Source: Paraflavisolibacter caeni (GTDB taxonomy: Bacteria; Bacteroidota; Bacteroidia; Chitinophagales; Chitinophagaceae). Taken from it: a stretch of DNA of 64,000 nt. Within the stretch, counting starts at the first letter, position 1; each line of letters starts with the position of its first letter. Below, piece after piece: positions 1 to 64,000 of the stretch. The notes beneath the pieces were generated by a model. That model did no database searches. It was given only the letters and a program-made list of their open reading frames with translations, and was not told the origin of the DNA. A program made the position numbers and the translations under genes. The DNA lies in assembly GCF_025628885.1 (NCBI RefSeq), contig NZ_JAOTIF010000020.1, forward strand, positions 62,001-126,000, read 5' to 3'.

Positions 1-41
1 TTACAAATGCTTCGAATTTGATCGTGTATTATTATGAGTAA
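1..41 (+). CDS. C-terminal end of a gene resembling the next one (partial, cut by window start)
   Basis: The first bases read in frame 3 as a 12-residue protein tail ending TNASNLIVYYYE before a TAA stop at 39-41. The next gene ends ENATNLLIYYTE, so about two thirds of the visible residues match and the stop falls at the same place. I infer that a tandem paralogue of the 112-987 gene lies just outside the window. Only 12 residues are visible, so the family assignment rests on this tail alone. Confidence 0.45.
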   Translation, partial: TNASNLIVYYYE

Positions 42-111
42 GATAGTACCTATGAAATACCAAAACAGTTAAAAAATAACCAAACGATAAAAGTTATTAA
101 ACTTCAAGCTT

Positions 112-987
112 ATGAGATCAATTCCAATTATTGTTTTGTTCTGCCTGATTAGTGGACTGCAAGTGGCCAATGCCCAAAGTTATTTTGATGGAAAATTCAG
201 AATAGCGGGTTACACTCATAAAGGTTATAACTATACCTTGTATGATTTTTCAAGGGAGGGTGGTAAAATAAAGGCAAAGTATTTTGCGCAAAATGCATAT
301 ACCCAATATCAAAACTGGAAGAGTGGAAAGCAGGTATTGCTGATAACAGCAGGTGCATTTTCTGATTCCTGGAACCAGGATGGCAAGCCTGTTGGCCTTT
401 GTGTGGATAACGGAGCCATTGTAAACAGGGTTCCAAATTCGGATATGGATGGTATGGTAATCGTTTACAATGGTGGCGCGCAGCAAGGAGGACTTGCCGT
501 TGTGGATATGGATATAAAGCCAGTTACTGTACAAAATCCTACTGGCTCATATTATCCTAGAACTTCGGCTGAAGACCGTACCAATTTTTTAAGCTGGGGA
601 GAGACTAATGGTGTTACACTATTTCAAACCCAACTGGTTTATTCTTCTGACAGGAGTTCGAGTAATGCAAACCTTACCTATGGCAGTAAAAGAGAAAGAA
701 GATTTTTAGCTATCTGCAGAAAGAACAATGTGGTGCATCATGTGGTGGTGAATGCACCTGACGATCTGGAACTGAACCTGTCTGCAAGCTATGCAAAAGC
801 AGTGCTGGATTATGATGGATTTAGCGTGTTATTCATTATGAACCTAGATACCGGAGATAAGAACGTATTACATGCATACGATGGGTCCTATTTAAAGGAT
901 ATGAAACCATATAAAGGATCCAGCACATATGCTGACAGGGCTAAGGTTGAGAATGCAACGAACCTGTTGATCTATTATACAGAATGA
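112..987 (+). CDS. Secreted phosphodiester glycosidase-like (NAGPA-domain-like) protein
   Basis: A 291-aa exported protein with a Sec signal peptide at about residues 1-22, ending VANAQ. The segment around residues 79-105 has the pattern TAGAFS...GKPVGLCVDNG, resembling the 'MNGG...PVGL...G' core of phosphodiester glycosidase (NAGPA, DUF2233-type) domains. The next gene shows that core more clearly. Family members remove sugars from phosphodiesters or act on cell-envelope glycans, but the substrate here cannot be read. No LysM or anchor is visible. It follows a probable paralogue at the window edge and precedes a second NAGPA-like gene, so this is a tandem group. The ATG at 112 directly precedes the signal peptide. 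Fold assignment is moderate; exact activity is unknown. Confidence 0.6.
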   Translation: MRSIPIIVLFCLISGLQVANAQSYFDGKFRIAGYTHKGYNYTLYDFSREGGKIKAKYFAQNAYTQYQNWKSGKQVLLITAGAFSDSWNQDGKPVGLCVDNGAIVNRVPNSDMDGMVIVYNGGAQQGGLAVVDMDIKPVTVQNPTGSYYPRTSAEDRTNFLSWGETNGVTLFQTQLVYSSDRSSSNANLTYGSKRERRFLAICRKNNVVHHVVVNAPDDLELNLSASYAKAVLDYDGFSVLFIMNLDTGDKNVLHAYDGSYLKDMKPYKGSSTYADRAKVENATNLLIYYTE

Positions 988-1148
988 TGCCAGAGATGTT
1001 GTTGATGGGAGGAGGTTGCTGATCTCGAAAATTTGAGACTTGAGGTGTTTGGATAAGTGATAATAGCATTTTCCAGTTTCTTATTGCAACTGCTGTTGGT
1101 AATGAAAGTGGTGTTATTATTAACGAAGTAATTAACTAATCATTTTTT

Positions 1149-2297
1149 ATGAAAAATATTAGACAAAGTGTAACTGCAAGGGTTATGAAATTTATTGTTG
1201 CATCATTCCTATTTGTTGGTATGACGGTCGTGAGCTGTAGTGCACAGGAAAAGAAGGTTTCCAATTTCGAAGTAGCAGAAAAGGATGGCCTTTTAAAAGA
1301 CTATAGCGATCAGTCGGGCATCACTCTGAAAAAGTTAAGAGAGATCAATCCAAAAATGAAAAATGATACTGTGCATGCAAAGGATACTGTTATAATATCG
1401 TTGATTGAAGAACAGCCCAAAACTGCAGAGCATCTTAAAAAGGTATTAGAAAATGTTGAACCCGATGTTCTAGATCAGCAATTGGGTATAAGTGGATTAT
1501 TGAAAAGGGTTGTTTTCCAGGGCAAGCGATATATTGTTTGTGAAGTAAACCCACACCAGTATAAGATTGAGGCATTTAACCAAATGGAAAACGGAAGAAT
1601 ACATAATTTCAATTCTATAGCCAGCCTCAAGAAAAATGCATTAGTGTTTGCTATGAATGGCGGTATGTATGAACCAGACCTGAGTCCTGTCGGTTTGTTT
1701 GTATCGGAAGGGAAGATGTATAATCCTGTTAATTTGCAAAAGGATGGGCCAGGCAACTTTTACATGCAGCCAAACGGCATATTTATGCTTGATAATAATG
1801 ATGATGCACGCATTTTGGTCAGCGACAATTATCCTGCAGGGAATTATAAACCAAAGGTTGCCACACAGTCGGGACCTATGATCGTAAGCAACGGAGTTTT
1901 TAATAAGGCCTTTACTAAAGGATCTCCTAATGTGAATATAAGGAATGGTGTAGGCATCAATAAAGCGAACAATGTAGTTTTTGTGATTTCAGAAGACCGT
2001 GTCAACTTTTATGAATTCGCGGAACTATTCAAAGACAAATTAGGGTGCAATAATGCATTATATCTTGATGGAGCCATTAGCCAGTATTATGCTCCTGAAC
2101 TTCAAAGCATTCCCAGGCAGGGAGCGCCACTCGGTACTTTTCTTACTGTTAGCAATAAGAATGTGAAGATTGTTGAGCAGGCCCAGGTGCCTCCAGTGTA
2201 TAAGAAGCCTGAGGAGAAAAAGCAGGAAGTAAAGAAACCTGAGGAAAATATGCCGGAAGAAAAGAAGAAGAGAAAGAATAAGAGTGTAGAGGCGTGA
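1149..2297 (+). CDS. Phosphodiester glycosidase family (NAGPA/DUF2233) lipoprotein with LysM-like segment
   Basis: A 382-aa envelope protein. Residues 13-30 form a lipoprotein-type signal ending TVVSC, so the mature protein probably starts at C30; an alternative ATG at 1185 would begin right at this signal. Residues about 48-86 look like a divergent LysM (a 'SDQSGITLKKLREINP' pattern). Residues about 115-335 carry the NAGPA core: FAMNGGMYEPDLSPVGLF near 167-184, TQSGPMIV near 239-246 and LYLDGAISQYY near 304-314. The last 35 residues are a Lys/Glu/Pro-rich tail. The domain family is known for phosphodiester glycosidase activity. The glycan target is not visible, but LysM implies peptidoglycan contact. 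It follows a related gene by about 160 bp. Confidence 0.75.
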   Translation: MKNIRQSVTARVMKFIVASFLFVGMTVVSCSAQEKKVSNFEVAEKDGLLKDYSDQSGITLKKLREINPKMKNDTVHAKDTVIISLIEEQPKTAEHLKKVLENVEPDVLDQQLGISGLLKRVVFQGKRYIVCEVNPHQYKIEAFNQMENGRIHNFNSIASLKKNALVFAMNGGMYEPDLSPVGLFVSEGKMYNPVNLQKDGPGNFYMQPNGIFMLDNNDDARILVSDNYPAGNYKPKVATQSGPMIVSNGVFNKAFTKGSPNVNIRNGVGINKANNVVFVISEDRVNFYEFAELFKDKLGCNNALYLDGAISQYYAPELQSIPRQGAPLGTFLTVSNKNVKIVEQAQVPPVYKKPEEKKQEVKKPEENMPEEKKKRKNKSVEA

Positions 2298-2383
2298 AAC
2301 ATGAAAGAGCATGAGGTATTTTACCAAAATAAATTGAGTTGTTTGGTAATTAATAAAATAGGATAAATAGTTATCAGATAGAA

Positions 2384-3037
2384 ATGGCCAGTCAAAAGGG
2401 AATTCTATTGTGGGCGGTGTTGGGAATCATCGCTGTATCCTGTAATAGCAGAAAAGAGTGTGATATTGATATTGAAAAGCAGTTTGCAGGTCTTACCATT
2501 GGGCATATAGATACGATGCAGATTGGAACGGCATCTGTTGATTGCTACAAAAAGATAACGGAATATGCTATGGGAATGTTCCAGGATACAGTGAAGGAGA
2601 ACCATTTTAAAGGTGAAGTTCTTCTAGCACGACTGTCAGCGCATTTGAGTGAGGAAGTAAAGAATGACAATCTTGATACTGGTGATGAAGAAGTAAGACA
2701 ATTATTCCGTGTGTATGAAAAGTATCAATTCTACATTTACCAGCCCAAGGTTCCTGATTTTTTGAAGCTGGCACATCATGCCTGCGAAGGAAATTACGAA
2801 TATATATATAGCAGGTTCAAGACGAAATGGTATTTTATCCCAAGTATTGTTATAGTTGCCGCATACTTAATTTTTTCGGTGGCAAACTTATTTGGATTCG
2901 TATATTGGAAATACCGGAAGTTATGTAATGTGTTGTTCTTAGTATTGGTTGGTGTTGTGCTTGCTGCAGGTATTCTATTTAATAAAACTTGTGATCAATA
3001 TGTTACACAAGATTCTTTTTTTGGTATTCATCTTTAG
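2384..3037 (+). CDS. Hypothetical lipoprotein with two C-terminal membrane segments
   Basis: I do not recognise this 217-aa protein. The N-terminus has a lipoprotein-like signal ending IAVSC at residue 20. The middle is soluble and helical. Two strongly hydrophobic segments lie near residues 148-172 and 178-198, so it would be anchored in the inner membrane. Its last 38 bases overlap the next gene if that gene begins at the ATG at 3000, suggesting co-transcription and translational coupling. It lies between glycosidase-like and peptidase-like exported proteins, so a role in envelope biology is likely but undefined. Confidence 0.6.
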   Translation: MASQKGILLWAVLGIIAVSCNSRKECDIDIEKQFAGLTIGHIDTMQIGTASVDCYKKITEYAMGMFQDTVKENHFKGEVLLARLSAHLSEEVKNDNLDTGDEEVRQLFRVYEKYQFYIYQPKVPDFLKLAHHACEGNYEYIYSRFKTKWYFIPSIVIVAAYLIFSVANLFGFVYWKYRKLCNVLFLVLVGVVLAAGILFNKTCDQYVTQDSFFGIHL

Positions 3038-3800
3038 TTGCACTCGTTGTTTTTGTCAGAGCGGAAAGGCATATTATGTGCCTTTTTACCGTACAGGAGC
3101 AAAGGTTGTAGAAATAGATGTACAGATCAATGGCCTGCCTTCAAGATTTATTTTTGATCCGGGCGCTTCAATGGTTTCTTTTGGAAGGTCGTATTACCAG
3201 AAGTTGGTAAACGCATCATTAATTAGTGATGCGGATATAAAGTACAAGACAAAGACCAAATTGGCTGATGGGACGCTTTCTGATGTAACCATTGTGAACC
3301 TGAAAAGAATCATGTTGGGACAAATAGAGCTCAATGGGATAGAGGCCATGATCGCGGAGGCCGATAACGCGCCTTGTTTAATAGGGCAAAGTATTATACA
3401 AAACTTTTCGACAGTTACTATCGATAATGTCAATCAGCGTTTGGTATTGACAAGGACGACAAATTCTTCAATGTTACAGCTTGACAACCTGAAGTTTATT
3501 CCTTGCAGCAATATGGTTGTGGCTGAAGTTGAAAATGTGATGGAGCACATCAGAAAGGATAAGACTGCCCAAATCAGGAATTTTGCCTTGGAAGATAAGA
3601 TCCCTTCTACAAATGCTATTAATAGAATTAAGAATAAAATTACCATACGCTATTTCGATAGAAACGATATGACAAAGTCGGAGTCTTTACGAAATAAGTT
3701 TGGAGTGATGGGGTATGCTGATAGCCAGGTATTTGTTGAAGATATGACCCCCTATTTTTCTCAACCCATACCGAACTACATAGAAATCTGGATCAAATAA
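3000..3800 (+). CDS. Secreted retropepsin-like protein with a C-terminal IRYF/NYIEIW module
   Basis: From the ATG at 3000 this is a 266-aa protein with a signal peptide at residues 1-20 (ending CFCQ). That start is preferred over the one at 2949 because the signal peptide then begins the protein. Residues 30-160 resemble bacterial retropepsin-like aspartic proteases: hydrophobic FIF followed by DPGAS (D53), then FGRSYY, and later LIGQSIIQNF matching the second conserved hydrophobic-Gly block. The usual active-site DTG/DSG is DPG here, so catalysis is uncertain. Residues about 161-266 are one copy of a module shared with the next gene and the 5716 gene (core ITIRYF and PNYIEIWIK end). It overlaps the previous lipoprotein gene and is 16 bp before the metalloprotease gene. 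Confidence 0.7.
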   Translation: MLHKILFLVFIFSCTRCFCQSGKAYYVPFYRTGAKVVEIDVQINGLPSRFIFDPGASMVSFGRSYYQKLVNASLISDADIKYKTKTKLADGTLSDVTIVNLKRIMLGQIELNGIEAMIAEADNAPCLIGQSIIQNFSTVTIDNVNQRLVLTRTTNSSMLQLDNLKFIPCSNMVVAEVENVMEHIRKDKTAQIRNFALEDKIPSTNAINRIKNKITIRYFDRNDMTKSESLRNKFGVMGYADSQVFVEDMTPYFSQPIPNYIEIWIK

Positions 3801-3816
3801 TTTAAGTCAATTGCTT

Positions 3817-5151
3817 ATGAGGTATTTATTGCTATTATGTCTTTTGGTATTGCAGATAAAGATATTTGCACAAGACCCACATCCTATCAGCGGAATTAAT
3901 ATGCTGAAAAACTCAAGATGGCCAAGCCGGGCTGATGGAAAGACAGTAATTGAAGTAAGTTGGGAAAATCCAAGTTCATCAAATCTTCAACAAAGAGAGT
4001 GGGTGAAAACGGCTATCGAGAACACCTGGGAAACATATGCCAATATTGATTTTGTTGGCTGGGGGCAGTCAAATGCAAATTCAAGTGGCTTAAGAATTTT
4101 TATTGATGACTATTGCCATCCGCATACAAAGGGTTTAGGTACTGCCCTTGACGGCAAGCTAAAGGGTATGGAATTAAATTTTAATTTTTTAGGACAGTAT
4201 AAGTGCTATGGGCTTACCAAAGAAGATTGTATAAAGTTTATTGCTGTTCATGAATTCGGTCATGCATTAGGCCTGTCTCATGAACAAAATAGAAAGGATT
4301 GCCTGTGCAATGAAGATCCACAGGGAAGTGATGGTGATTTTTACGTAACTCCATGCGACCTAGAGTCTGTCATGAATTACTGCAATCCTAAATGGTCGAA
4401 TTATGGCAAGCTGAGTACAAACGATGTAGTTGGTATACAAGTTATATATGGCAAGCCCCAAGGTTCATCTATAATTGCCAATTTGAATGAAATAAGAGTT
4501 ATCCCTTGTACAAGGAACCTGGCAGACAGGGCTAGAACCATTAAGAATATTGTGCGTGCTTCTTCTGCTTATAATGTAAGATCGTTTACTGAAGAAAGTA
4601 ATCCGGTGCCACAGAAGGCTATAGACAGGTTGCCTAGTGCCATCACGATTCGTTATTTCCATCCGAATGATGAGGCAAAGGCTAAAGGGCTGAAAACATT
4701 ACTTGCATCTCAAGGTTTTAATAATAACTCCATAGGGATTGAAGATATGTCGTCAGTAATGGGCAGCACCATGCCAAACTATATTGAAATATGGACCAAG
4801 GAGCAGACTGTTTCCGGAAGCGTAGTCAATTTGGATGAGATCAGGTTTATTCCTGGTTCCCTTGAAGGAATAGATAAATTAGTCGATATTGTGGGTTTTC
4901 TTGAAGGTTCTTCCAATGTTAAAGTGAAGAATTATACAGTGGATGAAGATATTGTTCCGCAAAGAGCTCTTGCTAACCTGCCCAACTCAATTACTATCCG
5001 TTATTTCCACCCGGATGATGAAACCAAAGGCCTTGCGTTAAAAAGGTTTATTGAAGCAAAAGGATTCAGTAGTAGTATAATCAGTGTTGAAAATATGTTG
5101 CCCAAAATGAGCAAAACATATCCGAATTATATTGAGATATGGGCAAAATAA
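3817..5151 (+). CDS. Secreted zinc metalloprotease (metzincin, astacin-like) with two C-terminal IRYF/NYIEIW modules
   Basis: A 444-aa protein from the ATG at 3817; a TTG two codons earlier is less likely. Signal peptide is at about residues 1-19. The zinc site HEFGHALGLSH (residues 145-155) is a full metzincin HExxHxxGxxH and is followed by EQNR, as in astacins (HEQxR). A Met-turn SVMNYC follows about 60 residues later, then a typical YG end to the catalytic domain near residue 213. Two tandem copies of the locus-specific module fill the rest. It is expected to cut proteins outside the cytoplasm. It sits in a run of exported genes, 16 bp after the retropepsin-like gene and 17 bp before a lipoprotein gene. 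The function of the C-terminal modules is unknown; binding or targeting is my inference. Confidence 0.85.
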   Translation: MRYLLLLCLLVLQIKIFAQDPHPISGINMLKNSRWPSRADGKTVIEVSWENPSSSNLQQREWVKTAIENTWETYANIDFVGWGQSNANSSGLRIFIDDYCHPHTKGLGTALDGKLKGMELNFNFLGQYKCYGLTKEDCIKFIAVHEFGHALGLSHEQNRKDCLCNEDPQGSDGDFYVTPCDLESVMNYCNPKWSNYGKLSTNDVVGIQVIYGKPQGSSIIANLNEIRVIPCTRNLADRARTIKNIVRASSAYNVRSFTEESNPVPQKAIDRLPSAITIRYFHPNDEAKAKGLKTLLASQGFNNNSIGIEDMSSVMGSTMPNYIEIWTKEQTVSGSVVNLDEIRFIPGSLEGIDKLVDIVGFLEGSSNVKVKNYTVDEDIVPQRALANLPNSITIRYFHPDDETKGLALKRFIEAKGFSSSIISVENMLPKMSKTYPNYIEIWAK

Positions 5152-5168
5152 TAAATTAAAGAAGCGAT

Positions 5169-5657
5169 ATGAGGATATTGATCATTGTTCTAATTGCAAT
5201 GGCTGGTACTTTGCCGAAGTGTAACAAAGGCAAGGTTAGTGCAACATCAGGTTTAATAGAGAAGGTCAGCTTATCTATACATCAATATCCTATGAAGGAA
5301 GTATTAATATATGATACTGATTCCAGTAGCCTCCGGGTAAGATTGTTGAATAATAGTTTAGGTGTTGACTCCCTGCTGGCGGAAAGGCAGGTTGATCTAA
5401 AGGGCTTTCAAATTTATGAGAGCGATATTAGCAAATTTGATCAGGAGCTATATGCTAATCAATGTATTCAAGATGGACAGGTGATTACTTTGGCTTTCAT
5501 GAAAAATGATTCTACACTTAGAAAAGTGCGGTTTAGCAATTATTATCATGAAGGCCTTGAAAAGGTCATCAACTTTATTAATTCAAATGTAGATTCAGTA
5601 TACTCCATAAGTTATAATAGAGATCAACTGATTGGTGAGATGAAAAAATGCAAATAG
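5169..5657 (+). CDS. Hypothetical lipoprotein
   Basis: A 162-aa protein I do not recognise. The N-terminus is a short hydrophobic signal with Cys at residue 18 (TLPKC), which is compatible with a lipoprotein but not a perfect lipobox. The rest is soluble with alternating strands and helices. It lies 17 bp after the metalloprotease gene and is probably in the same transcript. A decayed copy of its middle part is found about 12.6 kb away at 17970-18147, just past the second kinase gene, where LLKNSSGVD, KEFQISESD and YANQCLQDGQVI mirror this protein. The copy suggests that the surrounding block has been duplicated. Confidence 0.6.
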   Translation: MRILIIVLIAMAGTLPKCNKGKVSATSGLIEKVSLSIHQYPMKEVLIYDTDSSSLRVRLLNNSLGVDSLLAERQVDLKGFQIYESDISKFDQELYANQCIQDGQVITLAFMKNDSTLRKVRFSNYYHEGLEKVINFINSNVDSVYSISYNRDQLIGEMKKCK

Positions 5658-5715
5658 TTGGAATCTGGATTTGGGGATTTAAGAAGTGATTGTGTTTTAA
5701 TGTAAATTTTGCTAT

Positions 5716-6237
5716 ATGAAAAATATGTATAAAAAGTTTTTCCTTACAGTAATCATTCTTTTTTTTGGAATGACGACCTTGTCTGTCTTTGCACAGAAGA
5801 TCACAAAGCCTGTCACACAATTGGATGTACCGAAGGATAATAAGAAAAAAGATCCTGTTAAGAAAAAGCCCCAAGGTACAACATCACCCAAGGGTTCTCC
5901 AGCAGTTGCTCAATTAAATGAAATTAAAGTTATCCCTTGTGCAGGTGACCTGGTGGAACGAGCTCAAATCATCAGGAATATAATAAGTTCATCTCCTGCT
6001 TTTAAAGTAAAGTCTTTTACAGAAGAAAGTAATCCTGTGCCACAGAGGGCTGTCGACCGATTGCCTAATAAAATAACTATTCGCTATTTCCATCCAAAAA
6101 ATGAAGCGAATGCCAAGGGGTTGAAAACATTACTAGTTGCCCAAGGTTTTGATAGCAATGCTTTAGACATTGAAAATATGATGCAAGCGATTGGCGGCAC
6201 CATTCCGAACTATATAGAGATATGGACCAAGTGGTAA
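5716..6237 (+). CDS. Exported protein with one IRYF/NYIEIW module
   Basis: A 173-aa protein with a signal peptide at about residues 1-26 (ending VFAQ), a Lys/Pro-rich linker at about 36-62, and a single copy of the locus-specific module at about 66-173. The copy is very close to the first module of the metalloprotease gene (shared segments FTEESNPVPQ, ITIRYFHP and PNYIEIWTK). It has no catalytic domain, so the module itself is probably the functional unit. It is the last of the exported genes before the kinase cluster, separated from it by 117 bp. Confidence 0.65.
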   Translation: MKNMYKKFFLTVIILFFGMTTLSVFAQKITKPVTQLDVPKDNKKKDPVKKKPQGTTSPKGSPAVAQLNEIKVIPCAGDLVERAQIIRNIISSSPAFKVKSFTEESNPVPQRAVDRLPNKITIRYFHPKNEANAKGLKTLLVAQGFDSNALDIENMMQAIGGTIPNYIEIWTKW

Positions 6238-6354
6238 GGTGTTTCGGATAGCCTCTCCATTCGAGGAGTCAGGGTGAGGCTTATATTGCTCACTTTAATA
6301 AAAACCTGCAATTAGTATAAATATAAAGTTGCTTTAAAAAAGTAATATTCAAGT

Positions 6355-7238
6355 ATGGAGATTCTGAGTAAGTATATATATGATCCGAAGCATGATTTGT
6401 TGGGTCGTGGCGGTTTTGCTACTGTGTACCGTGCCCATGACAAGATATTGGACATGCCTGTTGCCCTGAAGTTCTTTCATCCCCAGGAAGGCTCCAACAA
6501 GTACAACATCATCAATGAGATCCGCAGGGCCATCGTCCTTTCTCACCCCAACATTGTCAAATACTTTGGGGTGGAGAGCCTGGTGAACCGTGATGTCCAT
6601 GGCATGGAGGAAGAGATCCAGATCGGGGTGATGGAGTATGTTCAGGAAGGGCAGATGAAGGAGTTTTTGTTGCGCCAGCCGCTGTTGCACTCAGAGCTGG
6701 CGGAGCTGTTAGTGGGGGTGCTGGAAGGGCTCAAGTACCTGCACAGCCAGGGTATCATCCACAGGGATATCAAGCCTCAGAACATCCTGTTGGGCCGGGA
6801 TAAGCAGGACAAGCTCATTGCCAAGATTGCAGATTTTGGTATCAGCAAGAATGTGGATTCCAGCCATACGAGTTCCTCTCTTTTGCTGGGTACGGTGGAG
6901 TATATGGCTCCCGAGCAGTTCAATCCTGAGCGCTATGGTATTGGCAAGCGGGTGAGTTATAATGTGGACATCTGGGCCTTTGGGGTGACGGCCTACGCCC
7001 TTTTGTGTGGCCGTCCGTTGTTTGGAGCCCGCAGTGGGGAGACCTCGCCTGGTGAGCTGATCAACAAGATCGTGAATGTGGAGAACCTGGAGGAGCAGTT
7101 GCATGGGTTGCAGGAGCCCTTTCGCAGCCTGATTGCCCGTTGTGTGATCCCTGATGCCAAGAGCAGGACCTCGAGCATAGATGAACTTATAGGTATCCTC
7201 AGGGGCAGTAGTGCACCAGCCATCCATAACCTACATGC
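6355..7238 (+). repeat. 884-bp perfect direct repeat, copy 1 (kinase domain)
   Basis: These bases are identical to 16108-16991, 9,753 bp away in the same direction. Identity starts exactly at the ATG; the upstream bases do not match. After 7238 there are four scattered mismatches over about 50 bp and then no similarity. Confidence 0.95.
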
Positions 7239-8256
7239 TACTGTATCGGTAAACCTCAATGGTTATCCGTCAACAGGTGGGCAGGAAACTGTAGTAATGC
7301 CTAAACAAACTGTTGCAGAAGAGACAGCTGTACTGCCTAGACCTGCACCAGTTGTTGGCCAGAAAAATGAAGTTCCCGTTGCAAAAGTTGTTGAAAAAGA
7401 GGTTGCCAGGGAAGAAGTAAAAAAGACGAAGGATCCAAAGGATGAAATAAAGCAAGCAAAAAAAGGTTCCTCTTCTAAAAAGTCAGTTTTCTTCATTGGT
7501 GTGCTTTTGTTATTATCTGTAGGCGGAGTAGCTTATTATTATCCAACATGGAACGAGCAAAAAGCTAAGGAAGCAAGAGCTGCATCCGAAAAAGAGATCA
7601 TGATCAACCTGCTCAGTGAAATAGATAAAAAGATGATCACGGTAGCTGGTGGTGATTTCACTATGGGGACCAACAGCTCACAAAATGAGAGTCCAGCTCA
7701 TCAAGTGGCCGTGGATACTTTCCGATTAATGAATGTTGAAGTGACCCGTGGATTGTGGAATAAAGTGATGAAAGATAACCGGTTTACTGACAGTACTCAA
7801 TTTGAATTGCCTGCTAATAATGTGAGTTGGAATGAAGCCCATGCTTTTATTGATAAACTCAATAAGCTAAATGCAACTAATGGCAACAATAAAGCATTAT
7901 TCCGCTTGCCTGAAGAAAAGGAATGGGAGTATGCTTATTATTACATGGATGACTCCACGAACCTTGGGTTGAATGAGTTTAGCTGGAATAAGGATAACGC
8001 AAGGGGGGTATTGCATCCTGTTGGAGGGAAGCAAATAACCGGAAAAGGCTTCCACGACATGTTGGGCAATGTATATGAGTGGTGTGAGAATTGGTATGGG
8101 TCTTATGGAAAGTCTGCTAAGGAGGAAGGTAAGGTGCTTCGCGGAGGAGACTATAAAAATGATATTTATTTCGTAAGTCCTAAGATCCGTAATGTGGAGG
8201 CGCCAGACCAGTCATCTGAAAATATTGGTTTCCGTATTGCACAAAACATCCATTAA
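6355..8256 (+). CDS. Membrane Ser/Thr protein kinase with extracytoplasmic FGE-sulfatase/SUMF1-type domain
   Basis: A 633-aa Hanks-type kinase. Visible motifs: Gly loop GRGGFATVY at 17-25, catalytic Lys in ALKFF (K39), HRDIKPQN with D138, DFG at 160-162, and MAPEQ at 184-188. A Pro/Lys-rich linker (312-375) leads to one TM segment at about 378-397. Residues about 426-631 form an FGE/SUMF1-type domain (GGDFTMGTN, RLPEEKEWEYAY, GNVYEWCENW, LRGGDY, IGFRIAQ), predicted to lie outside the membrane, possibly as sensor. The first 884 bp are identical to the start of the gene at 16108 and use visibly more G/C-ending codons than the C-terminal half. It is followed at 23 bp by the PP2C gene, the likely opposing phosphatase. 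Confidence 0.93.
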   Translation: MEILSKYIYDPKHDLLGRGGFATVYRAHDKILDMPVALKFFHPQEGSNKYNIINEIRRAIVLSHPNIVKYFGVESLVNRDVHGMEEEIQIGVMEYVQEGQMKEFLLRQPLLHSELAELLVGVLEGLKYLHSQGIIHRDIKPQNILLGRDKQDKLIAKIADFGISKNVDSSHTSSSLLLGTVEYMAPEQFNPERYGIGKRVSYNVDIWAFGVTAYALLCGRPLFGARSGETSPGELINKIVNVENLEEQLHGLQEPFRSLIARCVIPDAKSRTSSIDELIGILRGSSAPAIHNLHATVSVNLNGYPSTGGQETVVMPKQTVAEETAVLPRPAPVVGQKNEVPVAKVVEKEVAREEVKKTKDPKDEIKQAKKGSSSKKSVFFIGVLLLLSVGGVAYYYPTWNEQKAKEARAASEKEIMINLLSEIDKKMITVAGGDFTMGTNSSQNESPAHQVAVDTFRLMNVEVTRGLWNKVMKDNRFTDSTQFELPANNVSWNEAHAFIDKLNKLNATNGNNKALFRLPEEKEWEYAYYYMDDSTNLGLNEFSWNKDNARGVLHPVGGKQITGKGFHDMLGNVYEWCENWYGSYGKSAKEEGKVLRGGDYKNDIYFVSPKIRNVEAPDQSSENIGFRIAQNIH

Positions 8257-8279
8257 TCCAATCCTTAAAGACGAGCATT

Positions 8280-9374
8280 TTGTTACCAAACATCAATCCT
8301 AATTCTGCTTCAGTTGCACCTGTTTTTTCATTGAATGAAATAGGAGGAAGGGCTAATCTTGAAGATTCCATTTCGCCTGTGCATCCGCATGTTTTTGTTG
8401 TATGTGATGGTGTAGGCGGAAACAGTGCCGGAGAAGTGGCCTCTGCTGAAGCAGTAAATTCATTTTACCATCTTTTTTCAAGTCGTTATTTAACTATAAA
8501 AAGTGTTGATGATTTTCGTCAACTGATTCAAGATGCATTAGAAGACTTCCGGCAGGCTATCAGCCGTTTTATTGCCATCAATCCAACAGCTAAGAGTACC
8601 AGTACCACCCTTACTTTGATGGTGCTGCATGAAGGCAAAGCTTACCTGGCCTGGTGTGGCGACAGCCGGATCTATCATATTCGCCATGGTGAAGTTGCAT
8701 TCCGAACTAAAGATCATTCCCTGGTACAGGAACTGCTTTCGAAAGGCGTTATCAATGAAACAGAAGCAGAACGCCATCCTCAACGAAATGTAATTGTGCG
8801 CAGCCTGAATGTACAGACAAAGGCGGAACAGATCGATACGATCGTACTTGAAGACTTAAGAGAAGGTGACTGGTTGCTGCTTTGTACTGATGGCCTGATG
8901 GAACAATTCAAAGAAAATTTGTTCCCCGCTTATCTAAATGACCTGGATACCAATACCAATTATGCAATGCAGATCAGGTCTATCTGTGAAGGTAGAACGA
9001 AAGATAATTATTCCATGCACCTTGTTCACTACCGATCAGAACAAAATACTAAGGATAGAAGGAAGAAGTCGCGACTTTTATTGTGGATACTGCCTGCTGT
9101 TTTAACAATACTTCTATCTTTTTACGTTCTTTTCGGAGGAAAGGGAGGTAAAACCCAGGAGGCAGAGGTTCCTGCAGTTGACTCAATGCAATTAACAATG
9201 CCAGTAAAGAAAAAGGAAGGCCAGAAATCACTTTTCCGGAGCCATGAAGATTTGCAAAAAGCTGAAAAGTCCCAAGCTGGCAGAAATACCAATTTAAGGG
9301 ATACCACAAGTAAGAAAACAGGGAATAATTTAAAGGTGGATTCTTTAGTGGTTAAAGATAAAGTGCCGGTGTAA
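8280..9374 (+). CDS. PP2C-family Ser/Thr protein phosphatase with TM segment
   Basis: A 364-aa protein starting at TTG 8280; no in-frame ATG is available before the conserved domain. PP2C motifs are present: NLEDS at 26-30, VCDGVGGNS (D43, G44) for metal binding, WCGDSR with D128, LLCTDGL with D204, and the late Asp-Asn pair KDN at 241-243. One TM segment lies at about 266-286, followed by a Lys-rich tail of about 75 residues. The catalytic domain would face the cytoplasm and oppose the neighbouring kinases. It is 23 bp after the kinase gene and 73 bp before the coiled-coil gene, within one transcription unit. Confidence 0.92.
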   Translation: MLPNINPNSASVAPVFSLNEIGGRANLEDSISPVHPHVFVVCDGVGGNSAGEVASAEAVNSFYHLFSSRYLTIKSVDDFRQLIQDALEDFRQAISRFIAINPTAKSTSTTLTLMVLHEGKAYLAWCGDSRIYHIRHGEVAFRTKDHSLVQELLSKGVINETEAERHPQRNVIVRSLNVQTKAEQIDTIVLEDLREGDWLLLCTDGLMEQFKENLFPAYLNDLDTNTNYAMQIRSICEGRTKDNYSMHLVHYRSEQNTKDRRKKSRLLLWILPAVLTILLSFYVLFGGKGGKTQEAEVPAVDSMQLTMPVKKKEGQKSLFRSHEDLQKAEKSQAGRNTNLRDTTSKKTGNNLKVDSLVVKDKVPV

Positions 9375-9447
9375 AAGCGATTACAAGTAACCGGAGATTC
9401 ACTTCAAAGACAAAAGGCTAAAGATTCGATAACCCATAATTAAAAAT

Positions 9448-12024
9448 ATGACCAAAACAACCGATACCCAAGCAGAAGATGCATTGAAACAAATTGAAGC
9501 ACTCCTGGCTTCAGCAGAAAGCATGATCACAGAAATTAAAAATTACAGGATCGAAGCTGCTGAAGAACGCAAAGAGGCTGGACAGGTAAAAACTGATATT
9601 GAAGCAATTTTTGCAAAAACAGAAAAGATATATTCTGATTCAGAGGAATTATTTGATAAAATTGATCATATCAATAAGGAATCTGAAACTGCATTCGATA
9701 AGATAACAGATAGGCAAGAAACTTCTGAAAGCCTTGTGCATAAGATGGAAGAAGATGCACAACATGGGCAAGAGGTATTGCAATTAATCAATCAGCATGA
9801 GCACAATGCAAAAGATTTGTTGCAGCAAACCACTGGACATGAATCTCAGGCTGAACAGTTGTTGAATGAGACTAAGGCGCATGAAAGCCAGGCAGAGCAG
9901 TTACTGATAGAGACGCGTACTCATGAATCGCAAGCGGAGCAATTATTGAATGAGACCCGAGCACATGAATCTCTGGCAGAGCAGACAGTACATGAAACAC
10001 AACGGCATGAACAGGACGCAAGTACGGCATTGACACAAGCAAAAGCCCATGAAGCTGCTGCAGAAATGGCCATGAATGAAGCCCGTAGTCATGAGACCGC
10101 AGCGGCCGCTTCTGCAAACCAAGCAAGAGATGCTGAAGCTGCAGCAATAGAAGCCATGCATAGAATAAAAACTTTGGAAACGGAGGCTTCATCTTTATTG
10201 GAAACGATCAAACAACAGGAAAGAGAAGCAGAAGCTGCCCTGGCCCGCATCAAAGAATTGGAAAAAGAAGCTGATACCTGCTGTCATCATGTTATTAAAT
10301 GTAAAGACACTTCAATTGAAATAATTGATGTTCTGGGAACTCAAAAAGAAGAGGCCATTGGTATCTGTGGTTTTATTACTGAAAGGAAAGAAGAAGCCAT
10401 TTCGATCTGTACTACGATCACTGAAAGAAAAGAAGAATCGATTACATTATGTGGTACGATTAGGGAGCAGAAAGAAGAGTCCATTTCTATATGTACCACC
10501 ATAAAAGAATCCAAAGAGGAAGCGATAAGTATTTGTGGAGTTATCCGTGAACATAAGGAGGAATCCATAACGATCTGTAATGTCATCAAGGAGCAAGAAA
10601 AAGAGGCAATGACATCGTGCAGTATCGTTAAAGACCAGGAAAAAGATGCCATAAGTATTTGTGCCCAGGTTCATAACCATGAAAAGGAAGCGCTAACTGT
10701 CTGTGGCACTATTCACGAACATGAAAAAACGGCATCAGGACTCTGTATCCATATTCACGAGTTTGAGCAAAGATCGTCTTCAGAATGCACAGTGATACAT
10801 GATCATGAAAAAGAAGCAGCTGCTATTTGTGCACAAATGCAGACATATCAAAAGCAGGCTGATACAGGCGTGGGTATCATTGTAGATTATGAGAAAGAAG
10901 CTATAAAGCATGTGGATACCATCCAGCAGAAAGAAGCTGAGGCTGTGGACCATTTGGAAAAGATAAAGTCTAATGAAGCGGAATCAACTACTGTACTTGG
11001 TGTCATTAACCATACAAAAGACGAAGCAACCGCAAGTATGGAAGCAACCAAACAAGCGATGACTGAGGCTAAAAATGCAGAAGGTGCAGCTAAGCAATCA
11101 CAGGCAGAGGCTAAGAATGCTGAGAATGCAGCTAAACATTCCCAATCGGAAGCAAAGGGGGCTGAAAATGCGGCTAAGCAGTCGCAGGCAGAAGCCAAGG
11201 GTGCAGAGAATGCAGCCAAGCAGTCCATGGCTGAAGCTAAGAACGCTGAAAATATAGCGAAGCAAGCAATGACGGAAGCTAAGGCGCACGAAACCGCAGC
11301 AGAAACATCTAAGCAAAATGCTATCCAGGATGCTAAAGATTCCGAGGCAGCCAAGCAGGATGCGCAAAATGATGCCAAGGAATCAGAGAAGGCAAAACAG
11401 GATGCAATAAGTGATGCCAATGACGCGGAGAAGGCAAAGCAAGATGCGCAAAATGATGCCAAGGAAGCTGAAAAGGCAAAGCAGGATGCACAAAATGATG
11501 CTAAAGAAGCGGAGAAGGCAAAGCAGGATGCACAAAATGATGCCAAGGAAGCGGAGAAAGCCAAGCAGGATGCACAAAGTGATGCCAAAGAAGCAGAGAA
11601 GGCCAAACAGGATGCTCAATCGGATGCCAGAGATGCAGACAAAGCAAAACAGGATGCTCAATCGGATGCTAAAGATGCTGATAAAGCTAAGCAGGATGCT
11701 CAGTCTGATGCTAAAGATGCAGAAAAGGCCAAGCAAGATGCACAGGATGATGCTAAAGAAGCGGAGAAGGCAAAGCAGGATGCTCAATCGGATGCTAAAG
11801 ATGCTGATAAGGCTAAGCAGGATGCACAGGATGATGCTAAAGCGTCTGATGATGCCAAGAAAGCTGCTGAAGATTATAGAAAAGCTGCTGAGGATGCAAA
11901 AAGAGAAGCAGAAGAGGCACAGAAAGCTGCAGAAACTGCACAGAGATCTGCGGAAGAATCTGCCAGGAATGCTGACAAGTATGAAGACGAGGCACGCGAA
12001 GCTGCATATAGGGCAAGACATTAA
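9448..12024 (+). CDS. 858-residue protein made of tandem 14-residue coiled-coil repeats, with a Cys ladder
   Basis: I do not know a family for this protein. From about residue 19 nearly to the end, it divides into consecutive 14-residue units without gaps (about 57). The units change in style: early HESQAEQLLNETKA type, then a central block of 12 consecutive units (such as RKEEAISICTTITE) with Cys at unit position 9, then SQAEAKNAENAAKQ type, then 12 AKQDAQNDAKEAEK type, and a C-terminal Ala/Glu/Lys helix. Fourteen residues equal two heptads, so a very long coiled-coil rod is predicted. There is no signal peptide or TM, so it should be cytoplasmic. It lies between the PP2C and FHA genes, 12 bp before the latter. 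A scaffold or phosphorylation substrate role is inference. Confidence 0.85.
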   Translation: MTKTTDTQAEDALKQIEALLASAESMITEIKNYRIEAAEERKEAGQVKTDIEAIFAKTEKIYSDSEELFDKIDHINKESETAFDKITDRQETSESLVHKMEEDAQHGQEVLQLINQHEHNAKDLLQQTTGHESQAEQLLNETKAHESQAEQLLIETRTHESQAEQLLNETRAHESLAEQTVHETQRHEQDASTALTQAKAHEAAAEMAMNEARSHETAAAASANQARDAEAAAIEAMHRIKTLETEASSLLETIKQQEREAEAALARIKELEKEADTCCHHVIKCKDTSIEIIDVLGTQKEEAIGICGFITERKEEAISICTTITERKEESITLCGTIREQKEESISICTTIKESKEEAISICGVIREHKEESITICNVIKEQEKEAMTSCSIVKDQEKDAISICAQVHNHEKEALTVCGTIHEHEKTASGLCIHIHEFEQRSSSECTVIHDHEKEAAAICAQMQTYQKQADTGVGIIVDYEKEAIKHVDTIQQKEAEAVDHLEKIKSNEAESTTVLGVINHTKDEATASMEATKQAMTEAKNAEGAAKQSQAEAKNAENAAKHSQSEAKGAENAAKQSQAEAKGAENAAKQSMAEAKNAENIAKQAMTEAKAHETAAETSKQNAIQDAKDSEAAKQDAQNDAKESEKAKQDAISDANDAEKAKQDAQNDAKEAEKAKQDAQNDAKEAEKAKQDAQNDAKEAEKAKQDAQSDAKEAEKAKQDAQSDARDADKAKQDAQSDAKDADKAKQDAQSDAKDAEKAKQDAQDDAKEAEKAKQDAQSDAKDADKAKQDAQDDAKASDDAKKAAEDYRKAAEDAKREAEEAQKAAETAQRSAEESARNADKYEDEAREAAYRARH
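11350..11853 (+). repeat. Twelve 42-bp tandem repeats (AKQDA units)
   Basis: The coding DNA here is 12 in-frame units of 42 bp, each encoding AKQDA plus nine mostly acidic or basic residues. Neighbouring units differ at few positions, so this block is the youngest part of the 858-aa gene and is prone to copy-number change by slippage or recombination. Confidence 0.9.
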
Positions 12025-12036
12025 AAGTGGTGAATC

Positions 12037-12744
12037 ATGAATAAACAAGAGGCTTTTGAATTTCTGGAGTTAAAGACATCGGCAACGGAAGCTGAAATAA
12101 AAATTAGGCTACAGGAAAAACAACAATATTTTGAACAACTGTGTGCTACTGCACCTGGTGAGTTCCTGCAAAAGCTGCATAAGAGAAATATTGAAAAAGT
12201 GCAGACGATCAGGAACCTGTTTTTTCCTTCAGGAGGTGGTCATGATCATTCAGAACGTAAGGCGGCACAGGTAAATGCTTCGGCAAATTCTTATGCACAG
12301 CCTGCTGATCATATAAATTTAGATCAACCTGTAGCCTGGCTGATCTGCCATACCGAGCATCAATCATCTCGACCACATTCTTTGTATGCAGGGGAGAATT
12401 ATTTCGGCAGGGCATTAGCTGATGGTAAAAGAAGTATATTGCTGGAACATGATATTTATGTAAGTCGTTACCATGCAGTTGTAGAAGTGCAGCTGGGGCT
12501 TTATCCGAAAGTTTTTATACAGGATGCAGGTGCGTATACTGGTAAGCCAAGTAAGAATGGCATCTATATTAATGGTAGCAGCCAAAGAATTCAAAACAAA
12601 GTTCAACTTCAGGAAAACGATACCGTACAAATAGGAGTTACTAAACTGATATTACGCTTCAATCGAGAAAAGCCTATTAACCGTATCGTGGAAGAAGTAT
12701 CTAAAACCGAATTTATAAAAACCGTGGTCATAGACCTCTTTTAA
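12037..12744 (+). CDS. FHA-domain protein with J-domain-like N-terminus
   Basis: A 235-aa cytoplasmic protein. Residues about 104-208 form an FHA phosphothreonine-binding domain: YFGR at 122-125, DIYVSRYHAVV with S143, R144 and H146, then SKNGIYING at 172-180 and the final TKLILRF. Residues about 4-60 (AFEFLELK, ATEAEIK, helical with LF end) resemble helices I-II of a J-domain, but no HPD triad is present. FHA domains read the products of Thr kinases such as the two flanking ones. The J-like part could contact the Hsp70 encoded two genes later (inference). It is 12 bp after the coiled-coil gene and 2 bp before the next gene. Confidence 0.88.
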   Translation: MNKQEAFEFLELKTSATEAEIKIRLQEKQQYFEQLCATAPGEFLQKLHKRNIEKVQTIRNLFFPSGGGHDHSERKAAQVNASANSYAQPADHINLDQPVAWLICHTEHQSSRPHSLYAGENYFGRALADGKRSILLEHDIYVSRYHAVVEVQLGLYPKVFIQDAGAYTGKPSKNGIYINGSSQRIQNKVQLQENDTVQIGVTKLILRFNREKPINRIVEEVSKTEFIKTVVIDLF

Positions 12745-12746
12745 TT

Positions 12747-14435
12747 ATGTCAGATCTGAATTTTATAGTTGAAAAGCTGGAGGATATGCGAAAAGATATT
12801 GGCATCTCCAACTTTTCAGGTTTCCTGGAAAAGACAGGAGAAAACGTAAGCAAGATCGCTGCAGACAGAAGTTGCCATGTTGATATTTATTATCATTCCA
12901 GTTCTATTCCATCTATCAGGAAGAAAGTGGAAGAAATCAGCAAGCAAAATGGTGAACCTGGTTTTGTTTATCATTTTATATCCGATAAAAAGGAACCGTT
13001 GCGTATGTTCCTTCAGATGATGCCAGCAATAGCTGTCATTTTCCTGGATGAAGACTTTAGTCAGTCTGAAAAACCTTTCCAATTTCTTAGGAATCGTGTA
13101 GGCCAGTATAAATTATTATTCCTTATAAATTTTTCTGGTGAAGAGAAAATGGCTAAAGAATTCAGTGCACAAATTGACAGGAGCATTAAACTACATGCCA
13201 TTTCATATGAAGCTTTTAGTTCAACATCACTAAAGGCTCTAATTTCAGAAATGGTTGACAATAATATTCTTGCCCGGCTCAATTCATTTGCATTACACAA
13301 TACTGTAAGGCCAATTGTGCCCATGCTCCAGGATATATTTCAAACTGAGAACAAGATATTTCAAACTAGAAAGCTGTTAAGCGGCCAGCATGGCCAGATC
13401 ATTCGGAAGGAAGAGCAAATGCAGAATAACAATGACTTCAACAACAACCTGAAGACATTGGTGCAGAAGAATATGCAGGAAATGGAAAAGAGTTACCGAT
13501 CCAAGTATGAGGATATGAACAAGCCTAATACTGGTCGGTTCTCACAGGTTGCTTCTGACTGTGTTCAACAAATTAAGGATTTCCAACGGGAAGAGATAGC
13601 TGAAAAAAGTGAAAAAGTTGCGATCAGCCTGAAGAAAAATGATACTGATAGAATATTGGCAACTGTTGGTTTGAATTTAAAAGAAGAATTCAGAAAAGAT
13701 GAAGCATTCATCCATAAGGTGTTTGAAGAACTTGTATCGAAAGTAAATAACCAACTTAATGAAAAAGGTATTTCACCACTTAAACCATCTGAGTTATTTC
13801 TGCCTTTTGCTGAAGGTCAGCGCATATTGAATTCTTATTGTTATATCGGTAAGCCATATGCTGGTGAATTGGTGAAAAAAGGAATCAATGAATACTTTAT
13901 AGCCCTTAGGGATTATACAGGCCTTATCATGGTGGTAGCGGGTCTATTAGCTCCTTTGAACATGGTTGCTACTATCTCTGAGAATGCTGTATTAAAAGCA
14001 ATGTCCAATTTTATCAGAATTACTACCGGTATGATTACCCTAATCATGATCGTATATGGTATTTATGACTTGCGTAGAAGGATACCACGGAAAAGACAGG
14101 AAGAGCAAGATAAAGAGCTGAACCGGGCAAGGGAAACTACTATGCAGGAGTGTAAAAGGATGTTTAATGAAAGCTCTCGTGACTGGCAGTCAAGTGTAAG
14201 CAATTGGATTCGTGATGTGGGTCAGAATATCCTGGTACAAATTGAGGCGAATATTAAAAACCAGGGCCAGCAAAAGCTGCAACAGTTAAATATAGAAAGA
14301 ATGCAGCAGCAACGATCGCAACAGAGTATTGATACGCTACACAGGAACTTCGGTTATGCTGAAAAGAGTAAGGATGCTTTGATATCGAAATTCCGTGATT
14401 CATTTAGCAATATTGAAAAAGAAATAAAATTATAA
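12747..14435 (+). CDS. Unknown two-TM membrane protein with Rossmann/TIR-like N-terminal region and coiled coils
   Basis: I do not recognise this 562-aa protein. Residues about 43-172 alternate hydrophobic strands and helices (CHVDIYYHS, AIAVIFLDEDFS, YKLLFLINFSG), like a TIR or other Rossmann-like fold; no catalytic residue can be named. Residues about 195-330 are helical, rich in Gln and Asn. Two TM segments at about 391-410 and 422-440 make a hairpin, followed by a basic stretch (RRRIPRKR) and a coiled coil to the end. Both long arms would be cytoplasmic. The coil/TM-hairpin/coil layout recalls membrane-shaping proteins, but no GTPase motif is present. It is 2 bp from each neighbour, tightly coupled with the FHA and Hsp70 genes. 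Confidence 0.7.
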   Translation: MSDLNFIVEKLEDMRKDIGISNFSGFLEKTGENVSKIAADRSCHVDIYYHSSSIPSIRKKVEEISKQNGEPGFVYHFISDKKEPLRMFLQMMPAIAVIFLDEDFSQSEKPFQFLRNRVGQYKLLFLINFSGEEKMAKEFSAQIDRSIKLHAISYEAFSSTSLKALISEMVDNNILARLNSFALHNTVRPIVPMLQDIFQTENKIFQTRKLLSGQHGQIIRKEEQMQNNNDFNNNLKTLVQKNMQEMEKSYRSKYEDMNKPNTGRFSQVASDCVQQIKDFQREEIAEKSEKVAISLKKNDTDRILATVGLNLKEEFRKDEAFIHKVFEELVSKVNNQLNEKGISPLKPSELFLPFAEGQRILNSYCYIGKPYAGELVKKGINEYFIALRDYTGLIMVVAGLLAPLNMVATISENAVLKAMSNFIRITTGMITLIMIVYGIYDLRRRIPRKRQEEQDKELNRARETTMQECKRMFNESSRDWQSSVSNWIRDVGQNILVQIEANIKNQGQQKLQQLNIERMQQQRSQQSIDTLHRNFGYAEKSKDALISKFRDSFSNIEKEIKL

Positions 14436-14437
14436 TA

Positions 14438-15958
14438 GTGGTTTTAGGAATTGATCTTGGTACCTGTAATTCAGTGGCCGCAACCTTGACTCGCGACGGC
14501 AGTGCCGTTCTAATACCAGATAGTGTTAACCGTGAAGAGGTGACAACCCCTTCAGTTGCTATTATTGATGGCAAGAAAGCTTATGCAGGACTCTTTGCCG
14601 AGAACCTGTTTGAAACATTTCCTGACAAGGAACTGATCTCTTTTTTCAAAAGGTATTTTGGTACACAAGAGCCTGTGTATGTTGACGAGAACAAAAATGC
14701 CTGGTTTTCAGAAACACTTGCCGCATTGATTCTCCGGAAAATAAAATACGATGCAGAGATGTACATGCCCGATGGTTACCGGAAGGCTGTCATAACAGTT
14801 CCTGCGCATTATAATGATGCACAAAGAAAATCTGCTATCGAGGCGTCGCGCCTGGCCGGCCTGGAACTCAATGCGCTTGTAGAGGAGCCAGTAGCAGCAG
14901 CTCTTTTTTATAGCAGCCAGAATGCAAAGCTGGATGATGAGATCATCCTGGTTTATGATTTTGGAGGTGGAACATTTGATCTGACCCTGATCACCAAATC
15001 TGGCAATCAGTTGCATGTTATTGCCAAAGATGGCATTTCAAATGTAGGTGGTAAGGAGTTTGATGAGATTGTATCTAACCGGATCAGGCAGACTTATGAG
15101 GATATTATGAAACAGCCTTTTCCTTCTGATAAGCTTTCGCTTAACCGGTTGAGGAAGATATCGGAAGTAATAAAGATCCGATTGAACCAGCAGGAGGGGG
15201 GACAAGACCTTGCACAATGGCTCATTTTTGGTCATCATGCCTTTGAATGTGTGTTTGATTTTCGTGCTTATGCCAGTGAAGCTGTAGCATTAATTCAAAA
15301 AACAGAAAACGCCGTTTTACGCTGCCTTAAATCATTAGGTATGCAATGGAGCGATGTTAGCAAAGTTATTTTAATTGGTGGCACAAGTAATAGTAAACTA
15401 ATTTATAATTACTGGAACCAAAAGATCAATCCTGAAAAGCAAACGCTGATCTATCATCAGCCTCTGACCAGTGTAGCCAAAGGAGCCGCAATATATGCCG
15501 GATCTTTATCGGATGGAGCACAGCAAATAGGCTCTGCTGTGGAACTGAAAACTGTAAGTACCTATAATATTGGGTTACGTCAAAAAGGTGGGAAGCAAAT
15601 TGATCTTTTGATCCATCGAAATACACCTTTGCCCATATCTGCAAAACGAGTATACCGAATTGATCCTAATGTGCATGAACATTTTTCTATGGACCTATGC
15701 CAATTCTGGGATGCAGAAACAGAAGTTTTTTACCTGGGAGAGATCAAGGCAGGGCCATTTAGTCACCAGGCCACTGAATTTTATCTTGAGTTTGCTATTG
15801 AGAACCGTAGTAACGGGACCATAGGTATCAAGGTGAAAAATGCTGATAATGGCAAGGATATAAAGTTTGAGTTTATAAAAAAACAGACCAAGCATACTTA
15901 TGATTTTCATAAGCAGAAGGCTTTAGTGGATAGTGTATATCTCAATAATTATGTTTAG
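14438..15958 (+). CDS. Hsp70-family protein, short form
   Basis: A 506-aa protein starting at GTG 14438, 2 bp after the previous stop; the start is fixed by the N-terminal GIDLGTCNSVAA phosphate-1 motif. Other nucleotide-binding signatures are YDFGGGTFDLTLI (phosphate 2) and ILIGGTSNSKLI (adenosine). After the actin-like ATPase domain (about 1-360) only about 140 residues remain, a shortened beta-type substrate-binding part (PLPISAKRVY at its start) lacking the helical lid of DnaK, which is about 640 aa. It is therefore a specialised Hsp70, not the housekeeping DnaK. No GrpE or DnaJ is nearby, but the FHA protein upstream has a J-like region. It probably serves the kinase/FHA cluster. Confidence 0.92.
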   Translation: MVLGIDLGTCNSVAATLTRDGSAVLIPDSVNREEVTTPSVAIIDGKKAYAGLFAENLFETFPDKELISFFKRYFGTQEPVYVDENKNAWFSETLAALILRKIKYDAEMYMPDGYRKAVITVPAHYNDAQRKSAIEASRLAGLELNALVEEPVAAALFYSSQNAKLDDEIILVYDFGGGTFDLTLITKSGNQLHVIAKDGISNVGGKEFDEIVSNRIRQTYEDIMKQPFPSDKLSLNRLRKISEVIKIRLNQQEGGQDLAQWLIFGHHAFECVFDFRAYASEAVALIQKTENAVLRCLKSLGMQWSDVSKVILIGGTSNSKLIYNYWNQKINPEKQTLIYHQPLTSVAKGAAIYAGSLSDGAQQIGSAVELKTVSTYNIGLRQKGGKQIDLLIHRNTPLPISAKRVYRIDPNVHEHFSMDLCQFWDAETEVFYLGEIKAGPFSHQATEFYLEFAIENRSNGTIGIKVKNADNGKDIKFEFIKKQTKHTYDFHKQKALVDSVYLNNYV

Positions 15959-16107
15959 GGTAGAAAGATGATTTATATAAAATCTCTTATCAAAAAAAGC
16001 TTTCATGTTGCATAATTGAAGTAGAAAGTAAAACTTTCTTATTTCATTTGGCTTTACATCTAAAGTATCTGACTTGACTAAAATTTGAATTAATAATAGC
16101 CTTGAAC

Positions 16108-16991
16108 ATGGAGATTCTGAGTAAGTATATATATGATCCGAAGCATGATTTGTTGGGTCGTGGCGGTTTTGCTACTGTGTACCGTGCCCATGACAAGATA
16201 TTGGACATGCCTGTTGCCCTGAAGTTCTTTCATCCCCAGGAAGGCTCCAACAAGTACAACATCATCAATGAGATCCGCAGGGCCATCGTCCTTTCTCACC
16301 CCAACATTGTCAAATACTTTGGGGTGGAGAGCCTGGTGAACCGTGATGTCCATGGCATGGAGGAAGAGATCCAGATCGGGGTGATGGAGTATGTTCAGGA
16401 AGGGCAGATGAAGGAGTTTTTGTTGCGCCAGCCGCTGTTGCACTCAGAGCTGGCGGAGCTGTTAGTGGGGGTGCTGGAAGGGCTCAAGTACCTGCACAGC
16501 CAGGGTATCATCCACAGGGATATCAAGCCTCAGAACATCCTGTTGGGCCGGGATAAGCAGGACAAGCTCATTGCCAAGATTGCAGATTTTGGTATCAGCA
16601 AGAATGTGGATTCCAGCCATACGAGTTCCTCTCTTTTGCTGGGTACGGTGGAGTATATGGCTCCCGAGCAGTTCAATCCTGAGCGCTATGGTATTGGCAA
16701 GCGGGTGAGTTATAATGTGGACATCTGGGCCTTTGGGGTGACGGCCTACGCCCTTTTGTGTGGCCGTCCGTTGTTTGGAGCCCGCAGTGGGGAGACCTCG
16801 CCTGGTGAGCTGATCAACAAGATCGTGAATGTGGAGAACCTGGAGGAGCAGTTGCATGGGTTGCAGGAGCCCTTTCGCAGCCTGATTGCCCGTTGTGTGA
16901 TCCCTGATGCCAAGAGCAGGACCTCGAGCATAGATGAACTTATAGGTATCCTCAGGGGCAGTAGTGCACCAGCCATCCATAACCTACATGC
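16108..16991 (+). repeat. 884-bp perfect direct repeat, copy 2 (kinase domain)
   Basis: Same bases as 6355-7238 without a mismatch, same strand. Identity again begins at the ATG and not before. Such exact identity between genes with unrelated C-termini implies very recent duplication or gene conversion. Confidence 0.95.
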
Positions 16992-17820
16992 AACTGTATC
17001 CGTTAACCTCAATGGTTATCCGTCAACAGGAGGGCAGGAAACTGCTGAGATCAATAAAGTATTTGAACATGAGAATTCCGAATTAAACCTGAAGACCAGA
17101 TTTGCGAAAACTTTTAATGTGTTGTTTCACGAGAATAAAATTGATGAGAACAATTTAGAAAACAAACCAGAGGAGGCCATAAAAAACATTCCCTCTGAAA
17201 AGAAGTTACAAGGTAAGGAAAAGGATTTTACAGAAAATAGTTCAAGACAATATAAAACACAGAAGGCATCTAAACCACTGATTATTATTTCAATTATTAG
17301 TATTGGTCTTTTGAGCTTTATTGGTGTTTTATTGCAATCAATGTCAGAGGGACCTCTTTGGGCTGCTTATGTAACGGGTATAATGTGGTTAATAAGTTGG
17401 ACATTCAGTGCCATGTTTATTCATAGCAGATTTTCGAAAAAGGAAATTATTGCTTTCGGTAAATGTTTTCAAATAAAAAGAGTAATCCTACTGAAAGGAT
17501 CAATCGGTTTTACTGTTTTATCACCAATTTTATCCGGTATCTGTTTTTTAATTGCAACGGCAGCTTATCAAGGTGTTTCTGTTGGTTGTTATTTTGAAGA
17601 TTTTCAGATGGGTGCAGCAATGATTCTTTCAATTTTCTTACTGATTTTAGGTGCTGGTTTTATTATTGGAATGATATCGCCACAAACCATCGGACTTTTA
17701 AAAAGAAAAGAGGTTGTCTTATGCTCTTTATTTCATTTACTAGTTCCAATAATAATTCTTCTTATTATTATAAAGCTTACTCCTTTAGTTAGTGGCGCCT
17801 TGACTGGCTCCTGTTATTAA
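16108..17820 (+). CDS. Ser/Thr protein kinase, duplicate kinase domain with a different multi-TM C-terminus
   Basis: A 570-aa protein from the ATG at 16108. Residues 1-294 are encoded by DNA identical to the kinase at 6355, and the protein match runs to about residue 312 (HRDIKPQN, DFG and MAPEQ at the same positions). It then departs: a charged linker (about 313-388) and about five hydrophobic TM segments (beginning about 390, ending about 560). There is no FGE domain. The C-terminal DNA is clearly more AT-rich than the kinase part. It is 149 bp after the Hsp70 gene and followed by a strong terminator at 17909-17950. The TM part could sense membrane or transported signals; this is inference. 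Confidence 0.9.
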   Translation: MEILSKYIYDPKHDLLGRGGFATVYRAHDKILDMPVALKFFHPQEGSNKYNIINEIRRAIVLSHPNIVKYFGVESLVNRDVHGMEEEIQIGVMEYVQEGQMKEFLLRQPLLHSELAELLVGVLEGLKYLHSQGIIHRDIKPQNILLGRDKQDKLIAKIADFGISKNVDSSHTSSSLLLGTVEYMAPEQFNPERYGIGKRVSYNVDIWAFGVTAYALLCGRPLFGARSGETSPGELINKIVNVENLEEQLHGLQEPFRSLIARCVIPDAKSRTSSIDELIGILRGSSAPAIHNLHATVSVNLNGYPSTGGQETAEINKVFEHENSELNLKTRFAKTFNVLFHENKIDENNLENKPEEAIKNIPSEKKLQGKEKDFTENSSRQYKTQKASKPLIIISIISIGLLSFIGVLLQSMSEGPLWAAYVTGIMWLISWTFSAMFIHSRFSKKEIIAFGKCFQIKRVILLKGSIGFTVLSPILSGICFLIATAAYQGVSVGCYFEDFQMGAAMILSIFLLILGAGFIIGMISPQTIGLLKRKEVVLCSLFHLLVPIIILLIIIKLTPLVSGALTGSCY

Positions 17821-17908
17821 TACTTGCGACTTAAAAAATAGTAGGCATTTTTATTATTAAGTCCATTCCAATTACTTATTTCCCACTTATCATTCATTAA
17901 TTCCATTT

Positions 17909-17950
17909 GTGATAGGGCAATCTTCCTTTTTAAGATTGCCCTATCACTTT
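17909..17950 (+). terminator. Strong intrinsic terminator
   Basis: A 16-bp perfect inverted repeat (GTGATAGGGCAATCTT and its complement) with a 7-base loop, followed by TTTT. It lies about 90 bp after the second kinase gene and closes the cluster. Confidence 0.85.
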
Positions 17951-17969
17951 TAAGAATATTCCAATTAAA

Positions 17970-18147
17970 TATGATTTGGATTCCAATAGTATTCTGGTAA
18001 GACTGTTGAAAAATAGTTCAGGCGTTGATACCCTGCTGTTAGTAAGGAATGTTGACCTGAAGGAATTTCAAATTAGTGAAAGTGATACGAATAAATTTGA
18101 CAGGGAGGTGTATGCAAACCAATGTTTGCAAGATGGCCAGGTGATAA
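17970..18147 (+). pseudogene. Fragment of a paralogue of the lipoprotein gene at 5169
   Basis: Reading this strand gives DSNSILVRLLKNSSGVD, then LKEFQISESD and YANQCLQDGQVI, which align without gaps to residues about 56-110 of the lipoprotein at 5169-5657. There is no signal peptide, and the match stops abruptly at about 18147, where an unrelated fragment begins. It is a decayed partial copy. Confidence 0.7.
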
Positions 18148-18189
18148 ACCGTCAAGGCTTGTGGCTATATATAAAATTACTTTGCTCAT
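18148..18189 (-). pseudogene. 5' fragment of a DHFR/RibD-like gene
   Basis: On the minus strand the bases read MSKVILYIATSLDG, almost the same as the start of the gene at 21060-21596 (MSRVILYIATSLDG). Similarity continues weakly upstream of the ATG (18190 to about 18215). The coding match ends after 14 codons at the junction with the lipoprotein fragment, so it is a truncated copy. Confidence 0.65.
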
Positions 18190-18412
18190 TTTATTGTTGT
18201 TTTATTTTCTATGTGCTCTTTTTGTAGAAGAAGTATTAAAAAATAAGGCACTTGCTGAAAAGTTATCTTCTAACAATCCCTTTAGTAAGGGTGGGCGATG
18301 GATGGACAAAGGTAGAAACCTAATTTTGCACAGTAATGATTGTTTCGCTGGAACACCCAAAAAAGTCAATTTTGATGTCAGACATGTTGCTTGATCGATT
18401 AACGGACCGCTT

Positions 18413-18577
18413 ATGACAAACAGGATAATTGACAAACAAACTGCAGAACATTATTTTGGGGGCGACAATTGCGGCAGTTGGATTTTAGTCAATACAGACG
18501 GCTTATCAGTTAAACAAGAAAGTATGCCGGGTGGAACAAGACCAACAACGGATAATGACCGAATAACAATTGAATAA
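18413..18577 (+). pseudogene. Truncated cupin-like gene (54 codons)
   Basis: An open frame encodes 54 residues whose first part (AEHYFGGDNCGSWILV, LSVKQESMPGGT) resembles the start of small cupin-domain proteins. The His-containing metal motif that should follow is replaced by unrelated residues and a stop. Its stop overlaps the next start (TAATG). Most likely a remnant; a very small real protein cannot be excluded. Confidence 0.45.
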
Positions 18578-18915
18578 TGATCAACTATAATAATAAAACA
18601 TTCCGACCTGTAAGTAATACTGAAAATGGGGAAACCTCAAATGACACAGTTTTTTACTATAAACAAAATGGGAATATCCTTACTTCTGAATATTCAGGTG
18701 GAAGAATCATCAAAGGGCATTTAATTGGTTTGGTTGGCGATAGCGGAAATATTGAAATGCGTTACCACCAGGTAAACGACAAAGGCGAGATCATGACAGG
18801 TATTTGTATATCTAAACCAGAAATATTACCAAACGGGAAAATAAGACTTCACGAAAGTTGGGAGTGGACTTCAGGAGATAAATCAAAAGGACAATTAATA
18901 ATTGAAGAACAATAG
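18577..18915 (+). CDS. Small conserved protein, often mislabelled N-acetylglutamate synthase
   Basis: A 112-aa soluble protein with a repeating strand pattern (MINYNNKTFRPVSNTENGET, GHLIGLVG, GEIMTGICISKPE). Proteins like this are common in Bacteroidota and are sometimes named n-acetylglutamate synthase in databases. It has no acetyltransferase (GNAT) motif that I can see, so I do not adopt that function; a small beta-barrel fold is more likely. Its ATG overlaps the stop of the cupin-like remnant by one base. Confidence 0.7.
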   Translation: MINYNNKTFRPVSNTENGETSNDTVFYYKQNGNILTSEYSGGRIIKGHLIGLVGDSGNIEMRYHQVNDKGEIMTGICISKPEILPNGKIRLHESWEWTSGDKSKGQLIIEEQ

Positions 18916-18989
18916 AACTGCAAGCTATACTACCCAAATAGGGCACAAACCGATTACAAGGCATCTTAAGCAAATTAAATTAATATACT

Positions 18990-19583
18990 ATGACAAAGAA
19001 TGGAATGAATCCTAAGGTTGATTTCTTTTTTAATAAAGCCCAAAAGTGGCAGGAAGAATATGAGCAATTGAGAATGATCGTTCTTGACTGTGGGCTGACA
19101 GAAGAATTGAAGTGGGGTACTCCTTGTTATACTTTTCAGAATAGTAACATTGTTTTAATACATGGATTTAAAGAATATTGTGCGCTTCTGTTTTTCAAAG
19201 GTGCCTTGTTACAAGATGCCAATAGTATTCTCATCCAACAAACAGAGAATGTGCAGGCGGCGCGCCAGGTCCGTTTCACCAATGTCCGGGAAATCATTGA
19301 GATGGAACCTGTCCTGAAAGCCTATATCTATGAAGCCATTGAAGTGGAAAAAGCCGGTTTGAAAGTGAGTTTTAAAAAGACTTCAGAATTCAATATTCCT
19401 GAGGAATTTCAACATAAATTAGATGAAATTCCAGCATTGAAAACTGCTTTTGAGGCATTGACACCGGGACGGCAAAGAGCATACATTTTTTATTTTTCTC
19501 AACCCAAACAATCTAAGACCAGGGCGTCAAGGGTTGAAAAAAGAATGCAGCAAATTCTCGATGGAAAGGGATTAAATGATTAA
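18990..19583 (+). CDS. YdeI/OmpD-associated family protein (DUF1801 + YdeI C-terminal)
   Basis: A 197-aa cytoplasmic protein. The N-terminal half is a DUF1801-like domain (ELKWGTPCYTF, IVLIHGFKEYCALLFFKG). The C-terminal part has the YdeI pattern (IPEEFQHKLDEIPALKTAFEALTPGRQRAY, shown in the sequence near residues 136-165) ending with a basic helix. The family is widespread and its biochemical role is not settled. It stands alone, 74 bp after the previous gene, in a stretch of unrelated accessory genes. Confidence 0.85.
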   Translation: MTKNGMNPKVDFFFNKAQKWQEEYEQLRMIVLDCGLTEELKWGTPCYTFQNSNIVLIHGFKEYCALLFFKGALLQDANSILIQQTENVQAARQVRFTNVREIIEMEPVLKAYIYEAIEVEKAGLKVSFKKTSEFNIPEEFQHKLDEIPALKTAFEALTPGRQRAYIFYFSQPKQSKTRASRVEKRMQQILDGKGLND

Positions 19584-19686
19584 TGATCATTTTCATTATC
19601 ATGCTTTTTAGAAACATAGACTGCTGCTATGCCGTAAATCCACAATCTTGTTGTATGCAATAAGTCTAGCCGGCAAAACCAGACTG

Positions 19687-20310
19687 ATGAGAAACATAAT
19701 TACCGCATTACTGCTTTTATTTTTATCCACAAAGGGGCAATCTCAAAGCAATTTTGTATTAATGCCTTCAGGGGCAGCATTTGTTCCTGAACATGGATTT
19801 TTGCCAGGTAAAAAGTTCCAGTTTTATCCAACCATTCATAAATTCAATTTCTCTGGCCAAAAAGTTAGAGTGGAGCTACTGGATGGACGAGCTGGTTTAA
19901 AAATGGCCAGAACTAACTGTTCTTCAATAGAACTTAACAATGAATCTGAATTTAATGGTCAGAAAGGAGCAGAAGTGGTTTTGCAATATTTCCAGAAGTT
20001 ATTACCTGAGGCGGGAATAGCAATAGATTCAACAGTGGGGGATACCTTAAAAGTGGAGCTTCAGGCTCTTGATTCCCGCTTAATTGGTTTCGGAAGTATT
20101 AGGGCACATGGACTGTGTCAAATGAAAATCGCCTTTAAAAACGTCATCAAGTATTACTGTGTGGACATAACCGACAAAGATGAGCACTCGCCCATAAGCA
20201 GTCATGCTTTCGTGACCCGTAAAACAGCTACAAGGATCATTACTTCTGCTGCCATAAGAGAAGTGATTGAGCAGTTTTTTATGGATTTAAAATCTCTAAA
20301 TAACTCTTAA
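19687..20310 (+). CDS. Hypothetical secreted protein
   Basis: From the ATG at 19687 it is 207 aa with a clear signal peptide (MRNIITALLLLFLSTKGQSQ). The TTG-type start 39 bp earlier would bury this signal, so I prefer 19687. The mature part has a strand-rich, soluble profile and two Cys residues near the middle. I recognise no family. It stands alone between the YdeI-like gene and a small membrane protein gene. Confidence 0.6.
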   Translation: MRNIITALLLLFLSTKGQSQSNFVLMPSGAAFVPEHGFLPGKKFQFYPTIHKFNFSGQKVRVELLDGRAGLKMARTNCSSIELNNESEFNGQKGAEVVLQYFQKLLPEAGIAIDSTVGDTLKVELQALDSRLIGFGSIRAHGLCQMKIAFKNVIKYYCVDITDKDEHSPISSHAFVTRKTATRIITSAAIREVIEQFFMDLKSLNNS

Positions 20311-20543
20311 TTGCTTAGGGTTATAGATGATTGGCTGTTGGGTAAGGAATGACAAAAATCATTTTACAGGATTTGATATTATTGAATCTTTGATTTAAGG
20401 CTTACTCTCATGAGCATTGCAGATAGTAAAGATTTGAGGTCCGCAGTTTATAGTGGGCTTTTGGGTTTTGCTTACACAGGTCGATAATTGGTGAAAGGTG
20501 GGCGATAGCTGAAAATTTGAAATCTAGAATAGTTACTTACCCT

Positions 20544-20960
20544 ATGAATAAAGGAATAATATATTGGTTGCGGTGGTCTGCGGTTCTACCATGTGCTTTT
20601 TTAGCTGCAATTTTTACCTCTGTTTTAATACGTACAGTTTTATTTTATACGGTGTTTTTATTTTTCCCACCGAATAACATAGCGGAAGTTATGTTAACAC
20701 CCGTTCTCAATGCCGCAGGCTTTGTTTTCTTCGGATCCATTATTGCTCCTGAGCGTAATAAAAAATCCCTAGCGATTCTGTTTGTGCTTTGTATGGCTGT
20801 CATCGGGATTTTTGTTTTCCTCGATTTAACTGGTGCAGGGTGGAACGGATATAAATTTCAATTCCGTAATGGCGTAACAACCTGTCTTATGGGAATTCTT
20901 GGAGCATGTGTGGGAATGTCTCTTGTAAAAGGTAGAATCAAACGGCAGCAGTCCCGGTAA
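20544..20960 (+). CDS. Small hypothetical membrane protein, about four TM segments
   Basis: A 138-aa protein from the ATG at 20544 with four hydrophobic stretches (near residues 8-30, 45-64, 70-90, 108-128) and a basic C-terminus. There is no recognisable family motif. The 233 bp before it hold no gene or structure that I can identify. Confidence 0.5.
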   Translation: MNKGIIYWLRWSAVLPCAFLAAIFTSVLIRTVLFYTVFLFFPPNNIAEVMLTPVLNAAGFVFFGSIIAPERNKKSLAILFVLCMAVIGIFVFLDLTGAGWNGYKFQFRNGVTTCLMGILGACVGMSLVKGRIKRQQSR

Positions 20961-21059
20961 TATTTATATGAATTTAGGCAATCTTTATCTATGTTCTGTC
21001 GTGTTGGCCAACCGAATGTCTAAGGAATAAATGAATAAGGCATACAAATAAAGAAGCCG

Positions 21060-21596
21060 CTACTCAGCTTTGTCATACGTCAAGTTTACTAGACCGGTAT
21101 CAAATGGTTCAGTCTTTATTAGTTTCCAAACAGTTTCTGCTGTATTTTCTGCAAATAGAGGAATACCTTCTCCGATCAATTTTGGAATAATTGTAATTAT
21201 CATTCTGTCTAAGAGACCATTGTTTATAAAAGTAGTAATGAGTTGTCCACCGCCAACAAGCCAAATGTCTTTTTCTGCATTCTTTTTTAGTTCTGTTACA
21301 AAGTCTTTTATGTTTTCAGTCAATAGATATGTGTTCGGACTTTTGATTTCAAGGTTTTTATCTGTTGTCACAACAAATGTGTCAATTCCTGGGTAAGGCC
21401 ACTCAATTCCAAATCCAATCACTTCATCGTAAGTTTTTCTTCCCATAAACATTGTTCCGATGCTTTCTAACAGTTCAGTATATCCATAATCACCTGTCGC
21501 AGGATTTGGTACAGAGTTTAACCAATCTATATTTCCGTCTGGTCTTGCAATAAAACCATCCAAGCTTGTTGCTATGTATAAAATTACTCTGCTCAT
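21060..21596 (-). CDS. Dihydrofolate reductase-family (RibD C-terminal-like) protein
   Basis: A 178-aa protein with the RibD_C/DHFR-like fold: ILYIATSLDGFIARPDG at the start, MFMGRKTYDEV near 50-60, and IWLVGGGQLI near 111-120 for NADPH binding, then IPKLIGEGIPLF. Such stand-alone proteins (YyaP/YwjB type) are predicted NADPH-dependent reductases of unknown substrate. They do not replace FolA. A 14-codon fragment of a close copy lies at 18148-18189. It is alone on the minus strand within an accessory stretch. Confidence 0.88.
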   Translation of the reverse strand: MSRVILYIATSLDGFIARPDGNIDWLNSVPNPATGDYGYTELLESIGTMFMGRKTYDEVIGFGIEWPYPGIDTFVVTTDKNLEIKSPNTYLLTENIKDFVTELKKNAEKDIWLVGGGQLITTFINNGLLDRMIITIIPKLIGEGIPLFAENTAETVWKLIKTEPFDTGLVNLTYDKAE

Positions 21597-21752
21597 TTTA
21601 ATGTCTTCTTATTTTTTACGTAACTTGTTAGGTACAGGATTGAACAACAAGCAAATTTAGAGCAGCTGATGCTTCAATCTTTCGGTAAAAAATGCCCATT
21701 TTAATGCCGTTTAGTGCTATGGAACTACCTAACCATCAAAATCATAATTGCT

Positions 21753-22529
21753 ATGAGTCAGTCAAAATCAAAAACCATTGTTCTTATACATGGGAACTTT
21801 GTGAATAATAAAACCTGGGCTGAATGGAAATTGTATTACGAACAAAAAGGTTATACCGTTTTTACACCTGCCAATCCCGGACACCGTGGTGATCCTGCGG
21901 AGCTTAGAGCTCATATTCACCCTGACCTTATAAAAACAGGTTTTATTGATGTAGTCAATAACATTGCCCAACTCATTGATTCTTTACCTGAAAAGCCATT
22001 GGTAATCGGGCATTCAATGGCAGGAATGGCTGCGTTGAAATTATTAGAGTTGGGTAAAGCTGCAGCTGCCGTAAGTATTGACGGTGCACCACCCAAAAAT
22101 GTATTTCCGCCTTTTTCAACTATTAAAGTAGTATTGCCTGCATTTGGCTTTTTGTCGGGCAAGGGATACTTTATGGGCTCTCGTGATTGGTATCATCATG
22201 CCTTTTTTAACACATTGCCTGAAGAAAAGAGAAGCGAAGCTTTTGATTCCATTGCAGTGCCGGAAAGTCACAGAGTAAGCCGTCAGCTTGTATTAAACTC
22301 ATTTTCAAATATAGACTTTAATAATCCACATGCGCCGCTGTTATTCATCGGTGGTGGGAAAGATCATATTTTTCCTGGTACACTTACTCGAACAATAGCC
22401 AGTAAGTATAAGGACAAGCAAAGCCGTGTGGATGTTAAAATTTTTGAAGATAAAAGTCATTTCATATGTGGAGAACCAGGTTGGGAAGAAGTAGCGGACT
22501 ATATTTTAAATTGGTATGAGCAGCAATAA
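21753..22529 (+). CDS. Alpha/beta-fold hydrolase
   Basis: A 258-aa protein from the ATG at 21753, chosen because family members begin close to the first strand (TIVLIHGNFVNNKTW). The nucleophile elbow GHSMAG (Ser near residue 88), Asp in GGGKDHIF near 209, and His in DKSHFI near 237 complete the triad. There is no signal peptide. The closest relatives are small esterase-like or haloperoxidase-like hydrolases, and the substrate is unknown. It is divergent from the DHFR-like gene and followed by the attC-like palindrome. Confidence 0.88.
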   Translation: MSQSKSKTIVLIHGNFVNNKTWAEWKLYYEQKGYTVFTPANPGHRGDPAELRAHIHPDLIKTGFIDVVNNIAQLIDSLPEKPLVIGHSMAGMAALKLLELGKAAAAVSIDGAPPKNVFPPFSTIKVVLPAFGFLSGKGYFMGSRDWYHHAFFNTLPEEKRSEAFDSIAVPESHRVSRQLVLNSFSNIDFNNPHAPLLFIGGGKDHIFPGTLTRTIASKYKDKQSRVDVKIFEDKSHFICGEPGWEEVADYILNWYEQQ

Positions 22530-22636
22530 ATTGGTTTGGGTGAGATATTACAAGCAGAGGCTGGAGTTTTGAAAAAAACTGGATAAGATTGAAATTAAAG
22601 GACTATAGCTATTGCACCGTTAAATAAATTAGCAGT

Positions 22637-22773
22637 GCCTAACAATCTTGTTTCTTCAATGGCGGCTCTTTGCCGACCATCAACTTTCAATTCTCTGTTG
22701 AATATTATAACTTTATCCAGAATGGCGAAACTCAGACTGCCGCCACTGAAAGAAACACCAATAAACGTTAGCA
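22637..22773 (+). other. attC-like imperfect palindrome
   Basis: The segment begins GCCTAAC (fits RYYYAAC) and ends GTTAGCA (one base off GTTRRRY). Inside, GTTTCTTCAATGGCGGC at 22650-22666 pairs with 22739-22756 with one gap and one mismatch. Length is 137 bp. It lies between the hydrolase and glycosidase genes, in a 316-bp gap holding nothing else recognisable. No integrase gene is in the window, so integron origin is inference. Confidence 0.4.
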
Positions 22774-22845
22774 CCGATTATAAAAATGACAATCAAGGAG
22801 CTTCATAATAGGCTGATAGAATTAAATACACCTAACGGAGAATTG

Positions 22846-25230
22846 TTAACTCTTATGAACGATTAAAAGCTTATTATTTTTTCCGGCCATCTTAATTCCT
22901 GAAGAATCCAGAGAAATTTGCATGCCATTCAAGTAATATTTAGCTCCATCTGAATCCTTTAACTTCAGGATTATTTTCCAATCCTGTTCTTTACTAGTTA
23001 GTATATACTCAATTCCTCTACTGGTTTTCGTCCGAGTAAAAGAAATAATATTATTTCCTACAAATAGGTTTTCAATGCTTATGTCTTCCCAACCTGAAGG
23101 TAGATGCGGTTCAACGATGATGCTTTTGTTACTGGCATCAGGCTGAATTCCAAATACATGCCGGACAAGCGGAAGAACAACCCCATAACTGGTCCATGCT
23201 TGTGTAAAACAGCCATAATCCGGCATCATTTCAGAAATGGAACCCGGCAACACTCTGTTGAATGTTTGTACAATTTTATTTACATACCACATAGATTCAT
23301 TTGTACGTCCATACATGTATTCAGCTACAGCCTGAACCCCTGTTGCTATTGTCATCATATGTCTTTTTTCCACGGCAGAGAGATAGGGACCGTATGCTCC
23401 AAGATGTTCTTTCCGGATCTTATCCAATAGTTTTATCGCTTTTTCTGCAGGTGCAATACCAGTTTCCATCGGTGTATTAATAACCCAGTTTTTATTAGTT
23501 ATCCATCCCCTGTTTGTTGCCGGCATTGCAGAGAATTTATTTTTTAATTGTTCATAATAGGTTAACAGCTGCTTATCTCTTTCATTTAAAGTGGAGTCAA
23601 CTTTTCGAAATCCTAATTGTCTGATTGCACCTTCTGTTGCACTGACTGCCTGTTCTGTGTTTCCATAAAAATCACAATACGAGCTTTCTGATTCATCCCA
23701 AAAGTCCTGGTTTATTTTCTCTGCAAGTCTGGCTGAAAGTTGCAGGTATTGGTTTTGAACCTGCAAATCGTTTAATATACCTGCAATCCGGGCAGTTGCT
23801 TTCAATGCTTGTTGTGTATATACGGCCACGTCTATCAGTTCGGCATTCAGCCCATGTACTTCCATAATCCCATATCCTTCAGGAAAAAGGTTCTTATTCT
23901 GATCCATATCCTTCAGGAGCCAGTTAATGCCCATTTTCATAACAGGGTACATTTCTTTAATGAAATCCATATCACCAGTCCATTCGAACAGTTTTTCAAC
24001 ACACATGATGAACTGGGCTGTTTCCTGCGTATTTCCAGGATTAGCAACAGCTCCATTCGTTGAAATCTCGTGAGCGATCCGTCCGTTGCCATTTTTTTTC
24101 ATTGACTCATTCTTTAGCAACCGGAGCGTTTGCTTTGCAAGGTCAAAATCACCAGTTGCCATTACAGCTTGCAGTGAATAGGTATTATCGCACCCAAACC
24201 ACCAGGGATATTCCATAAAACCTGCCCCCAGGCCACGGCCAATTCCTGGAACGTCTCTGATCAACCACGCGGTATTAACCTTTACCCAATTGTACACTTC
24301 CTGCAGGGACTGATCAGGAATTTTTATCCTGGCTCTTTCAATGATAGAAGCATAATGCTTCTTTTTCTCTTCCAGCAACTTTGCGTGATTTTTTGCCAAA
24401 CCTTTATATGCATTTATAGCCTCGTTTTTATCTTTTGCCGATCCTGCAATAATAAAGGACACTGTAATGCTGCTGTTTTTATCAATTAACAAACGGTAAT
24501 CAGAAGTGGCTGCGACCCCATTTCCTATTGTCTTTTGTGGAATTTCATCAGTACCAATTAATTGTCCGGTACTTGGAATGGAGGCACCCCATACAACCGT
24601 CCATGCGTGGGCACTGTCGTCACTTCCAATAAAAAAACCATTTCCAGGCTCCCAAACCACCTTATCCTTATGATCTATAATTCCGATTTCTTTGGAAAAC
24701 CAAACTGGGCTTATATCTGTTTTGGCAAAAAATCCCAAATCCAATGTTCTTTTCTGGTTGCTGGTATTTTTGATTGTATATTGAATGATCATACCCTGCT
24801 GTCCATCGGGACAAAACTGAAACCGTTCTGTTTCCAGCCCATTCAGTACAGGTGAATATTTTATTTTGTTACCATAAGGATAATTGACAAACTCAGAAGC
24901 CTCCGAAAGCCAACTTTCATTTTCAGTATTTATATCTTTCAGTTTTATCCAGAATCCGTCCAATAATTTTATGGGATGAAGCCATAAACCACCCATTTCA
25001 CCCTTCACATGGCCTCCCATATCGGGGAAGTTCCCATCCTGGGTGCCAATAATATAGGTACGGTCTCCTGCTGTTATATATGGTTGGTTTTTATTCTGGC
25101 CCTTATTGCTGATACCCGCCATAATAGACTTTGAATAATTTTCATCTGATGACTGTCCATGAGCCTGCGGAAAAAGAAATAATAATAAAGAACAAAGCAA
25201 AGCGGTACTGCTTAAAGTGTTTTTTTTCAT
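22846..25230 (-). CDS. Secreted glycoside hydrolase-like protein with (alpha/alpha)6 barrel
   Basis: From the ATG at 25230 it is 794 aa with a signal peptide (LLCSLLLFLFPQAHGQ). Earlier starts add a second signal-like stretch and are less likely. An N-terminal beta-sandwich part (about 20-270) is followed by a six-hairpin barrel: EYPWWFGCDNTYSLQAV, HEISTNG, NTQETAQFI, EVHGLNAELIDVAVYTQQAL, then SISEMMPDYG and a C-terminal beta domain. This layout fits amylo-alpha-1,6-glucosidase or related glucosidases. The likely acids are the D and E of these motifs, but I cannot assign the pair. It should act in the periplasm or outside on oligosaccharides. A second barrel gene is at 29135. Confidence 0.82.
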   Translation of the reverse strand: MKKNTLSSTALLCSLLLFLFPQAHGQSSDENYSKSIMAGISNKGQNKNQPYITAGDRTYIIGTQDGNFPDMGGHVKGEMGGLWLHPIKLLDGFWIKLKDINTENESWLSEASEFVNYPYGNKIKYSPVLNGLETERFQFCPDGQQGMIIQYTIKNTSNQKRTLDLGFFAKTDISPVWFSKEIGIIDHKDKVVWEPGNGFFIGSDDSAHAWTVVWGASIPSTGQLIGTDEIPQKTIGNGVAATSDYRLLIDKNSSITVSFIIAGSAKDKNEAINAYKGLAKNHAKLLEEKKKHYASIIERARIKIPDQSLQEVYNWVKVNTAWLIRDVPGIGRGLGAGFMEYPWWFGCDNTYSLQAVMATGDFDLAKQTLRLLKNESMKKNGNGRIAHEISTNGAVANPGNTQETAQFIMCVEKLFEWTGDMDFIKEMYPVMKMGINWLLKDMDQNKNLFPEGYGIMEVHGLNAELIDVAVYTQQALKATARIAGILNDLQVQNQYLQLSARLAEKINQDFWDESESSYCDFYGNTEQAVSATEGAIRQLGFRKVDSTLNERDKQLLTYYEQLKNKFSAMPATNRGWITNKNWVINTPMETGIAPAEKAIKLLDKIRKEHLGAYGPYLSAVEKRHMMTIATGVQAVAEYMYGRTNESMWYVNKIVQTFNRVLPGSISEMMPDYGCFTQAWTSYGVVLPLVRHVFGIQPDASNKSIIVEPHLPSGWEDISIENLFVGNNIISFTRTKTSRGIEYILTSKEQDWKIILKLKDSDGAKYYLNGMQISLDSSGIKMAGKNNKLLIVHKS

Positions 25231-25446
25231 TGAATTATTTACACTCAATTCTTGTGCATCCAATGTAAACATACCTATTAAAAACAAAATTGCAGCATAC
25301 AAACGCTTGCACAAAAATTGAGTAAGACGAGGTCATTCTATCATGCTGATCGTGAAGTGGGAATGGTTAATACCTTATACCATACAATTTTAATGTAGCT
25401 ATGATGAGTGTATCGGCCATCAAATGGCTGGTGTGGGCCAGACCGA

Positions 25447-25560
25447 CTGACAAAGCTGGCCATCATCAAAGAAGCCAAAGCGGAGGGCATCACCACCACT
25501 ATTCGCAAGTATGGCATGCTGATTGAACTCCTGATGTTTGATTACCAATATAACTTATGA
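25447..25560 (+). mobile_element. Transposase orfA-like helix-turn-helix remnant
   Basis: The frame reads TKLAIIKEAKAEGITTTIRKYG, the helix-turn-helix pattern of IS3-family-type OrfA proteins, then runs into unrelated residues and a TGA at 25558. No ATG, terminal repeats or catalytic part is present, so it is a decayed fragment. Confidence 0.45.
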
Positions 25561-25706
25561 TACGTAAATTGAAATCAGGGCAATACCGGCTCTATTCCCG
25601 GAAGAAAAATCCTAACACCAATAAGCGCAGGAACCTAGGAACTTTTGATAAATTGGAAGACGCAAAAAGGCATGAAAGGGAAATACAATACTTTAAGCGA
25701 CATTAA
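25557..25706 (+). CDS. Small conserved basic protein (49 aa)
   Basis: An open frame of 49 residues starting MIRKLKSGQYRLYSRK and ending KRH. The pattern RKLKSGxYRLYSRKK..T..RRNLGTF...A..HER..QYFKRH is one I recognise from many bacterial genomes as a small hypothetical protein without known function. The intact conserved length supports a real gene. The rest of 25231-26111 shows only the transposase remnant and no other recognisable gene. Confidence 0.65.
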   Translation: MIRKLKSGQYRLYSRKKNPNTNKRRNLGTFDKLEDAKRHEREIQYFKRH

Positions 25707-26111
25707 ATTCTGCTGGTGGGGCGTGCTCAAAGTTGGAAAATTTTATCAAAGAGGTTTTTCTTCTTCAATTTTGGTGGAAGTTTATATCGCTGGCACCTGC
25801 TGAAAAACCTCTGTGATGGACTGAAAAAATTAGTGAAACGTAATCATCAATATATCAGCTCTGATTTGGAATTGATTTTAAATCATAGCTATTGACTGTA
25901 AATAATTCCAATAGGTTTATAACAATCATTGTTTAACACTACATCTGTAAAACATTTTAGCTATAACTATTTTGTAAAAGTGCAGCAGCTTTTTCTTAAA
26001 TTTACTGTAAGCTAACTGGTAATAATTTCTTCATTACTAGCATTCTACCCCCTTAAGACTACAGGTTACAATCTTTACTCTTAATATTTATTCACCTTTA
26101 AACATACACTT

Positions 26112-26396
26112 ATGTTAGTAATCGCTCATCACTTCATTCAAAATCCTGAAGAATTTTGGAAATTAGCTCAACAAACTACTCCTTCTCTTCCCCAAAACCT
26201 AAAACTTCATTCTGTTTTTCCATCAGAAGATTTAAAAACAGGCACTTGTGTATGGGAAAGCAAAAGTGTTGGGGAAGTACAAGAGTTTTTAGATAAAACT
26301 CTTGGGCATGTCAGCAAGAATGTATGTTATGAAGTAAAAGAGGAAATGGCTATTGGCCTTCCACAGAAAACTATGGAGAAAGCAGTTTCTGAATAA
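26112..26396 (+). CDS. Small hypothetical protein
   Basis: A 94-aa soluble protein (MLVIAHHFIQNPEEFWKLAQ at the start). The strand-helix-strand rhythm is compatible with a ferredoxin-like alpha/beta-barrel fold seen in small dimeric proteins, but I see no diagnostic motif. It lies 116 bp before the dioxygenase gene; the two may be co-transcribed. Confidence 0.55.
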   Translation: MLVIAHHFIQNPEEFWKLAQQTTPSLPQNLKLHSVFPSEDLKTGTCVWESKSVGEVQEFLDKTLGHVSKNVCYEVKEEMAIGLPQKTMEKAVSE

Positions 26397-26512
26397 ATGC
26401 TTTTGGCTGCTTAGTTTTTTACCGTACTGATAATAATAACCTATCTGATAGATAAAGCATCATTATCAGGATAACATCACATACAATTCCTCCATCATTA
26501 AACCGCATATAT

Positions 26513-27415
26513 ATGCAGCGCAGATCTTTTATCAAGAACACAACCCTTTGTGTTGTTGCTGTAAGTACTTCCGGGTTTATCCGCTTTAATGGCAATGTTT
26601 ATATTGGTGATTGCGAAACTACCACTGACATATTAGGACCCTATTATCGACCTGACAGCCCTATGCGAAATAACTTAATCATTGCAGGAGAATCGGGTCA
26701 ACAGGTAGAATTAAGTGGTACCATTAAACATAACGATTGTAAAACTCCATACAAACATGCTAAAATAGAATTATGGCATTGCAGTCCTAAAGGCGAGTAT
26801 GATAATACTTCAAGCGAATATCGTTATCGTGGTACAACCCTAAGTGATGATAAAGGGTATTACTCATTCCATACTGTTCTGCCCGTTCCTTATGATGCGG
26901 GTGAAGGGTTTATACGTCCAGCCCATTTTCATTTAATGATTACGGCAGAAGGATATCAGCCATTTGTAACACAACTCTATTTTACTGGGGATGATTATAT
27001 TACCAAAGACCCCTTTTCTTCTTCCCCAAATGCTAAAAGAAGAATATTAGACATACAAACCTTAAATGATGGAACCAAAAAAGTGTCATATGATGTGAGT
27101 ATGTCACCCAAGTTGGCTGCTGAAACAGCGGTTATTGATAAGTTAACAGGTATTTATACAGATGAAAAAGACAAAAACAATAAAATAGAGATTTTTAAAA
27201 AGGACAATTTGCTGTGGATGAAAAATGAAGTTTTTGGTGAAGCTTTTGAATACATGGGCAATAATACCTTTCAATATCCCAATGCGCCCCAGGGAATGAG
27301 TTTGACTTTACTTTTCGAAATCATATCTCGAAGGGCTGTTAAAGTCACTAAAACGTATGTAGATGAAAAAGGAGAAAAACATATCAATGTAGCAATGAAG
27401 ATGGTGAATGAATAA
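26513..27415 (+). CDS. Intradiol ring-cleavage dioxygenase-like protein with export signal
   Basis: A 300-aa protein. The N-terminus MQRRSFIKNT resembles a twin-arginine signal, so the protein is probably exported folded. Residues about 40-185 match the intradiol dioxygenase fold (DILGPYYRPDSP, KIELWHCSPKGEYDN, YRYRGTTLSDDKGYYSF, VPYDAGEGFIRPAHFH). All four expected iron ligands can be seen: Tyr in GEYDN, Tyr in PVPYDAG, and both His of RPAHFH. Known enzymes cleave catechol-type rings between the hydroxyls; here the substrate is unknown. An extra C-terminal domain of about 95 residues (205-300) is unassigned. No other aromatic-degradation genes are nearby. Confidence 0.85.
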   Translation: MQRRSFIKNTTLCVVAVSTSGFIRFNGNVYIGDCETTTDILGPYYRPDSPMRNNLIIAGESGQQVELSGTIKHNDCKTPYKHAKIELWHCSPKGEYDNTSSEYRYRGTTLSDDKGYYSFHTVLPVPYDAGEGFIRPAHFHLMITAEGYQPFVTQLYFTGDDYITKDPFSSSPNAKRRILDIQTLNDGTKKVSYDVSMSPKLAAETAVIDKLTGIYTDEKDKNNKIEIFKKDNLLWMKNEVFGEAFEYMGNNTFQYPNAPQGMSLTLLFEIISRRAVKVTKTYVDEKGEKHINVAMKMVNE

Positions 27416-27447
27416 AAGGAACATTTCATGAAGCCAAATTTATCTGT

Positions 27448-27564
27448 TTACTTTAAAAATTCATTGGGTTTCATCTCGACATATTTACCTCCGAATGAGT
27501 GGCCATTACCGGTAGAGAAATTATGAAATGACATTCTAAAAGTTCCTCCCGCTTGTTCATTCAT
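27448..27564 (-). pseudogene. Fragment of an AHSA1/SRPBCC-domain gene
   Basis: The minus strand reads GGTFRMSFHNFSTGNGHSF followed by GGKYVEMKPNEFLK and a stop. This is a typical internal segment of Activator-of-Hsp90-ATPase-like (SRPBCC) proteins, which are about 140 aa. Only 38 codons remain, with no upstream or downstream part, so it is a remnant. Confidence 0.55.
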
Positions 27565-27702
27565 TATGTGTGTGCCCTGATCTGTTCAGTACTCATGTCC
27601 AGGCAGTAAATAATAAGACGCAATTCCCCCTAAAATTGTCGCAAACCGCCCTGCTAACCCAGCGGGGCTTCTGTACTTTTACAGGACATTAAACAAATAA
27701 AT

Positions 27703-28197
27703 ATGGAAACGCAAACCGCCAGTAACAGGACAAAGGCTTTACTTGCCTTGTTCGATTATCAAACGAAATTCTTTGCCAGAGCCCTTGAAGGGATCTCAGA
27801 AGAAGATATGCATAACCGCTTGAACACGCAGGCAAATCATCCGGCCTGGCTTGCAGGCTCATTGGTTCAACAGCGTTTTATGATGGCAGGCGAAACTGGT
27901 ACGAGCTTCAAGCAAACCGGTGAAGAACTCTTTAAAAACAATAAGGGCATACAATCAGGTGTAAAGTATCCAACCACAGCGGAATACCTTACGGACTGGG
28001 AACGAATTACACCTAAAGCACGTGAGGCACTGGTGACAATCGATGATAAGAAGCTGGATAGTGAGATAGATATGGGTGGGATGAAAATGACTTATTATGA
28101 AATGATCTGCTTCAGCATTTACAGGGAAGCCAGTATTATTGGGCAGCTTGCTTTATGGCGTAGGCTTCTGGGTTACCCAGCTTTAAAATACGATTAG
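27703..28197 (+). CDS. DinB-family protein
   Basis: A 164-aa protein predicted to be a four-helix bundle of the DinB/YfiT type. The first helix (LLALFDYQTKFFARALEGIS), then ANHPAWLAGSLVQQRFMMAG and a last helix (EASIIGQLALWRRLLGYP) fit the family. DinB proteins usually bind a metal with three His; only the His in NHPAWLAG and HNR are seen here, and the last expected His is replaced around ASIIGQ, so metal binding is doubtful. It stands alone. Confidence 0.75.
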   Translation: METQTASNRTKALLALFDYQTKFFARALEGISEEDMHNRLNTQANHPAWLAGSLVQQRFMMAGETGTSFKQTGEELFKNNKGIQSGVKYPTTAEYLTDWERITPKAREALVTIDDKKLDSEIDMGGMKMTYYEMICFSIYREASIIGQLALWRRLLGYPALKYD

Positions 28198-28436
28198 TAT
28201 TGAATGGCCTGAAGATGAACAGGCACAAAATAGGCACACCTTTTCCTTCGCGTTCCAGCTGTTTCTCACTCTGATTTAAGATCAGGCAGTCATGCAAGTC
28301 CAGCATAGCCATGGGCGACACAAACCTGGGTAGAAGATCAATAGCGGGCTTTTCGGCCATAAAGGAAATATTTTTCAAAACTGCTGATAATATTTAAATT
28401 TATATAATATTATTCATTATTAAAAAATGACCTACT

Positions 28437-28724
28437 ATGTATGCAGTTATTCGTCACTATCATTTCAAACCGGAAGATGGAAAGAAGATTGACCAGGTGG
28501 TTAAGGAAGGATTTGTACCGCTTATAAAAAAAGCAAAGGGATTTATACGCTATTATTGGTTGGATACCGGGGCAGGAGAAGGAGCATCTTTAAGTGTATT
28601 TGAGGATAAAGCCGGTGCTGATGAATCTATCCACCTGGCAGCTGACTTTGTAAAAGCAAATATGTCTGAACTTTTAACTCAGAAACCTGAAGTGATTGAA
28701 GGGGCTATAAAAGCCCATGATTAA
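28437..28724 (+). CDS. Small ABM-like (dimeric alpha/beta barrel) protein
   Basis: A 95-aa protein with the rhythm of antibiotic-biosynthesis-monooxygenase-like domains: MYAVIRHYHFKP, a helix, KGFIRYYWLDTG, LSVFEDKAGADES and a helix. These small proteins are dimeric and often have no known reaction. It is alone. The 410 bp after it contain only the inverted repeat at 28834-28980. Confidence 0.7.
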   Translation: MYAVIRHYHFKPEDGKKIDQVVKEGFVPLIKKAKGFIRYYWLDTGAGEGASLSVFEDKAGADESIHLAADFVKANMSELLTQKPEVIEGAIKAHD

Positions 28725-28833
28725 ATGCCAGGACATTGAAAAATTGCGGTTATTGCTCCGTAAATTATATGGGGTTGTTATATACCCGCAATGATCCGCA
28801 GGCTTTTCTAAATAAGCTATACTCATAATTGCT

Positions 28834-28980
28834 GTAAACCCACGAGCAAATGCATATTGCTATCCGGTTTTATAGATGATCGTTTTGCCTCATCAACCAA
28901 CTCCTTCCACACAACTGGACACCTCTGTAAGATCAAACATTAAGCAACAAATAACAACATTCAGTTGCTTGTGGGTTTAC
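28834..28980. repeat. 16-bp inverted repeat with 115-bp spacer
   Basis: GTAAACCCACGAGCAA at 28834-28849 and TTGCTTGTGGGTTTAC at 28965-28980 pair at 15 of 16 positions. The spacer has no open frame. It could be a MITE-like element or IS scar. Nothing else recognisable lies in 28725-29134. Confidence 0.5.
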
Positions 28981-29134
28981 GTAACAGAGACCGCCTCAAG
29001 CGTATTGGTAAGGTGCTAAAGCAGCTTAGGTTTCCACAGTATGCTCCAGCAGTAAGCGTCCCCATGGCGGTTCCTGATTAACTGGTAGCTTTGTTTAAGA
29101 TGCCAGGATTATTTATTCCATATATTCAAATTGC

Positions 29135-30445
29135 ATGATGAAAAATGTATCAAGGCTTGCATGCCTTTTTGTAATAACAATGCTGCAAACGATCACATTG
29201 TATGCACAAGCCAATAAAGACTTAGCAAAAACAATACTCAGCGATGCACGGTTGGACACAGTTATGGCAAAAGCCAGGGCCCTGCTCGGCAAAGGTTTTA
29301 ATGCAGGCGATGGTTACCCGCAGGTGTGGATAAGGGATTTCAACACATTCATTGAAACCTCCATTGAAGTTTATAATCGTGATAGCATCCGCAACAACCT
29401 TCTGACCTTTGTAAAACTGCAGCAACCCAATGGTGAAATTGTGGATGGCTATGTATTGAAAGGTCATGTTACCTGGGGTGATCCCAATAAGTATTATTCT
29501 CCTCTTGACACCACCCGTGTGGGCTTCAAAAACACCGTGGAAACAGACCAGGAAACTTCCCTGGTACAGGCGTTTGGTAAATATATCCGTATCACCAATG
29601 ACAGTTCCATATTACATGAAATGATTGACGATAAAACTGCCCTGGAACGCTTAGGCATGGCCATTGATTTTCTTCTGAAACACCGTTACTCCGACAAATT
29701 CAAACTGCTTACGGGCGCCACTACCCAAGACTGGGGTGATGTGCAGGTAGAAGGCGGTGCCGTGGTGGATATTGACAGCCTTACGCACTGGTGCTCCGAT
29801 GTATATGATAATGCCATGTTCGTGATCGCATTGAATGATATGATCCTTTTTGCAAATAACCCCGCAGATAAAAAGAAATGGACGGAATTAAGAGACCTTA
29901 CTGCCAGCAATACAAAAAAATATTTGTGGGATAAGTCCATGCAAAAATTTATTCCTCATCTCTATATTAATGGCTCTCCTTTTCCGTCTTCATTTGACGA
30001 GAACAAAATATATTTTCATGGCGGCACTGCCATAGCAATGGAAGCAGGTTTGTTAACAAAAAAAGAGATTGAGAAGGCAAATGCAGATATGCTGAATAAT
30101 GTGAAGCTTTCCGGGGCACCTACTGTTGGTTTGACGCTCTACCCACCTTACCCGCAAAACATTATTCCCGGCTCTGGTGCCAACAAGGAATACAATTACC
30201 AGAATGGTGGCGACTGGGAATGGTTTGGCGGCAGGATCATACAACAACTTGTTGCTAATGGATTTGCAAAGGAAGCTTATGATGAACTGCAACCGATGGT
30301 TGACAGGGTAATAAAGAATGGGAGGTTCTATGAGTGGTATAGCAGGGATAACAAACCAAACGGCTCCGATAATTTCAAAGGATCGGCAGGTGTATTGGCA
30401 AAAGCCATTGTAATGCTGCGAGACTGGGCAAAACAAAATCAATAA
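29135..30445 (+). CDS. Secreted six-hairpin glycosidase-like protein (amylo-1,6-glucosidase-like)
   Basis: A 436-aa protein with a signal peptide ending TLYAQ (about residue 25). The rest is an (alpha/alpha)6-barrel: YPQVWIRDFNTFIETS, KNTVETDQETSLVQAF, TQDWGDV, CSDVYDNAMF, and a late GGDWEWFGGRIIQQL, which is typical of debranching-type glucosidases. It is expected in the periplasm. Asp/Glu pairs are present in these motifs, though I cannot assign the catalytic ones. It lies about 170 bp before the X25-module protein, which fits a shared role in alpha-glucan use. Confidence 0.8.
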   Translation: MMKNVSRLACLFVITMLQTITLYAQANKDLAKTILSDARLDTVMAKARALLGKGFNAGDGYPQVWIRDFNTFIETSIEVYNRDSIRNNLLTFVKLQQPNGEIVDGYVLKGHVTWGDPNKYYSPLDTTRVGFKNTVETDQETSLVQAFGKYIRITNDSSILHEMIDDKTALERLGMAIDFLLKHRYSDKFKLLTGATTQDWGDVQVEGGAVVDIDSLTHWCSDVYDNAMFVIALNDMILFANNPADKKKWTELRDLTASNTKKYLWDKSMQKFIPHLYINGSPFPSSFDENKIYFHGGTAIAMEAGLLTKKEIEKANADMLNNVKLSGAPTVGLTLYPPYPQNIIPGSGANKEYNYQNGGDWEWFGGRIIQQLVANGFAKEAYDELQPMVDRVIKNGRFYEWYSRDNKPNGSDNFKGSAGVLAKAIVMLRDWAKQNQ

Positions 30446-30618
30446 GAGAAAATTGGGGTTGTTGTTTCGAAATTTTTTTCTGGCCTTTTTACTCTATAAT
30501 CCCAAGCAACATTTGAACATATACGTTAGTAATCAAAAAATAAATGAAATTTAGCAATGACTTTTCATGATTTTACCAGTATTTATTGTTAACTTCTACA
30601 TACAATAACGGAGGCCAC

Positions 30619-32976
30619 ATGAAAAAAATTGCTATGCAATTTCTGACTTCCGCAACCCTCTTGTTAACACTCCTTTCCAGCCAAAACATTTTAGCACAAT
30701 CTACAGTGGTTATTCCAGGAACTTTCCAAAGTGAACTGGGTTGCTCGGGCGACTGGCAACCTGACTGTGATGCCACACGGTTAATTCAAACAGCAGCAGG
30801 TATTTGGGAGGGTACTTTTATGATCCCAGCAGGCAACTGGGAGTATAAGGTAGCTTATGATAACAACTGGGGAGAAAACTATGGAGCAGGGGGTGTCTTG
30901 AATGGTCCTAATTTTGAACTTTCCCTGGATAAATCTTCAGCCATTCATTTCACCTATTCTTCGGTTACCCACCTTGTGAGTTTCGTAGAAACCAATTCTG
31001 CCGTCGTTCTGGCGGGTTCATTCCAGGATGAGGTGGGCTGTTCAAGCGACTGGCAGCCGGATTGCGGTTTTACAAGTATGTTATATAATGGCTTATCCAA
31101 TATATGGTATAAGATGCTCTTCTTGCCTCCGGGAAATTATGAATACAAAGTTGCTATAGATAATTCATGGGACGAGAACTATGGACAAGGAGGTGTTCCC
31201 AATGGTCCCAATATCCCATTGACAATTACAGGCTATGTTACTTTACTATTTCGCTATGATCCGGTTACCCATATTGTCACTTCCTCTATACTTGATAATG
31301 CGGTAACACTGGCAGGAAACTTCCAGAGTGAATTGGGTTGTTCGGACGACTGGCAGCCATATTGCAACAACACCGGACTTACTTACGATGCAGCTTATCA
31401 TCTCTGGAGAGGACAACTCACCCTGCCTGCTGGCAGTTGGGAATTCAAAGTAGCGATTAACGGTTCCTGGGATGTAAATTATGGAGAAGGTGGTGTACCT
31501 GGCGGTCCAAATATTCAATTGAATCTTACTTCCGATGCAAAAGTTTCATTTGCATACAATCCCGATACCCATTTCGTTTCTTATACAATTGATTATATAC
31601 CTGCACCGGAAACAGTAGTAATACCGGGAACGTTTCAAAGCGAACTAGGCTGCACACCTAATAGCTTTACTGGTGATTGGGAACCCGCATGCGACTATAC
31701 TCGTCTTACCTATGACCCTGTCAATAAAGTTTGGACTGGAACATTTGATATAGCAGCAGGATATTGGGAGTATAAAGTAGCTATTAATAATTCATGGTCT
31801 GAAAACTATGGGTTATCTGGAATTCAAGGTGGTCCCAATATCCCATTGTATTTGGAAACCCCGGCCAACATCACATTTAAATATAACCAGTTAACACACC
31901 TGGTAACGCTTGTGTATAATACCAGTGGTCTATGCGCCAATTCGTTTTACGATGCTAATGTGAATGGAATAAACGATGAAGGTATTCCTATGGAAGGCGT
32001 AACATTCTCCTTATCAGGTAATAGTACAGCCGGACAAAATGCAGGCAGTGATGGCAAAGTTTGCTATACCAACCTGGGTCCGGGCATTTATACTATAGAA
32101 GCAACAGCGCTAAATGGTTATATACCAACATCTCTTAATTCACAAACTGTCGCCCTCACCCAACCAGTGATGCTCCACTTCGGTAACGTATGCCTGGGAA
32201 GTGCCGGAGCAAAACCTGCAAGCTTTTGGATGAATAAGCAAGGACAGGAAGCACTTGACCATTCATGGAATAAGGAGTACATTATTCAAAGCTTGCAATA
32301 TCTCAATCTACGAAATGAAAATGGCAGCCTGTTTATGCCAAAGTCATTTGAAGAACTGAAAGGCTGGCTGCAGAAAGCGAATGCCAAAAACATGTCCTAT
32401 AAGCTCTCGGCAGAACTGGTAGCACTTTACCTCAATTTAGAAACAGCACAGGTTGGAAGTGACAGGATTGTATATACACCAGGTGTTGGTAATATAGGTG
32501 CTCATCAAGACTTCATGTATGTTTACTCACTCATGTGGTATACAAGTTGGCAACTATTTCAATATCCAACCGCCAGAGGTGGTGATAGCTACCGTTCCGG
32601 ATTGGAAGCACTTAAAGATTTACTAGAGAAAATCAACAGTGATCAAAACTTCGTACAGCTTCGGCCTTGCAGCAGCAATGCAATTACTTCTATCAAAGCG
32701 AATCCGGACGAAAGGTCAAACACCCTGTCAACTTCATCAAAAGTATTCATCTGGCCTAATCCTGCTGCCAGCAGCTTCAATCTGCGTCCTGCTAATAGTG
32801 TCAGCAACGAAAACGTACAAATCAGGGTAATGGATACCAATGGTAAATTAGTATATAGCGCTACAGGTACCGCCAATAAAGACTATCATTTTGGCGAAAG
32901 CCTGAAACCTGGTTTATACTTTGTTGAGATCATACAAGGCAACAGGCGTTCAACTAATAAGATTCTGAAGCAATAG
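30619..32976 (+). CDS. Secreted multi-X25-module protein with SdrD-B-like domain and T9SS sorting domain
   Basis: A 785-aa protein. The ATG at 30619 follows GGAGG at 30610-30614, an unusually strong Shine-Dalgarno for this phylum. Signal peptide is residues 1-27. Four modules of about 100 residues follow (about 29-433), each with (V/L)(I/A)GxFQxExGCxxDWxPxC, GxWEYKVA(I/Y) and NYGxxGxxxGPN, the pattern of X25 modules in pullulanases and amylases. Next are an SdrD-B-like segment (NSFYDANVNGINDEG), a helical FWMNKQGQEAL region, and a C-terminal type IX secretion sorting domain (IWPNPAASSF...GLYFVEI). No catalytic domain is present. It probably sits at the cell surface and binds alpha-glucan; binding is inferred. 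Confidence 0.88.
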   Translation: MKKIAMQFLTSATLLLTLLSSQNILAQSTVVIPGTFQSELGCSGDWQPDCDATRLIQTAAGIWEGTFMIPAGNWEYKVAYDNNWGENYGAGGVLNGPNFELSLDKSSAIHFTYSSVTHLVSFVETNSAVVLAGSFQDEVGCSSDWQPDCGFTSMLYNGLSNIWYKMLFLPPGNYEYKVAIDNSWDENYGQGGVPNGPNIPLTITGYVTLLFRYDPVTHIVTSSILDNAVTLAGNFQSELGCSDDWQPYCNNTGLTYDAAYHLWRGQLTLPAGSWEFKVAINGSWDVNYGEGGVPGGPNIQLNLTSDAKVSFAYNPDTHFVSYTIDYIPAPETVVIPGTFQSELGCTPNSFTGDWEPACDYTRLTYDPVNKVWTGTFDIAAGYWEYKVAINNSWSENYGLSGIQGGPNIPLYLETPANITFKYNQLTHLVTLVYNTSGLCANSFYDANVNGINDEGIPMEGVTFSLSGNSTAGQNAGSDGKVCYTNLGPGIYTIEATALNGYIPTSLNSQTVALTQPVMLHFGNVCLGSAGAKPASFWMNKQGQEALDHSWNKEYIIQSLQYLNLRNENGSLFMPKSFEELKGWLQKANAKNMSYKLSAELVALYLNLETAQVGSDRIVYTPGVGNIGAHQDFMYVYSLMWYTSWQLFQYPTARGGDSYRSGLEALKDLLEKINSDQNFVQLRPCSSNAITSIKANPDERSNTLSTSSKVFIWPNPAASSFNLRPANSVSNENVQIRVMDTNGKLVYSATGTANKDYHFGESLKPGLYFVEIIQGNRRSTNKILKQ
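30703..31917 (+). repeat. Four tandem X25-type modules
   Basis: Units start at about 30703, 31000, 31300 and 31612, a period near 300 bp. Each carries the FQxExGC...DWxPxC and WEYKVA blocks. The Cys pair in each unit could form a disulfide. The fourth has a short insert after GC. Confidence 0.85.
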
Positions 32977-32985
32977 CCAGAACTT

Positions 32986-33031
32986 ATGAATAAAGGCCCG
33001 GCACACGCTCTTGTGCCGGGCCTTTATTCAT
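32986..33031 (+). terminator. Strong intrinsic terminator (20-bp perfect stem)
   Basis: The arms 32986-33005 and 33012-33031 are fully complementary with a 6-base loop, and TAAAAAAC follows. It ends the X25 protein gene. The symmetric sequence (CATAAAA and ATGAATAAA flanks) may also act on the opposite strand, below the tRNA gene. Confidence 0.88.
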
Positions 33032-33145
33032 AAAAAACTAAAAGTTTGATTATCAAACCTGTGTGACGAATCGTGGTGAAAAGAATTATGCGGCAAGGCG
33101 TCTTATCAATAAAAAAGGCCTTGAAATTCAAGGCCTTACTTCTAG

Positions 33146-33219
33146 TGAACCGGATTGGATTCGAACCAATGACCTACTGCTTAGAAGGCAGTTGCTCTAT
33201 CCAGCTGAGCTACCGGTCC
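33146..33219 (-). tRNA. tRNA-Arg (anticodon TCT)
   Basis: On the minus strand the acceptor arm GGACCGG pairs with CCGGTTC (one G-T pair). The D arm is AGCTCAGCTGGATAGAGC, the anticodon loop is CTTCTAA giving TCT, and the T arm has GGTTCGAATCC. The discriminator is A and CCA is not encoded. A -7 element lies just upstream. Confidence 0.93.
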
Positions 33220-33232
33220 GTTTTACGGGCGG

Positions 33233-33240
33233 CAAATATA
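33233..33240 (-). promoter_or_regulatory. Bacteroidota -7 promoter element for tRNA-Arg
   Basis: On the minus strand TATATTTG fits TAnnTTTG exactly, 14 bases before the tRNA 5' end. Confidence 0.55.
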
Positions 33241-33265
33241 AGCATTCTCATCAAAAGAAAACAAA

Positions 33266-34459
33266 TTAAGCGATCAGCTTTTCAATAATTTTTCCTGTAT
33301 GCTTGTTTTTTAAGATCAGTTTTTTGGCGCCATAGTGTGTTACTTCTTCTTTTACCAGGTAGTGATCGGCATCATAATCAACTAAATGACTGTCTTCATG
33401 TAAGCCCACTTTTCCCCTCCAAACTTCCAGTTGGACAGGCTCCCAATGCTTTGTTTTGGCAGACCTGTAGGCAGCATCAAGGATCGCATTGACTATATAG
33501 CCATCATAGAAGGTTTCCCTGGGTTGCTGCCCGGATTCCATGGCATTGAACATGTCCATGAACATATGATTATAACCTAACTCATTCAATTCATCACCAA
33601 CAGGGAACAGCCAACCTGTATTGTTCTCTGCCTTTTCCGCTACATAATCTGCAGCTTTGCCAGAAGAATACATCTCAAAGCCTGTGCGCAAAAAGTTGTT
33701 GGTCCATATAGTACCTTCTGTTCCCATGACCTCATCCCGGAGATCAAGTCCGCCACGAAAGGTCCAGCTGACTTCAAACTGTCCAATGGCTCCATTCTCA
33801 TATCGAACCAAGCCAATTGCGTGGTCTTCTGCTTCAATCGGTTTTACCTGTGTGGCTGCCCAACACATCACTTCCATTGGTTTGATGTCTTTTCCTATGT
33901 AATTCCGGGCAATTTCCACGCAGTGGCAGCCCAGGTCGATGATGCAACCGCCACCAGCTTTTTCCATATCCCAGAACCATTCGCTGTGCGGGCCGGGGTG
34001 TGTTTCCCTTGATTTGGCCCATATTACATTTCCAATAGAACCGCTATTTACACTTTGTAATGCTTTTAAAAACTTAGGAGTGTACACCAGGTCTTCCAGG
34101 TAACCATTGAAAATGCCTGCGCCTTCCGCGGCATCGAGCATGCGTTTGGCTTCGGCAGCATTGCGACCCAGTGGTTTGGTAATGATCGCCGCTTTACGGT
34201 GCTTGCAGCAAAGCATGACGGCTTCTTCGTGCAGGAAGTTGGGCAAAGCAATACAAACCACTTCCACCTCGGGGTGAGCCACTGCTTCTTCCATAGTAGT
34301 GGTCCAATGCTGGACAAAATAATCTGCAGCAAACTTCTGCGCAGTTTCTTCACGCCTGGAATATATACTTACGATCTTATCCCTGTTCCGGTAACCCTGA
34401 AGTGAATCCGCATAGAAACGGGCGATGAAACCGGAACCTAACATGGCTATCTTTTTCAT
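33266..34459 (-). CDS. Gfo/Idh/MocA-family oxidoreductase
   Basis: A 397-aa NAD(P)-dependent oxidoreductase. The Rossmann start AMLGSGFIARFYADSL has the dinucleotide-binding glycines (GSGFIA), and the family signature TKPLGRNAAEAKRM carries the conserved Lys-Pro. The C-terminal half has the alpha/beta domain (GGCIIDLGCHCVEIARNYIG with His). Members oxidise or reduce sugars and inositols; the substrate here is unknown. Its ATG overlaps the stop of the upstream transporter gene by 4 bp, so the two are translated together and probably act on the same compound. Confidence 0.92.
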   Translation of the reverse strand: MKKIAMLGSGFIARFYADSLQGYRNRDKIVSIYSRREETAQKFAADYFVQHWTTTMEEAVAHPEVEVVCIALPNFLHEEAVMLCCKHRKAAIITKPLGRNAAEAKRMLDAAEGAGIFNGYLEDLVYTPKFLKALQSVNSGSIGNVIWAKSRETHPGPHSEWFWDMEKAGGGCIIDLGCHCVEIARNYIGKDIKPMEVMCWAATQVKPIEAEDHAIGLVRYENGAIGQFEVSWTFRGGLDLRDEVMGTEGTIWTNNFLRTGFEMYSSGKAADYVAEKAENNTGWLFPVGDELNELGYNHMFMDMFNAMESGQQPRETFYDGYIVNAILDAAYRSAKTKHWEPVQLEVWRGKVGLHEDSHLVDYDADHYLVKEEVTHYGAKKLILKNKHTGKIIEKLIA

Positions 34460-35688
34460 ACGTATGCTACTGGTTCAGCTTTTTCGGTGGTTTTCGGATT
34501 TTCCTTGAACAGGATGGCAAAGAGCAGGACTACGATGCCGGCAATGGCAGCCGGAACCATCCAAATACTTTTCCAATTATGGCCATCTGCTGTTCTAAAG
34601 TGCTCAGAAACCTGTCCTGCTACCCAAAATCCTATGAGCATGCCAACGCCATAGGTTGCCAGTGTAATCAGCCCCTGGGCAGCAGATTGAATCCGTTCCC
34701 CGGCCTGCTTGTCTGTGTAGATCTGGCCGGTTACAAAGAAGAAATCGTAGCAAATACCGTGAAGCAATATGCCAAGGTATAGGAATGATAATTCAATTCC
34801 TGTTACATCGCCATAGCTGAATAGTAAATAGCGCACTACCCATGCGATCATACCTATTAAGAGCATCACCTTGATTCCAAAACGGCGGAAGAAAAGTGGC
34901 ATCAGGATCATGAATAAAGTCTCGGAAACCTGTCCCAGCGTCATTTTACCAGCGGCATTTGCCAGGTTGATCTCGTTTAAGTATTTATTGGCTTCCTGGT
35001 AATAAAATGCCAGTGGAATGCAAATCAGCATGGCTGATAGAAAGAAAATTAAAAAGTCCTTTTTCTTTAATAGGCTTAATGCGTCGAGACCAATAATATC
35101 TCCAAAGCTTACCCTTTTTCCTTTGGAAGCAGGAGGCGTATTGGGCAGGAAGAAGCTTAATATGCCTAATAATAATGATGCAACAGCAGCCATGCGGAAA
35201 GTGTTGGCCAGGGCATTGTTCTTTTCCCAATCTGTAGCAAAAGAAATAAACAGTCCCGCTACAATCCAGCCAATGGTGCCCCAGACCCTTAGTGTAGCAA
35301 ATTCTTTTTCCGGGTTGGTCAGTTGCCTGAAGGAAACTGAATTGACCAGGGCCAGCGTTGGCATGTACAAGATCATGTAGGTTAAGATCAAAGGATAAAA
35401 ACTGTCGAAGTCTGTTTGCCTGGAGAGGAAATACATCAAGGCGGCTCCCGCAAAATGTAGTAACCCCAGGATCCTTTGGGCTGCAAAAAAACGGTCAGCA
35501 ATTAATCCTACAATGAAAGGAGCAATGATGGCGCCCAGCGATTGCGTGCCATAGGCCAATCCATTCTGAACATCGGAAGCTTTGAGTGTTTTACTGAGGT
35601 AAGTCCCCATCGTTACAAACCATGAGCCCCAGATAAAAAACTCCAAAAACATCATTGTCGACAGTGAAACTCGTGTGCCTGGTTTCAT
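34456..35688 (-). CDS. MFS transporter, nucleoside:H+ symporter (NupG/XapB)-like
   Basis: A 410-aa inner membrane protein from the ATG at 35688 with about 12 TM segments. The start (LSTMMFLEFFIWGSWFVTMGTYL), the motif GLIADRFFAAQRIL in loop 2-3, and FATLRVWGTIGWIVAG near the middle are typical of the NHS family. Bacteroidota homologues often sit beside Gfo/Idh/MocA genes, as here with a 4-bp overlap, so the natural substrate may be a sugar or sugar derivative rather than a nucleoside. This substrate guess is inference. Confidence 0.88.
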   Translation of the reverse strand: MKPGTRVSLSTMMFLEFFIWGSWFVTMGTYLSKTLKASDVQNGLAYGTQSLGAIIAPFIVGLIADRFFAAQRILGLLHFAGAALMYFLSRQTDFDSFYPLILTYMILYMPTLALVNSVSFRQLTNPEKEFATLRVWGTIGWIVAGLFISFATDWEKNNALANTFRMAAVASLLLGILSFFLPNTPPASKGKRVSFGDIIGLDALSLLKKKDFLIFFLSAMLICIPLAFYYQEANKYLNEINLANAAGKMTLGQVSETLFMILMPLFFRRFGIKVMLLIGMIAWVVRYLLFSYGDVTGIELSFLYLGILLHGICYDFFFVTGQIYTDKQAGERIQSAAQGLITLATYGVGMLIGFWVAGQVSEHFRTADGHNWKSIWMVPAAIAGIVVLLFAILFKENPKTTEKAEPVAYV

Positions 35689-35835
35689 AAGCAAGTAATT
35701 CGTTAAAGTGAATGATTGGGTAAGTAAGATACAAAAGATAATGTGATCTTAAGATATTAGGGTATTGAGTTATTGTAAAAAGTGATTTGAATTCATTTCC
35801 TTTGCCCTTAATAAATTACAACAAACGATTGCAAA

Positions 35836-37395
35836 ATGAATTCATTTTTATATGGCGTGGAGCGATTGGAAATAGGGAAGGTGCTTCAAATCGCTTCGCA
35901 GAAGGTAAGTGGTCAACTAGGTGCGGAGGCGCGGCAGAAGGTAGAAAACTGCTTTCAGCAGGTGCAGCAGATTGTTGCCAATAACCAGACAGTATATGGA
36001 ATCAATACGGGTTTTGGGATCCTGGCCAATACCAAGATATCAGAAGAAGACACCCGTCTGTTGCAGCATAAAATATTGCAAAGTCATAGTGTCGGCGTAG
36101 GGGAAGCTATACCCGTTGAGATTGCCCGCCTGATGTTGATCACCAAAGTGCATTCTTTAGCGCAAGGTTATTCTGGTGTGCAAGTGGCCACGCTTGAGCG
36201 CATCATCTGGCACATAGAAAACAATATTATTCCTGTTGTTCCCGATAAAGGAAGTGTCGGAGCTTCGGGTGACCTGGCTCCGTTAGCTCATCTGTTTTTG
36301 CCTTTAATAGGTTTGGGAGAAGTGTGGGTTGATGGAAAAAGGCAGAAGACCGGGGAAGTGTTGAGTCGCTATGGATTAGCCCCCATTCCCCTGGGGCCCA
36401 AAGAAGGATTAGCTCTTATCAATGGTACCCAATTCATTTTAGCTTATGCCATCAATGGTATACAGCGCTTGCATAACTGCCTTGAAGCAGCGGATATCAT
36501 AGGTGCCATGAGTCTTGAGGCGTTGACCGGTACTAAAGCTCCCTTCGATGAGCGGCTACATGCACTCAGGCCTTTCGGCGGAGTTCAACTGGTTGCGCAA
36601 AGATTGCGGATGTTGCTGCAGCGATCGGAGATCATGCAAAGTCATATTGATTGTGGGCGGGTGCAGGATCCATATTCACTTCGTTGCATGCCGCAGGTGC
36701 ATGGAGCTTCGCGGAATGCGTGGCTGCACCTGAAAGAGCTGACAGAAATAGAACTGAATTCCGTAACAGATAATCCTATTGTTTTTGCCCATGATGATAC
36801 CATCAGCGGTGGCAATTTCCACGGTCAGCCTTTGGCCCTCCCTTTAGATTATGCCTGTTTTGCAGCAGCTGAAGTAGGTAATATTTCAGACAGGAGGTGT
36901 TACCTTTTGCTTGAGGGCAAATGGGGGCTACCTATGTTGCTCATGCGCAATGTTGGATTGAACAGTGGCTTTATGATCCCGCAATACACGACAGCTGCAC
37001 TGGTTACTGAGAATAAAACGCTTTGCTTTCCAGCCAGTGCGGATAGCATTCCGACTTCTTTAGGTCAGGAAGATCATGTCAGCATGGGCAGCATCAGCGG
37101 CCGCAAGCTGAATACCATTTTAAATAACCTTGAATATATTCTTTCCATAGAGTTGCTAACAGCCTGCCAGGCTATTGAGTTCAGAAGGCCTTTCAAGAGC
37201 AGCGAAATCCTGGAATTTGCACATGGCCTTGTCCGTGAGTATGTATCCTTTGCAGAAGAAGACCGTGTTTTTGCCGATGATATCAATCAAATCAAAAACA
37301 TTATTGCTGACCTCTCTTTTGTAGAAAGGGTGAATGGATTTGCTGATTCAAAAGGCTGGTACTTAAACAAGGCGTGGGAGGGCTTCAGGATTTAA
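35836..37395 (+). CDS. hutH: Histidine ammonia-lyase
   Basis: A 519-aa enzyme that converts L-histidine to urocanate and ammonia. The MIO prosthetic group forms from A143-S144-G145 inside GSVGASGDLAPLAHL. Other signatures are YGINTGFG near 54-61, QDPYSLRCMPQVHGA, EINSVTDNP-like ELNSVTDNPIV, and SLGQEDHVSMGS. Length is usual for HutH. Its stop codon overlaps by 4 bp the end of a convergent lipoprotein gene, which separates it from hutU. Together with hutU it forms the first two steps of histidine breakdown; hutI and a formiminoglutamate enzyme are not in the window. Confidence 0.96.
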   Translation: MNSFLYGVERLEIGKVLQIASQKVSGQLGAEARQKVENCFQQVQQIVANNQTVYGINTGFGILANTKISEEDTRLLQHKILQSHSVGVGEAIPVEIARLMLITKVHSLAQGYSGVQVATLERIIWHIENNIIPVVPDKGSVGASGDLAPLAHLFLPLIGLGEVWVDGKRQKTGEVLSRYGLAPIPLGPKEGLALINGTQFILAYAINGIQRLHNCLEAADIIGAMSLEALTGTKAPFDERLHALRPFGGVQLVAQRLRMLLQRSEIMQSHIDCGRVQDPYSLRCMPQVHGASRNAWLHLKELTEIELNSVTDNPIVFAHDDTISGGNFHGQPLALPLDYACFAAAEVGNISDRRCYLLLEGKWGLPMLLMRNVGLNSGFMIPQYTTAALVTENKTLCFPASADSIPTSLGQEDHVSMGSISGRKLNTILNNLEYILSIELLTACQAIEFRRPFKSSEILEFAHGLVREYVSFAEEDRVFADDINQIKNIIADLSFVERVNGFADSKGWYLNKAWEGFRI

Positions 37396-37964
37396 TGTTG
37401 CCCTGCTTTTATCAGCAGGCTGGCAGTTTTGCAAAAGGCTGCATCATGTAAAATGATCTTTGACTGGGCATCATTGCTGAAAGAGATCCGTATCCAGCAA
37501 TTATAGATTTTGCCATCCTGCTTTACCAGTTGAACAGGTAGGAACTTGCTGGTTTGGTTTTTCCATACGCCATCCCAGTAGGCATCAGCTATATTCAAGG
37601 GGATGATCCTTTCCACAATGATGGCAGAACCAATCGCAGTCCAGGTGTATGGGGGCTGGTCGTTGTTTGAGATGATGGCATCATTATTCATCATTGAAGG
37701 TGTTTCTTCTTCCTGCAATAAGATCCTGTTCCTGAAGACTGAGCTGATCCTGAATTGAATATGATCGCCAGTGGAAGTTCCAATGAGCTGGGTACTTGCC
37801 AGGAAATCCATTTCTCCATCTTTATCCAGATCCAATTCTACAGGGTGATTGTAATAAACTGAAGTGTCATTTAAGTTGGTGTACTGGTACTGAACCGGTT
37901 TGTCTTCTTTTTCACAACTTAAAAGCAGGGTAGTCATGGTAAGAGCTAGAATCTGAAGTTTCAT
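37392..37964 (-). CDS. Hypothetical lipoprotein
   Basis: A 190-aa protein with a lipoprotein signal (MKLQILALTMTTLLLSC). The segment VELDLDKDGEMDF resembles an Asp-rich FG-GAP or EF-hand-like calcium loop. The rest is strand-rich with no family that I recognise. It is convergent with hutH, overlapping it by 4 bp, and divergent from hutU. No link with histidine use is evident. Confidence 0.7.
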   Translation of the reverse strand: MKLQILALTMTTLLLSCEKEDKPVQYQYTNLNDTSVYYNHPVELDLDKDGEMDFLASTQLIGTSTGDHIQFRISSVFRNRILLQEEETPSMMNNDAIISNNDQPPYTWTAIGSAIIVERIIPLNIADAYWDGVWKNQTSKFLPVQLVKQDGKIYNCWIRISFSNDAQSKIILHDAAFCKTASLLIKAGQH

Positions 37965-38073
37965 TTTAAATAATTAATGGGTGATTGTGTGCAATGTACA
38001 ATGACATACAACTATAGTCATCCGTTGCATGTTACATAAATTTTTTAAATTCATTATCTAAACATTACTGTTT

Positions 38074-39756
38074 ATGTCTAATGTCAGTTTGCCATCTTAT
38101 GATGTTCAAAAATATCAAACGCCTACTGGTCAGCAATTGACTTGTAAAGGCTGGATACAGGAAGCCGCCATGCGCATGTTGCTCAATAACTTAAATCCGC
38201 AGGTAGCTGAAAAGCCGGAAGAACTAATTGTTTATGGAGGAAGAGGAAAGGCTGCAAGAAATTTTAAAGCGCTGGATGATATATTAGCTGCCCTGAAGAT
38301 CTTAGAAAATGATGAATCATTACTAATCCAGAGCGGCAAGCCGGTCGGCATCATGAAAACACATAAAGATGCACCAAGGGTGTTGATCTCCAACTCGCAG
38401 CTGGTACCCAAATGGGCCGACTGGCAGCATTTTGACGAACTGGAGAAGAAGGGGTTGATGATGTATGGGCAAATGACCGCCGGTAGCTGGATCTATATTG
38501 GTTCGCAAGGAATTGTGCAAGGTACCTATGAGACGTTTGCAGCATTAGCCAATCAACATTTTGGAGGCACGCTAAAAGGTAAGCTTTGTGTAACAGCTGG
38601 CCTGGGTGGCATGGGTGGCGCACAGCCCCTGTCCATTACTATGAATGAAGGTGTTTGCCTGGCAGCAGAAGTAGAACGTTGGCGCATTGAAAAGCGTTTG
38701 GAAACTGCTTATTGCGACGTCATGATCGAAGACATTGACGAAGCGATCGACCGAGCCTTGCAGGCAAAGCAAAAAGGAGAGGCTCTCTCCATCGGTGTTG
38801 TGTGCAATGCCGTTCATTTATTAGAAAGGCTGGTGCAACGGTCGGTTGTCCCGGATGTATTGACCGACCAGACTTCAGCTCATGATCCCCTGGTCGGTTA
38901 CTGGCCGCATGAAATTTCTCATGTATTAGCTAAGACTTTGCGGGAAGAAAACCCTGACCAGTACCTGGAATATGCTTATCATTCCATGTACCGGCATGTA
39001 GAGCTTATGTTGCAATTACAAAAAATGGGAGCGATCACCTTTGATTATGGAAATAATATCCGTGCAAGGGCAAAAGAGATGGGACTGGAGCATGCATTTG
39101 ATTTTCCTGGTTTTGTCCCGGCTTACATACGTCCTCTTTTTTGTGAAGGGAAAGGACCCTTCCGTTGGGTGGCATTGAGTGGAGACCCCCAGGATATTGC
39201 TGTTACGGATGAAGTGATCAGCAGTTTATTTCCCGAAAACCAATCCCTGCAGCGATGGTTACACTTAGCCAAAGAAAAGATCTCCTTCCAGGGATTGCCT
39301 GCCCGTATTTGTTGGCTTGGGCAGGGTGAAAGGGAGAAGGCCGGGTTGGCATTCAACGAACTGGTAAAAACGGGTAAGGTAAAAGCCCCGATCGTTATTG
39401 GACGAGACCACCTGGATACGGGCTCTGTGGCTTCGCCTAACCGCGAAACAGAAGCCATGCTGGATGGCAGTGATGCTGTGGCTGACTGGCCGATCCTTAA
39501 TGCATTGGTGAATACAGCCGGTGGGGCCAGTTGGGTCAGTTTGCATCACGGTGGTGGGGTAGGTATGGGGTACAGCATCCATGCCGGTATGGTGATCGTT
39601 GCAGATGGAACGGATGATGCGGCTGAACGGCTAAGAAGGGTATTAAGAAATGATCCTGGCATGGGAGTGATCCGTCATGCAGATGCCGGCTATGAGGAGG
39701 CAAAGGAAACGGCGAAGATGTTTGGGTTGGATGTTGAAGAGAGGATTCATTCTTGA
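38074..39756 (+). CDS. hutU: Urocanate hydratase
   Basis: A 560-aa cytoplasmic enzyme that adds water to urocanate to give imidazolone propionate, using NAD+ as electrophile. Visible signatures are GRGKAARNF near 50-60, the NAD-binding [13 protein letters not shown] near 171-183, [24 protein letters not shown] and [15 protein letters not shown] near the end. Length is the family norm. It starts 109 bp from the divergent lipoprotein gene and follows hutH in pathway order, though not in the same operon. Confidence 0.96.
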
Positions 39757-39826
39757 AGGGTGAATGAGGAATGGGGGAATGGTCGGTGACATGATTAAAC
39801 TCATAAAGAAGATGTTTTGCTCTTTT

Positions 39827-39834
39827 TAGCTTTG
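39827..39834 (+). promoter_or_regulatory. -7 promoter element
   Basis: TAGCTTTG matches TAnnTTTG, 19 bases before the ATG of the U32 gene. No clear -33 TTTG is seen. Confidence 0.5.
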
Positions 39835-39853
39835 CGGCATTTTTTGAAAGATT

Positions 39854-41092
39854 ATGAGCAGAAGAGCAGAATTATTGGCCCCTGCGGGGGGCTTTGATTC
39901 CCTGATGGCAGCCATTCAGGGTGGTGCAGATGCGGTATATTTTGGTGTTGAGCAACTGAACATGCGTGCCCGTGCGACCATGAATTTTACAACTGAAGAC
40001 CTGCCAAAGATTGCCGCTATCGCTAATGAGCACAAGATCAAAACTTATTTAACACTTAATACAACTGTATACGACCATGACCTGGCATTGGTAAAGCGTA
40101 TTTTGCAATCAGCAAAAGATGCCGGTATCACTGCCGTTATAGCCTCTGACCAGGCTGTCATAGCATCCGCCAGGAGCATCGACTTCACAGTACATATTTC
40201 TACACAGGTCAATATTACCAATATAGAAACTATAAAGTTCTATGCGCTTTTTGCAGATGTGATGGTATTGTCACGCGAGCTTAGCCTCCGCCAGATGAAA
40301 GCTATTTGCGATGCTATAGAACAGGAACAGATCAAAGGTCCTTCGGGAGCATTGATCAGGATAGAGGTGTTTGCACATGGCGCTTTGTGCATGGCTATTT
40401 CAGGAAAGTGTTACTTAAGCCTACATACCCATAATGCTTCAGCCAACCGTGGTGCCTGTGTGCAAAACTGTCGTCGCCGTTATTCGGTAACAGACCTGGA
40501 AGAGGGGCATGAACTGGAAATTGACAATGAATACATTATGTCTGCGAAAGACTTATGTACCCTGCCTTTCCTGGATCAATTACTCCAAACAGGAGTGCTG
40601 GTGATGAAGATCGAAGGAAGAGGAAAGGGTGCAGATTATGTGAAGACGGTGACGCAGTGTTACCGGGAGGCTATAGATGCTTATTATTCAGGGTGCTTTG
40701 ACCAGGAGCAAGTAGCTTCCTGGATGGAAAGGCTGGAATCTGTTTTCAACAGGGGCTTTTGGAGTGGCTACTACTTGGGGCAGCATTTGGGTGAATGGAC
40801 AGATGCTCCGGGTTCAAAGGCTACTCAAAAAAAGATCTATATCGGTAAAGGCAACCATTACTATCCTAAGATCGGCATTGCAGAATTTGATATAGAAGCT
40901 TATCCTTTACAGGTTGGTGATAAAGTAATGATCACCGGGCCAACAACTGGCGTAGTTGAAACTGTTATAGAATCATTGCATGTGAATGATGGCGGTGCAG
41001 CAGACATTGCCCAGAAAGGAGACAGGTGTGCGTTCCCGTTGCCGGTGCCTGTACGAAACTCGGATAAATTGTATAAAATAGTAAATGTGTAA
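39854..41092 (+). CDS. Peptidase U32-family protein (RlhA/TrhP-type)
   Basis: A 412-aa protein with the U32 core: ELLAPAGGFDSLMAAIQGGADAVYFG, LNMRARATMNF, EVFAHGALCMAISGKCYLS, and the Cys-containing NRGACVQNCRRRY. The conserved Cys residues fit an iron-sulfur cluster. Despite the name, studied bacterial members (RlhA, TrhP) are needed for RNA hydroxylation rather than proteolysis. A ferredoxin gene begins 4 bp after its stop, supporting redox chemistry. Which RNA it modifies cannot be told from sequence alone. Confidence 0.9.
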   Translation: MSRRAELLAPAGGFDSLMAAIQGGADAVYFGVEQLNMRARATMNFTTEDLPKIAAIANEHKIKTYLTLNTTVYDHDLALVKRILQSAKDAGITAVIASDQAVIASARSIDFTVHISTQVNITNIETIKFYALFADVMVLSRELSLRQMKAICDAIEQEQIKGPSGALIRIEVFAHGALCMAISGKCYLSLHTHNASANRGACVQNCRRRYSVTDLEEGHELEIDNEYIMSAKDLCTLPFLDQLLQTGVLVMKIEGRGKGADYVKTVTQCYREAIDAYYSGCFDQEQVASWMERLESVFNRGFWSGYYLGQHLGEWTDAPGSKATQKKIYIGKGNHYYPKIGIAEFDIEAYPLQVGDKVMITGPTTGVVETVIESLHVNDGGAADIAQKGDRCAFPLPVPVRNSDKLYKIVNV

Positions 41093-41095
41093 CGA

Positions 41096-41317
41096 ATGCC
41101 TCTGATCATTCACCAAAGGGAAAAGTGTATTGGTTGCAATTATTGTGTGGAGATTGCCCCGGAGCAATGGCGCATGTCGAAAAAGGATGGGAAAAGTGTT
41201 CTTTTAGGTAGTGTCAATAAGAAAGGATTCTGGTCTCTAAAGATCAGTGATATACAAGCCGAAGCGAATGAAAAAGCAGCCTTGTCGTGTCCTGTTAAAG
41301 TGATACAGGTGCGTTAG
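41096..41317 (+). CDS. Small ferredoxin
   Basis: A 73-aa protein with CIGCNYC near residues 12-18 and a late CPVKVI Cys near 67, giving four Cys for one 4Fe-4S cluster. It begins 4 bp after the U32 gene and is surely co-transcribed, so it probably feeds electrons to that enzyme. Its stop codon interlocks with the stop of the convergent macro-domain gene (41314-41317). Confidence 0.9.
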
Positions 41318-41838
41318 TGTACAGCAATCTGTTCTTTTATCAATTGGTAATTTTCTTCATCAAAGCAAACAAAGATCACTTTATCGATACTTGTTTCGAG
41401 TCCCAGGACTTCTGTAACCGTATTTACTGCAATGATGGCTGCTTTATCTTTCGGGAAACCATAAACGCCAGTGCTGATGTTGGGAAAGGCTATTGTTTTG
41501 CAGTTGTTTTCAACAGCGACGCTCAGTGCGTTTTTATAGCAGTTTGCCAGTTTTTCGCTTTCTCCATTATGGCCCCCATGCCATACAGGGCCTACAGTGT
41601 GTATGACAAACTTTGCAGGCAGTCTTCCTCCGGTAGTGATCACAGCTTCCCCGGTTTTGCATCCACCTTGACGTGCGACGATCATTTTGCATTCTTCCAG
41701 TATTTCCGGCCCTCCTGCACGGTGAATGGCGCCATCTACACCACCTCCGCCCATTAGTGATGAATTCGCGGCATTTACAATAGCATCCACGGTTACTTTG
41801 GTAATGTCGCCTTTGATGACTTCAATTTTATTTGCCAT
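41314..41838 (-). CDS. Macro-domain protein, O-acetyl-ADP-ribose deacetylase-like
   Basis: A 174-aa macro domain covering the whole protein. Motifs are [19 protein letters not shown], the [14 protein letters not shown] loop, and [14 protein letters not shown], as in YmdB-type enzymes that remove acetyl from O-acetyl-ADP-ribose or ADP-ribose from proteins. The Asn and Asp of the NAAN/GVDGA active site are present. It starts 3 bp after the serine hydrolase gene, forming a two-gene unit. Confidence 0.93.
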
Positions 41839-41841
41839 GAT

Positions 41842-42927
41842 TCATATTTTTTTATTATCCAGGTACAACCTGACTACCTGCATTGTTAAGAAAGGACGTA
41901 GTTCTAATTGATTGGTTAAGACAATGGCCGTTAGTTTTCTTCCCGGTAAACGCACAATATCTGAAAGAGCCGGACCTCCGCTATGGCCGGTAGCTTTTTC
42001 ATCTTTGAATTTATCTACAATCCAGCCCACTCCAAATGGAGCAGTTTGTCCATTACGTAGTTGGGCTGCAGTCCACATTTTTTCTGCAAACTCTGGTTGT
42101 AAAAGCGTATTCTTATCTAAAGCGATCGCCCATTTGGCAAGGTCATTAATGGATGAAAAGATGCCACCGGCAGGGTATGTCCATTGGGGGAACATCATCG
42201 AAAAAATGCGCTGCTGATGCCTGGTTGAATCCCATTTATAAACTGTAGCTGCGAAAGGGATGGTGTCATAAGTCCGGTAAATAAAATCCTGCTCCATATT
42301 ATTGAACCGAGTATGCTTCATACCTAACTTATCTAATAATCTTTCAGAAAGGAATTGCTGAAAGGGCATGCCTGATAGTTTTTCAATCAATTGCATCACA
42401 ACAGCATAGTCTCCTCCGGCATATACAGTTTTGGTGCCGGGCGCAAAATCCAGGGGCCGTGCTACTGCCGTATCCAGGGCCTCTTTATCGTTTTTAAAAT
42501 CAATCTTCAGTCCTAACAGGTCGACTATACCTGATTGGTGTGCCAGGAGATCTATTATCCTCAGGTCATCCCAAGAGCCAGGCAGTTCAGGTAAAAACTT
42601 TTTTACTTTATCATCCAGTTGAAGTTTACCTTCCTGCACTAATGTCATAAAAGCCGTAGCGGTAAGGAGTTTGGTAGTAGATGCGAGTTGAAAGGAGGTG
42701 TTGGGCGTATTTTTTATATTATATTCAATGTTAGCTTTTCCGTAGGTTTTTAAGTAAATCACTTTGCCGTTTTCAATAAGTGCCACCGAGAGTGCGGGTA
42801 TCTTGTAGGTAGCTATCTGATGCTGGAGAAAGGTGTCAATTTGATGATATTGTGACTTAATCTCCGTAAATGGAATCAACAAGATGCATATGTTCAAAAA
42901 GAATGATAATGAAAGCGAGTTTCGCAT
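41842..42927 (-). CDS. Secreted serine hydrolase (class C beta-lactamase/PBP-like)
   Basis: A 361-aa protein with a signal peptide (ending IKSQ near residue 25). Active-site motif SxxK is STTK in FQLASTTKLLTATAF; the Tyr motif is YAGGDYAVV (YAG in place of YxN); the third motif is GHSGG. This is the general beta-lactamase-related serine hydrolase family (esterases, D-aminopeptidases, PBPs); antibiotic resistance cannot be inferred. It precedes the macro-domain gene by 3 bp. Confidence 0.88.
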   Translation of the reverse strand: MRNSLSLSFFLNICILLIPFTEIKSQYHQIDTFLQHQIATYKIPALSVALIENGKVIYLKTYGKANIEYNIKNTPNTSFQLASTTKLLTATAFMTLVQEGKLQLDDKVKKFLPELPGSWDDLRIIDLLAHQSGIVDLLGLKIDFKNDKEALDTAVARPLDFAPGTKTVYAGGDYAVVMQLIEKLSGMPFQQFLSERLLDKLGMKHTRFNNMEQDFIYRTYDTIPFAATVYKWDSTRHQQRIFSMMFPQWTYPAGGIFSSINDLAKWAIALDKNTLLQPEFAEKMWTAAQLRNGQTAPFGVGWIVDKFKDEKATGHSGGPALSDIVRLPGRKLTAIVLTNQLELRPFLTMQVVRLYLDNKKI

Positions 42928-43039
42928 AACGTAAAGCTTTATATATTGGCAGCAACGTGATAATGATTAAAAAGGGTGTTTAGCCATTTAGAATCCTAAC
43001 ATCAGTAAGATTCCTAAGTTAGAAAAAGTATATTGCAGT

Positions 43040-43516
43040 ATGACTAAAGATGAAGAAAAATTTTTACATAGGGCCATCGAATTATCACGTCAAGGTATGC
43101 AGAACCATAAGGGTGGTCCATTTGGCTGCGTGATCGTAAAAGATGGTCAAATCATAGGTGAAGGCTGCAATGAAGTGCTCCAGGAAAATGACCCTACGGC
43201 GCATGCTGAGGTTGTTGCGATCAGGAATGCCTGTAAAAATTTGGGTAGTTTTCAACTAACGGATTGTGATGTTTACAGCAGTTGCGAACCTTGTCCCATG
43301 TGCCTTGGTGCGATTTATTGGGCAAGACCCCGCAGGGTCATATTTGCCAACACCAAAGGTGATGCTGCTGCTATAAATTTTGATGACCAATTCATCTATG
43401 ATGAAATAGAAAAAGAATCCATTCAACGGGTCATTCCTTTTATTCATTTTCCACAGCAATCTGCATTGGATGTATTTAGAGATTGGATGGACAAGGAAGA
43501 AAAGTTAGTTTATTAG
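43040..43516 (+). CDS. guaD: Guanine deaminase (CDA-fold nucleoside deaminase)
   Basis: A 158-aa cytidine-deaminase-fold enzyme. The zinc site is H55 and E57 in HAEVVA plus C85 and C88 in EPCPMC. The segment FANTKGDAAAINFDDQFIYDEI after the zinc site is typical of GuaD-type guanine deaminases rather than tRNA adenosine deaminase TadA. It would convert guanine to xanthine. It ends shortly before an MFS transporter gene on the same strand. Confidence 0.88.
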   Translation: MTKDEEKFLHRAIELSRQGMQNHKGGPFGCVIVKDGQIIGEGCNEVLQENDPTAHAEVVAIRNACKNLGSFQLTDCDVYSSCEPCPMCLGAIYWARPRRVIFANTKGDAAAINFDDQFIYDEIEKESIQRVIPFIHFPQQSALDVFRDWMDKEEKLVY

Positions 43517-43572
43517 CGGAAGCGTTCAGTTCATCCTATAAATACAGGGTTTTAACCGTCGAATCAACGGTT

Positions 43573-44754
43573 ATGTTTACTTTTGCGCCCATGTTTTTTG
43601 CAGCTACAGTCGCTCCAAGGCGTGAAAGAGTAATTACCGCGGTTTTCTTTTTCTTATCTGGTCTTGTTGCCGCTACTTGGTCTTCCCGGATCCCAGATGT
43701 GCAACACCATCTTCAATTGAATGATGCCCAGTGGGGAAGGGTATTGTTTACTATTTATGCTGGCTTGATCTGTGGATTGCCCATTTCCAGCTGGTTAGTT
43801 TCCCGTTTTGGATCCCGTACGATCATGGTGACAGGGGGGATTATTTATTCTTTGGTACTTGGTATTCTTGGTATTGCCGATAGTACATGGCAGTTGGTCC
43901 TTGCCTTGTTTTTGTTCGGATTTTCAAGGAATCTCTTTAATATTTCTGTGAACACTTCTGCGGTTGAAGTACAACAGTTGTACAATAAGCCTATTATTTC
44001 CACTTTTCATGGATTGTGGAGCCTGGCCTGCTTTGTTGCTGCAGCTATTGGTTCGATTATGATCGCACAGGATGTTTCAACCTGCATTCATTTCTTCATC
44101 ATCGCTGTCTTTTGTGCCTTGATGAGTTATGCATTTAAAAACAATCAACAGCCTGGTTTGAACGATGCTACAGAAAATCGCCCCCTTTTTGTGAAGCCAG
44201 ATCGATACCTTTTGCTTTTGGGTGCCATTACTTTTTGCAGCATGCTTTGCGAGGGCGCCATGTCGGATTGGACTGTAAGTTATTTTGAAAGGATCGTTGG
44301 TGCAGATAAGAACTCTATTACCGTAGGCTATACTTCATTTATCGTTGCCATGACGATTGGCCGGCTCACGGGAGATAGGGTAGTGGCCAGGTTTGGTGCC
44401 ATCAACGTGATTGCAGCTAATGGGCTTTTAATTGCTGCGGGTCTATTTATAGCTATTCTTTTACCTTATTTTTTTACAGCAGCCCTGGGCTTTTTATTGG
44501 TAGGGTTGGGGACTTCTATTATGGTGCCCCAGGTGTATAGCCTGGCATCGAGATCCAAAAAAATGAAAGCCAGCTATGCCATTGCCTCTGTTACTTTTAT
44601 CGGATATATTGGCTTTTTGATAGGCCCGGTGATGGTAGGTTCTATTTCTGAAGCATTTGGTATGCAATGGTCATTTGCCCTGATTGCTGTACTTTGTATG
44701 AGTATTTGTTTCCTGACTGCCAAGGTGAAAAAGCTTGGCACTAAAAAAGATTAA
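43573..44754 (+). CDS. MFS transporter
   Basis: A 393-aa inner membrane protein with about 12 TM segments. FFFLSGLVAATWSSRIPDVQ near the start and SWLVSRFGSRTIMVTGG in the first half fit the FucP/YbjJ-like MFS branch. The substrate is unknown. The start is uncertain: ATG at 43573 or at 43591. The -7-like box TACTTTTG at 43578-43585 would favour 43591, with a nearly leaderless message, if it is a real promoter; otherwise read-through from guaD would allow 43573. Confidence 0.85.
   Translation: MFTFAPMFFAATVAPRRERVITAVFFFLSGLVAATWSSRIPDVQHHLQLNDAQWGRVLFTIYAGLICGLPISSWLVSRFGSRTIMVTGGIIYSLVLGILGIADSTWQLVLALFLFGFSRNLFNISVNTSAVEVQQLYNKPIISTFHGLWSLACFVAAAIGSIMIAQDVSTCIHFFIIAVFCALMSYAFKNNQQPGLNDATENRPLFVKPDRYLLLLGAITFCSMLCEGAMSDWTVSYFERIVGADKNSITVGYTSFIVAMTIGRLTGDRVVARFGAINVIAANGLLIAAGLFIAILLPYFFTAALGFLLVGLGTSIMVPQVYSLASRSKKMKASYAIASVTFIGYIGFLIGPVMVGSISEAFGMQWSFALIAVLCMSICFLTAKVKKLGTKKD
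43578..43585 (+). promoter_or_regulatory. Possible -7 promoter element
   Basis: TACTTTTG fits TAnnTTTG exactly but overlaps the first codons of the longer MFS reading frame. If used, the transcript would start at about 43590, at the second ATG. Confidence 0.4.
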
Positions 44755-44772
44755 TTCAATAAAAGCTAGGAC

Positions 44773-45045
44773 ATGGCAACAATTCACCTCATCATAAAAG
44801 GTATAGTGCAGGGCGTTTTTTACCGCGCTACAGCAAGGGATGAAGCTGAAAAGTTAGGACTAACAGGATGGATTAAAAATACGCCCGAAGGTTATGTAGA
44901 GGCCGTTGTTAATGGCCGCCAGGATGATATTGACCGTTATATTGCCTGGTGTTGGAAAGGGCCTTCCAGGGCAAAGGTTGAATCTGTTGAAACTAAGGTC
45001 TTACAGGAAGAGCGATTTGATGGATTTCAGATTGTTAGGGGATAA
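44773..45045 (+). CDS. acyP: Acylphosphatase
   Basis: A 90-aa enzyme that hydrolyses acyl phosphates. The acylphosphatase signature GIVQGVFYRATARDEAEKLG contains the active-site Arg in FYR, and the second block GWIKNTPEGYVEAVV holds the catalytic Asn. Length is the family norm. It lies 18 bp after the MFS gene. Confidence 0.95.
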   Translation: MATIHLIIKGIVQGVFYRATARDEAEKLGLTGWIKNTPEGYVEAVVNGRQDDIDRYIAWCWKGPSRAKVESVETKVLQEERFDGFQIVRG

Positions 45046-45064
45046 TTGCCTGTATTGCATGCAT

Positions 45065-45259
45065 TCAGGCATCTTCACCATCTGTGATTTCACTACCTAC
45101 CTGTTCATTACTTTGTTCTTTTTCCTGATTGAAGCCGGTTTGTTGAACATTCTCGTTAGCCCTGGGGTTGGGATTAACAGCAATTTTTTGTTGTTCTGTT
45201 TGTTGCTGGTTGCGCTCGTTTTGATTTTGCTCTTCCGAGTATTGTTTTCTTTCGTTCAT
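45065..45259 (-). CDS. Small Gln/Asn/Glu-rich hydrophilic protein
   Basis: A 64-aa protein without hydrophobic segments, composed mostly of Gln, Asn and Glu (NERNQQQTEQQK), so it is probably disordered. A frame on the other strand is possible but reads as an artefact of this composition. It lies convergent to acyP and just past the 45273 gene on the same strand. Function unknown. Confidence 0.5.
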   Translation of the reverse strand: MNERKQYSEEQNQNERNQQQTEQQKIAVNPNPRANENVQQTGFNQEKEQSNEQVGSEITDGEDA

Positions 45260-45272
45260 AAATGTTGATTGA

Positions 45273-45533
45273 TTAAAATTGCAATTCCTTGTACAGGCCT
45301 TGCAGGTCGATTTTATCTAAGTAAGGCTGAAGACCATCAGTGGCTTGAAAGCTCCGGAAAAATGCTGATTTACCTGAAGATGTTATAAAGTAGACTTCCA
45401 CATAAAAAGAGCTTAATTGGTAAAGCATGATGTGGTAGGGTCCAAGTGTACGTTCATCAAGAAAACTGCCGCGTTTTAAAAGAAGCTTTTGCTGCTGGGC
45501 CTGGTTGAGGAGGTTGAATGATTGGAACGTCAT
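45273..45533 (-). CDS. Hypothetical protein
   Basis: An 86-aa soluble protein from the ATG at 45533 (MTFQSFNLLNQAQQQKLLLK). It has a short helix followed by strand-rich sequence (LGPYHIMLYQLSSFYVEVYF). I do not recognise it. The regular amphipathic pattern supports a real gene. It is 13 bp before the small Gln-rich gene on the same strand. Confidence 0.6.
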   Translation of the reverse strand: MTFQSFNLLNQAQQQKLLLKRGSFLDERTLGPYHIMLYQLSSFYVEVYFITSSGKSAFFRSFQATDGLQPYLDKIDLQGLYKELQF

Positions 45534-45764
45534 ATGTAAAAGCTTTGTTAACAATTTACGAACAATTCTGGTGCCACGGCTCAGATATGAAGAAAATATA
45601 GCATTTAAGCTGTGCTGTAGCCCTTATAAAGTCAATCTGAGGAAACTTATCCATAAAAATTCTAATCAATCACCCAGATATTCCATCTCAATTGCTATCA
45701 GCCTTATGAATGAGTAATACCTTGCCCAAAGCTTTTCATAATTATATTGCAGAAAACATTTTAA

Positions 45765-46886
45765 ATGAAACTTCGGTTCATCATTCCTTTTCTATTACTC
45801 TCCTTGAACAGTATGGCTCAATCGTTCCATTTATTTATTGGTACTTATACAGGTACCGGCAGTAAGGGTGTTTATGTTTACCGTTTTCATTCAGGAAATG
45901 GTGATGTAGAAGCGATCAGTAGTACAGATAGCCTTGATAATCCATCATACCTGGCTATAGCGCCAGGCGGTAAATATATTTATGCCGTAAATGAAGTAGA
46001 TGTCAGGGATACCGGGTTTATTTCGGCCTTTGCTTTTGATCCTGTTTCCGGAAAACTAACCTTCCTCAATCGTCAGCCAACCGGCGGCGTACATCCCTGT
46101 TATGTAGCTATAGATCAAACTGGCAAGTGGGTATTAGCCGGAAATTATACAGGCGGAAGTTTATCGCTTTTACCAGTTAATAATGATGGATCATTGTTAC
46201 CGCCCGGTCAGACCATTCAACATACGGGAAGTAGTGTGAATAAACAACGCCAGGAAAAGGCGCACGTTCATTCCACTGTATTTTCACCTGATGACAAATT
46301 TGTTTTTACCCCGGATTTAGGCATGGATAAGGTCATGATCTACAGGTTTGATCCTAAAGCAAAGGCGATGTTGAAACCAGCTGCACAACCCTTTGCGGCC
46401 AGTGTTGCCGGTAGCGGGCCAAGGCATTTTACATTTCATCCCAATAAGAAGTATGCATACCTGATTGAAGAAATGAGTGGTACTGTTGTGGCCTACGGTT
46501 ACAAGGATGGGAAATTAAGCTTTCTGCAGCGTATAGCTACGCACCCGGCAGATTATAAGGGTGCAATCGGCAGTGCCGACATCCATATTTCTCCTGACGG
46601 TAAGTTCTTGTATGCATCAAACCGTGGTGATGAAAATACAATCACCATTTTTTCAGTTGATGGGAAAACAGGAAAACTGCAGTTAAAAGGGTACCAATCT
46701 ACTTTAGGTAAAACGCCAAGGAACTTTATGATTGATCCGACAGGTCATTATTTATTAGTGGCCAACCAGGAAACGAATAATATTGTGATTTTTAAAAGAG
46801 ATCAGCAAACAGGCTTGCTTCAGCCTACTGGTAAGCAGATTGAAATTCCCAAACCAGTATGCCTGAAAATGTCTGCGATCAAATAA
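45765..46886 (+). CDS. Secreted lactonase-family beta-propeller protein (6-phosphogluconolactonase-like)
   Basis: A 373-aa protein with a signal peptide (MKLRFIIPFLLLSLNSMAQ). It is a seven-bladed YbhE/lactonase propeller: LFIGTYTGTGSKGVYVYRF, NPSYLAIAPGGKYIYAVNE, HVHSTVFSPDDKFVFTPDLG and GPRHFTFHPNKKYAYLIEE. Cytoplasmic relatives hydrolyse 6-phosphogluconolactone; because this one is exported, another lactone is more likely its substrate. It stands alone. Confidence 0.9.
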   Translation: MKLRFIIPFLLLSLNSMAQSFHLFIGTYTGTGSKGVYVYRFHSGNGDVEAISSTDSLDNPSYLAIAPGGKYIYAVNEVDVRDTGFISAFAFDPVSGKLTFLNRQPTGGVHPCYVAIDQTGKWVLAGNYTGGSLSLLPVNNDGSLLPPGQTIQHTGSSVNKQRQEKAHVHSTVFSPDDKFVFTPDLGMDKVMIYRFDPKAKAMLKPAAQPFAASVAGSGPRHFTFHPNKKYAYLIEEMSGTVVAYGYKDGKLSFLQRIATHPADYKGAIGSADIHISPDGKFLYASNRGDENTITIFSVDGKTGKLQLKGYQSTLGKTPRNFMIDPTGHYLLVANQETNNIVIFKRDQQTGLLQPTGKQIEIPKPVCLKMSAIK

Positions 46887-46942
46887 GGGGTTAAAATCCT
46901 TTTAATCCTTCAGAAAAATCGTGGTATTACAAGGTTATTCCT

Positions 46943-46950
46943 TACTTTTG
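46943..46950 (+). promoter_or_regulatory. -7 promoter element for rpmI-rplT
   Basis: TACTTTTG matches TAnnTTTG. Transcription from here would give an about 90-base leader before the rpmI ATG at 47049. Confidence 0.6.
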
Positions 46951-46954
46951 CACC

Positions 46955-47048
46955 CCGTTTACAAAACGGTTATTGCCTGAAGAGGCCCGAAAAGTTTCCA
47001 GCCTGAGCCGGAACGCCTCAAGGGTATCATCGAAATCGCATTAATAAA
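46955..47048 (+). promoter_or_regulatory. Structured leader of the L35-L20 operon (possible autoregulatory site)
   Basis: The leader has a GCCT-GAAG-AGGC hairpin and a GTTTCC...GGAAC pairing, and a later GCCTC can pair with the earlier GAGGC. In other bacteria L20 represses its own operon by binding leader RNA. The specific role here is inference. Confidence 0.35.
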
Positions 47049-47246
47049 ATGCCTAAGGTTAAAACTAACTCCAGTGCAAAAAAGCGTTTTAAAGTAACTG
47101 GAACAGGAAAAATCACTCACCAAAAGTCTTTCAAACGTCACATTCTGACTAAAAAATCTAAGAAACGGAAACGTGCTTTAGGAAAAGACGGCTTAGTAGC
47201 TAAAGCAAACTTAGACTTTGTTCAACGTCTATTGAGGCTGAAATAA
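47049..47246 (+). CDS. rpmI: 50S ribosomal protein L35
   Basis: A 65-aa basic protein with the L35 signature [20 protein letters not shown] and the [12 protein letters not shown] core. It binds 23S rRNA. It heads a two-gene unit with rplT, which begins 62 bp later. infC, the usual upstream neighbour, is not present; the operon has its own promoter here. Confidence 0.97.
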
Positions 47247-47308
47247 GCTAACATTTAAGTTGTTCTTAAAAACTAAATCGTAAACCGTAAATTTAAAATT
47301 ATTCAGAT

Positions 47309-47653
47309 ATGCCACGTTCCGTTAACGCTGTAGCTTCAAGAGCTCGCAGAAAAAGAATCTTAAAACAAGCCAAAGGCTTCTATGGCAAACGTAAAAATGT
47401 ATATACCGTTGCCAAAAACGTTGTAGAAAAAGGTATGACCTATAGCTATGTAGGTCGTAAATTAAAGAAAAGAGAATACCGCCAGTTGTGGATCGCCCGT
47501 ATCAATGCGGCTGTTCGCGAAGAGGGCTTAACGTACTCTCAGTTCATCAACCTGCTGAATAAAAAAGGAATCGGTCTTGACCGTAAAGTTCTGGCTGACC
47601 TGGCTATGAACAATCCTGAAACCTTCAAAGGTTTGATCGCCCAGGTAAAATAA
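47309..47653 (+). CDS. rplT: 50S ribosomal protein L20
   Basis: A 114-aa basic protein with the L20 pattern [32 protein letters not shown] and [12 protein letters not shown]. It binds 23S rRNA early in 50S assembly and is the usual repressor of this operon. A terminator follows within 30 bp. Confidence 0.98.
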
Positions 47654-47676
47654 TGAACGCACTGTTCACAAGATAT

Positions 47677-47713
47677 AAAGCCACCTCAAAAATGTGAGGT
47701 GGCTTTCTTTTTT
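47677..47713 (+). terminator. Intrinsic terminator after rplT
   Basis: AAAGCCACCTCA and TGAGGTGGCTTT form a 12-bp stem with a 6-base loop, followed by a T-rich tract. Confidence 0.92.
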
Positions 47714-47729
47714 ATATATGTAGAACTTT

Positions 47730-47737
47730 TACTTTTG
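47730..47737 (+). promoter_or_regulatory. -7 promoter element
   Basis: TACTTTTG fits TAnnTTTG and lies 111 bases before the arginine-decarboxylase-like gene, after the rplT terminator. Confidence 0.5.
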
Positions 47738-47848
47738 TAAGTCTCAAAGGCGATTAGTAGTAGCTGTTATCAAAATAGAGCTGAAAGCTAATTGGCCATG
47801 GACCATACTCAATAAAAAATTGTTTACTGAACAACCCATTCAATTTCA

Positions 47849-49249
47849 ATGACGAATTCCTACTTCGGCCTCGTTGAGCAAACTTTCAATTTCCCACAGG
47901 AAGGTTTACAATTAAAAGATGGTTACCTGCAGTTTAATGGTCTTGATATAAAAGCGCTTATTGATAAATATGGTACGCCGATGAAGCTTACCTATTTGCC
48001 CAAAATAGGCATGCAGATCAATAAGGCAAAGCAAATGTTTGCAACAGCTTTCAAGAAGCACAAGTACGAAGGGACTTATAATTATTGTTATTGTACCAAA
48101 AGTTCTCATTTTTCTTTCGTTGTGGAAGAAGCTTTGAGGCATGACATACACCTGGAAACTTCCTTTGCTTATGACATAGAAATTATCAAGAAGCTGTATG
48201 AGAAAAGGAAGATAACAAAAGATATATTTATTATTTGTAATGGCTTCAAACAAAAAAGCTATACCCGCCGTATTGCTCAATTGATCAATGGGGGCTTTAA
48301 AAATGTGATTCCTGTTTTAGATAATAAGGAAGAGTTGCAGGCTTATCGCAAGTCAATCAAAGAACCATTTAAATTAGGGATCCGGGTAGCCGCAGAGGAG
48401 GAGCCTACCTTTCCTTTTTATACTTCACGATTGGGCATCAGGGCGAAGGATATCCTGGAGTTTTATGTCGACAATATTGAAGGTTATGAGGATAAGTTCC
48501 AGCTGAAAATGCTTCATATCTTTTTGAATAAAGGAATCAAGGATGATATTTACTACTGGTCAGAACTGAACAAGGTGATCAACCTTTATTGCCAGTTGAA
48601 AAAAATATGCCCTGAACTGGATTCAATTAATATTGGCGGAGGTTTCCCTATAAAGCATTCCCTGGCCTTTGAGTATGACTACCAATTCATGATCAATGAA
48701 ATTGTAAGTAACATTAAGGCTGCCTGCAAACGCAATAAGGTTCCCATGCCCAATATCTTCACAGAATTTGGAAGCTTTACAGTCGGGGAAAGCATGGCCC
48801 ATATTTATAGCGTGATTTCCCAGAAAACGCAGAACGAACGTGAGATATGGTACATGATCGACTCTTCGTTTATTACAACTTTGCCGGATACCTGGGGTAT
48901 TGGTGAAAAGTTTTTGATGTTACCTATTAATAAGTGGGACCAGGAGTACCAGCGGGTGGTTTTGGGTGGCATTACCTGCGACAGTCATGATTACTATGAT
49001 TCTGAAGAGCACATCAATGAGGTGTTTCTGCCTAAAGTTGTAGGTGATGAGCCTTTGTATGTGGGCTTCTTTCATACGGGGGCTTACCAGGACCAGATCA
49101 GCGGTTATGGCGGCATCAAGCACTGCCTCATACCTTCACCAAAACACATTATTGTAGAGCATGACAAGAATGGCAAACTGATTGACTGGGTGTATGCTAA
49201 GGAGCAGTCAGCGCAGAGTATGTTGAAAATTCTTGGATATATTAAGTAA
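47849..49249 (+). CDS. speA: Fold-III PLP decarboxylase, probably arginine decarboxylase
   Basis: A 466-aa alanine-racemase-fold PLP enzyme. The PLP Lys is in YNYCYCTKSSHF (near residue 81), the phosphate-binding Gly loop is SINIGGGFP, and the second-subunit catalytic Cys is in GGITCDSHD. Bacteroidota proteins of this size and pattern are usually called biosynthetic arginine decarboxylase, making agmatine for polyamines. They are shorter than the 630-aa E. coli SpeA. A carboxynorspermidine or diaminopimelate-type substrate cannot be fully excluded. It is followed by a bidirectional terminator. Confidence 0.78.
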   Translation: MTNSYFGLVEQTFNFPQEGLQLKDGYLQFNGLDIKALIDKYGTPMKLTYLPKIGMQINKAKQMFATAFKKHKYEGTYNYCYCTKSSHFSFVVEEALRHDIHLETSFAYDIEIIKKLYEKRKITKDIFIICNGFKQKSYTRRIAQLINGGFKNVIPVLDNKEELQAYRKSIKEPFKLGIRVAAEEEPTFPFYTSRLGIRAKDILEFYVDNIEGYEDKFQLKMLHIFLNKGIKDDIYYWSELNKVINLYCQLKKICPELDSINIGGGFPIKHSLAFEYDYQFMINEIVSNIKAACKRNKVPMPNIFTEFGSFTVGESMAHIYSVISQKTQNEREIWYMIDSSFITTLPDTWGIGEKFLMLPINKWDQEYQRVVLGGITCDSHDYYDSEEHINEVFLPKVVGDEPLYVGFFHTGAYQDQISGYGGIKHCLIPSPKHIIVEHDKNGKLIDWVYAKEQSAQSMLKILGYIK

Positions 49250-49251
49250 TG

Positions 49252-49280
49252 AAAAAGCCCCGATAATCCGGGGCTTTTTC
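49252..49280. terminator. Bidirectional terminator
   Basis: AAAAAGCCCCG and CGGGGCTTTTT pair around a short loop; A and T tracts flank both sides, so it can serve both the speA-like gene and the convergent lipoprotein gene. Confidence 0.92.
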
Positions 49281-49281
49281 A

Positions 49282-49710
49282 TTACTGTCTTTTACCACCT
49301 AAGACCTTGTCTTTGGCATCATCGAATTTTTGCCTGTTCTCTGATGGGCTTTGGCCTTTGGGTATTGATGGTCTTGTGCTCACTGAACCACTCCTGCCGC
49401 CTCTGTTATATTGTTCACTATTGCTGCTCCTGTTGTTATGACCTCGATTATAATTATAGGGATTATTATATACGCCATAAGGGCTATAACCGTAGCCATA
49501 ACCATTCGGACTTATTTGGTATAATTGACCGGTATATGGATCCCTTTCCAGCACAATCGTATTGCCGTAATAAGGATTTTCGTAATAAACGCGTCTGCCT
49601 GAAGGGTCATCCCCATATTCACCTGAAGCATCCCTCACGGTAGTACAGCTTGCCATCACAACCATCAATACAACAATTACCGCCATTGGTAATAATTTGA
49701 AATACTTCAT
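49282..49710 (-). CDS. Hypothetical Tyr/Gly/Asn-rich lipoprotein
   Basis: A 142-aa protein with a lipoprotein signal ending VVMASC near residue 22. The mature part is Tyr/Asn/Gly-rich (YGYGYSPYGVYNNPYNYN) and then Ser/Arg-rich, so largely disordered. It would be attached to the envelope. No family recognised. It is convergent with the speA-like gene. Confidence 0.7.
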   Translation of the reverse strand: MKYFKLLPMAVIVVLMVVMASCTTVRDASGEYGDDPSGRRVYYENPYYGNTIVLERDPYTGQLYQISPNGYGYGYSPYGVYNNPYNYNRGHNNRSSNSEQYNRGGRSGSVSTRPSIPKGQSPSENRQKFDDAKDKVLGGKRQ

Positions 49711-49773
49711 GATTTATTATTTTATTACTTTGAAGGACAAGAAGTTAGCCGGAAATCCTTAAAGAATTCTTAT

Positions 49774-50220
49774 ATGCGTAACCTTTTGTTGATCTTAACA
49801 CTTATGTACGTTAAAGCCAATGCCCAAACCGGGGAGGAGCAAGTAAAACAAGCTGTTTCCAACCTTTTTACAGGTATGCGGAATGCGGATACTAACCTAT
49901 TACGGTCGGTATTTGCACCAGGAGCTAGTTTACAGACAGTTTCTAAGAATAAGGAAGGGCAAACTGTCGTACGTTCCGAAAATATAGACGAGTTTATTTC
50001 GTTCACTGCCAAGCCTCACCAGGAGGTTTATGATGAAAGGATCAGCTTTGATGTGGTCAGGATTGATGGAGACCTGGCTACTGTGTGGACTCCTTATCAG
50101 TTTTATGTAGGAACCAAATTCAGCCATTGCGGAGTGAACTCTTTCCAGTTGGTGCGCTTAAAGGGGGTGTGGCAAATCCAGTATATCATTGATACAAGGC
50201 GAAAGGACAATTGCAACTGA
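49774..50220 (+). CDS. Secreted NTF2-like (SnoaL/DUF4440-type) protein
   Basis: A 148-aa protein with a short signal peptide (MRNLLLILTLMYVKANAQ). The rest is a cone-shaped NTF2-like fold: a helix with VKQAVSNLFTGMRNADTNLL, then FAPGASLQTV and strand pairs ending VWQIQYIIDTRR. Such domains occur as ligand-binding or isomerase-like proteins. No catalytic residues can be assigned. It is divergent from the lipoprotein gene and ends just before a terminator hairpin. Confidence 0.8.
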   Translation: MRNLLLILTLMYVKANAQTGEEQVKQAVSNLFTGMRNADTNLLRSVFAPGASLQTVSKNKEGQTVVRSENIDEFISFTAKPHQEVYDERISFDVVRIDGDLATVWTPYQFYVGTKFSHCGVNSFQLVRLKGVWQIQYIIDTRRKDNCN

Positions 50221-50240
50221 TCCATAAATAGGCAAATAAA

Positions 50241-50292
50241 AATCCGGAATTCAGAAGATCCTTATTTGAACTGGTTCTCTGAATTCCGGATT
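50241..50292. terminator. Terminator hairpin (15-bp perfect stem) between convergent genes
   Basis: AATCCGGAATTCAGA at 50241-50255 is fully complementary to 50278-50292, with a 22-base loop. It lies between the NTF2-like gene and the convergent 50311 gene. Confidence 0.7.
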
Positions 50293-50310
50293 CTATTTAA
50301 AGCTGTACAA

Positions 50311-51606
50311 TTAATTTGTTTTCAGCCTGTATTTTTTGTTTACTCTTGGACTGTTGAAGTAACGGTTCAGTTGTTCTTCAGTCATTTCATTGGTGAGTTC
50401 TATTGGTACATCGATAAGTTGTACTTGTGTCTGTTTTAAATCTTCCTTCAACTTGGTTGTTTTTTTGGTGATGTCCCAATCTTTATCTCCCAATAAAGTA
50501 TTGTCTCTCAGTAGATATTCAAGCCGTTTAATGGATGCACGGATGAGCGCTGCCTGGTTTTGATCAACCGTTTTGTTTGGCACAGAAGCTTCCCTGATGG
50601 GAACCATAGACAGACCAATACTAGGTAAGATCTTTCCTTTATTCTGGAGGTTTTTGTCAGCAGATGTCGTCAGAACAGTTCCCGTTAGTGAGGTTGAAGC
50701 TGCTGTAAGGTCAAAGGTCGTGCGCAGTCCCTTTGTTTTTCTTAGCTTTTTATCTAATTGTAAAAAGGTGTACTTTAATTGTAAAACGTAGCGCTGGACA
50801 TTTTTTGTTACCTGGTTATACTCTTCTTTGGCCAATGGGTAGTTGAGCGCGTCACGTACAATAATCCGTATTTGAGCAGTATCACGGTTTTGAAAACGCG
50901 TTGATCCAATAAAGTTTACCAATACAACTTTTTCCTTATTCGGATCAGTTTCCTTTACAAAATCATATTTGGGGGACCATTTAAACGAATCTCCGCATTT
51001 ATCAACCTCTGTAAAGTTCGGCAGATTCATATTGGGAAGCGTAAAGATGTTTTCAATAGGAAAACTTCCTGTTTCACATAATACCTTGAATTCGATGGTG
51101 TCTCCTTCCTCTACAGTAATGGTACCATTAACCAGGGGCTTAACTTTAGAAGGAATGATCTCTGTACTATAAAATACAATGGAGAAATTGGTATCGATCT
51201 TTTCTTTGGGATCTGAAAGATTTTGAACACCAATATTGACTTTATAATTCTGGTCGTATTTTAGTCTTCCTGAAAGGAAATAGGATTTGTCTGCTTTAAA
51301 GCTCAGTGTTCCATTGTCCTTATTGATCTTCAAGCCTACAGGAGAATTCTTCAAATACCAGAAATAGTTCTCTGGATTCTTATTGATCTGCAGCTGGTAG
51401 GAAAGTGCAGAATCCACATGAAGCGTGAAAAAAGGATTCAGGTTTATGATGCGCAAAGAAGAGTCCGGATGATAGATCTGCATGGAATCATTTTGCGGCT
51501 TGGTAGTGGAATCAGGGATATCCGTTGTCGGAGCTTGGATTTCCTGTGCAAATGCCCATGAAAATGTAAGACTCGTAATAAATGCTAAGTATATCTTTTT
51601 CAACAT
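50311..51606 (-). CDS. Hypothetical secreted Ig-like protein
   Basis: A 431-aa protein with a signal peptide ending SWAFAQ (about residue 20). Residues about 60-240 look like two cadherin/Ig-like strand-rich domains (INKDNGTLSFKADKSYFLSGRLKYD is within the first). The C-terminal third is helical with many Lys and Gln. Such proteins are common in Bacteroidota envelopes, but I recognise no exact family. It stands alone with the Hsp20 gene upstream on the same strand, separated by a terminator. Confidence 0.65.
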   Translation of the reverse strand: MLKKIYLAFITSLTFSWAFAQEIQAPTTDIPDSTTKPQNDSMQIYHPDSSLRIINLNPFFTLHVDSALSYQLQINKNPENYFWYLKNSPVGLKINKDNGTLSFKADKSYFLSGRLKYDQNYKVNIGVQNLSDPKEKIDTNFSIVFYSTEIIPSKVKPLVNGTITVEEGDTIEFKVLCETGSFPIENIFTLPNMNLPNFTEVDKCGDSFKWSPKYDFVKETDPNKEKVVLVNFIGSTRFQNRDTAQIRIIVRDALNYPLAKEEYNQVTKNVQRYVLQLKYTFLQLDKKLRKTKGLRTTFDLTAASTSLTGTVLTTSADKNLQNKGKILPSIGLSMVPIREASVPNKTVDQNQAALIRASIKRLEYLLRDNTLLGDKDWDITKKTTKLKEDLKQTQVQLIDVPIELTNEMTEEQLNRYFNSPRVNKKYRLKTN

Positions 51607-51724
51607 TTTATGGAGGTTCTTCTGGTTTGATGCGCAAATTAATAAATAAGAAGCATAGGTTTTAAATTGTTGTTGAGCTAAAGGGTTGAAAATTTCTTAA
51701 AGTTATTGCTCACCTGCTCATATT

Positions 51725-51756
51725 AAAAAATAACCCCATCGTGGAAACGACGGGGT
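51725..51756 (-). terminator. Intrinsic terminator after the Hsp20 gene
   Basis: On the minus strand ACCCCGTCGT and ACGATGGGGT form a stem with a short loop and one mismatch, followed by TATTTTTT. Confidence 0.85.
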
Positions 51757-51801
51757 ATAAACCAAAACCAACTGCTTATGAGAAAAATTATTGATTGTAT
51801 A

Positions 51802-52245
51802 TTATTGAACAGTGATCTGTTTCACAGGTTCTTTCACTTCCACTTTTTTAGGCAACTCTACTGTTAATACTCCATTCTTAAAATTAGCGCCGATCTTCTG
51901 GGTATCTATATTTTCATTAACGGTGAAAGTGCGTTTGAAGGTTTTAAACTCATATTCCTTCCTGATGTTTTTAACATTGTCTTTACCTTCTTCTGCTTTC
52001 CTTTCAGCTGAGATCGTCAACAAGTTCTTATCGAGGTCAATCTTAAATTCTTCTTTGTTAAAACCAGGGGCTATTACTTCCAATTGGTAACCAGTCTCAG
52101 ATTCAGTAATATTGACCGGGACAAATGGCCTGAAATTCTTTACTGTGTTTTCTTGTAGTAAAGACGGAATTCCGTAAAAAAAGTCGTCTATCAAATTGTT
52201 AAAAGATTTTTGTTGCGGGCGATTAAATGTTCTTACTAGAGTCAT
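51802..52245 (-). CDS. Small heat shock protein Hsp20/alpha-crystallin
   Basis: A 147-aa ATP-independent chaperone. The alpha-crystallin domain covers about residues 40-140: PVNITESETGYQLEVIAPG, FKIDLDKNLLTISAE, EYEFKTFKRTFTV and the signature GVLTVELPKK. The C-terminal V-x-Q end replaces the I-x-I motif. It would hold unfolding proteins under stress. It is a single gene, with its own terminator. Confidence 0.95.
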   Translation of the reverse strand: MTLVRTFNRPQQKSFNNLIDDFFYGIPSLLQENTVKNFRPFVPVNITESETGYQLEVIAPGFNKEEFKIDLDKNLLTISAERKAEEGKDNVKNIRKEYEFKTFKRTFTVNENIDTQKIGANFKNGVLTVELPKKVEVKEPVKQITVQ

Positions 52246-52416
52246 AACTTGTTTTATTTAAGGTTTTTTAATTTTTTAAACAACATCGGATAATTTTCAA
52301 ACGGTGTACCATAGCCTATTTCAGGTTTTTATACTGACTTTTTTTCATGTTTCATCATTAATTGCTGACAAAATGTTATAAATATGTGATGATATGGTAC
52401 TATAAAGACAGTTTCA

Positions 52417-52424
52417 TAACTTTG
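52417..52424 (+). promoter_or_regulatory. -7 promoter element
   Basis: TAACTTTG fits TAnnTTTG, 19 bases before the bacilliredoxin ATG. Confidence 0.55.
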
Positions 52425-52443
52425 CAATTCAAAAAAGATTTCT

Positions 52444-52860
52444 ATGTATCCAGCTGAAATAGTGCAACCCATGAAGGAAGAACTTACAGAGAATGGGTTT
52501 ACAGAGTTATTAAGTAAAGATGAAGTTGAAAATCAGCTCAACCAGAAAGGAACTACACTGGTAATGATCAACTCGGTTTGTGGTTGTTCAGCCGGTTCTG
52601 CCAGGCCAGCTGTGTTGATGGCTGTTGCTAATGCAAATAAGAAACCTGACTTTTTAACGACATCGTTTGCAGGTTTTGACGTTGAAGCAGTGCAAACACT
52701 TCGTCAGCACATGATGCCTTATCCTCCATCTTCTCCGGCTATCGCTTTGTTTAAGGATGGTGAATTGGTTCATTTCATTGAACGTCATCAAATTGAAGGA
52801 CGTCCGGCTCAGATGATTGCTCATAACCTGATCAGTGCTTTTGAGCAATTCTGCAACTAA
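52444..52860 (+). CDS. BrxA/BrxB-family bacilliredoxin
   Basis: A 138-aa thioredoxin-fold protein with the family's CGC motif (C46-G-C48 in NSVCGCSAGSARP). The start MYPAEIVQPMKEEL and the end (RPAQMIAHNLISAFEQFC) are standard. Bacilliredoxins remove bacillithiol or similar low-molecular-weight thiols from proteins; whether this organism makes bacillithiol cannot be told here. It has its own promoter. Confidence 0.93.
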   Translation: MYPAEIVQPMKEELTENGFTELLSKDEVENQLNQKGTTLVMINSVCGCSAGSARPAVLMAVANANKKPDFLTTSFAGFDVEAVQTLRQHMMPYPPSSPAIALFKDGELVHFIERHQIEGRPAQMIAHNLISAFEQFCN

Positions 52861-53087
52861 TATTTTACAGAAGGAATTGGGGTATTGGGACTGATGCATT
52901 TTGTGGAGGAATTTGGAGTTTATGTGTCATGAAAATCCTTCTCCCGATTCTCAATTCCTTCTTTTTCAATTTTTTATCAGGAATTTTTAATAGTTGTGTA
53001 ATAAATTTTTTAAACGGATCGTTTAAACTCCAGATTCCAATCCGATCGTTTTCGGAACCGGGTTTCCAAACTCTTCTTCCCTTATTT

Positions 53088-54254
53088 ATGTATCCAAACC
53101 TATATTACGCTTTTAAAGATCTTTTTGGCCTAGATGTCCCTCCTTTACGGTTTGTCAATTCTTTTGGTTTTTTTGTTGCTATTGCGTTTTTGGTCGCAGC
53201 AGCTTTGCTGGCCCACGAGTTGAAACGCAAAAGCAAACTAGGATTGCTTCAGCCGACTATTGTTGAGGTTATTGTTGGAGAACCTGCATCCTGGCGCGAT
53301 TTGTTGATCAACTTCTTACTGGGTTTTGTGTTAGGGTACAAGATCCTGGCTTTGTTTTTCTTAAGTTCTGAAGCTACACAGGACCCGCAGGCTTTTATTT
53401 TTTCAAGTATGGGAAGTTGGCCTGCCGGGATCGGGCTGGGTTTGTTGTTTGCCGGGCTGAAATGGTGGGAAAAGAGAAAGACAAAGCTTGCAAAACCTGA
53501 AGTTAGAAAGGTGCGTATCTGGCCCCAGGACAGGGTAGGGGAGATTACGATTCTTGCCCTGGTGTTTGGTTTACTTGGTGCTAAAATGTTTGACATCTTT
53601 GAAAATTGGAGTGATTTCTTAAGACATCCTGCAGAATATATCTTTTCAGGTGGTGGGCTGACTTTTTATGGCGGTCTGATTTGTGCGGCTATTGCCATAA
53701 TCACATATGCCCGGAAGCATCAGATTTCTGCGGCTCATCTGTCTGATGCCGTGGCTCCGGGTTTGATGCTCGCTTATGCGATCGGTCGGATTGGTTGCCA
53801 GGTGGCCGGTGATGGCGATTGGGGTATTCCCAGCACTGATCCAAAGCCTTTTAGCTGGTTACCCAATTGGATGTGGAGCTTTACCTATCCCCACAATGTA
53901 AATGAAGTGGGCGTTCCCATTCCTGGTTGTATTGGCCGTTTTTGCCACGAATTACCCATTGGACACTATCCCACGCCTTTCTATGAAACTATAGCCTGTA
54001 CTTTGCTCTTTGCATTGCTTTGGTCTTTACGAAAAAAGTTGCAACCTGTGGCTGGTTCTCTTTTTGCAGTATATCTTTTTGTAAATGGCCTTGAAAGGTT
54101 TTTTATAGAAAAAATCAGGGTTAACAATAGGCTAGACCTATTAGGTTTTCATCCTACTCAAGCTGAAGTCATTTCATCCGGTTTAATGCTTGCTGGAATA
54201 TTATTATGGTTTTACCTGCATAAAAAATATCAGGCCAGGGTAAAACAGGTATAG
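53088..54254 (+). CDS. lgt: Prolipoprotein diacylglyceryl transferase
   Basis: A 388-aa inner membrane enzyme that transfers diacylglyceryl from phosphatidylglycerol to the Cys of prolipoproteins. The ATG at 53088 (MYPNLYYAFKDLFG) is the typical start; an in-frame ATG at 52929 would add 53 residues unlike the family. The signature is AIGRIGCQVAGDGDWGIP with the conserved Arg, and PTPFYE near the end. About seven TM segments. It serves the many lipoproteins in this window. It is about 40% longer than proteobacterial Lgt, partly from a cytoplasmic loop near 130-165. Confidence 0.95.
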   Translation: MYPNLYYAFKDLFGLDVPPLRFVNSFGFFVAIAFLVAAALLAHELKRKSKLGLLQPTIVEVIVGEPASWRDLLINFLLGFVLGYKILALFFLSSEATQDPQAFIFSSMGSWPAGIGLGLLFAGLKWWEKRKTKLAKPEVRKVRIWPQDRVGEITILALVFGLLGAKMFDIFENWSDFLRHPAEYIFSGGGLTFYGGLICAAIAIITYARKHQISAAHLSDAVAPGLMLAYAIGRIGCQVAGDGDWGIPSTDPKPFSWLPNWMWSFTYPHNVNEVGVPIPGCIGRFCHELPIGHYPTPFYETIACTLLFALLWSLRKKLQPVAGSLFAVYLFVNGLERFFIEKIRVNNRLDLLGFHPTQAEVISSGLMLAGILLWFYLHKKYQARVKQV

Positions 54255-54311
54255 TATGCTTTTTGTACTAATATTTTGAGTAATCGGCTATGATTTTCAA
54301 AAGATGAATGT

Positions 54312-54319
54312 TATTTTTG
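54312..54319 (+). promoter_or_regulatory. -7 promoter element for rpoD
   Basis: TATTTTTG fits TAnnTTTG. The resulting 5' untranslated region would be about 90 bases. Confidence 0.5.
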
Positions 54320-54412
54320 CAGGTTTCCATGACTTTAACTAGCCATTCACAACTACCTGCAAACCAAGAATGTCTATTATTAGTTCATTTTTAAAACAAT
54401 CAATATTATATT

Positions 54413-55270
54413 ATGAGGCAGCTTAAAATTGCTACTCAGATTACGAACAGAGATTCTCAGGCGGTCGAGAAGTATCTGCAGGAAATATCCAAGATTCCAA
54501 TGATCACGCCCGAAGAAGAAACTACTTTGGCTCAGCGCATCAAGATGGGCGACCAAAGGGCTTTGGATAAATTGGTTCAGGCCAACCTCCGTTTCGTAGT
54601 TTCAGTTGCAAAACAATATCAACACCAGGGTTTATCGTTAAGTGATCTGATTAATGAAGGAAACCTGGGCCTAATTAAAGCTGCTCAGCGTTTCGATGAA
54701 ACCAAAGGTTTTAAATTCATTTCTTATGCTGTGTGGTGGATCCGCCAATCAATCCTTCAAGCTTTAGCTGAACAAGGACGTTTGGTTCGTTTGCCACAGA
54801 ACAAAATCGGAACTTACAACAAAGCAAACAAAGCTTACATGGCTTTCGAACAGGAGCATGAAAGAGAGCCTAGTACTGAGGAACTGGCTGACATCCTGGA
54901 AATGAGCGAGACAGAAATTAATAACATTTTCCAAAGCAATACCCGTCATACTTCATTAGATGCTCCTGTGCACGAAGCTGAAGACGTGGCTATGGGCGAT
55001 TTGTTGGAAGGAAGTGATGATACCGATGATGATGTGATGAAAGATTCGCTGAGAGCTGAAATTCGCCGGGTGCTCAAATCATTAAGTCCAAGAGAAGCTG
55101 AAATTGTAAATGCTTACTTTGGATTGGATGGTGAAAATGGTACCACCATCGAGCAAATTGGTCAGAAATATGATTTGACCAAAGAAAGAATTCGTCAGAT
55201 TAAAGAAAGAGCAATCAAACGCTTACAAAAAGCCCGCTATAGTAATGCTTTGAAAGCTTACTTGGGCTAA
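54413..55270 (+). CDS. rpoD: Primary sigma factor RpoD (short Bacteroidota form)
   Basis: A 285-aa sigma-70 factor. Region 1.2 starts DSQAVEKYLQEISKIPMITP; region 2 holds NLRFVVSVAKQYQ, LIKAAQRFDETKGFKFISYA and WWIRQSI (2.3-2.4); region 3 starts RLPQNKIGTYNKANKA; region 4.2 is TIEQIGQKYDLTKERIRQIK. There is no region 1.1 or large non-conserved region, which is normal for the primary sigma of Bacteroidota. It recognises the TTTG/TAnnTTTG promoters seen across this window. Confidence 0.95.
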   Translation: MRQLKIATQITNRDSQAVEKYLQEISKIPMITPEEETTLAQRIKMGDQRALDKLVQANLRFVVSVAKQYQHQGLSLSDLINEGNLGLIKAAQRFDETKGFKFISYAVWWIRQSILQALAEQGRLVRLPQNKIGTYNKANKAYMAFEQEHEREPSTEELADILEMSETEINNIFQSNTRHTSLDAPVHEAEDVAMGDLLEGSDDTDDDVMKDSLRAEIRRVLKSLSPREAEIVNAYFGLDGENGTTIEQIGQKYDLTKERIRQIKERAIKRLQKARYSNALKAYLG

Positions 55271-55290
55271 ACAGGCAAAAGTTTACTCAA

Positions 55291-55320
55291 AAAGCCCGGT
55301 CTAACCCCCGGGCTTTTTTG
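55291..55320 (+). terminator. Intrinsic terminator after rpoD
   Basis: AAAGCCCGG and CCGGGCTTT form the stem with a short loop, followed by TTTTG. Confidence 0.92.
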
Positions 55321-55333
55321 TTAATTACCCCCG

Positions 55334-55377
55334 CCTTATAGGGACCTTATAGAGATGTTATAGAGACCTTATAGAGA
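55334..55377. repeat. Four 11-bp tandem repeats
   Basis: Units CCTTATAGGGA, CCTTATAGAGA, TGTTATAGAGA and CCTTATAGAGA follow each other without gaps in the 228-bp gap between rpoD and the DUF4249 gene. No spacers, so not a CRISPR. Confidence 0.85.
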
Positions 55378-55498
55378 CATTACTGCGGTGTAACTTCGTA
55401 TGTATTCCATATCAACTGCGCTCTAACAGCCCACCAACTCCAAACCCCAAACTCATTTATCATCTATCATCTTACATCTCTCTTAATTAATTTCGCAT

Positions 55499-56389
55499 AT
55501 GATGTATGTGAAATACTTCATTTTACTATTCATTCTATTTGCACTGCTTAGTTGCGAAAAGTCCATCACTTTTGATTTGGACGAACCTGAGCCTAAGATT
55601 GTAGTGGAAGCAACTATTGAAAATGGTGTTGCACCAAGAGTTGTTTTAACCAGATCTATTGATTATTTCTCCAGTATCAGTCCGGAGGTCCTGGCTTCCA
55701 GCTTTATTCATGGTGCAAGCATTTCAGTCTCCAATGGAACTAAGACCCACCAGTTAAAAGAATATTCGATGCCCTTAGATAGTGGCTATGTGTTTTATTA
55801 TTATTCAATCGATTCATCGAATTTGCAGACGGCTTTTGTTGGTACGTTAAAAACGAAGTATTCTTTACATATTACTCATGAAGGAAAGGTGTTCGATGCA
55901 ACCACTACAATCCCGGATATTACCAAGAAAATAGATTCCGTATATTGGGTACCAGCCCCGCCATCTGCCGACAGTAATAAAGTAGTCGTTAGAGTAAAAG
56001 CTACTGATCCCCAGGGGTTTGGTGATTATATCCGCTATTTTACCAAAAGGAACAGTGAACCTTTTTTACCTCCGTACAATTCAGTTTTTGATGATTATGT
56101 GATTGATGGAACTACTTACGAACTGCCCCTGGAACCCGGAACTGATCGAAATGAAAAGCGTGAAGAAGATGAAGCTGCCTTTTTTAATCGCGGGGATACT
56201 GTAACATTGAAGATCTGCAATATCGACAAACCAACTTATGAGTTCTGGCGAACCATGGAATATAGTTATGCTTCCATTGGAAATCCTTTTGCTTCACCGG
56301 TAAAAGTAACAAGCAATATCAGCAACGGCGCATTGGGCTACTTTGGTGGTTATGCTGCCCAGTACTTCAGGTTAACGATCCCTAAATAA
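55499..56389 (+). CDS. DUF4249-family lipoprotein
   Basis: A 296-aa protein with a lipoprotein signal (FILLFILFALLSC). The start of the mature part, EKSITFDLDEPEPKIVVEATI, and the strand-rich middle with TIPDITKKIDSVYWV are typical of DUF4249 outer-membrane lipoproteins of Bacteroidota. These often accompany TonB-dependent transporters, though none is here. Function not established. A variant promoter box TAATTTCG lies at 55488-55495, just before the start. Confidence 0.88.
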   Translation: MMYVKYFILLFILFALLSCEKSITFDLDEPEPKIVVEATIENGVAPRVVLTRSIDYFSSISPEVLASSFIHGASISVSNGTKTHQLKEYSMPLDSGYVFYYYSIDSSNLQTAFVGTLKTKYSLHITHEGKVFDATTTIPDITKKIDSVYWVPAPPSADSNKVVVRVKATDPQGFGDYIRYFTKRNSEPFLPPYNSVFDDYVIDGTTYELPLEPGTDRNEKREEDEAAFFNRGDTVTLKICNIDKPTYEFWRTMEYSYASIGNPFASPVKVTSNISNGALGYFGGYAAQYFRLTIPK

Positions 56390-56439
56390 TAAGTTAGCTT
56401 ACATTTACCTAAATTCGCACCCTCAAGAAAGATTAAAGA

Positions 56440-57387
56440 ATGGACAATACTTCAACAGAAAGAGTAAACTGTTTGATTATAGGTTCGGGCCCTGCGGGCT
56501 ATACGGCTGCCGTTTACGCGGCCCGTGCCAATTTGAAACCTGTTTTATACCAGGGAATACAGCCTGGCGGACAGCTGACCATTACCACTGATGTGGAAAA
56601 TTATCCTGGTTTTCCGGAAGGTATCCAGGGGCCAGAATTGATGATTCAATTTGAAAAGCAAGCCATGCGTATGGGTGCCGATATCCGTTATGGATTGGCA
56701 ACTAAGGTTGATTTCTCGCAACAGCCGTACAAAGTATGGATCGATGATGAGAAGATAATTGAAGCTTACGCAGTCATTATTTCCACTGGTGCATCTGCAA
56801 AATGGTTAAACCTGGAAAGTGAACAGCGTTTGAATGGGTATGGCGTGAGCGCCTGTGCCGTATGTGATGGCTTCTTTTTCCGTGGAAAAGAAGTTGCCAT
56901 AGTTGGTGCCGGTGATACCGCAGCAGAAGAAGCTTTATACCTGTCCAAATTATGTACTACGGTTCACATGATCGTCCGTCGTGATGAAATGAGAGCTAGT
57001 AAAATCATGCAGGATAGAGTAAAGAATGCTTCCAATATTAAAATTTACTGGGATTCGGAAACTGAAGAAATATTAGGCGAGAAGACTGTTGAAAGTGTTC
57101 GGATTAAAAACAAAAAAACAGGAGAGCATACTACTATTCCGATCAAAGGCTTTTTTGTTGCGATTGGGCATCAACCCAATTCAGAGATTTTTAAGGAATG
57201 GCTGGATATGGATGAAGCTGGTTACATCAAAACCATCCCTGGTACCTCTAAAACAAACATTGAAGGTGTTTTTGCCAGCGGAGATGTGCAGGATAAAATT
57301 TACCGTCAAGCAGTAACCGCAGCTGGAAGTGGTTGCATGGCAGCTTTGGATGCTGAAAGATACCTTTCAGAGAAAGGTTATCATTAA
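56440..57387 (+). CDS. trxB: Thioredoxin-disulfide reductase
   Basis: A 315-aa FAD/NADPH enzyme that reduces thioredoxin. FAD binding: IIGSGPAGYTAAVYAARA; redox pair C139-A-V-C142 in SACAVCDGFFF; NADPH binding: VAIVGAGDTAAEEA; final FAD block VFASGDVQDKIYRQAVTAAG. Length is standard. It precedes folB by 14 bp, likely in the same message. Confidence 0.96.
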   Translation: MDNTSTERVNCLIIGSGPAGYTAAVYAARANLKPVLYQGIQPGGQLTITTDVENYPGFPEGIQGPELMIQFEKQAMRMGADIRYGLATKVDFSQQPYKVWIDDEKIIEAYAVIISTGASAKWLNLESEQRLNGYGVSACAVCDGFFFRGKEVAIVGAGDTAAEEALYLSKLCTTVHMIVRRDEMRASKIMQDRVKNASNIKIYWDSETEEILGEKTVESVRIKNKKTGEHTTIPIKGFFVAIGHQPNSEIFKEWLDMDEAGYIKTIPGTSKTNIEGVFASGDVQDKIYRQAVTAAGSGCMAALDAERYLSEKGYH

Positions 57388-57401
57388 CAATAATATTAGC
57401 T

Positions 57402-57767
57402 ATGGCAGGGTGGATGACCGTTGAATTAAAGGGTTTACGTTTTTTTGCAGAACATGGCATGTATGCGGAAGAAAAAAAAGTTGGTAATGAATTTGAAGTA
57501 GATGTAATTGTAAATTATAAAGCACCTAAGAAAACAATTTCGTCAATAGAAGAAACTGTGAATTATGTAGAAATTTATCGCATACTTGAAGAAGAGTTCA
57601 AAGTAAGAAAGCTGCTTCTGGAAACGTTAGCCATGCAGATTTGTGATAAGATTCAACATGTTTTCCCGGATATCAGGAATATTTCAATATCTATTAAAAA
57701 GATTAATCCCCCCATTACAAACTTCACTGGTTATGTAGGCATTACTTACACTAAGGAATTTAAATAG
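57402..57767 (+). CDS. folB: Dihydroneopterin aldolase
   Basis: A 121-aa enzyme of folate synthesis that splits dihydroneopterin to 6-hydroxymethyl-dihydropterin and glycolaldehyde. Family motifs are LKGLRFFAEHGMYAEEKKVG near the start, SIEETVNYVEIYRI in the middle, LLETLA with the catalytic Glu region, and ISIKKINPPI near the end. It follows trxB at 14 bp and is convergent with the MATE gene. Confidence 0.93.
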   Translation: MAGWMTVELKGLRFFAEHGMYAEEKKVGNEFEVDVIVNYKAPKKTISSIEETVNYVEIYRILEEEFKVRKLLLETLAMQICDKIQHVFPDIRNISISIKKINPPITNFTGYVGITYTKEFK

Positions 57768-57817
57768 CAGCTTTGAAGGTCGGGGCCATCAAAAGCATTG
57801 TTGAAATTGCTTTGAAA

Positions 57818-57862
57818 TACAATCCCCAATATGGCCGTGCCCGGCATGTGTTGGGGATTGTA
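57818..57862. terminator. Probable bidirectional terminator between folB and the MATE gene
   Basis: TACAATCCCCAA and TTGGGGATTGTA are perfect 12-bp arms around a 21-base partly self-pairing loop. The right arm ends directly at the stop codon of the convergent gene. Confidence 0.65.
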
Positions 57863-59206
57863 TTAAAGTTTTTTCAGTTTCCACCTTCCACTTTTAATAT
57901 ATAGGAATGACAATGCCAGCATACAGCTCCAGTATAATAATTCTGAAGCCCATCCCCAGAAAATTGAAAGCTTATTGACCTCAAGTACTATATATACATA
58001 ACTACAGTATAGGGTAATCGCAAATAATTCAATTAAAAAAGTAACCCTGCTGTTGCCCGTGCCCGTTACAGCATTGAGCCAGATGCTGGATACCGACATC
58101 AGGACCATGATTGTGGCCACCAGGCGTAGGACAGGAGTTCCTGCCCTGATAAATTCTTCATTTTGACCGTAGATGGAGAGATAGATCCCAGGGAATAAAT
58201 TAAGCAATAGAGCTATGATCAGTGCAACGCTTAAACTAAGCAATGCAATTTTGTTGATCAAAGGAATGACCAATTCCTTCTTTCCCTGGCCAATCACATT
58301 GCTGACCATACTGTTTGTTGTTGAAGCAAAAGCCCAGATAAAAACCCCAAAGAAGCCAAATACGTTGCGCATTGTGTTGGAAACAGCCAGGCTGGTTGAG
58401 CCATGGTGCTCTATGAGTATATAAAAGAATACCCAGCTGATGATACTGATAGCGTGTTGGAAAACCAGTGGGCCGGAAATGTCTGCGATCAGTTTTGCAT
58501 TGCGGCTGTCCCATTTCAAATCTTTGAATATTGCATACTGCCTTCCAATGCCTTTTTGATAGATCACAAGGAAAATGACAAACATTCCAAAGAACTCTGC
58601 AATTACAGAGGCAAATGCTGCACCATTGAATCCAAATGCAGGGAAACCCAATTTGCCAAAGATCAACGTATAATCAAAGAATACGTTTGCTGTTGCTTCT
58701 GCCACTGTGCCCGCTACCAGGTATTTGCTTTGGTTGGTACCCACCAGCAAAGCATTCCGCATCTGGTAAATATATAAGAAGGGCAAACCCCATATCCGTA
58801 TCTGTAAGAACCTGATCGACATTTCAAAAGTTTCCTTTGAATGGATTGTTGTTCTTAAAATAACAGGTGCCAGGAAATAAGTGAGCAGGATCCCTGTTAC
58901 AGCTATGAGCATGGAAACCAAAACACCCTGGTTGAATATTTTTCCAATGTCCCCGGGTTTGTTTTCTCCTGCCCGTCTTGATATTAAAGCCTGGAGACCA
59001 TTATTGAGTCCATAACCAACACTAGCAAAAACCAGGTAATAAACTCCTGTTATGCTGGCAGCTGCCAAAGCCTGTTCGCTTAGGTGGCCGAGAAATACAT
59101 TGTTGATAATAAAGTTGAATTGTGGCACCAACAGTGCCAAGCTAATTGGTAAAGCAATTTTTAAAATCTGTTTACGTGTAACATCTACCTGAAGCTTTTC
59201 CACCAT
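57863..59206 (-). CDS. MATE-family efflux transporter
   Basis: A 447-aa inner membrane protein with about 12 TM segments in two similar halves. The start (LKIALPISLALLVPQFNFIINNVFLGHLSEQALAA, abridged here as the family pattern with NFIINNVFLGHLS) and the second half (ISGPLVFQHAISIISWVFF) fit MATE exporters. They use Na+ or H+ gradients to export cations or drugs; specificity is unknown. It is divergent from the DUF3822 gene. Confidence 0.92.
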   Translation of the reverse strand: MVEKLQVDVTRKQILKIALPISLALLVPQFNFIINNVFLGHLSEQALAAASITGVYYLVFASVGYGLNNGLQALISRRAGENKPGDIGKIFNQGVLVSMLIAVTGILLTYFLAPVILRTTIHSKETFEMSIRFLQIRIWGLPFLYIYQMRNALLVGTNQSKYLVAGTVAEATANVFFDYTLIFGKLGFPAFGFNGAAFASVIAEFFGMFVIFLVIYQKGIGRQYAIFKDLKWDSRNAKLIADISGPLVFQHAISIISWVFFYILIEHHGSTSLAVSNTMRNVFGFFGVFIWAFASTTNSMVSNVIGQGKKELVIPLINKIALLSLSVALIIALLLNLFPGIYLSIYGQNEEFIRAGTPVLRLVATIMVLMSVSSIWLNAVTGTGNSRVTFLIELFAITLYCSYVYIVLEVNKLSIFWGWASELLYWSCMLALSFLYIKSGRWKLKKL

Positions 59207-59283
59207 ATTCTACAAATACAAACAACGAAGTTAAAAGCAGTAAAAGAAAGAGTTCGTATTTTGCGACTCTTAAATCCAAGGAT

Positions 59284-60096
59284 TTGCAAACATTTTTTGA
59301 AATTGGAAGTTATACTGATCTAAAAAATGAAGAGACTGTTTTGCTTTGGGAAATAGGAAGCAATTACAGTCTAATTTCACTGTGGACAGAGGATGTAACT
59401 GCTTGCCATTATATCCAGGGCAGCATGTTTGATGAATTGGAAATGGAAAAAAGTATCATTGATATTTTCGCTCCTTATAAAGAAGCGGATCTGAAATATA
59501 AAAAGACGGTTATCTGTTCAGCTTTTCCTGATGCTTTGCTTGTACCCCGTAAATTTTTTGCGCAGGATAGTAACTTATTGGAACAGGTATACGGTGTACA
59601 GTCCAATGGGCAATTTTATGACTTTGCTGGACAGTGGCAATTAGTGAACTTTTATTCTATACCCGGATCAGTACTGCAGTTTTTGAAAGAACAATTTCCT
59701 GCTGCCTCATTCCGTCATATTTATACTCCTTTTTTAAAAGCTCCCAATGATGTTGATGCGCCGGAACAAATTGGTGTTCATTTTTTAAATAAGCAGTTTA
59801 GGGTTATGGTGAAGAAGGAGAACAATTTATTATTGATGCAGGTCTATACTTTTTCTGCCCCAATGGACGTCGTCTATTATCTTCTGAAAATTTGTAAGGA
59901 ATTCGAATTATCGCAGGATCAAACATATATTACTTTGTCTGGCTTTATTGAAGCAGATTCTGCTTTGTATAAAGAAATATATCAATACTTTACTAACGTG
60001 GCCTTTGCGAAGCATAGCGGGGTTGATATGCCTGGGCATGATTATCCTCACCACTACTTTACATCACTTCATAATCTTGCAGCATGCGTATCATAA
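59284..60096 (+). CDS. DUF3822-family protein
   Basis: A 270-aa cytoplasmic protein starting at TTG 59284; no in-frame ATG precedes the first conserved segment. The pattern (ICSAFPDALLVPRKFF, VYYLLKICKEF, YFTNVAF) fits DUF3822, an actin-like or ASKHA-type uncharacterised family restricted to Bacteroidota. Homologues commonly sit just before rsmD; here the two overlap by 13 bp, so they are translated together. Function unknown. Confidence 0.85.
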   Translation: MQTFFEIGSYTDLKNEETVLLWEIGSNYSLISLWTEDVTACHYIQGSMFDELEMEKSIIDIFAPYKEADLKYKKTVICSAFPDALLVPRKFFAQDSNLLEQVYGVQSNGQFYDFAGQWQLVNFYSIPGSVLQFLKEQFPAASFRHIYTPFLKAPNDVDAPEQIGVHFLNKQFRVMVKKENNLLLMQVYTFSAPMDVVYYLLKICKEFELSQDQTYITLSGFIEADSALYKEIYQYFTNVAFAKHSGVDMPGHDYPHHYFTSLHNLAACVS

Positions 60097-60638
60097 GTGG
60101 TTACCTGGGCGGTAGAAGAATCAGCCCGCCAACAAAAATGCCTCATACACGTCCTACTACGGATATAGCAAAAGAAGGCTTGTTCAATATTTTGCAAAAC
60201 AATATTGATTTTGAAGAAATAAAGACCTTGGATCTTTTTGGAGGTACAGGTAGTATCAGTTATGAACTGGCTTCAAGAGGCGCAAGTGATCTGACTATAG
60301 TAGAAAAAGACCCCCAGATGTTTGCTTTTATTAAAAAGAACGCTGAGGCTTTACAACTGGAAAACTTCAAGGTTGTAAAATCTGAAGTGTTTAAGTTTAT
60401 GGAAGGATGCAGGGAACAATTTGATTTTATTTTTGCAGGCCCACCTTATGCCTTAACTACTATAGATGAACTGCCAAGGATGGTTTTTGAAAAGAAATTA
60501 TTGAAACCTGGCGGGCTTTTCGTTTTGGAGCATACACCAAGGAATGACTATAAGGATTTCCCATTCTTTAAAATGGCGCGCAATTATGGAACAACCATAT
60601 TCTCTTTCTTTACTTTGGAAGAAGATAAGGAGGGGTAA
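60084..60638 (+). CDS. rsmD: 16S rRNA (guanine966-N2)-methyltransferase RsmD
   Basis: A 184-aa SAM-dependent enzyme. The start MRIISGYLGGRRI and TRPTTDIAKEGLFNIL are RsmD signatures; SAM-binding motif I is LDLFGGTGSISYELASRG. Motif IV, normally DPPY/F in this enzyme group, reads AGPPY here because the codon is GGC. This may be a lineage trait or may weaken catalysis. It overlaps the DUF3822 gene by 13 bp and is 3 bp before the next gene. Confidence 0.92.
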   Translation: MRIISGYLGGRRISPPTKMPHTRPTTDIAKEGLFNILQNNIDFEEIKTLDLFGGTGSISYELASRGASDLTIVEKDPQMFAFIKKNAEALQLENFKVVKSEVFKFMEGCREQFDFIFAGPPYALTTIDELPRMVFEKKLLKPGGLFVLEHTPRNDYKDFPFFKMARNYGTTIFSFFTLEEDKEG

Positions 60639-60641
60639 TCA

Positions 60642-61208
60642 ATGCTAAAACGTGAAGTCAGGAAATTATATCGTGAAAAAAGAAAACATTTATCTTCTTC
60701 GGAGCAAATGAAGTTGGATGATTTAATGTTGATTCAATTTCAAAAGCTTGATTTACCGTTCTTATCATATGCCCTTAGTTTTTTTCCCATTGAGGAAAAA
60801 CATGAGGTGAATACCTTCATTTTTACTGCTTATTTACAGTTCAGGAATCCAGGATTGCATATAGCCTATCCCAGGACAGACTTTTCTAACGACCAGATGC
60901 AAGCGATTTTGGATAAAAGTGAAAATTTCGCCCGTAATGCTTATAATATATATGAACCCGTATCCGGAGAAGAAGTGGCACCTCAACTACTTGATTTAGT
61001 GCTGGTTCCCCTATTAGCTTGTGATCAAAGTGGAAACAGGCTGGGATATGGCAAAGGTTTCTATGATCGCTTTTTAAAATTATGCCGTCCGGATTGTCTT
61101 AAAGTTGGTTTATCTTATTTTGAACCAATTCAGGTAATTACGGATACAGATGAATTTGATGTACCTTTAAATTACTGTATTACACCGCAAAAGGCCTATG
61201 TTTTCTAA
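60642..61208 (+). CDS. 5-formyltetrahydrofolate cyclo-ligase
   Basis: A 188-aa enzyme (also called MTHFS, YgfA in E. coli) converting 5-formyl-THF to 5,10-methenyl-THF with ATP. Visible motifs are the basic N-terminal helix (KREVRKLYREKRKHLSSSE), FPIEEKHEVNT and the nucleotide loop RLGYGKGFYDRFL. Length is standard. It starts 3 bp after rsmD and overlaps lpxK by 11 bp, so the cluster is one operon. Confidence 0.93.
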   Translation: MLKREVRKLYREKRKHLSSSEQMKLDDLMLIQFQKLDLPFLSYALSFFPIEEKHEVNTFIFTAYLQFRNPGLHIAYPRTDFSNDQMQAILDKSENFARNAYNIYEPVSGEEVAPQLLDLVLVPLLACDQSGNRLGYGKGFYDRFLKLCRPDCLKVGLSYFEPIQVITDTDEFDVPLNYCITPQKAYVF

Positions 61209-62271
61209 TTGGTTTTTAAAATCGTTTCGCATTTTACTGCTTCCTTTTGCTTTTTTGTATGGCTTGGTCATCATTATCAGGAATTGGCTATACGATAAAA
61301 ATATTTCCCGCTCCACAACCTTTGCTTTGCCACTCATTTGTGTTGGGAATCTTTCTGTTGGTGGAACTGGAAAGTCGCCAATGGTGGAATTGCTAGTTAG
61401 AAAGTTGAAAGATCGTTTTAAAGTGGCAACATTAAGCAGGGGGTATAAACGTAAGACCAAAGGGTATGTATTAGCTTCAGAACAAACCACATCTATTGAG
61501 ATTGGCGATGAGCCGATGCAGTTTCACCGTAAGTTTCCAGGTATTCCGGTTGCCGTAGGTGAGGAACGCATTGTTGCTATCCCGCAGTTGTTACACGACC
61601 GCCCGGAATCTGAAGTAATTATTTTGGATGATGCTTTTCAACATAGAGCTATCAAGGCTGGCCTGAATATCCTGCTTACAGATTATAATAATTTATTTAC
61701 ACGTGACTTTTATCTTCCAACCGGGGATCTCAGGGATAGTCGCAGTAGTTATAAGCGGGCTGATATCATCGTTGTCACTAAATGTCCTTCAAATTTTTCA
61801 GAAGAGGAACGGATGTCAATAGCTGGGGAAATAGAGCCTTTGCCGCACCAGCAGATTTTCTTTGCTAATATAACCTATGGTAATCCATATCATATTATTA
61901 ATGGTACGGAGATCTCATTTTCCGAACAAACTGAAGTATTGTTGGTAACAGGAATTGCTAATCCTAAACCACTGAAGAAGTACCTGGAAGAATGTAGTCG
62001 GACCTACTTCCAACTCCAGTATAGCGATCACCACATATTCACTATTGACGACTTTAATGAAATAACTGACCGCTTTGAGCACATTCATTCAGAAAATAAA
62101 ATTATATTGACAACAGAAAAAGATGCTACCAGGCTTCTTAAGTTCTCACAGAGGATGGATGGCATGCCTTTTTATGTCATTCCTGTTGAGCATAGCATTT
62201 TATTTGGACAGGAAGAGGCTTTTACAAGAAGCATCATGGATTTCATAGAACATTTTGCAAAACCAATTTAA
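61198..62271 (+). CDS. lpxK: Tetraacyldisaccharide 4'-kinase
   Basis: A 357-aa membrane-associated kinase that phosphorylates the lipid A disaccharide. The N-terminal hydrophobic helix (LLLPFAFLYGLVIII) is the membrane anchor; the P-loop is VGNLSVGGTGKSP; further blocks are VATLSRGYKRKTKGY, IILDDAFQHRAI and TTEKDATRL. Length is typical. It confirms a Gram-negative envelope with lipid A. It overlaps the preceding gene by 11 bp. Confidence 0.95.
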   Translation: MFSNWFLKSFRILLLPFAFLYGLVIIIRNWLYDKNISRSTTFALPLICVGNLSVGGTGKSPMVELLVRKLKDRFKVATLSRGYKRKTKGYVLASEQTTSIEIGDEPMQFHRKFPGIPVAVGEERIVAIPQLLHDRPESEVIILDDAFQHRAIKAGLNILLTDYNNLFTRDFYLPTGDLRDSRSSYKRADIIVVTKCPSNFSEEERMSIAGEIEPLPHQQIFFANITYGNPYHIINGTEISFSEQTEVLLVTGIANPKPLKKYLEECSRTYFQLQYSDHHIFTIDDFNEITDRFEHIHSENKIILTTEKDATRLLKFSQRMDGMPFYVIPVEHSILFGQEEAFTRSIMDFIEHFAKPI

Positions 62272-62277
62272 CCATAC

Positions 62278-64000
62278 ATGGGCCGAAAACATTCATCAAA
62301 AAAGACACATAAGAAAAGGCATCCCGAAGTAGACTCATATATCGGAACGATGGAACTGACCCGCTCAGGAATGGGGTTTGTTATTGTTGATGGGTTGGAG
62401 TCAGATGTTTTGGTGCGCCCTTCAGATTTTAATACGGCCCTTCACGGGGATAAAGTGCGTGTGCAACTCCAGGTCAAGAGGGAAGGAAGGCGATTGCAAG
62501 GCGCTATTACAGAGGTGATTGAGCGAAAACAATCAGAGTTTGTCGGCAGACTGGAGATGAATAAAGGTTATGCATTCTTTGTTGCGGACTCTGACAAAAA
62601 AATGCCTGACATCTTTATCCCACAGGCAAAGTTTAATGATGCTAAGGAAGGAGATCGGGTAGTGGTCCGGCTGACCAAATGGGACCAGGATCCTGGTAGA
62701 CGTCCGGAAGGAGAAGTCGTAACAGTTTTGAATGAACGGGCCAATGAGGTGGCTATGAAGGAATTGCTGCTTGAAAATGGTTTCCCACTCGAATTCCCTG
62801 ATGAAGCCCTGGAAGAAGCTGCACGTATACCAGATACTATTCCTCAATCTGAAATTGAGCAGCGCAATGATATGCGGCATGTGCTCACTTTTACAATAGA
62901 TCCTGTAGATGCAAAGGATTTTGATGATGCTTTATCCATACGGGTTTTAAAGAATGGTAATTATGAAATTGGTGTTCATATAGCAGATGTGAGCTATTAT
63001 GTAGATCAGGGAACTGCATTAGATGAAGCGGCTTACGGCAAGGCTACATCAGTATACCTTCCAGATCGTGTGAACCCCATGTTGCCGGAGCATATTTCCA
63101 ATGTTTTATGTTCACTGCGCCCTCACGAGGATAAACTTACATTTTCAGCCGTTTTTCAAATGACGCCAAAGGGTGTCGTAAAGCAGTATTGGTTGGGGCG
63201 TACTGCGATTCACTCCGATCACCGGTTTACATACGAAGATGTTCAGGAGATTATTGAAAAACAGGAAGGACAATACCTGGATGAAATTCTTTTATTGAAC
63301 AACATCGCCCAGCGTTTGCGTAAGAAGCGTATGGCAAATGGCGCTATCAACTTTTCATCCCAGGAAATCAGGTTTAAATTGGATGATGAAGGCAAGCCCA
63401 TTGGGGTAATAGTCAAGGAAAGTAAGGAAGCTCACCAGCTGATTGAAGAATTCATGCTTCTGGCCAACCGGATTGTGGCGGAAAAAGTATCTAAGATTAA
63501 GGTTGATAAAAAGCCTATTCCATTTCCATACCGCACACACGATTTGCCGGATGAAATGAAACTGTTGCCATTTATTGCCTTTGCCCGCAAGTTTGGACAT
63601 AAGTTCGATACCAGTAGTCCTGAATCCATTGCAGCTTCTTTTAACACTATGATTGAAGACGTGGCAGGAAAGCCCGAAGAGCATGTTCTATCACAATTGG
63701 GTATCCGTACAATGGCAAAAGCTATATATACTACCGAGAATATTGGCCATTATGGATTGGGTTTTGAAAATTACTGTCATTTTACCTCACCCATTCGTCG
63801 ATATCCGGATATCCTGGCCCACCGTATTTTGCAACAGGTACTTGATAATAAAATCAGGATCGATAAAAAGCTGGAGCAAAAATGTAAGCATTGCAGTGAG
63901 CGGGAAAGGGCTGCACTGGAAACAGAAAGAGCAGCTAATAAATACAAGCAGGTAGAATACATGCAGCAGTTTCTGGGTGAAGAATTTGAGGGTGTTATCA
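62278..64000 (+). CDS. rnr: Ribonuclease R (partial, cut by window end)
   Basis: The frame opens at ATG 62278, 6 bp after lpxK, and runs off the window after 574 codons. The start is a basic tail (MGRKHSSKKTHKKRH), then cold-shock-like domains (YIGTMELTRSGMGFVIVDG, SEFVGRLEMNKGYAF). The RNB catalytic domain has DPVDAKDFDDALSI with the metal-binding Asp residues, GVHIADVSYYV, and HFTSPIRRYPDILAHR. It degrades structured RNA 3' to 5'. The S1 domain is expected past the window end. Confidence 0.95.
   Translation, partial: MGRKHSSKKTHKKRHPEVDSYIGTMELTRSGMGFVIVDGLESDVLVRPSDFNTALHGDKVRVQLQVKREGRRLQGAITEVIERKQSEFVGRLEMNKGYAFFVADSDKKMPDIFIPQAKFNDAKEGDRVVVRLTKWDQDPGRRPEGEVVTVLNERANEVAMKELLLENGFPLEFPDEALEEAARIPDTIPQSEIEQRNDMRHVLTFTIDPVDAKDFDDALSIRVLKNGNYEIGVHIADVSYYVDQGTALDEAAYGKATSVYLPDRVNPMLPEHISNVLCSLRPHEDKLTFSAVFQMTPKGVVKQYWLGRTAIHSDHRFTYEDVQEIIEKQEGQYLDEILLLNNIAQRLRKKRMANGAINFSSQEIRFKLDDEGKPIGVIVKESKEAHQLIEEFMLLANRIVAEKVSKIKVDKKPIPFPYRTHDLPDEMKLLPFIAFARKFGHKFDTSSPESIAASFNTMIEDVAGKPEEHVLSQLGIRTMAKAIYTTENIGHYGLGFENYCHFTSPIRRYPDILAHRILQQVLDNKIRIDKKLEQKCKHCSERERAALETERAANKYKQVEYMQQFLGEEFEGVI

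Follow-up and report, generated by a model that had tools for sequence, protein, structure and literature searches.

Two operon-linked Ser/Thr kinase genes of Paraflavisolibacter caeni share a perfectly identical kinase-coding tract, probably through domain-limited gene conversion

How do two genes of a single neighbourhood come to encode an identical kinase domain when the remaining halves of their products are unrelated? We addressed this question in a stretch of 64,000 nucleotides from Paraflavisolibacter caeni (the window, meaning the whole stretch of DNA that was analysed), in which a kinase gene stands at either end of a run of five genes. The genes and the borders of the shared sequence are as follows.

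6355..8256, + strand: kinase gene 1, Hanks-type Ser/Thr kinase, linker, one hydrophobic segment, and FGE-sulfatase-like domain; 633 aa
6355..7238, + strand: identical tract, copy 1, kinase domain, 884 bp
7239..7290, + strand: homologous but non-identical 3' edge of copy 1, to codon 312, with 4 synonymous differences
8280..9374, + strand: PP2C-type phosphatase with one hydrophobic segment
9448..12024, + strand: 858-aa repeat protein, coiled-coil-like by eye, with no Pfam match
12037..12744, + strand: FHA-domain protein (Pfam)
12747..14435, + strand: 562-aa protein with two weak hydrophobic segments, no confident family, conserved in the operon
14438..15958, + strand: Hsp70 (DnaK-like; Pfam)
16108..17820, + strand: kinase gene 2, same kinase domain and start of the linker, then about five hydrophobic segments; 570 aa from the ATG
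16108..16991, + strand: identical tract, copy 2, 884 bp
16992..17043, + strand: homologous but non-identical 3' edge of copy 2

Positions 6355-7238 and 16108-16991 form an exact direct repeat of 884 bp with 0 mismatches, which begins at the A of the ATG in both kinase genes, and 0 bases match just upstream. Alignment of the 300 bp lying 5' of each copy gave a score of 14, which is no better than that of 100 shuffles (mean 15, maximum 25). At the 3' edge, codons 295-312 (18 codons) encode the same residues with four synonymous differences between copy 1 and copy 2 (GCT/GCA, TCG/TCC, GTA/GTT, and GGT/GGA), and from codon 313 onward the two genes are unrelated; the total homology is 936 bp, perfect in the first 884 only. 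A perfect match of this length is far beyond chance. A sequence-only reading of this stretch had described the identity from the ATG, the mismatch upstream, different C-termini, and an excess of G/C-ending codons. The coordinates and the lack of upstream similarity proved accurate, as did the remainder: gene 1 continues into a membrane segment and an FGE domain (Pfam FGE-sulfatase, 7e-33) and gene 2 into about five hydrophobic segments (hydropathy scan), and GC3 is 0.67 in the tract vs 0.37 and 0.27 in the two C-termini. The genome search for further copies which that reading had proposed found the full-length tract in two places of the assembly (7,014,184 bases, 89 contigs) and in none more, the third DNA match being 97 bp at 72% in a distant paralogue. 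Recombination between the two direct copies could in principle delete or amplify the 9.75 kb that they enclose.

Both kinases match Pfam Pkinase at 2e-49 and carry the Hanks-type hallmarks, with the glycine loop, HRD, DFG, and APE motifs at 17, 136, 160, and 185. The five genes between them share a strand, and the gaps measure 2 to 149 bases. The C-terminus of gene 2 had no Pfam match above cut-off and was found in its own genome alone among 195 family genomes; across 395 phylum genomes, the other match was a single weak, stop-broken one of 52 residues. Several features of the neighbourhood were also noted. About 19 tandem 42-bp units lie in the gene of the 858-aa protein at 11203-12000, encoding 14-residue repeats rich in A, K, E, and D. 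By eye, the FHA protein (12037-12744; also L047 12908-13567) ends in a common threonine-containing tail, KTVVID, and the linker of kinase gene 1 has similar stretches, TVVMP and TAVLP; these might be candidate phospho-docking sites. On the 5' side of kinase gene 1 (3462-6231), three neighbouring genes contain between them four occurrences of a domain of about 112 residues that ends in IPNYIEIW; the occurrences are 29-63% identical, and one of the three genes additionally matches astacin/matrixin-type proteases weakly.

We then compared the operon with those of related genomes. The order kinase-FGE, PP2C, (repeat protein), FHA, 562-aa protein, and Hsp70 was found in Hydrotalea (L046 and L133, which represent a single place), in Sediminibacterium magnilacihabitans (L047), and in two further loci (L131, L132), the repeat protein being undetected in the L047 and L132 operons. 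Two other contigs (L045, L048) stop inside the operon, and in the apparent genome of L045 the 562-aa protein lies on another contig. The kinases of the six orthologous loci are 67-71% identical to the kinase domain of the window, and each of the four genomes that could be searched whole contains one such kinase at E below 1e-50. Gene 1 natively heads this operon, which is conserved in Chitinophagaceae. The operon is also rare: among family genomes, and counting P. caeni in both cases, 5 of 388 have a match to the 562-aa protein and 10 of 394 to the kinase (E below 1e-50). All four loci that extend past Hsp70 hold, in the slot 3' of it, a second FGE-type protein without a match to the kinase domain of the window.

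L131, 4038-4715: second FGE-type protein after Hsp70
L132, 6826-7512: second FGE-type protein after Hsp70
L133, 2571-3263: second FGE-type protein after Hsp70
L047, 18079-18765: second FGE-type protein after Hsp70

Kinase gene 2 therefore sits where the relatives hold another candidate sensor. A Pedobacter locus (L055) retains this order, its kinase being more distant (44-45%) and an FGE match being absent, and in two Flectobacillus loci PP2C precedes the kinase. The Pedobacter Hsp70 is 78-80% identical to that of L047, L132, and L131 but its kinase only 47-48%, which suggests that the sensor kinase has been exchanged against the rest of the operon.

Identity between neighbouring kinases is not usual in this family. 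In other loci with at least two kinase matches, counting those of 150 query residues or more (34 pairs from 26 of 122 loci, one pair being a place included twice), exact DNA matches between two kinases reached 21 bp at most. Two further, distant kinases of the family (46 and 48% identical) lie a short way apart on contig 78 of the P. caeni genome itself, and the best repeat between these is 129 bp at 71%. By eye, one kinase of this pair (L130 4810-10662) has MORN-like repeats and the other is short; their gene set differs from that of the operon and includes PP2C-like and FHA-like proteins.

The border of the tract is the most informative part of the locus. Within the tract none of 294 codons differs, whereas in the linker next to it 4 of 18 do (Fisher p 7.9e-6). 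At the edge rate about 62 tract codons would be expected to differ, and even at the lower 95% bound of that rate (from a calculation on 19 edge codons, of which one is already unrelated) the probability of 0 differences in 294 codons is about 1e-8, with the edge divergence itself consisting of 4 differences. All four are GC-conserving transversions, vs 8 of 42 differences in a nearby pair of small genes that are 77% identical; this was noticed afterwards with n=4 and is not used as evidence. The linker of the two kinases had no convincing match in the six orthologous loci, either in a search (best E 0.29) or by eye, which suggests that the duplication arose in this lineage, and the two copies are 100% identical to each other while being 67-71% identical to their orthologues, so that the paralogues are closer than the orthologues. 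The small genes constitute a second duplicated pair, present in only two places of the assembly, one near each kinase.

5169..5657, + strand: 162-aa small protein, full-length member of the pair, 5' of kinase gene 1
17943..18149, + strand: truncated paralogue of the 5169 gene, 123 bp past the stop of kinase gene 2, 77% DNA identity (over 182 sites)

Conceivably, this pair dates the duplication of the kinases. Since it is not collinear with them (5' of gene 1, 3' of gene 2) and includes a truncated member, it may record a different event.

From these patterns, we consider it probable that the duplication is old and that the kinase part was later homogenised by gene conversion limited to that domain, with the sensing halves kept different. 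The sequence-only reading had offered repeated gene conversion between kinases fused to different sensor modules, or a mobile kinase cassette. The conversion is the best-supported explanation, on account of the diverged 3' edge and the neighbouring pair, and its repetition is suggested only. One or several conversions both fit the identity, and several fit the composition better; the conversion, its repetition, and its direction are what we infer from the pattern. An old duplication would have placed the second kinase 3' of Hsp70, joined to a different multi-TM C-terminus, after which intragenomic homologous recombination would have copied the kinase-coding part between the genes in at least one recent event and probably in more. 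The converted segment would then span from the start of homology at the ATG to just short of its end inside the common linker. The outcome would be a pair of receptors that differ in input and are identical in catalytic output. Judging from its family, the FGE-type domain of gene 1 is expected to lie outside the inner membrane, and gene 2 would sense through its membrane part. Both kinases would phosphorylate the same targets, which the FHA protein presumably reads and the PP2C phosphatase presumably erases, and homogenisation would keep both fitted to these common partners.

Could a single recent event have produced the pair? If the kinase-coding segment was copied once, without repeated conversion, perfect identity follows readily, and it is consistent with this that no second species or strain among the genomes searched carries both kinase genes. 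A fresh copy, however, should have brought linker and upstream sequence along at equal identity; the differing linker codons and the unmatched upstream sequence argue against a plain recent copy, and a single event would have hit an already homologous gene, which amounts to a single conversion. The gradient of GC3 along the tract (described below) also suggests a longer history than one event, and we regard this explanation as rather improbable. A quite different possibility is that the reads of two similar kinase genes were collapsed during assembly and placed twice, which would make the perfect identity partly artificial. The assembly consists of 89 contigs, and its sole 16S match lies on a contig of 5,568 bp that looks like a collapsed repeat, indicating that repeats of several kb were probably collapsed. 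On the other hand, the window contains no N, the four differences just 3' of the tract were retained, the gene order after copy 1 agrees with that of the orthologues, and both reading frames are open. A direct repeat of two copies would be placeable without spanning reads, as it forms a simple loop with one consistent path in the assembly graph. An artefact is thus very unlikely in our estimate, although letter-perfect identity carries some doubt in a draft assembly, and single differences may be hidden inside the tract. PF01609 transposases were tried as a repeat check on assembly quality, and with two matches they were unusable.

The composition of the tract is the second puzzle of the locus. 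Its GC3 of 0.67 exceeds the maximum of 0.57 among 398 overlapping control windows of 294 codons (mean 0.394, sd 0.065; 240 kb of the same genome). The shift is gradual, without a step at the tract ends; in windows of 30 codons, GC3 rises from 0.47 to 0.87, drops to 0.57, recovers to 0.80, and ends at 0.43. Central codons have a GC3 of 0.72 (n 228) vs 0.42 (n 78) in those at most 40 codons from either end, a class which includes unconverted linker codons, and the gradient has a Spearman rho of 0.18 (p 0.0017). The difference between centre and ends is -0.03 to +0.10 in the six orthologues, and three of these six single-copy genes have a gradient in this direction that is less pronounced (rho 0.11-0.15, p 0.01-0.05). 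The amino acids are shifted as well, with GARP at 0.235 vs 0.184-0.208 and FYMINK at 0.282 vs 0.343-0.364 in four orthologues. The two types of two-fold codons are highly asymmetric: 88% of the A/G type end in G (n 50), whereas 38% of the C/T type end in C (n 61), against window means of 0.38 G and 0.30 C (45 genes, both kinases included). Furthermore, in the single-copy kinases of the Sediminibacterium type (L047, L132), A makes up 0.06-0.09 of four-fold sites in the kinase part vs 0.25-0.26 in the C-termini; this avoidance of A indicates that part of the pattern needs no second copy.

Three explanations of this composition were weighed. Long-running GC-biased conversion could have raised the GC3 of the kinase domain from about 0.35 to 0.67 and altered its amino acids, leaving the flanking halves at the genomic composition. 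The raised GC3 that marks such conversion fits the tract, whereas the favouring of both A to G and T to C does not: a pure GC bias should raise both types of two-fold codons, and the C/T type stays near the genomic level. We regard this explanation as unlikely. The same asymmetry speaks for import of the kinase domain from a GC-richer relative, with the identity of the copies stemming from the import or from one later conversion. The high GC3 and the amino acid shift point to a GC pressure of some age, and of the codon tables of 81 loci, that of an apparent Cnuella takakiae (congener) fits the tract best, the window's own table ranking 40th. Against this, no close donor was found, the best relatives being the 67-71% identical kinases of the same operon type; the highest share of G at two-fold A/G codons among 12 loci (four of them stretches of the same genome) is 0.61, which is far from 0.88; and the gradual course of GC3 lacks the step that an imported segment would be expected to leave at its ends. 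Import is an unlikely explanation in our estimate. As for composition only, and without excluding the other explanations, the G/C-ending codons could be due to selection on how efficiently or accurately the kinase domain is translated. In all six orthologues GC3 is higher in the kinase part than in the C-terminal part (by +0.02 to +0.16), and the third-largest within-gene step among 34 genes of this genome, 0.163, belongs to another kinase gene. The steps in the two genes studied here, 0.43 and 0.34, are nevertheless the largest of the 34 and are limited to half a gene, the amino acids are shifted too, and the Hsp70 gene of the same operon has a GC3 of only 0.37. Such selection seems highly improbable as the cause. 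Domain-limited conversion between the two kinase genes, which we prefer for the identity, leaves the composition of the tract not fully explained.

The other origin that had been suggested, a mobile kinase cassette, found no support. The genome contains two copies only, gene 1 is the native operon head, the window has no inverted repeats of at least 60 bp and no other direct-repeat family at the tract, and a scan of viral contigs found no relative. The search of plasmid proteins returned 466 matching records, all below 60% and the best at 47%, which are distant kinases. Known anti-phage kinase systems (MADS, PD-T4-6) were considered and rejected, as 2 of 7 scanned proteins matched PADLOC, both of them the kinases (109-110 bits, below the MAD6 cut-off of 460), and 0 of 5 partners did.

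In essence, the locus suggests how a bacterium may plug two sensors into one signalling enzyme and keep the kinases identical. If the composition of the tract stems from conversion, the pair offers a within-gene test of the GC bias that is disputed in bacteria (PMC4450053 for, PMC8153448 against). Should GC-biased conversion be true, it would be a natural experiment in which the unconverted C-termini serve as built-in controls. Within the open-access literature, we found nothing on the subject of gene conversion with Hanks-type kinases, nor on that of FGE-sulfatase together with a kinase domain in Bacteroidetes.

Rhs/CDI-type polymorphic genes have a common 5' part and unrelated 3' parts. In contrast to these, the genes described here are kinases and not toxins, they are two fixed genes, and no array of spare C-termini was seen. 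GTPase-centred conflict systems are described with neighbourhoods that contain kinase, PP2C, and Hsp70 genes (PMC7159879); those systems have GTPase, vWA, and tubulin partners, whereas no operon partner here matched such a family (Pfam, PADLOC). GC-biased gene conversion in bacteria was proposed from higher GC, most marked at third positions, in recombining sequence (PMC4450053) and has been contradicted (PMC8153448). The former work compares core genes across strains, whereas our comparison concerns two paralogues with a larger local effect and an asymmetry between A/G and C/T codons. A survey of long-lasting concerted evolution in prokaryotic genes reports 26 genes in which it recurs over long times (PMC6053082). 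As in those genes, the paralogues here are closer within the genome than to their orthologues, although ours is one case in one genome and for one domain. A close precedent is mtrA-1/mtrA-2 of Methanococcales and Methanomicrobiales, operon paralogues of which one is joined to a different TM domain and whose common domain is homogenised by gene conversion, with mean paralogue identities of 92.4% and 99.7% in the two orders, and whose homogenisation is argued to keep the paralogues fitted within their complex (PMC4632066). That case concerns an archaeal methyltransferase subunit in many species, and the main text of the report does not contain the term 'GC content'; ours concerns a Ser/Thr kinase, in a single bacterium, whose tract has a strongly raised GC3. 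It is already known from mtrA (PMC4632066) that operon paralogues differing in their membrane parts can be homogenised in one domain, and the two kinase genes resemble that pair in being paralogues at one operon with differing TM parts and a homogenised common domain.
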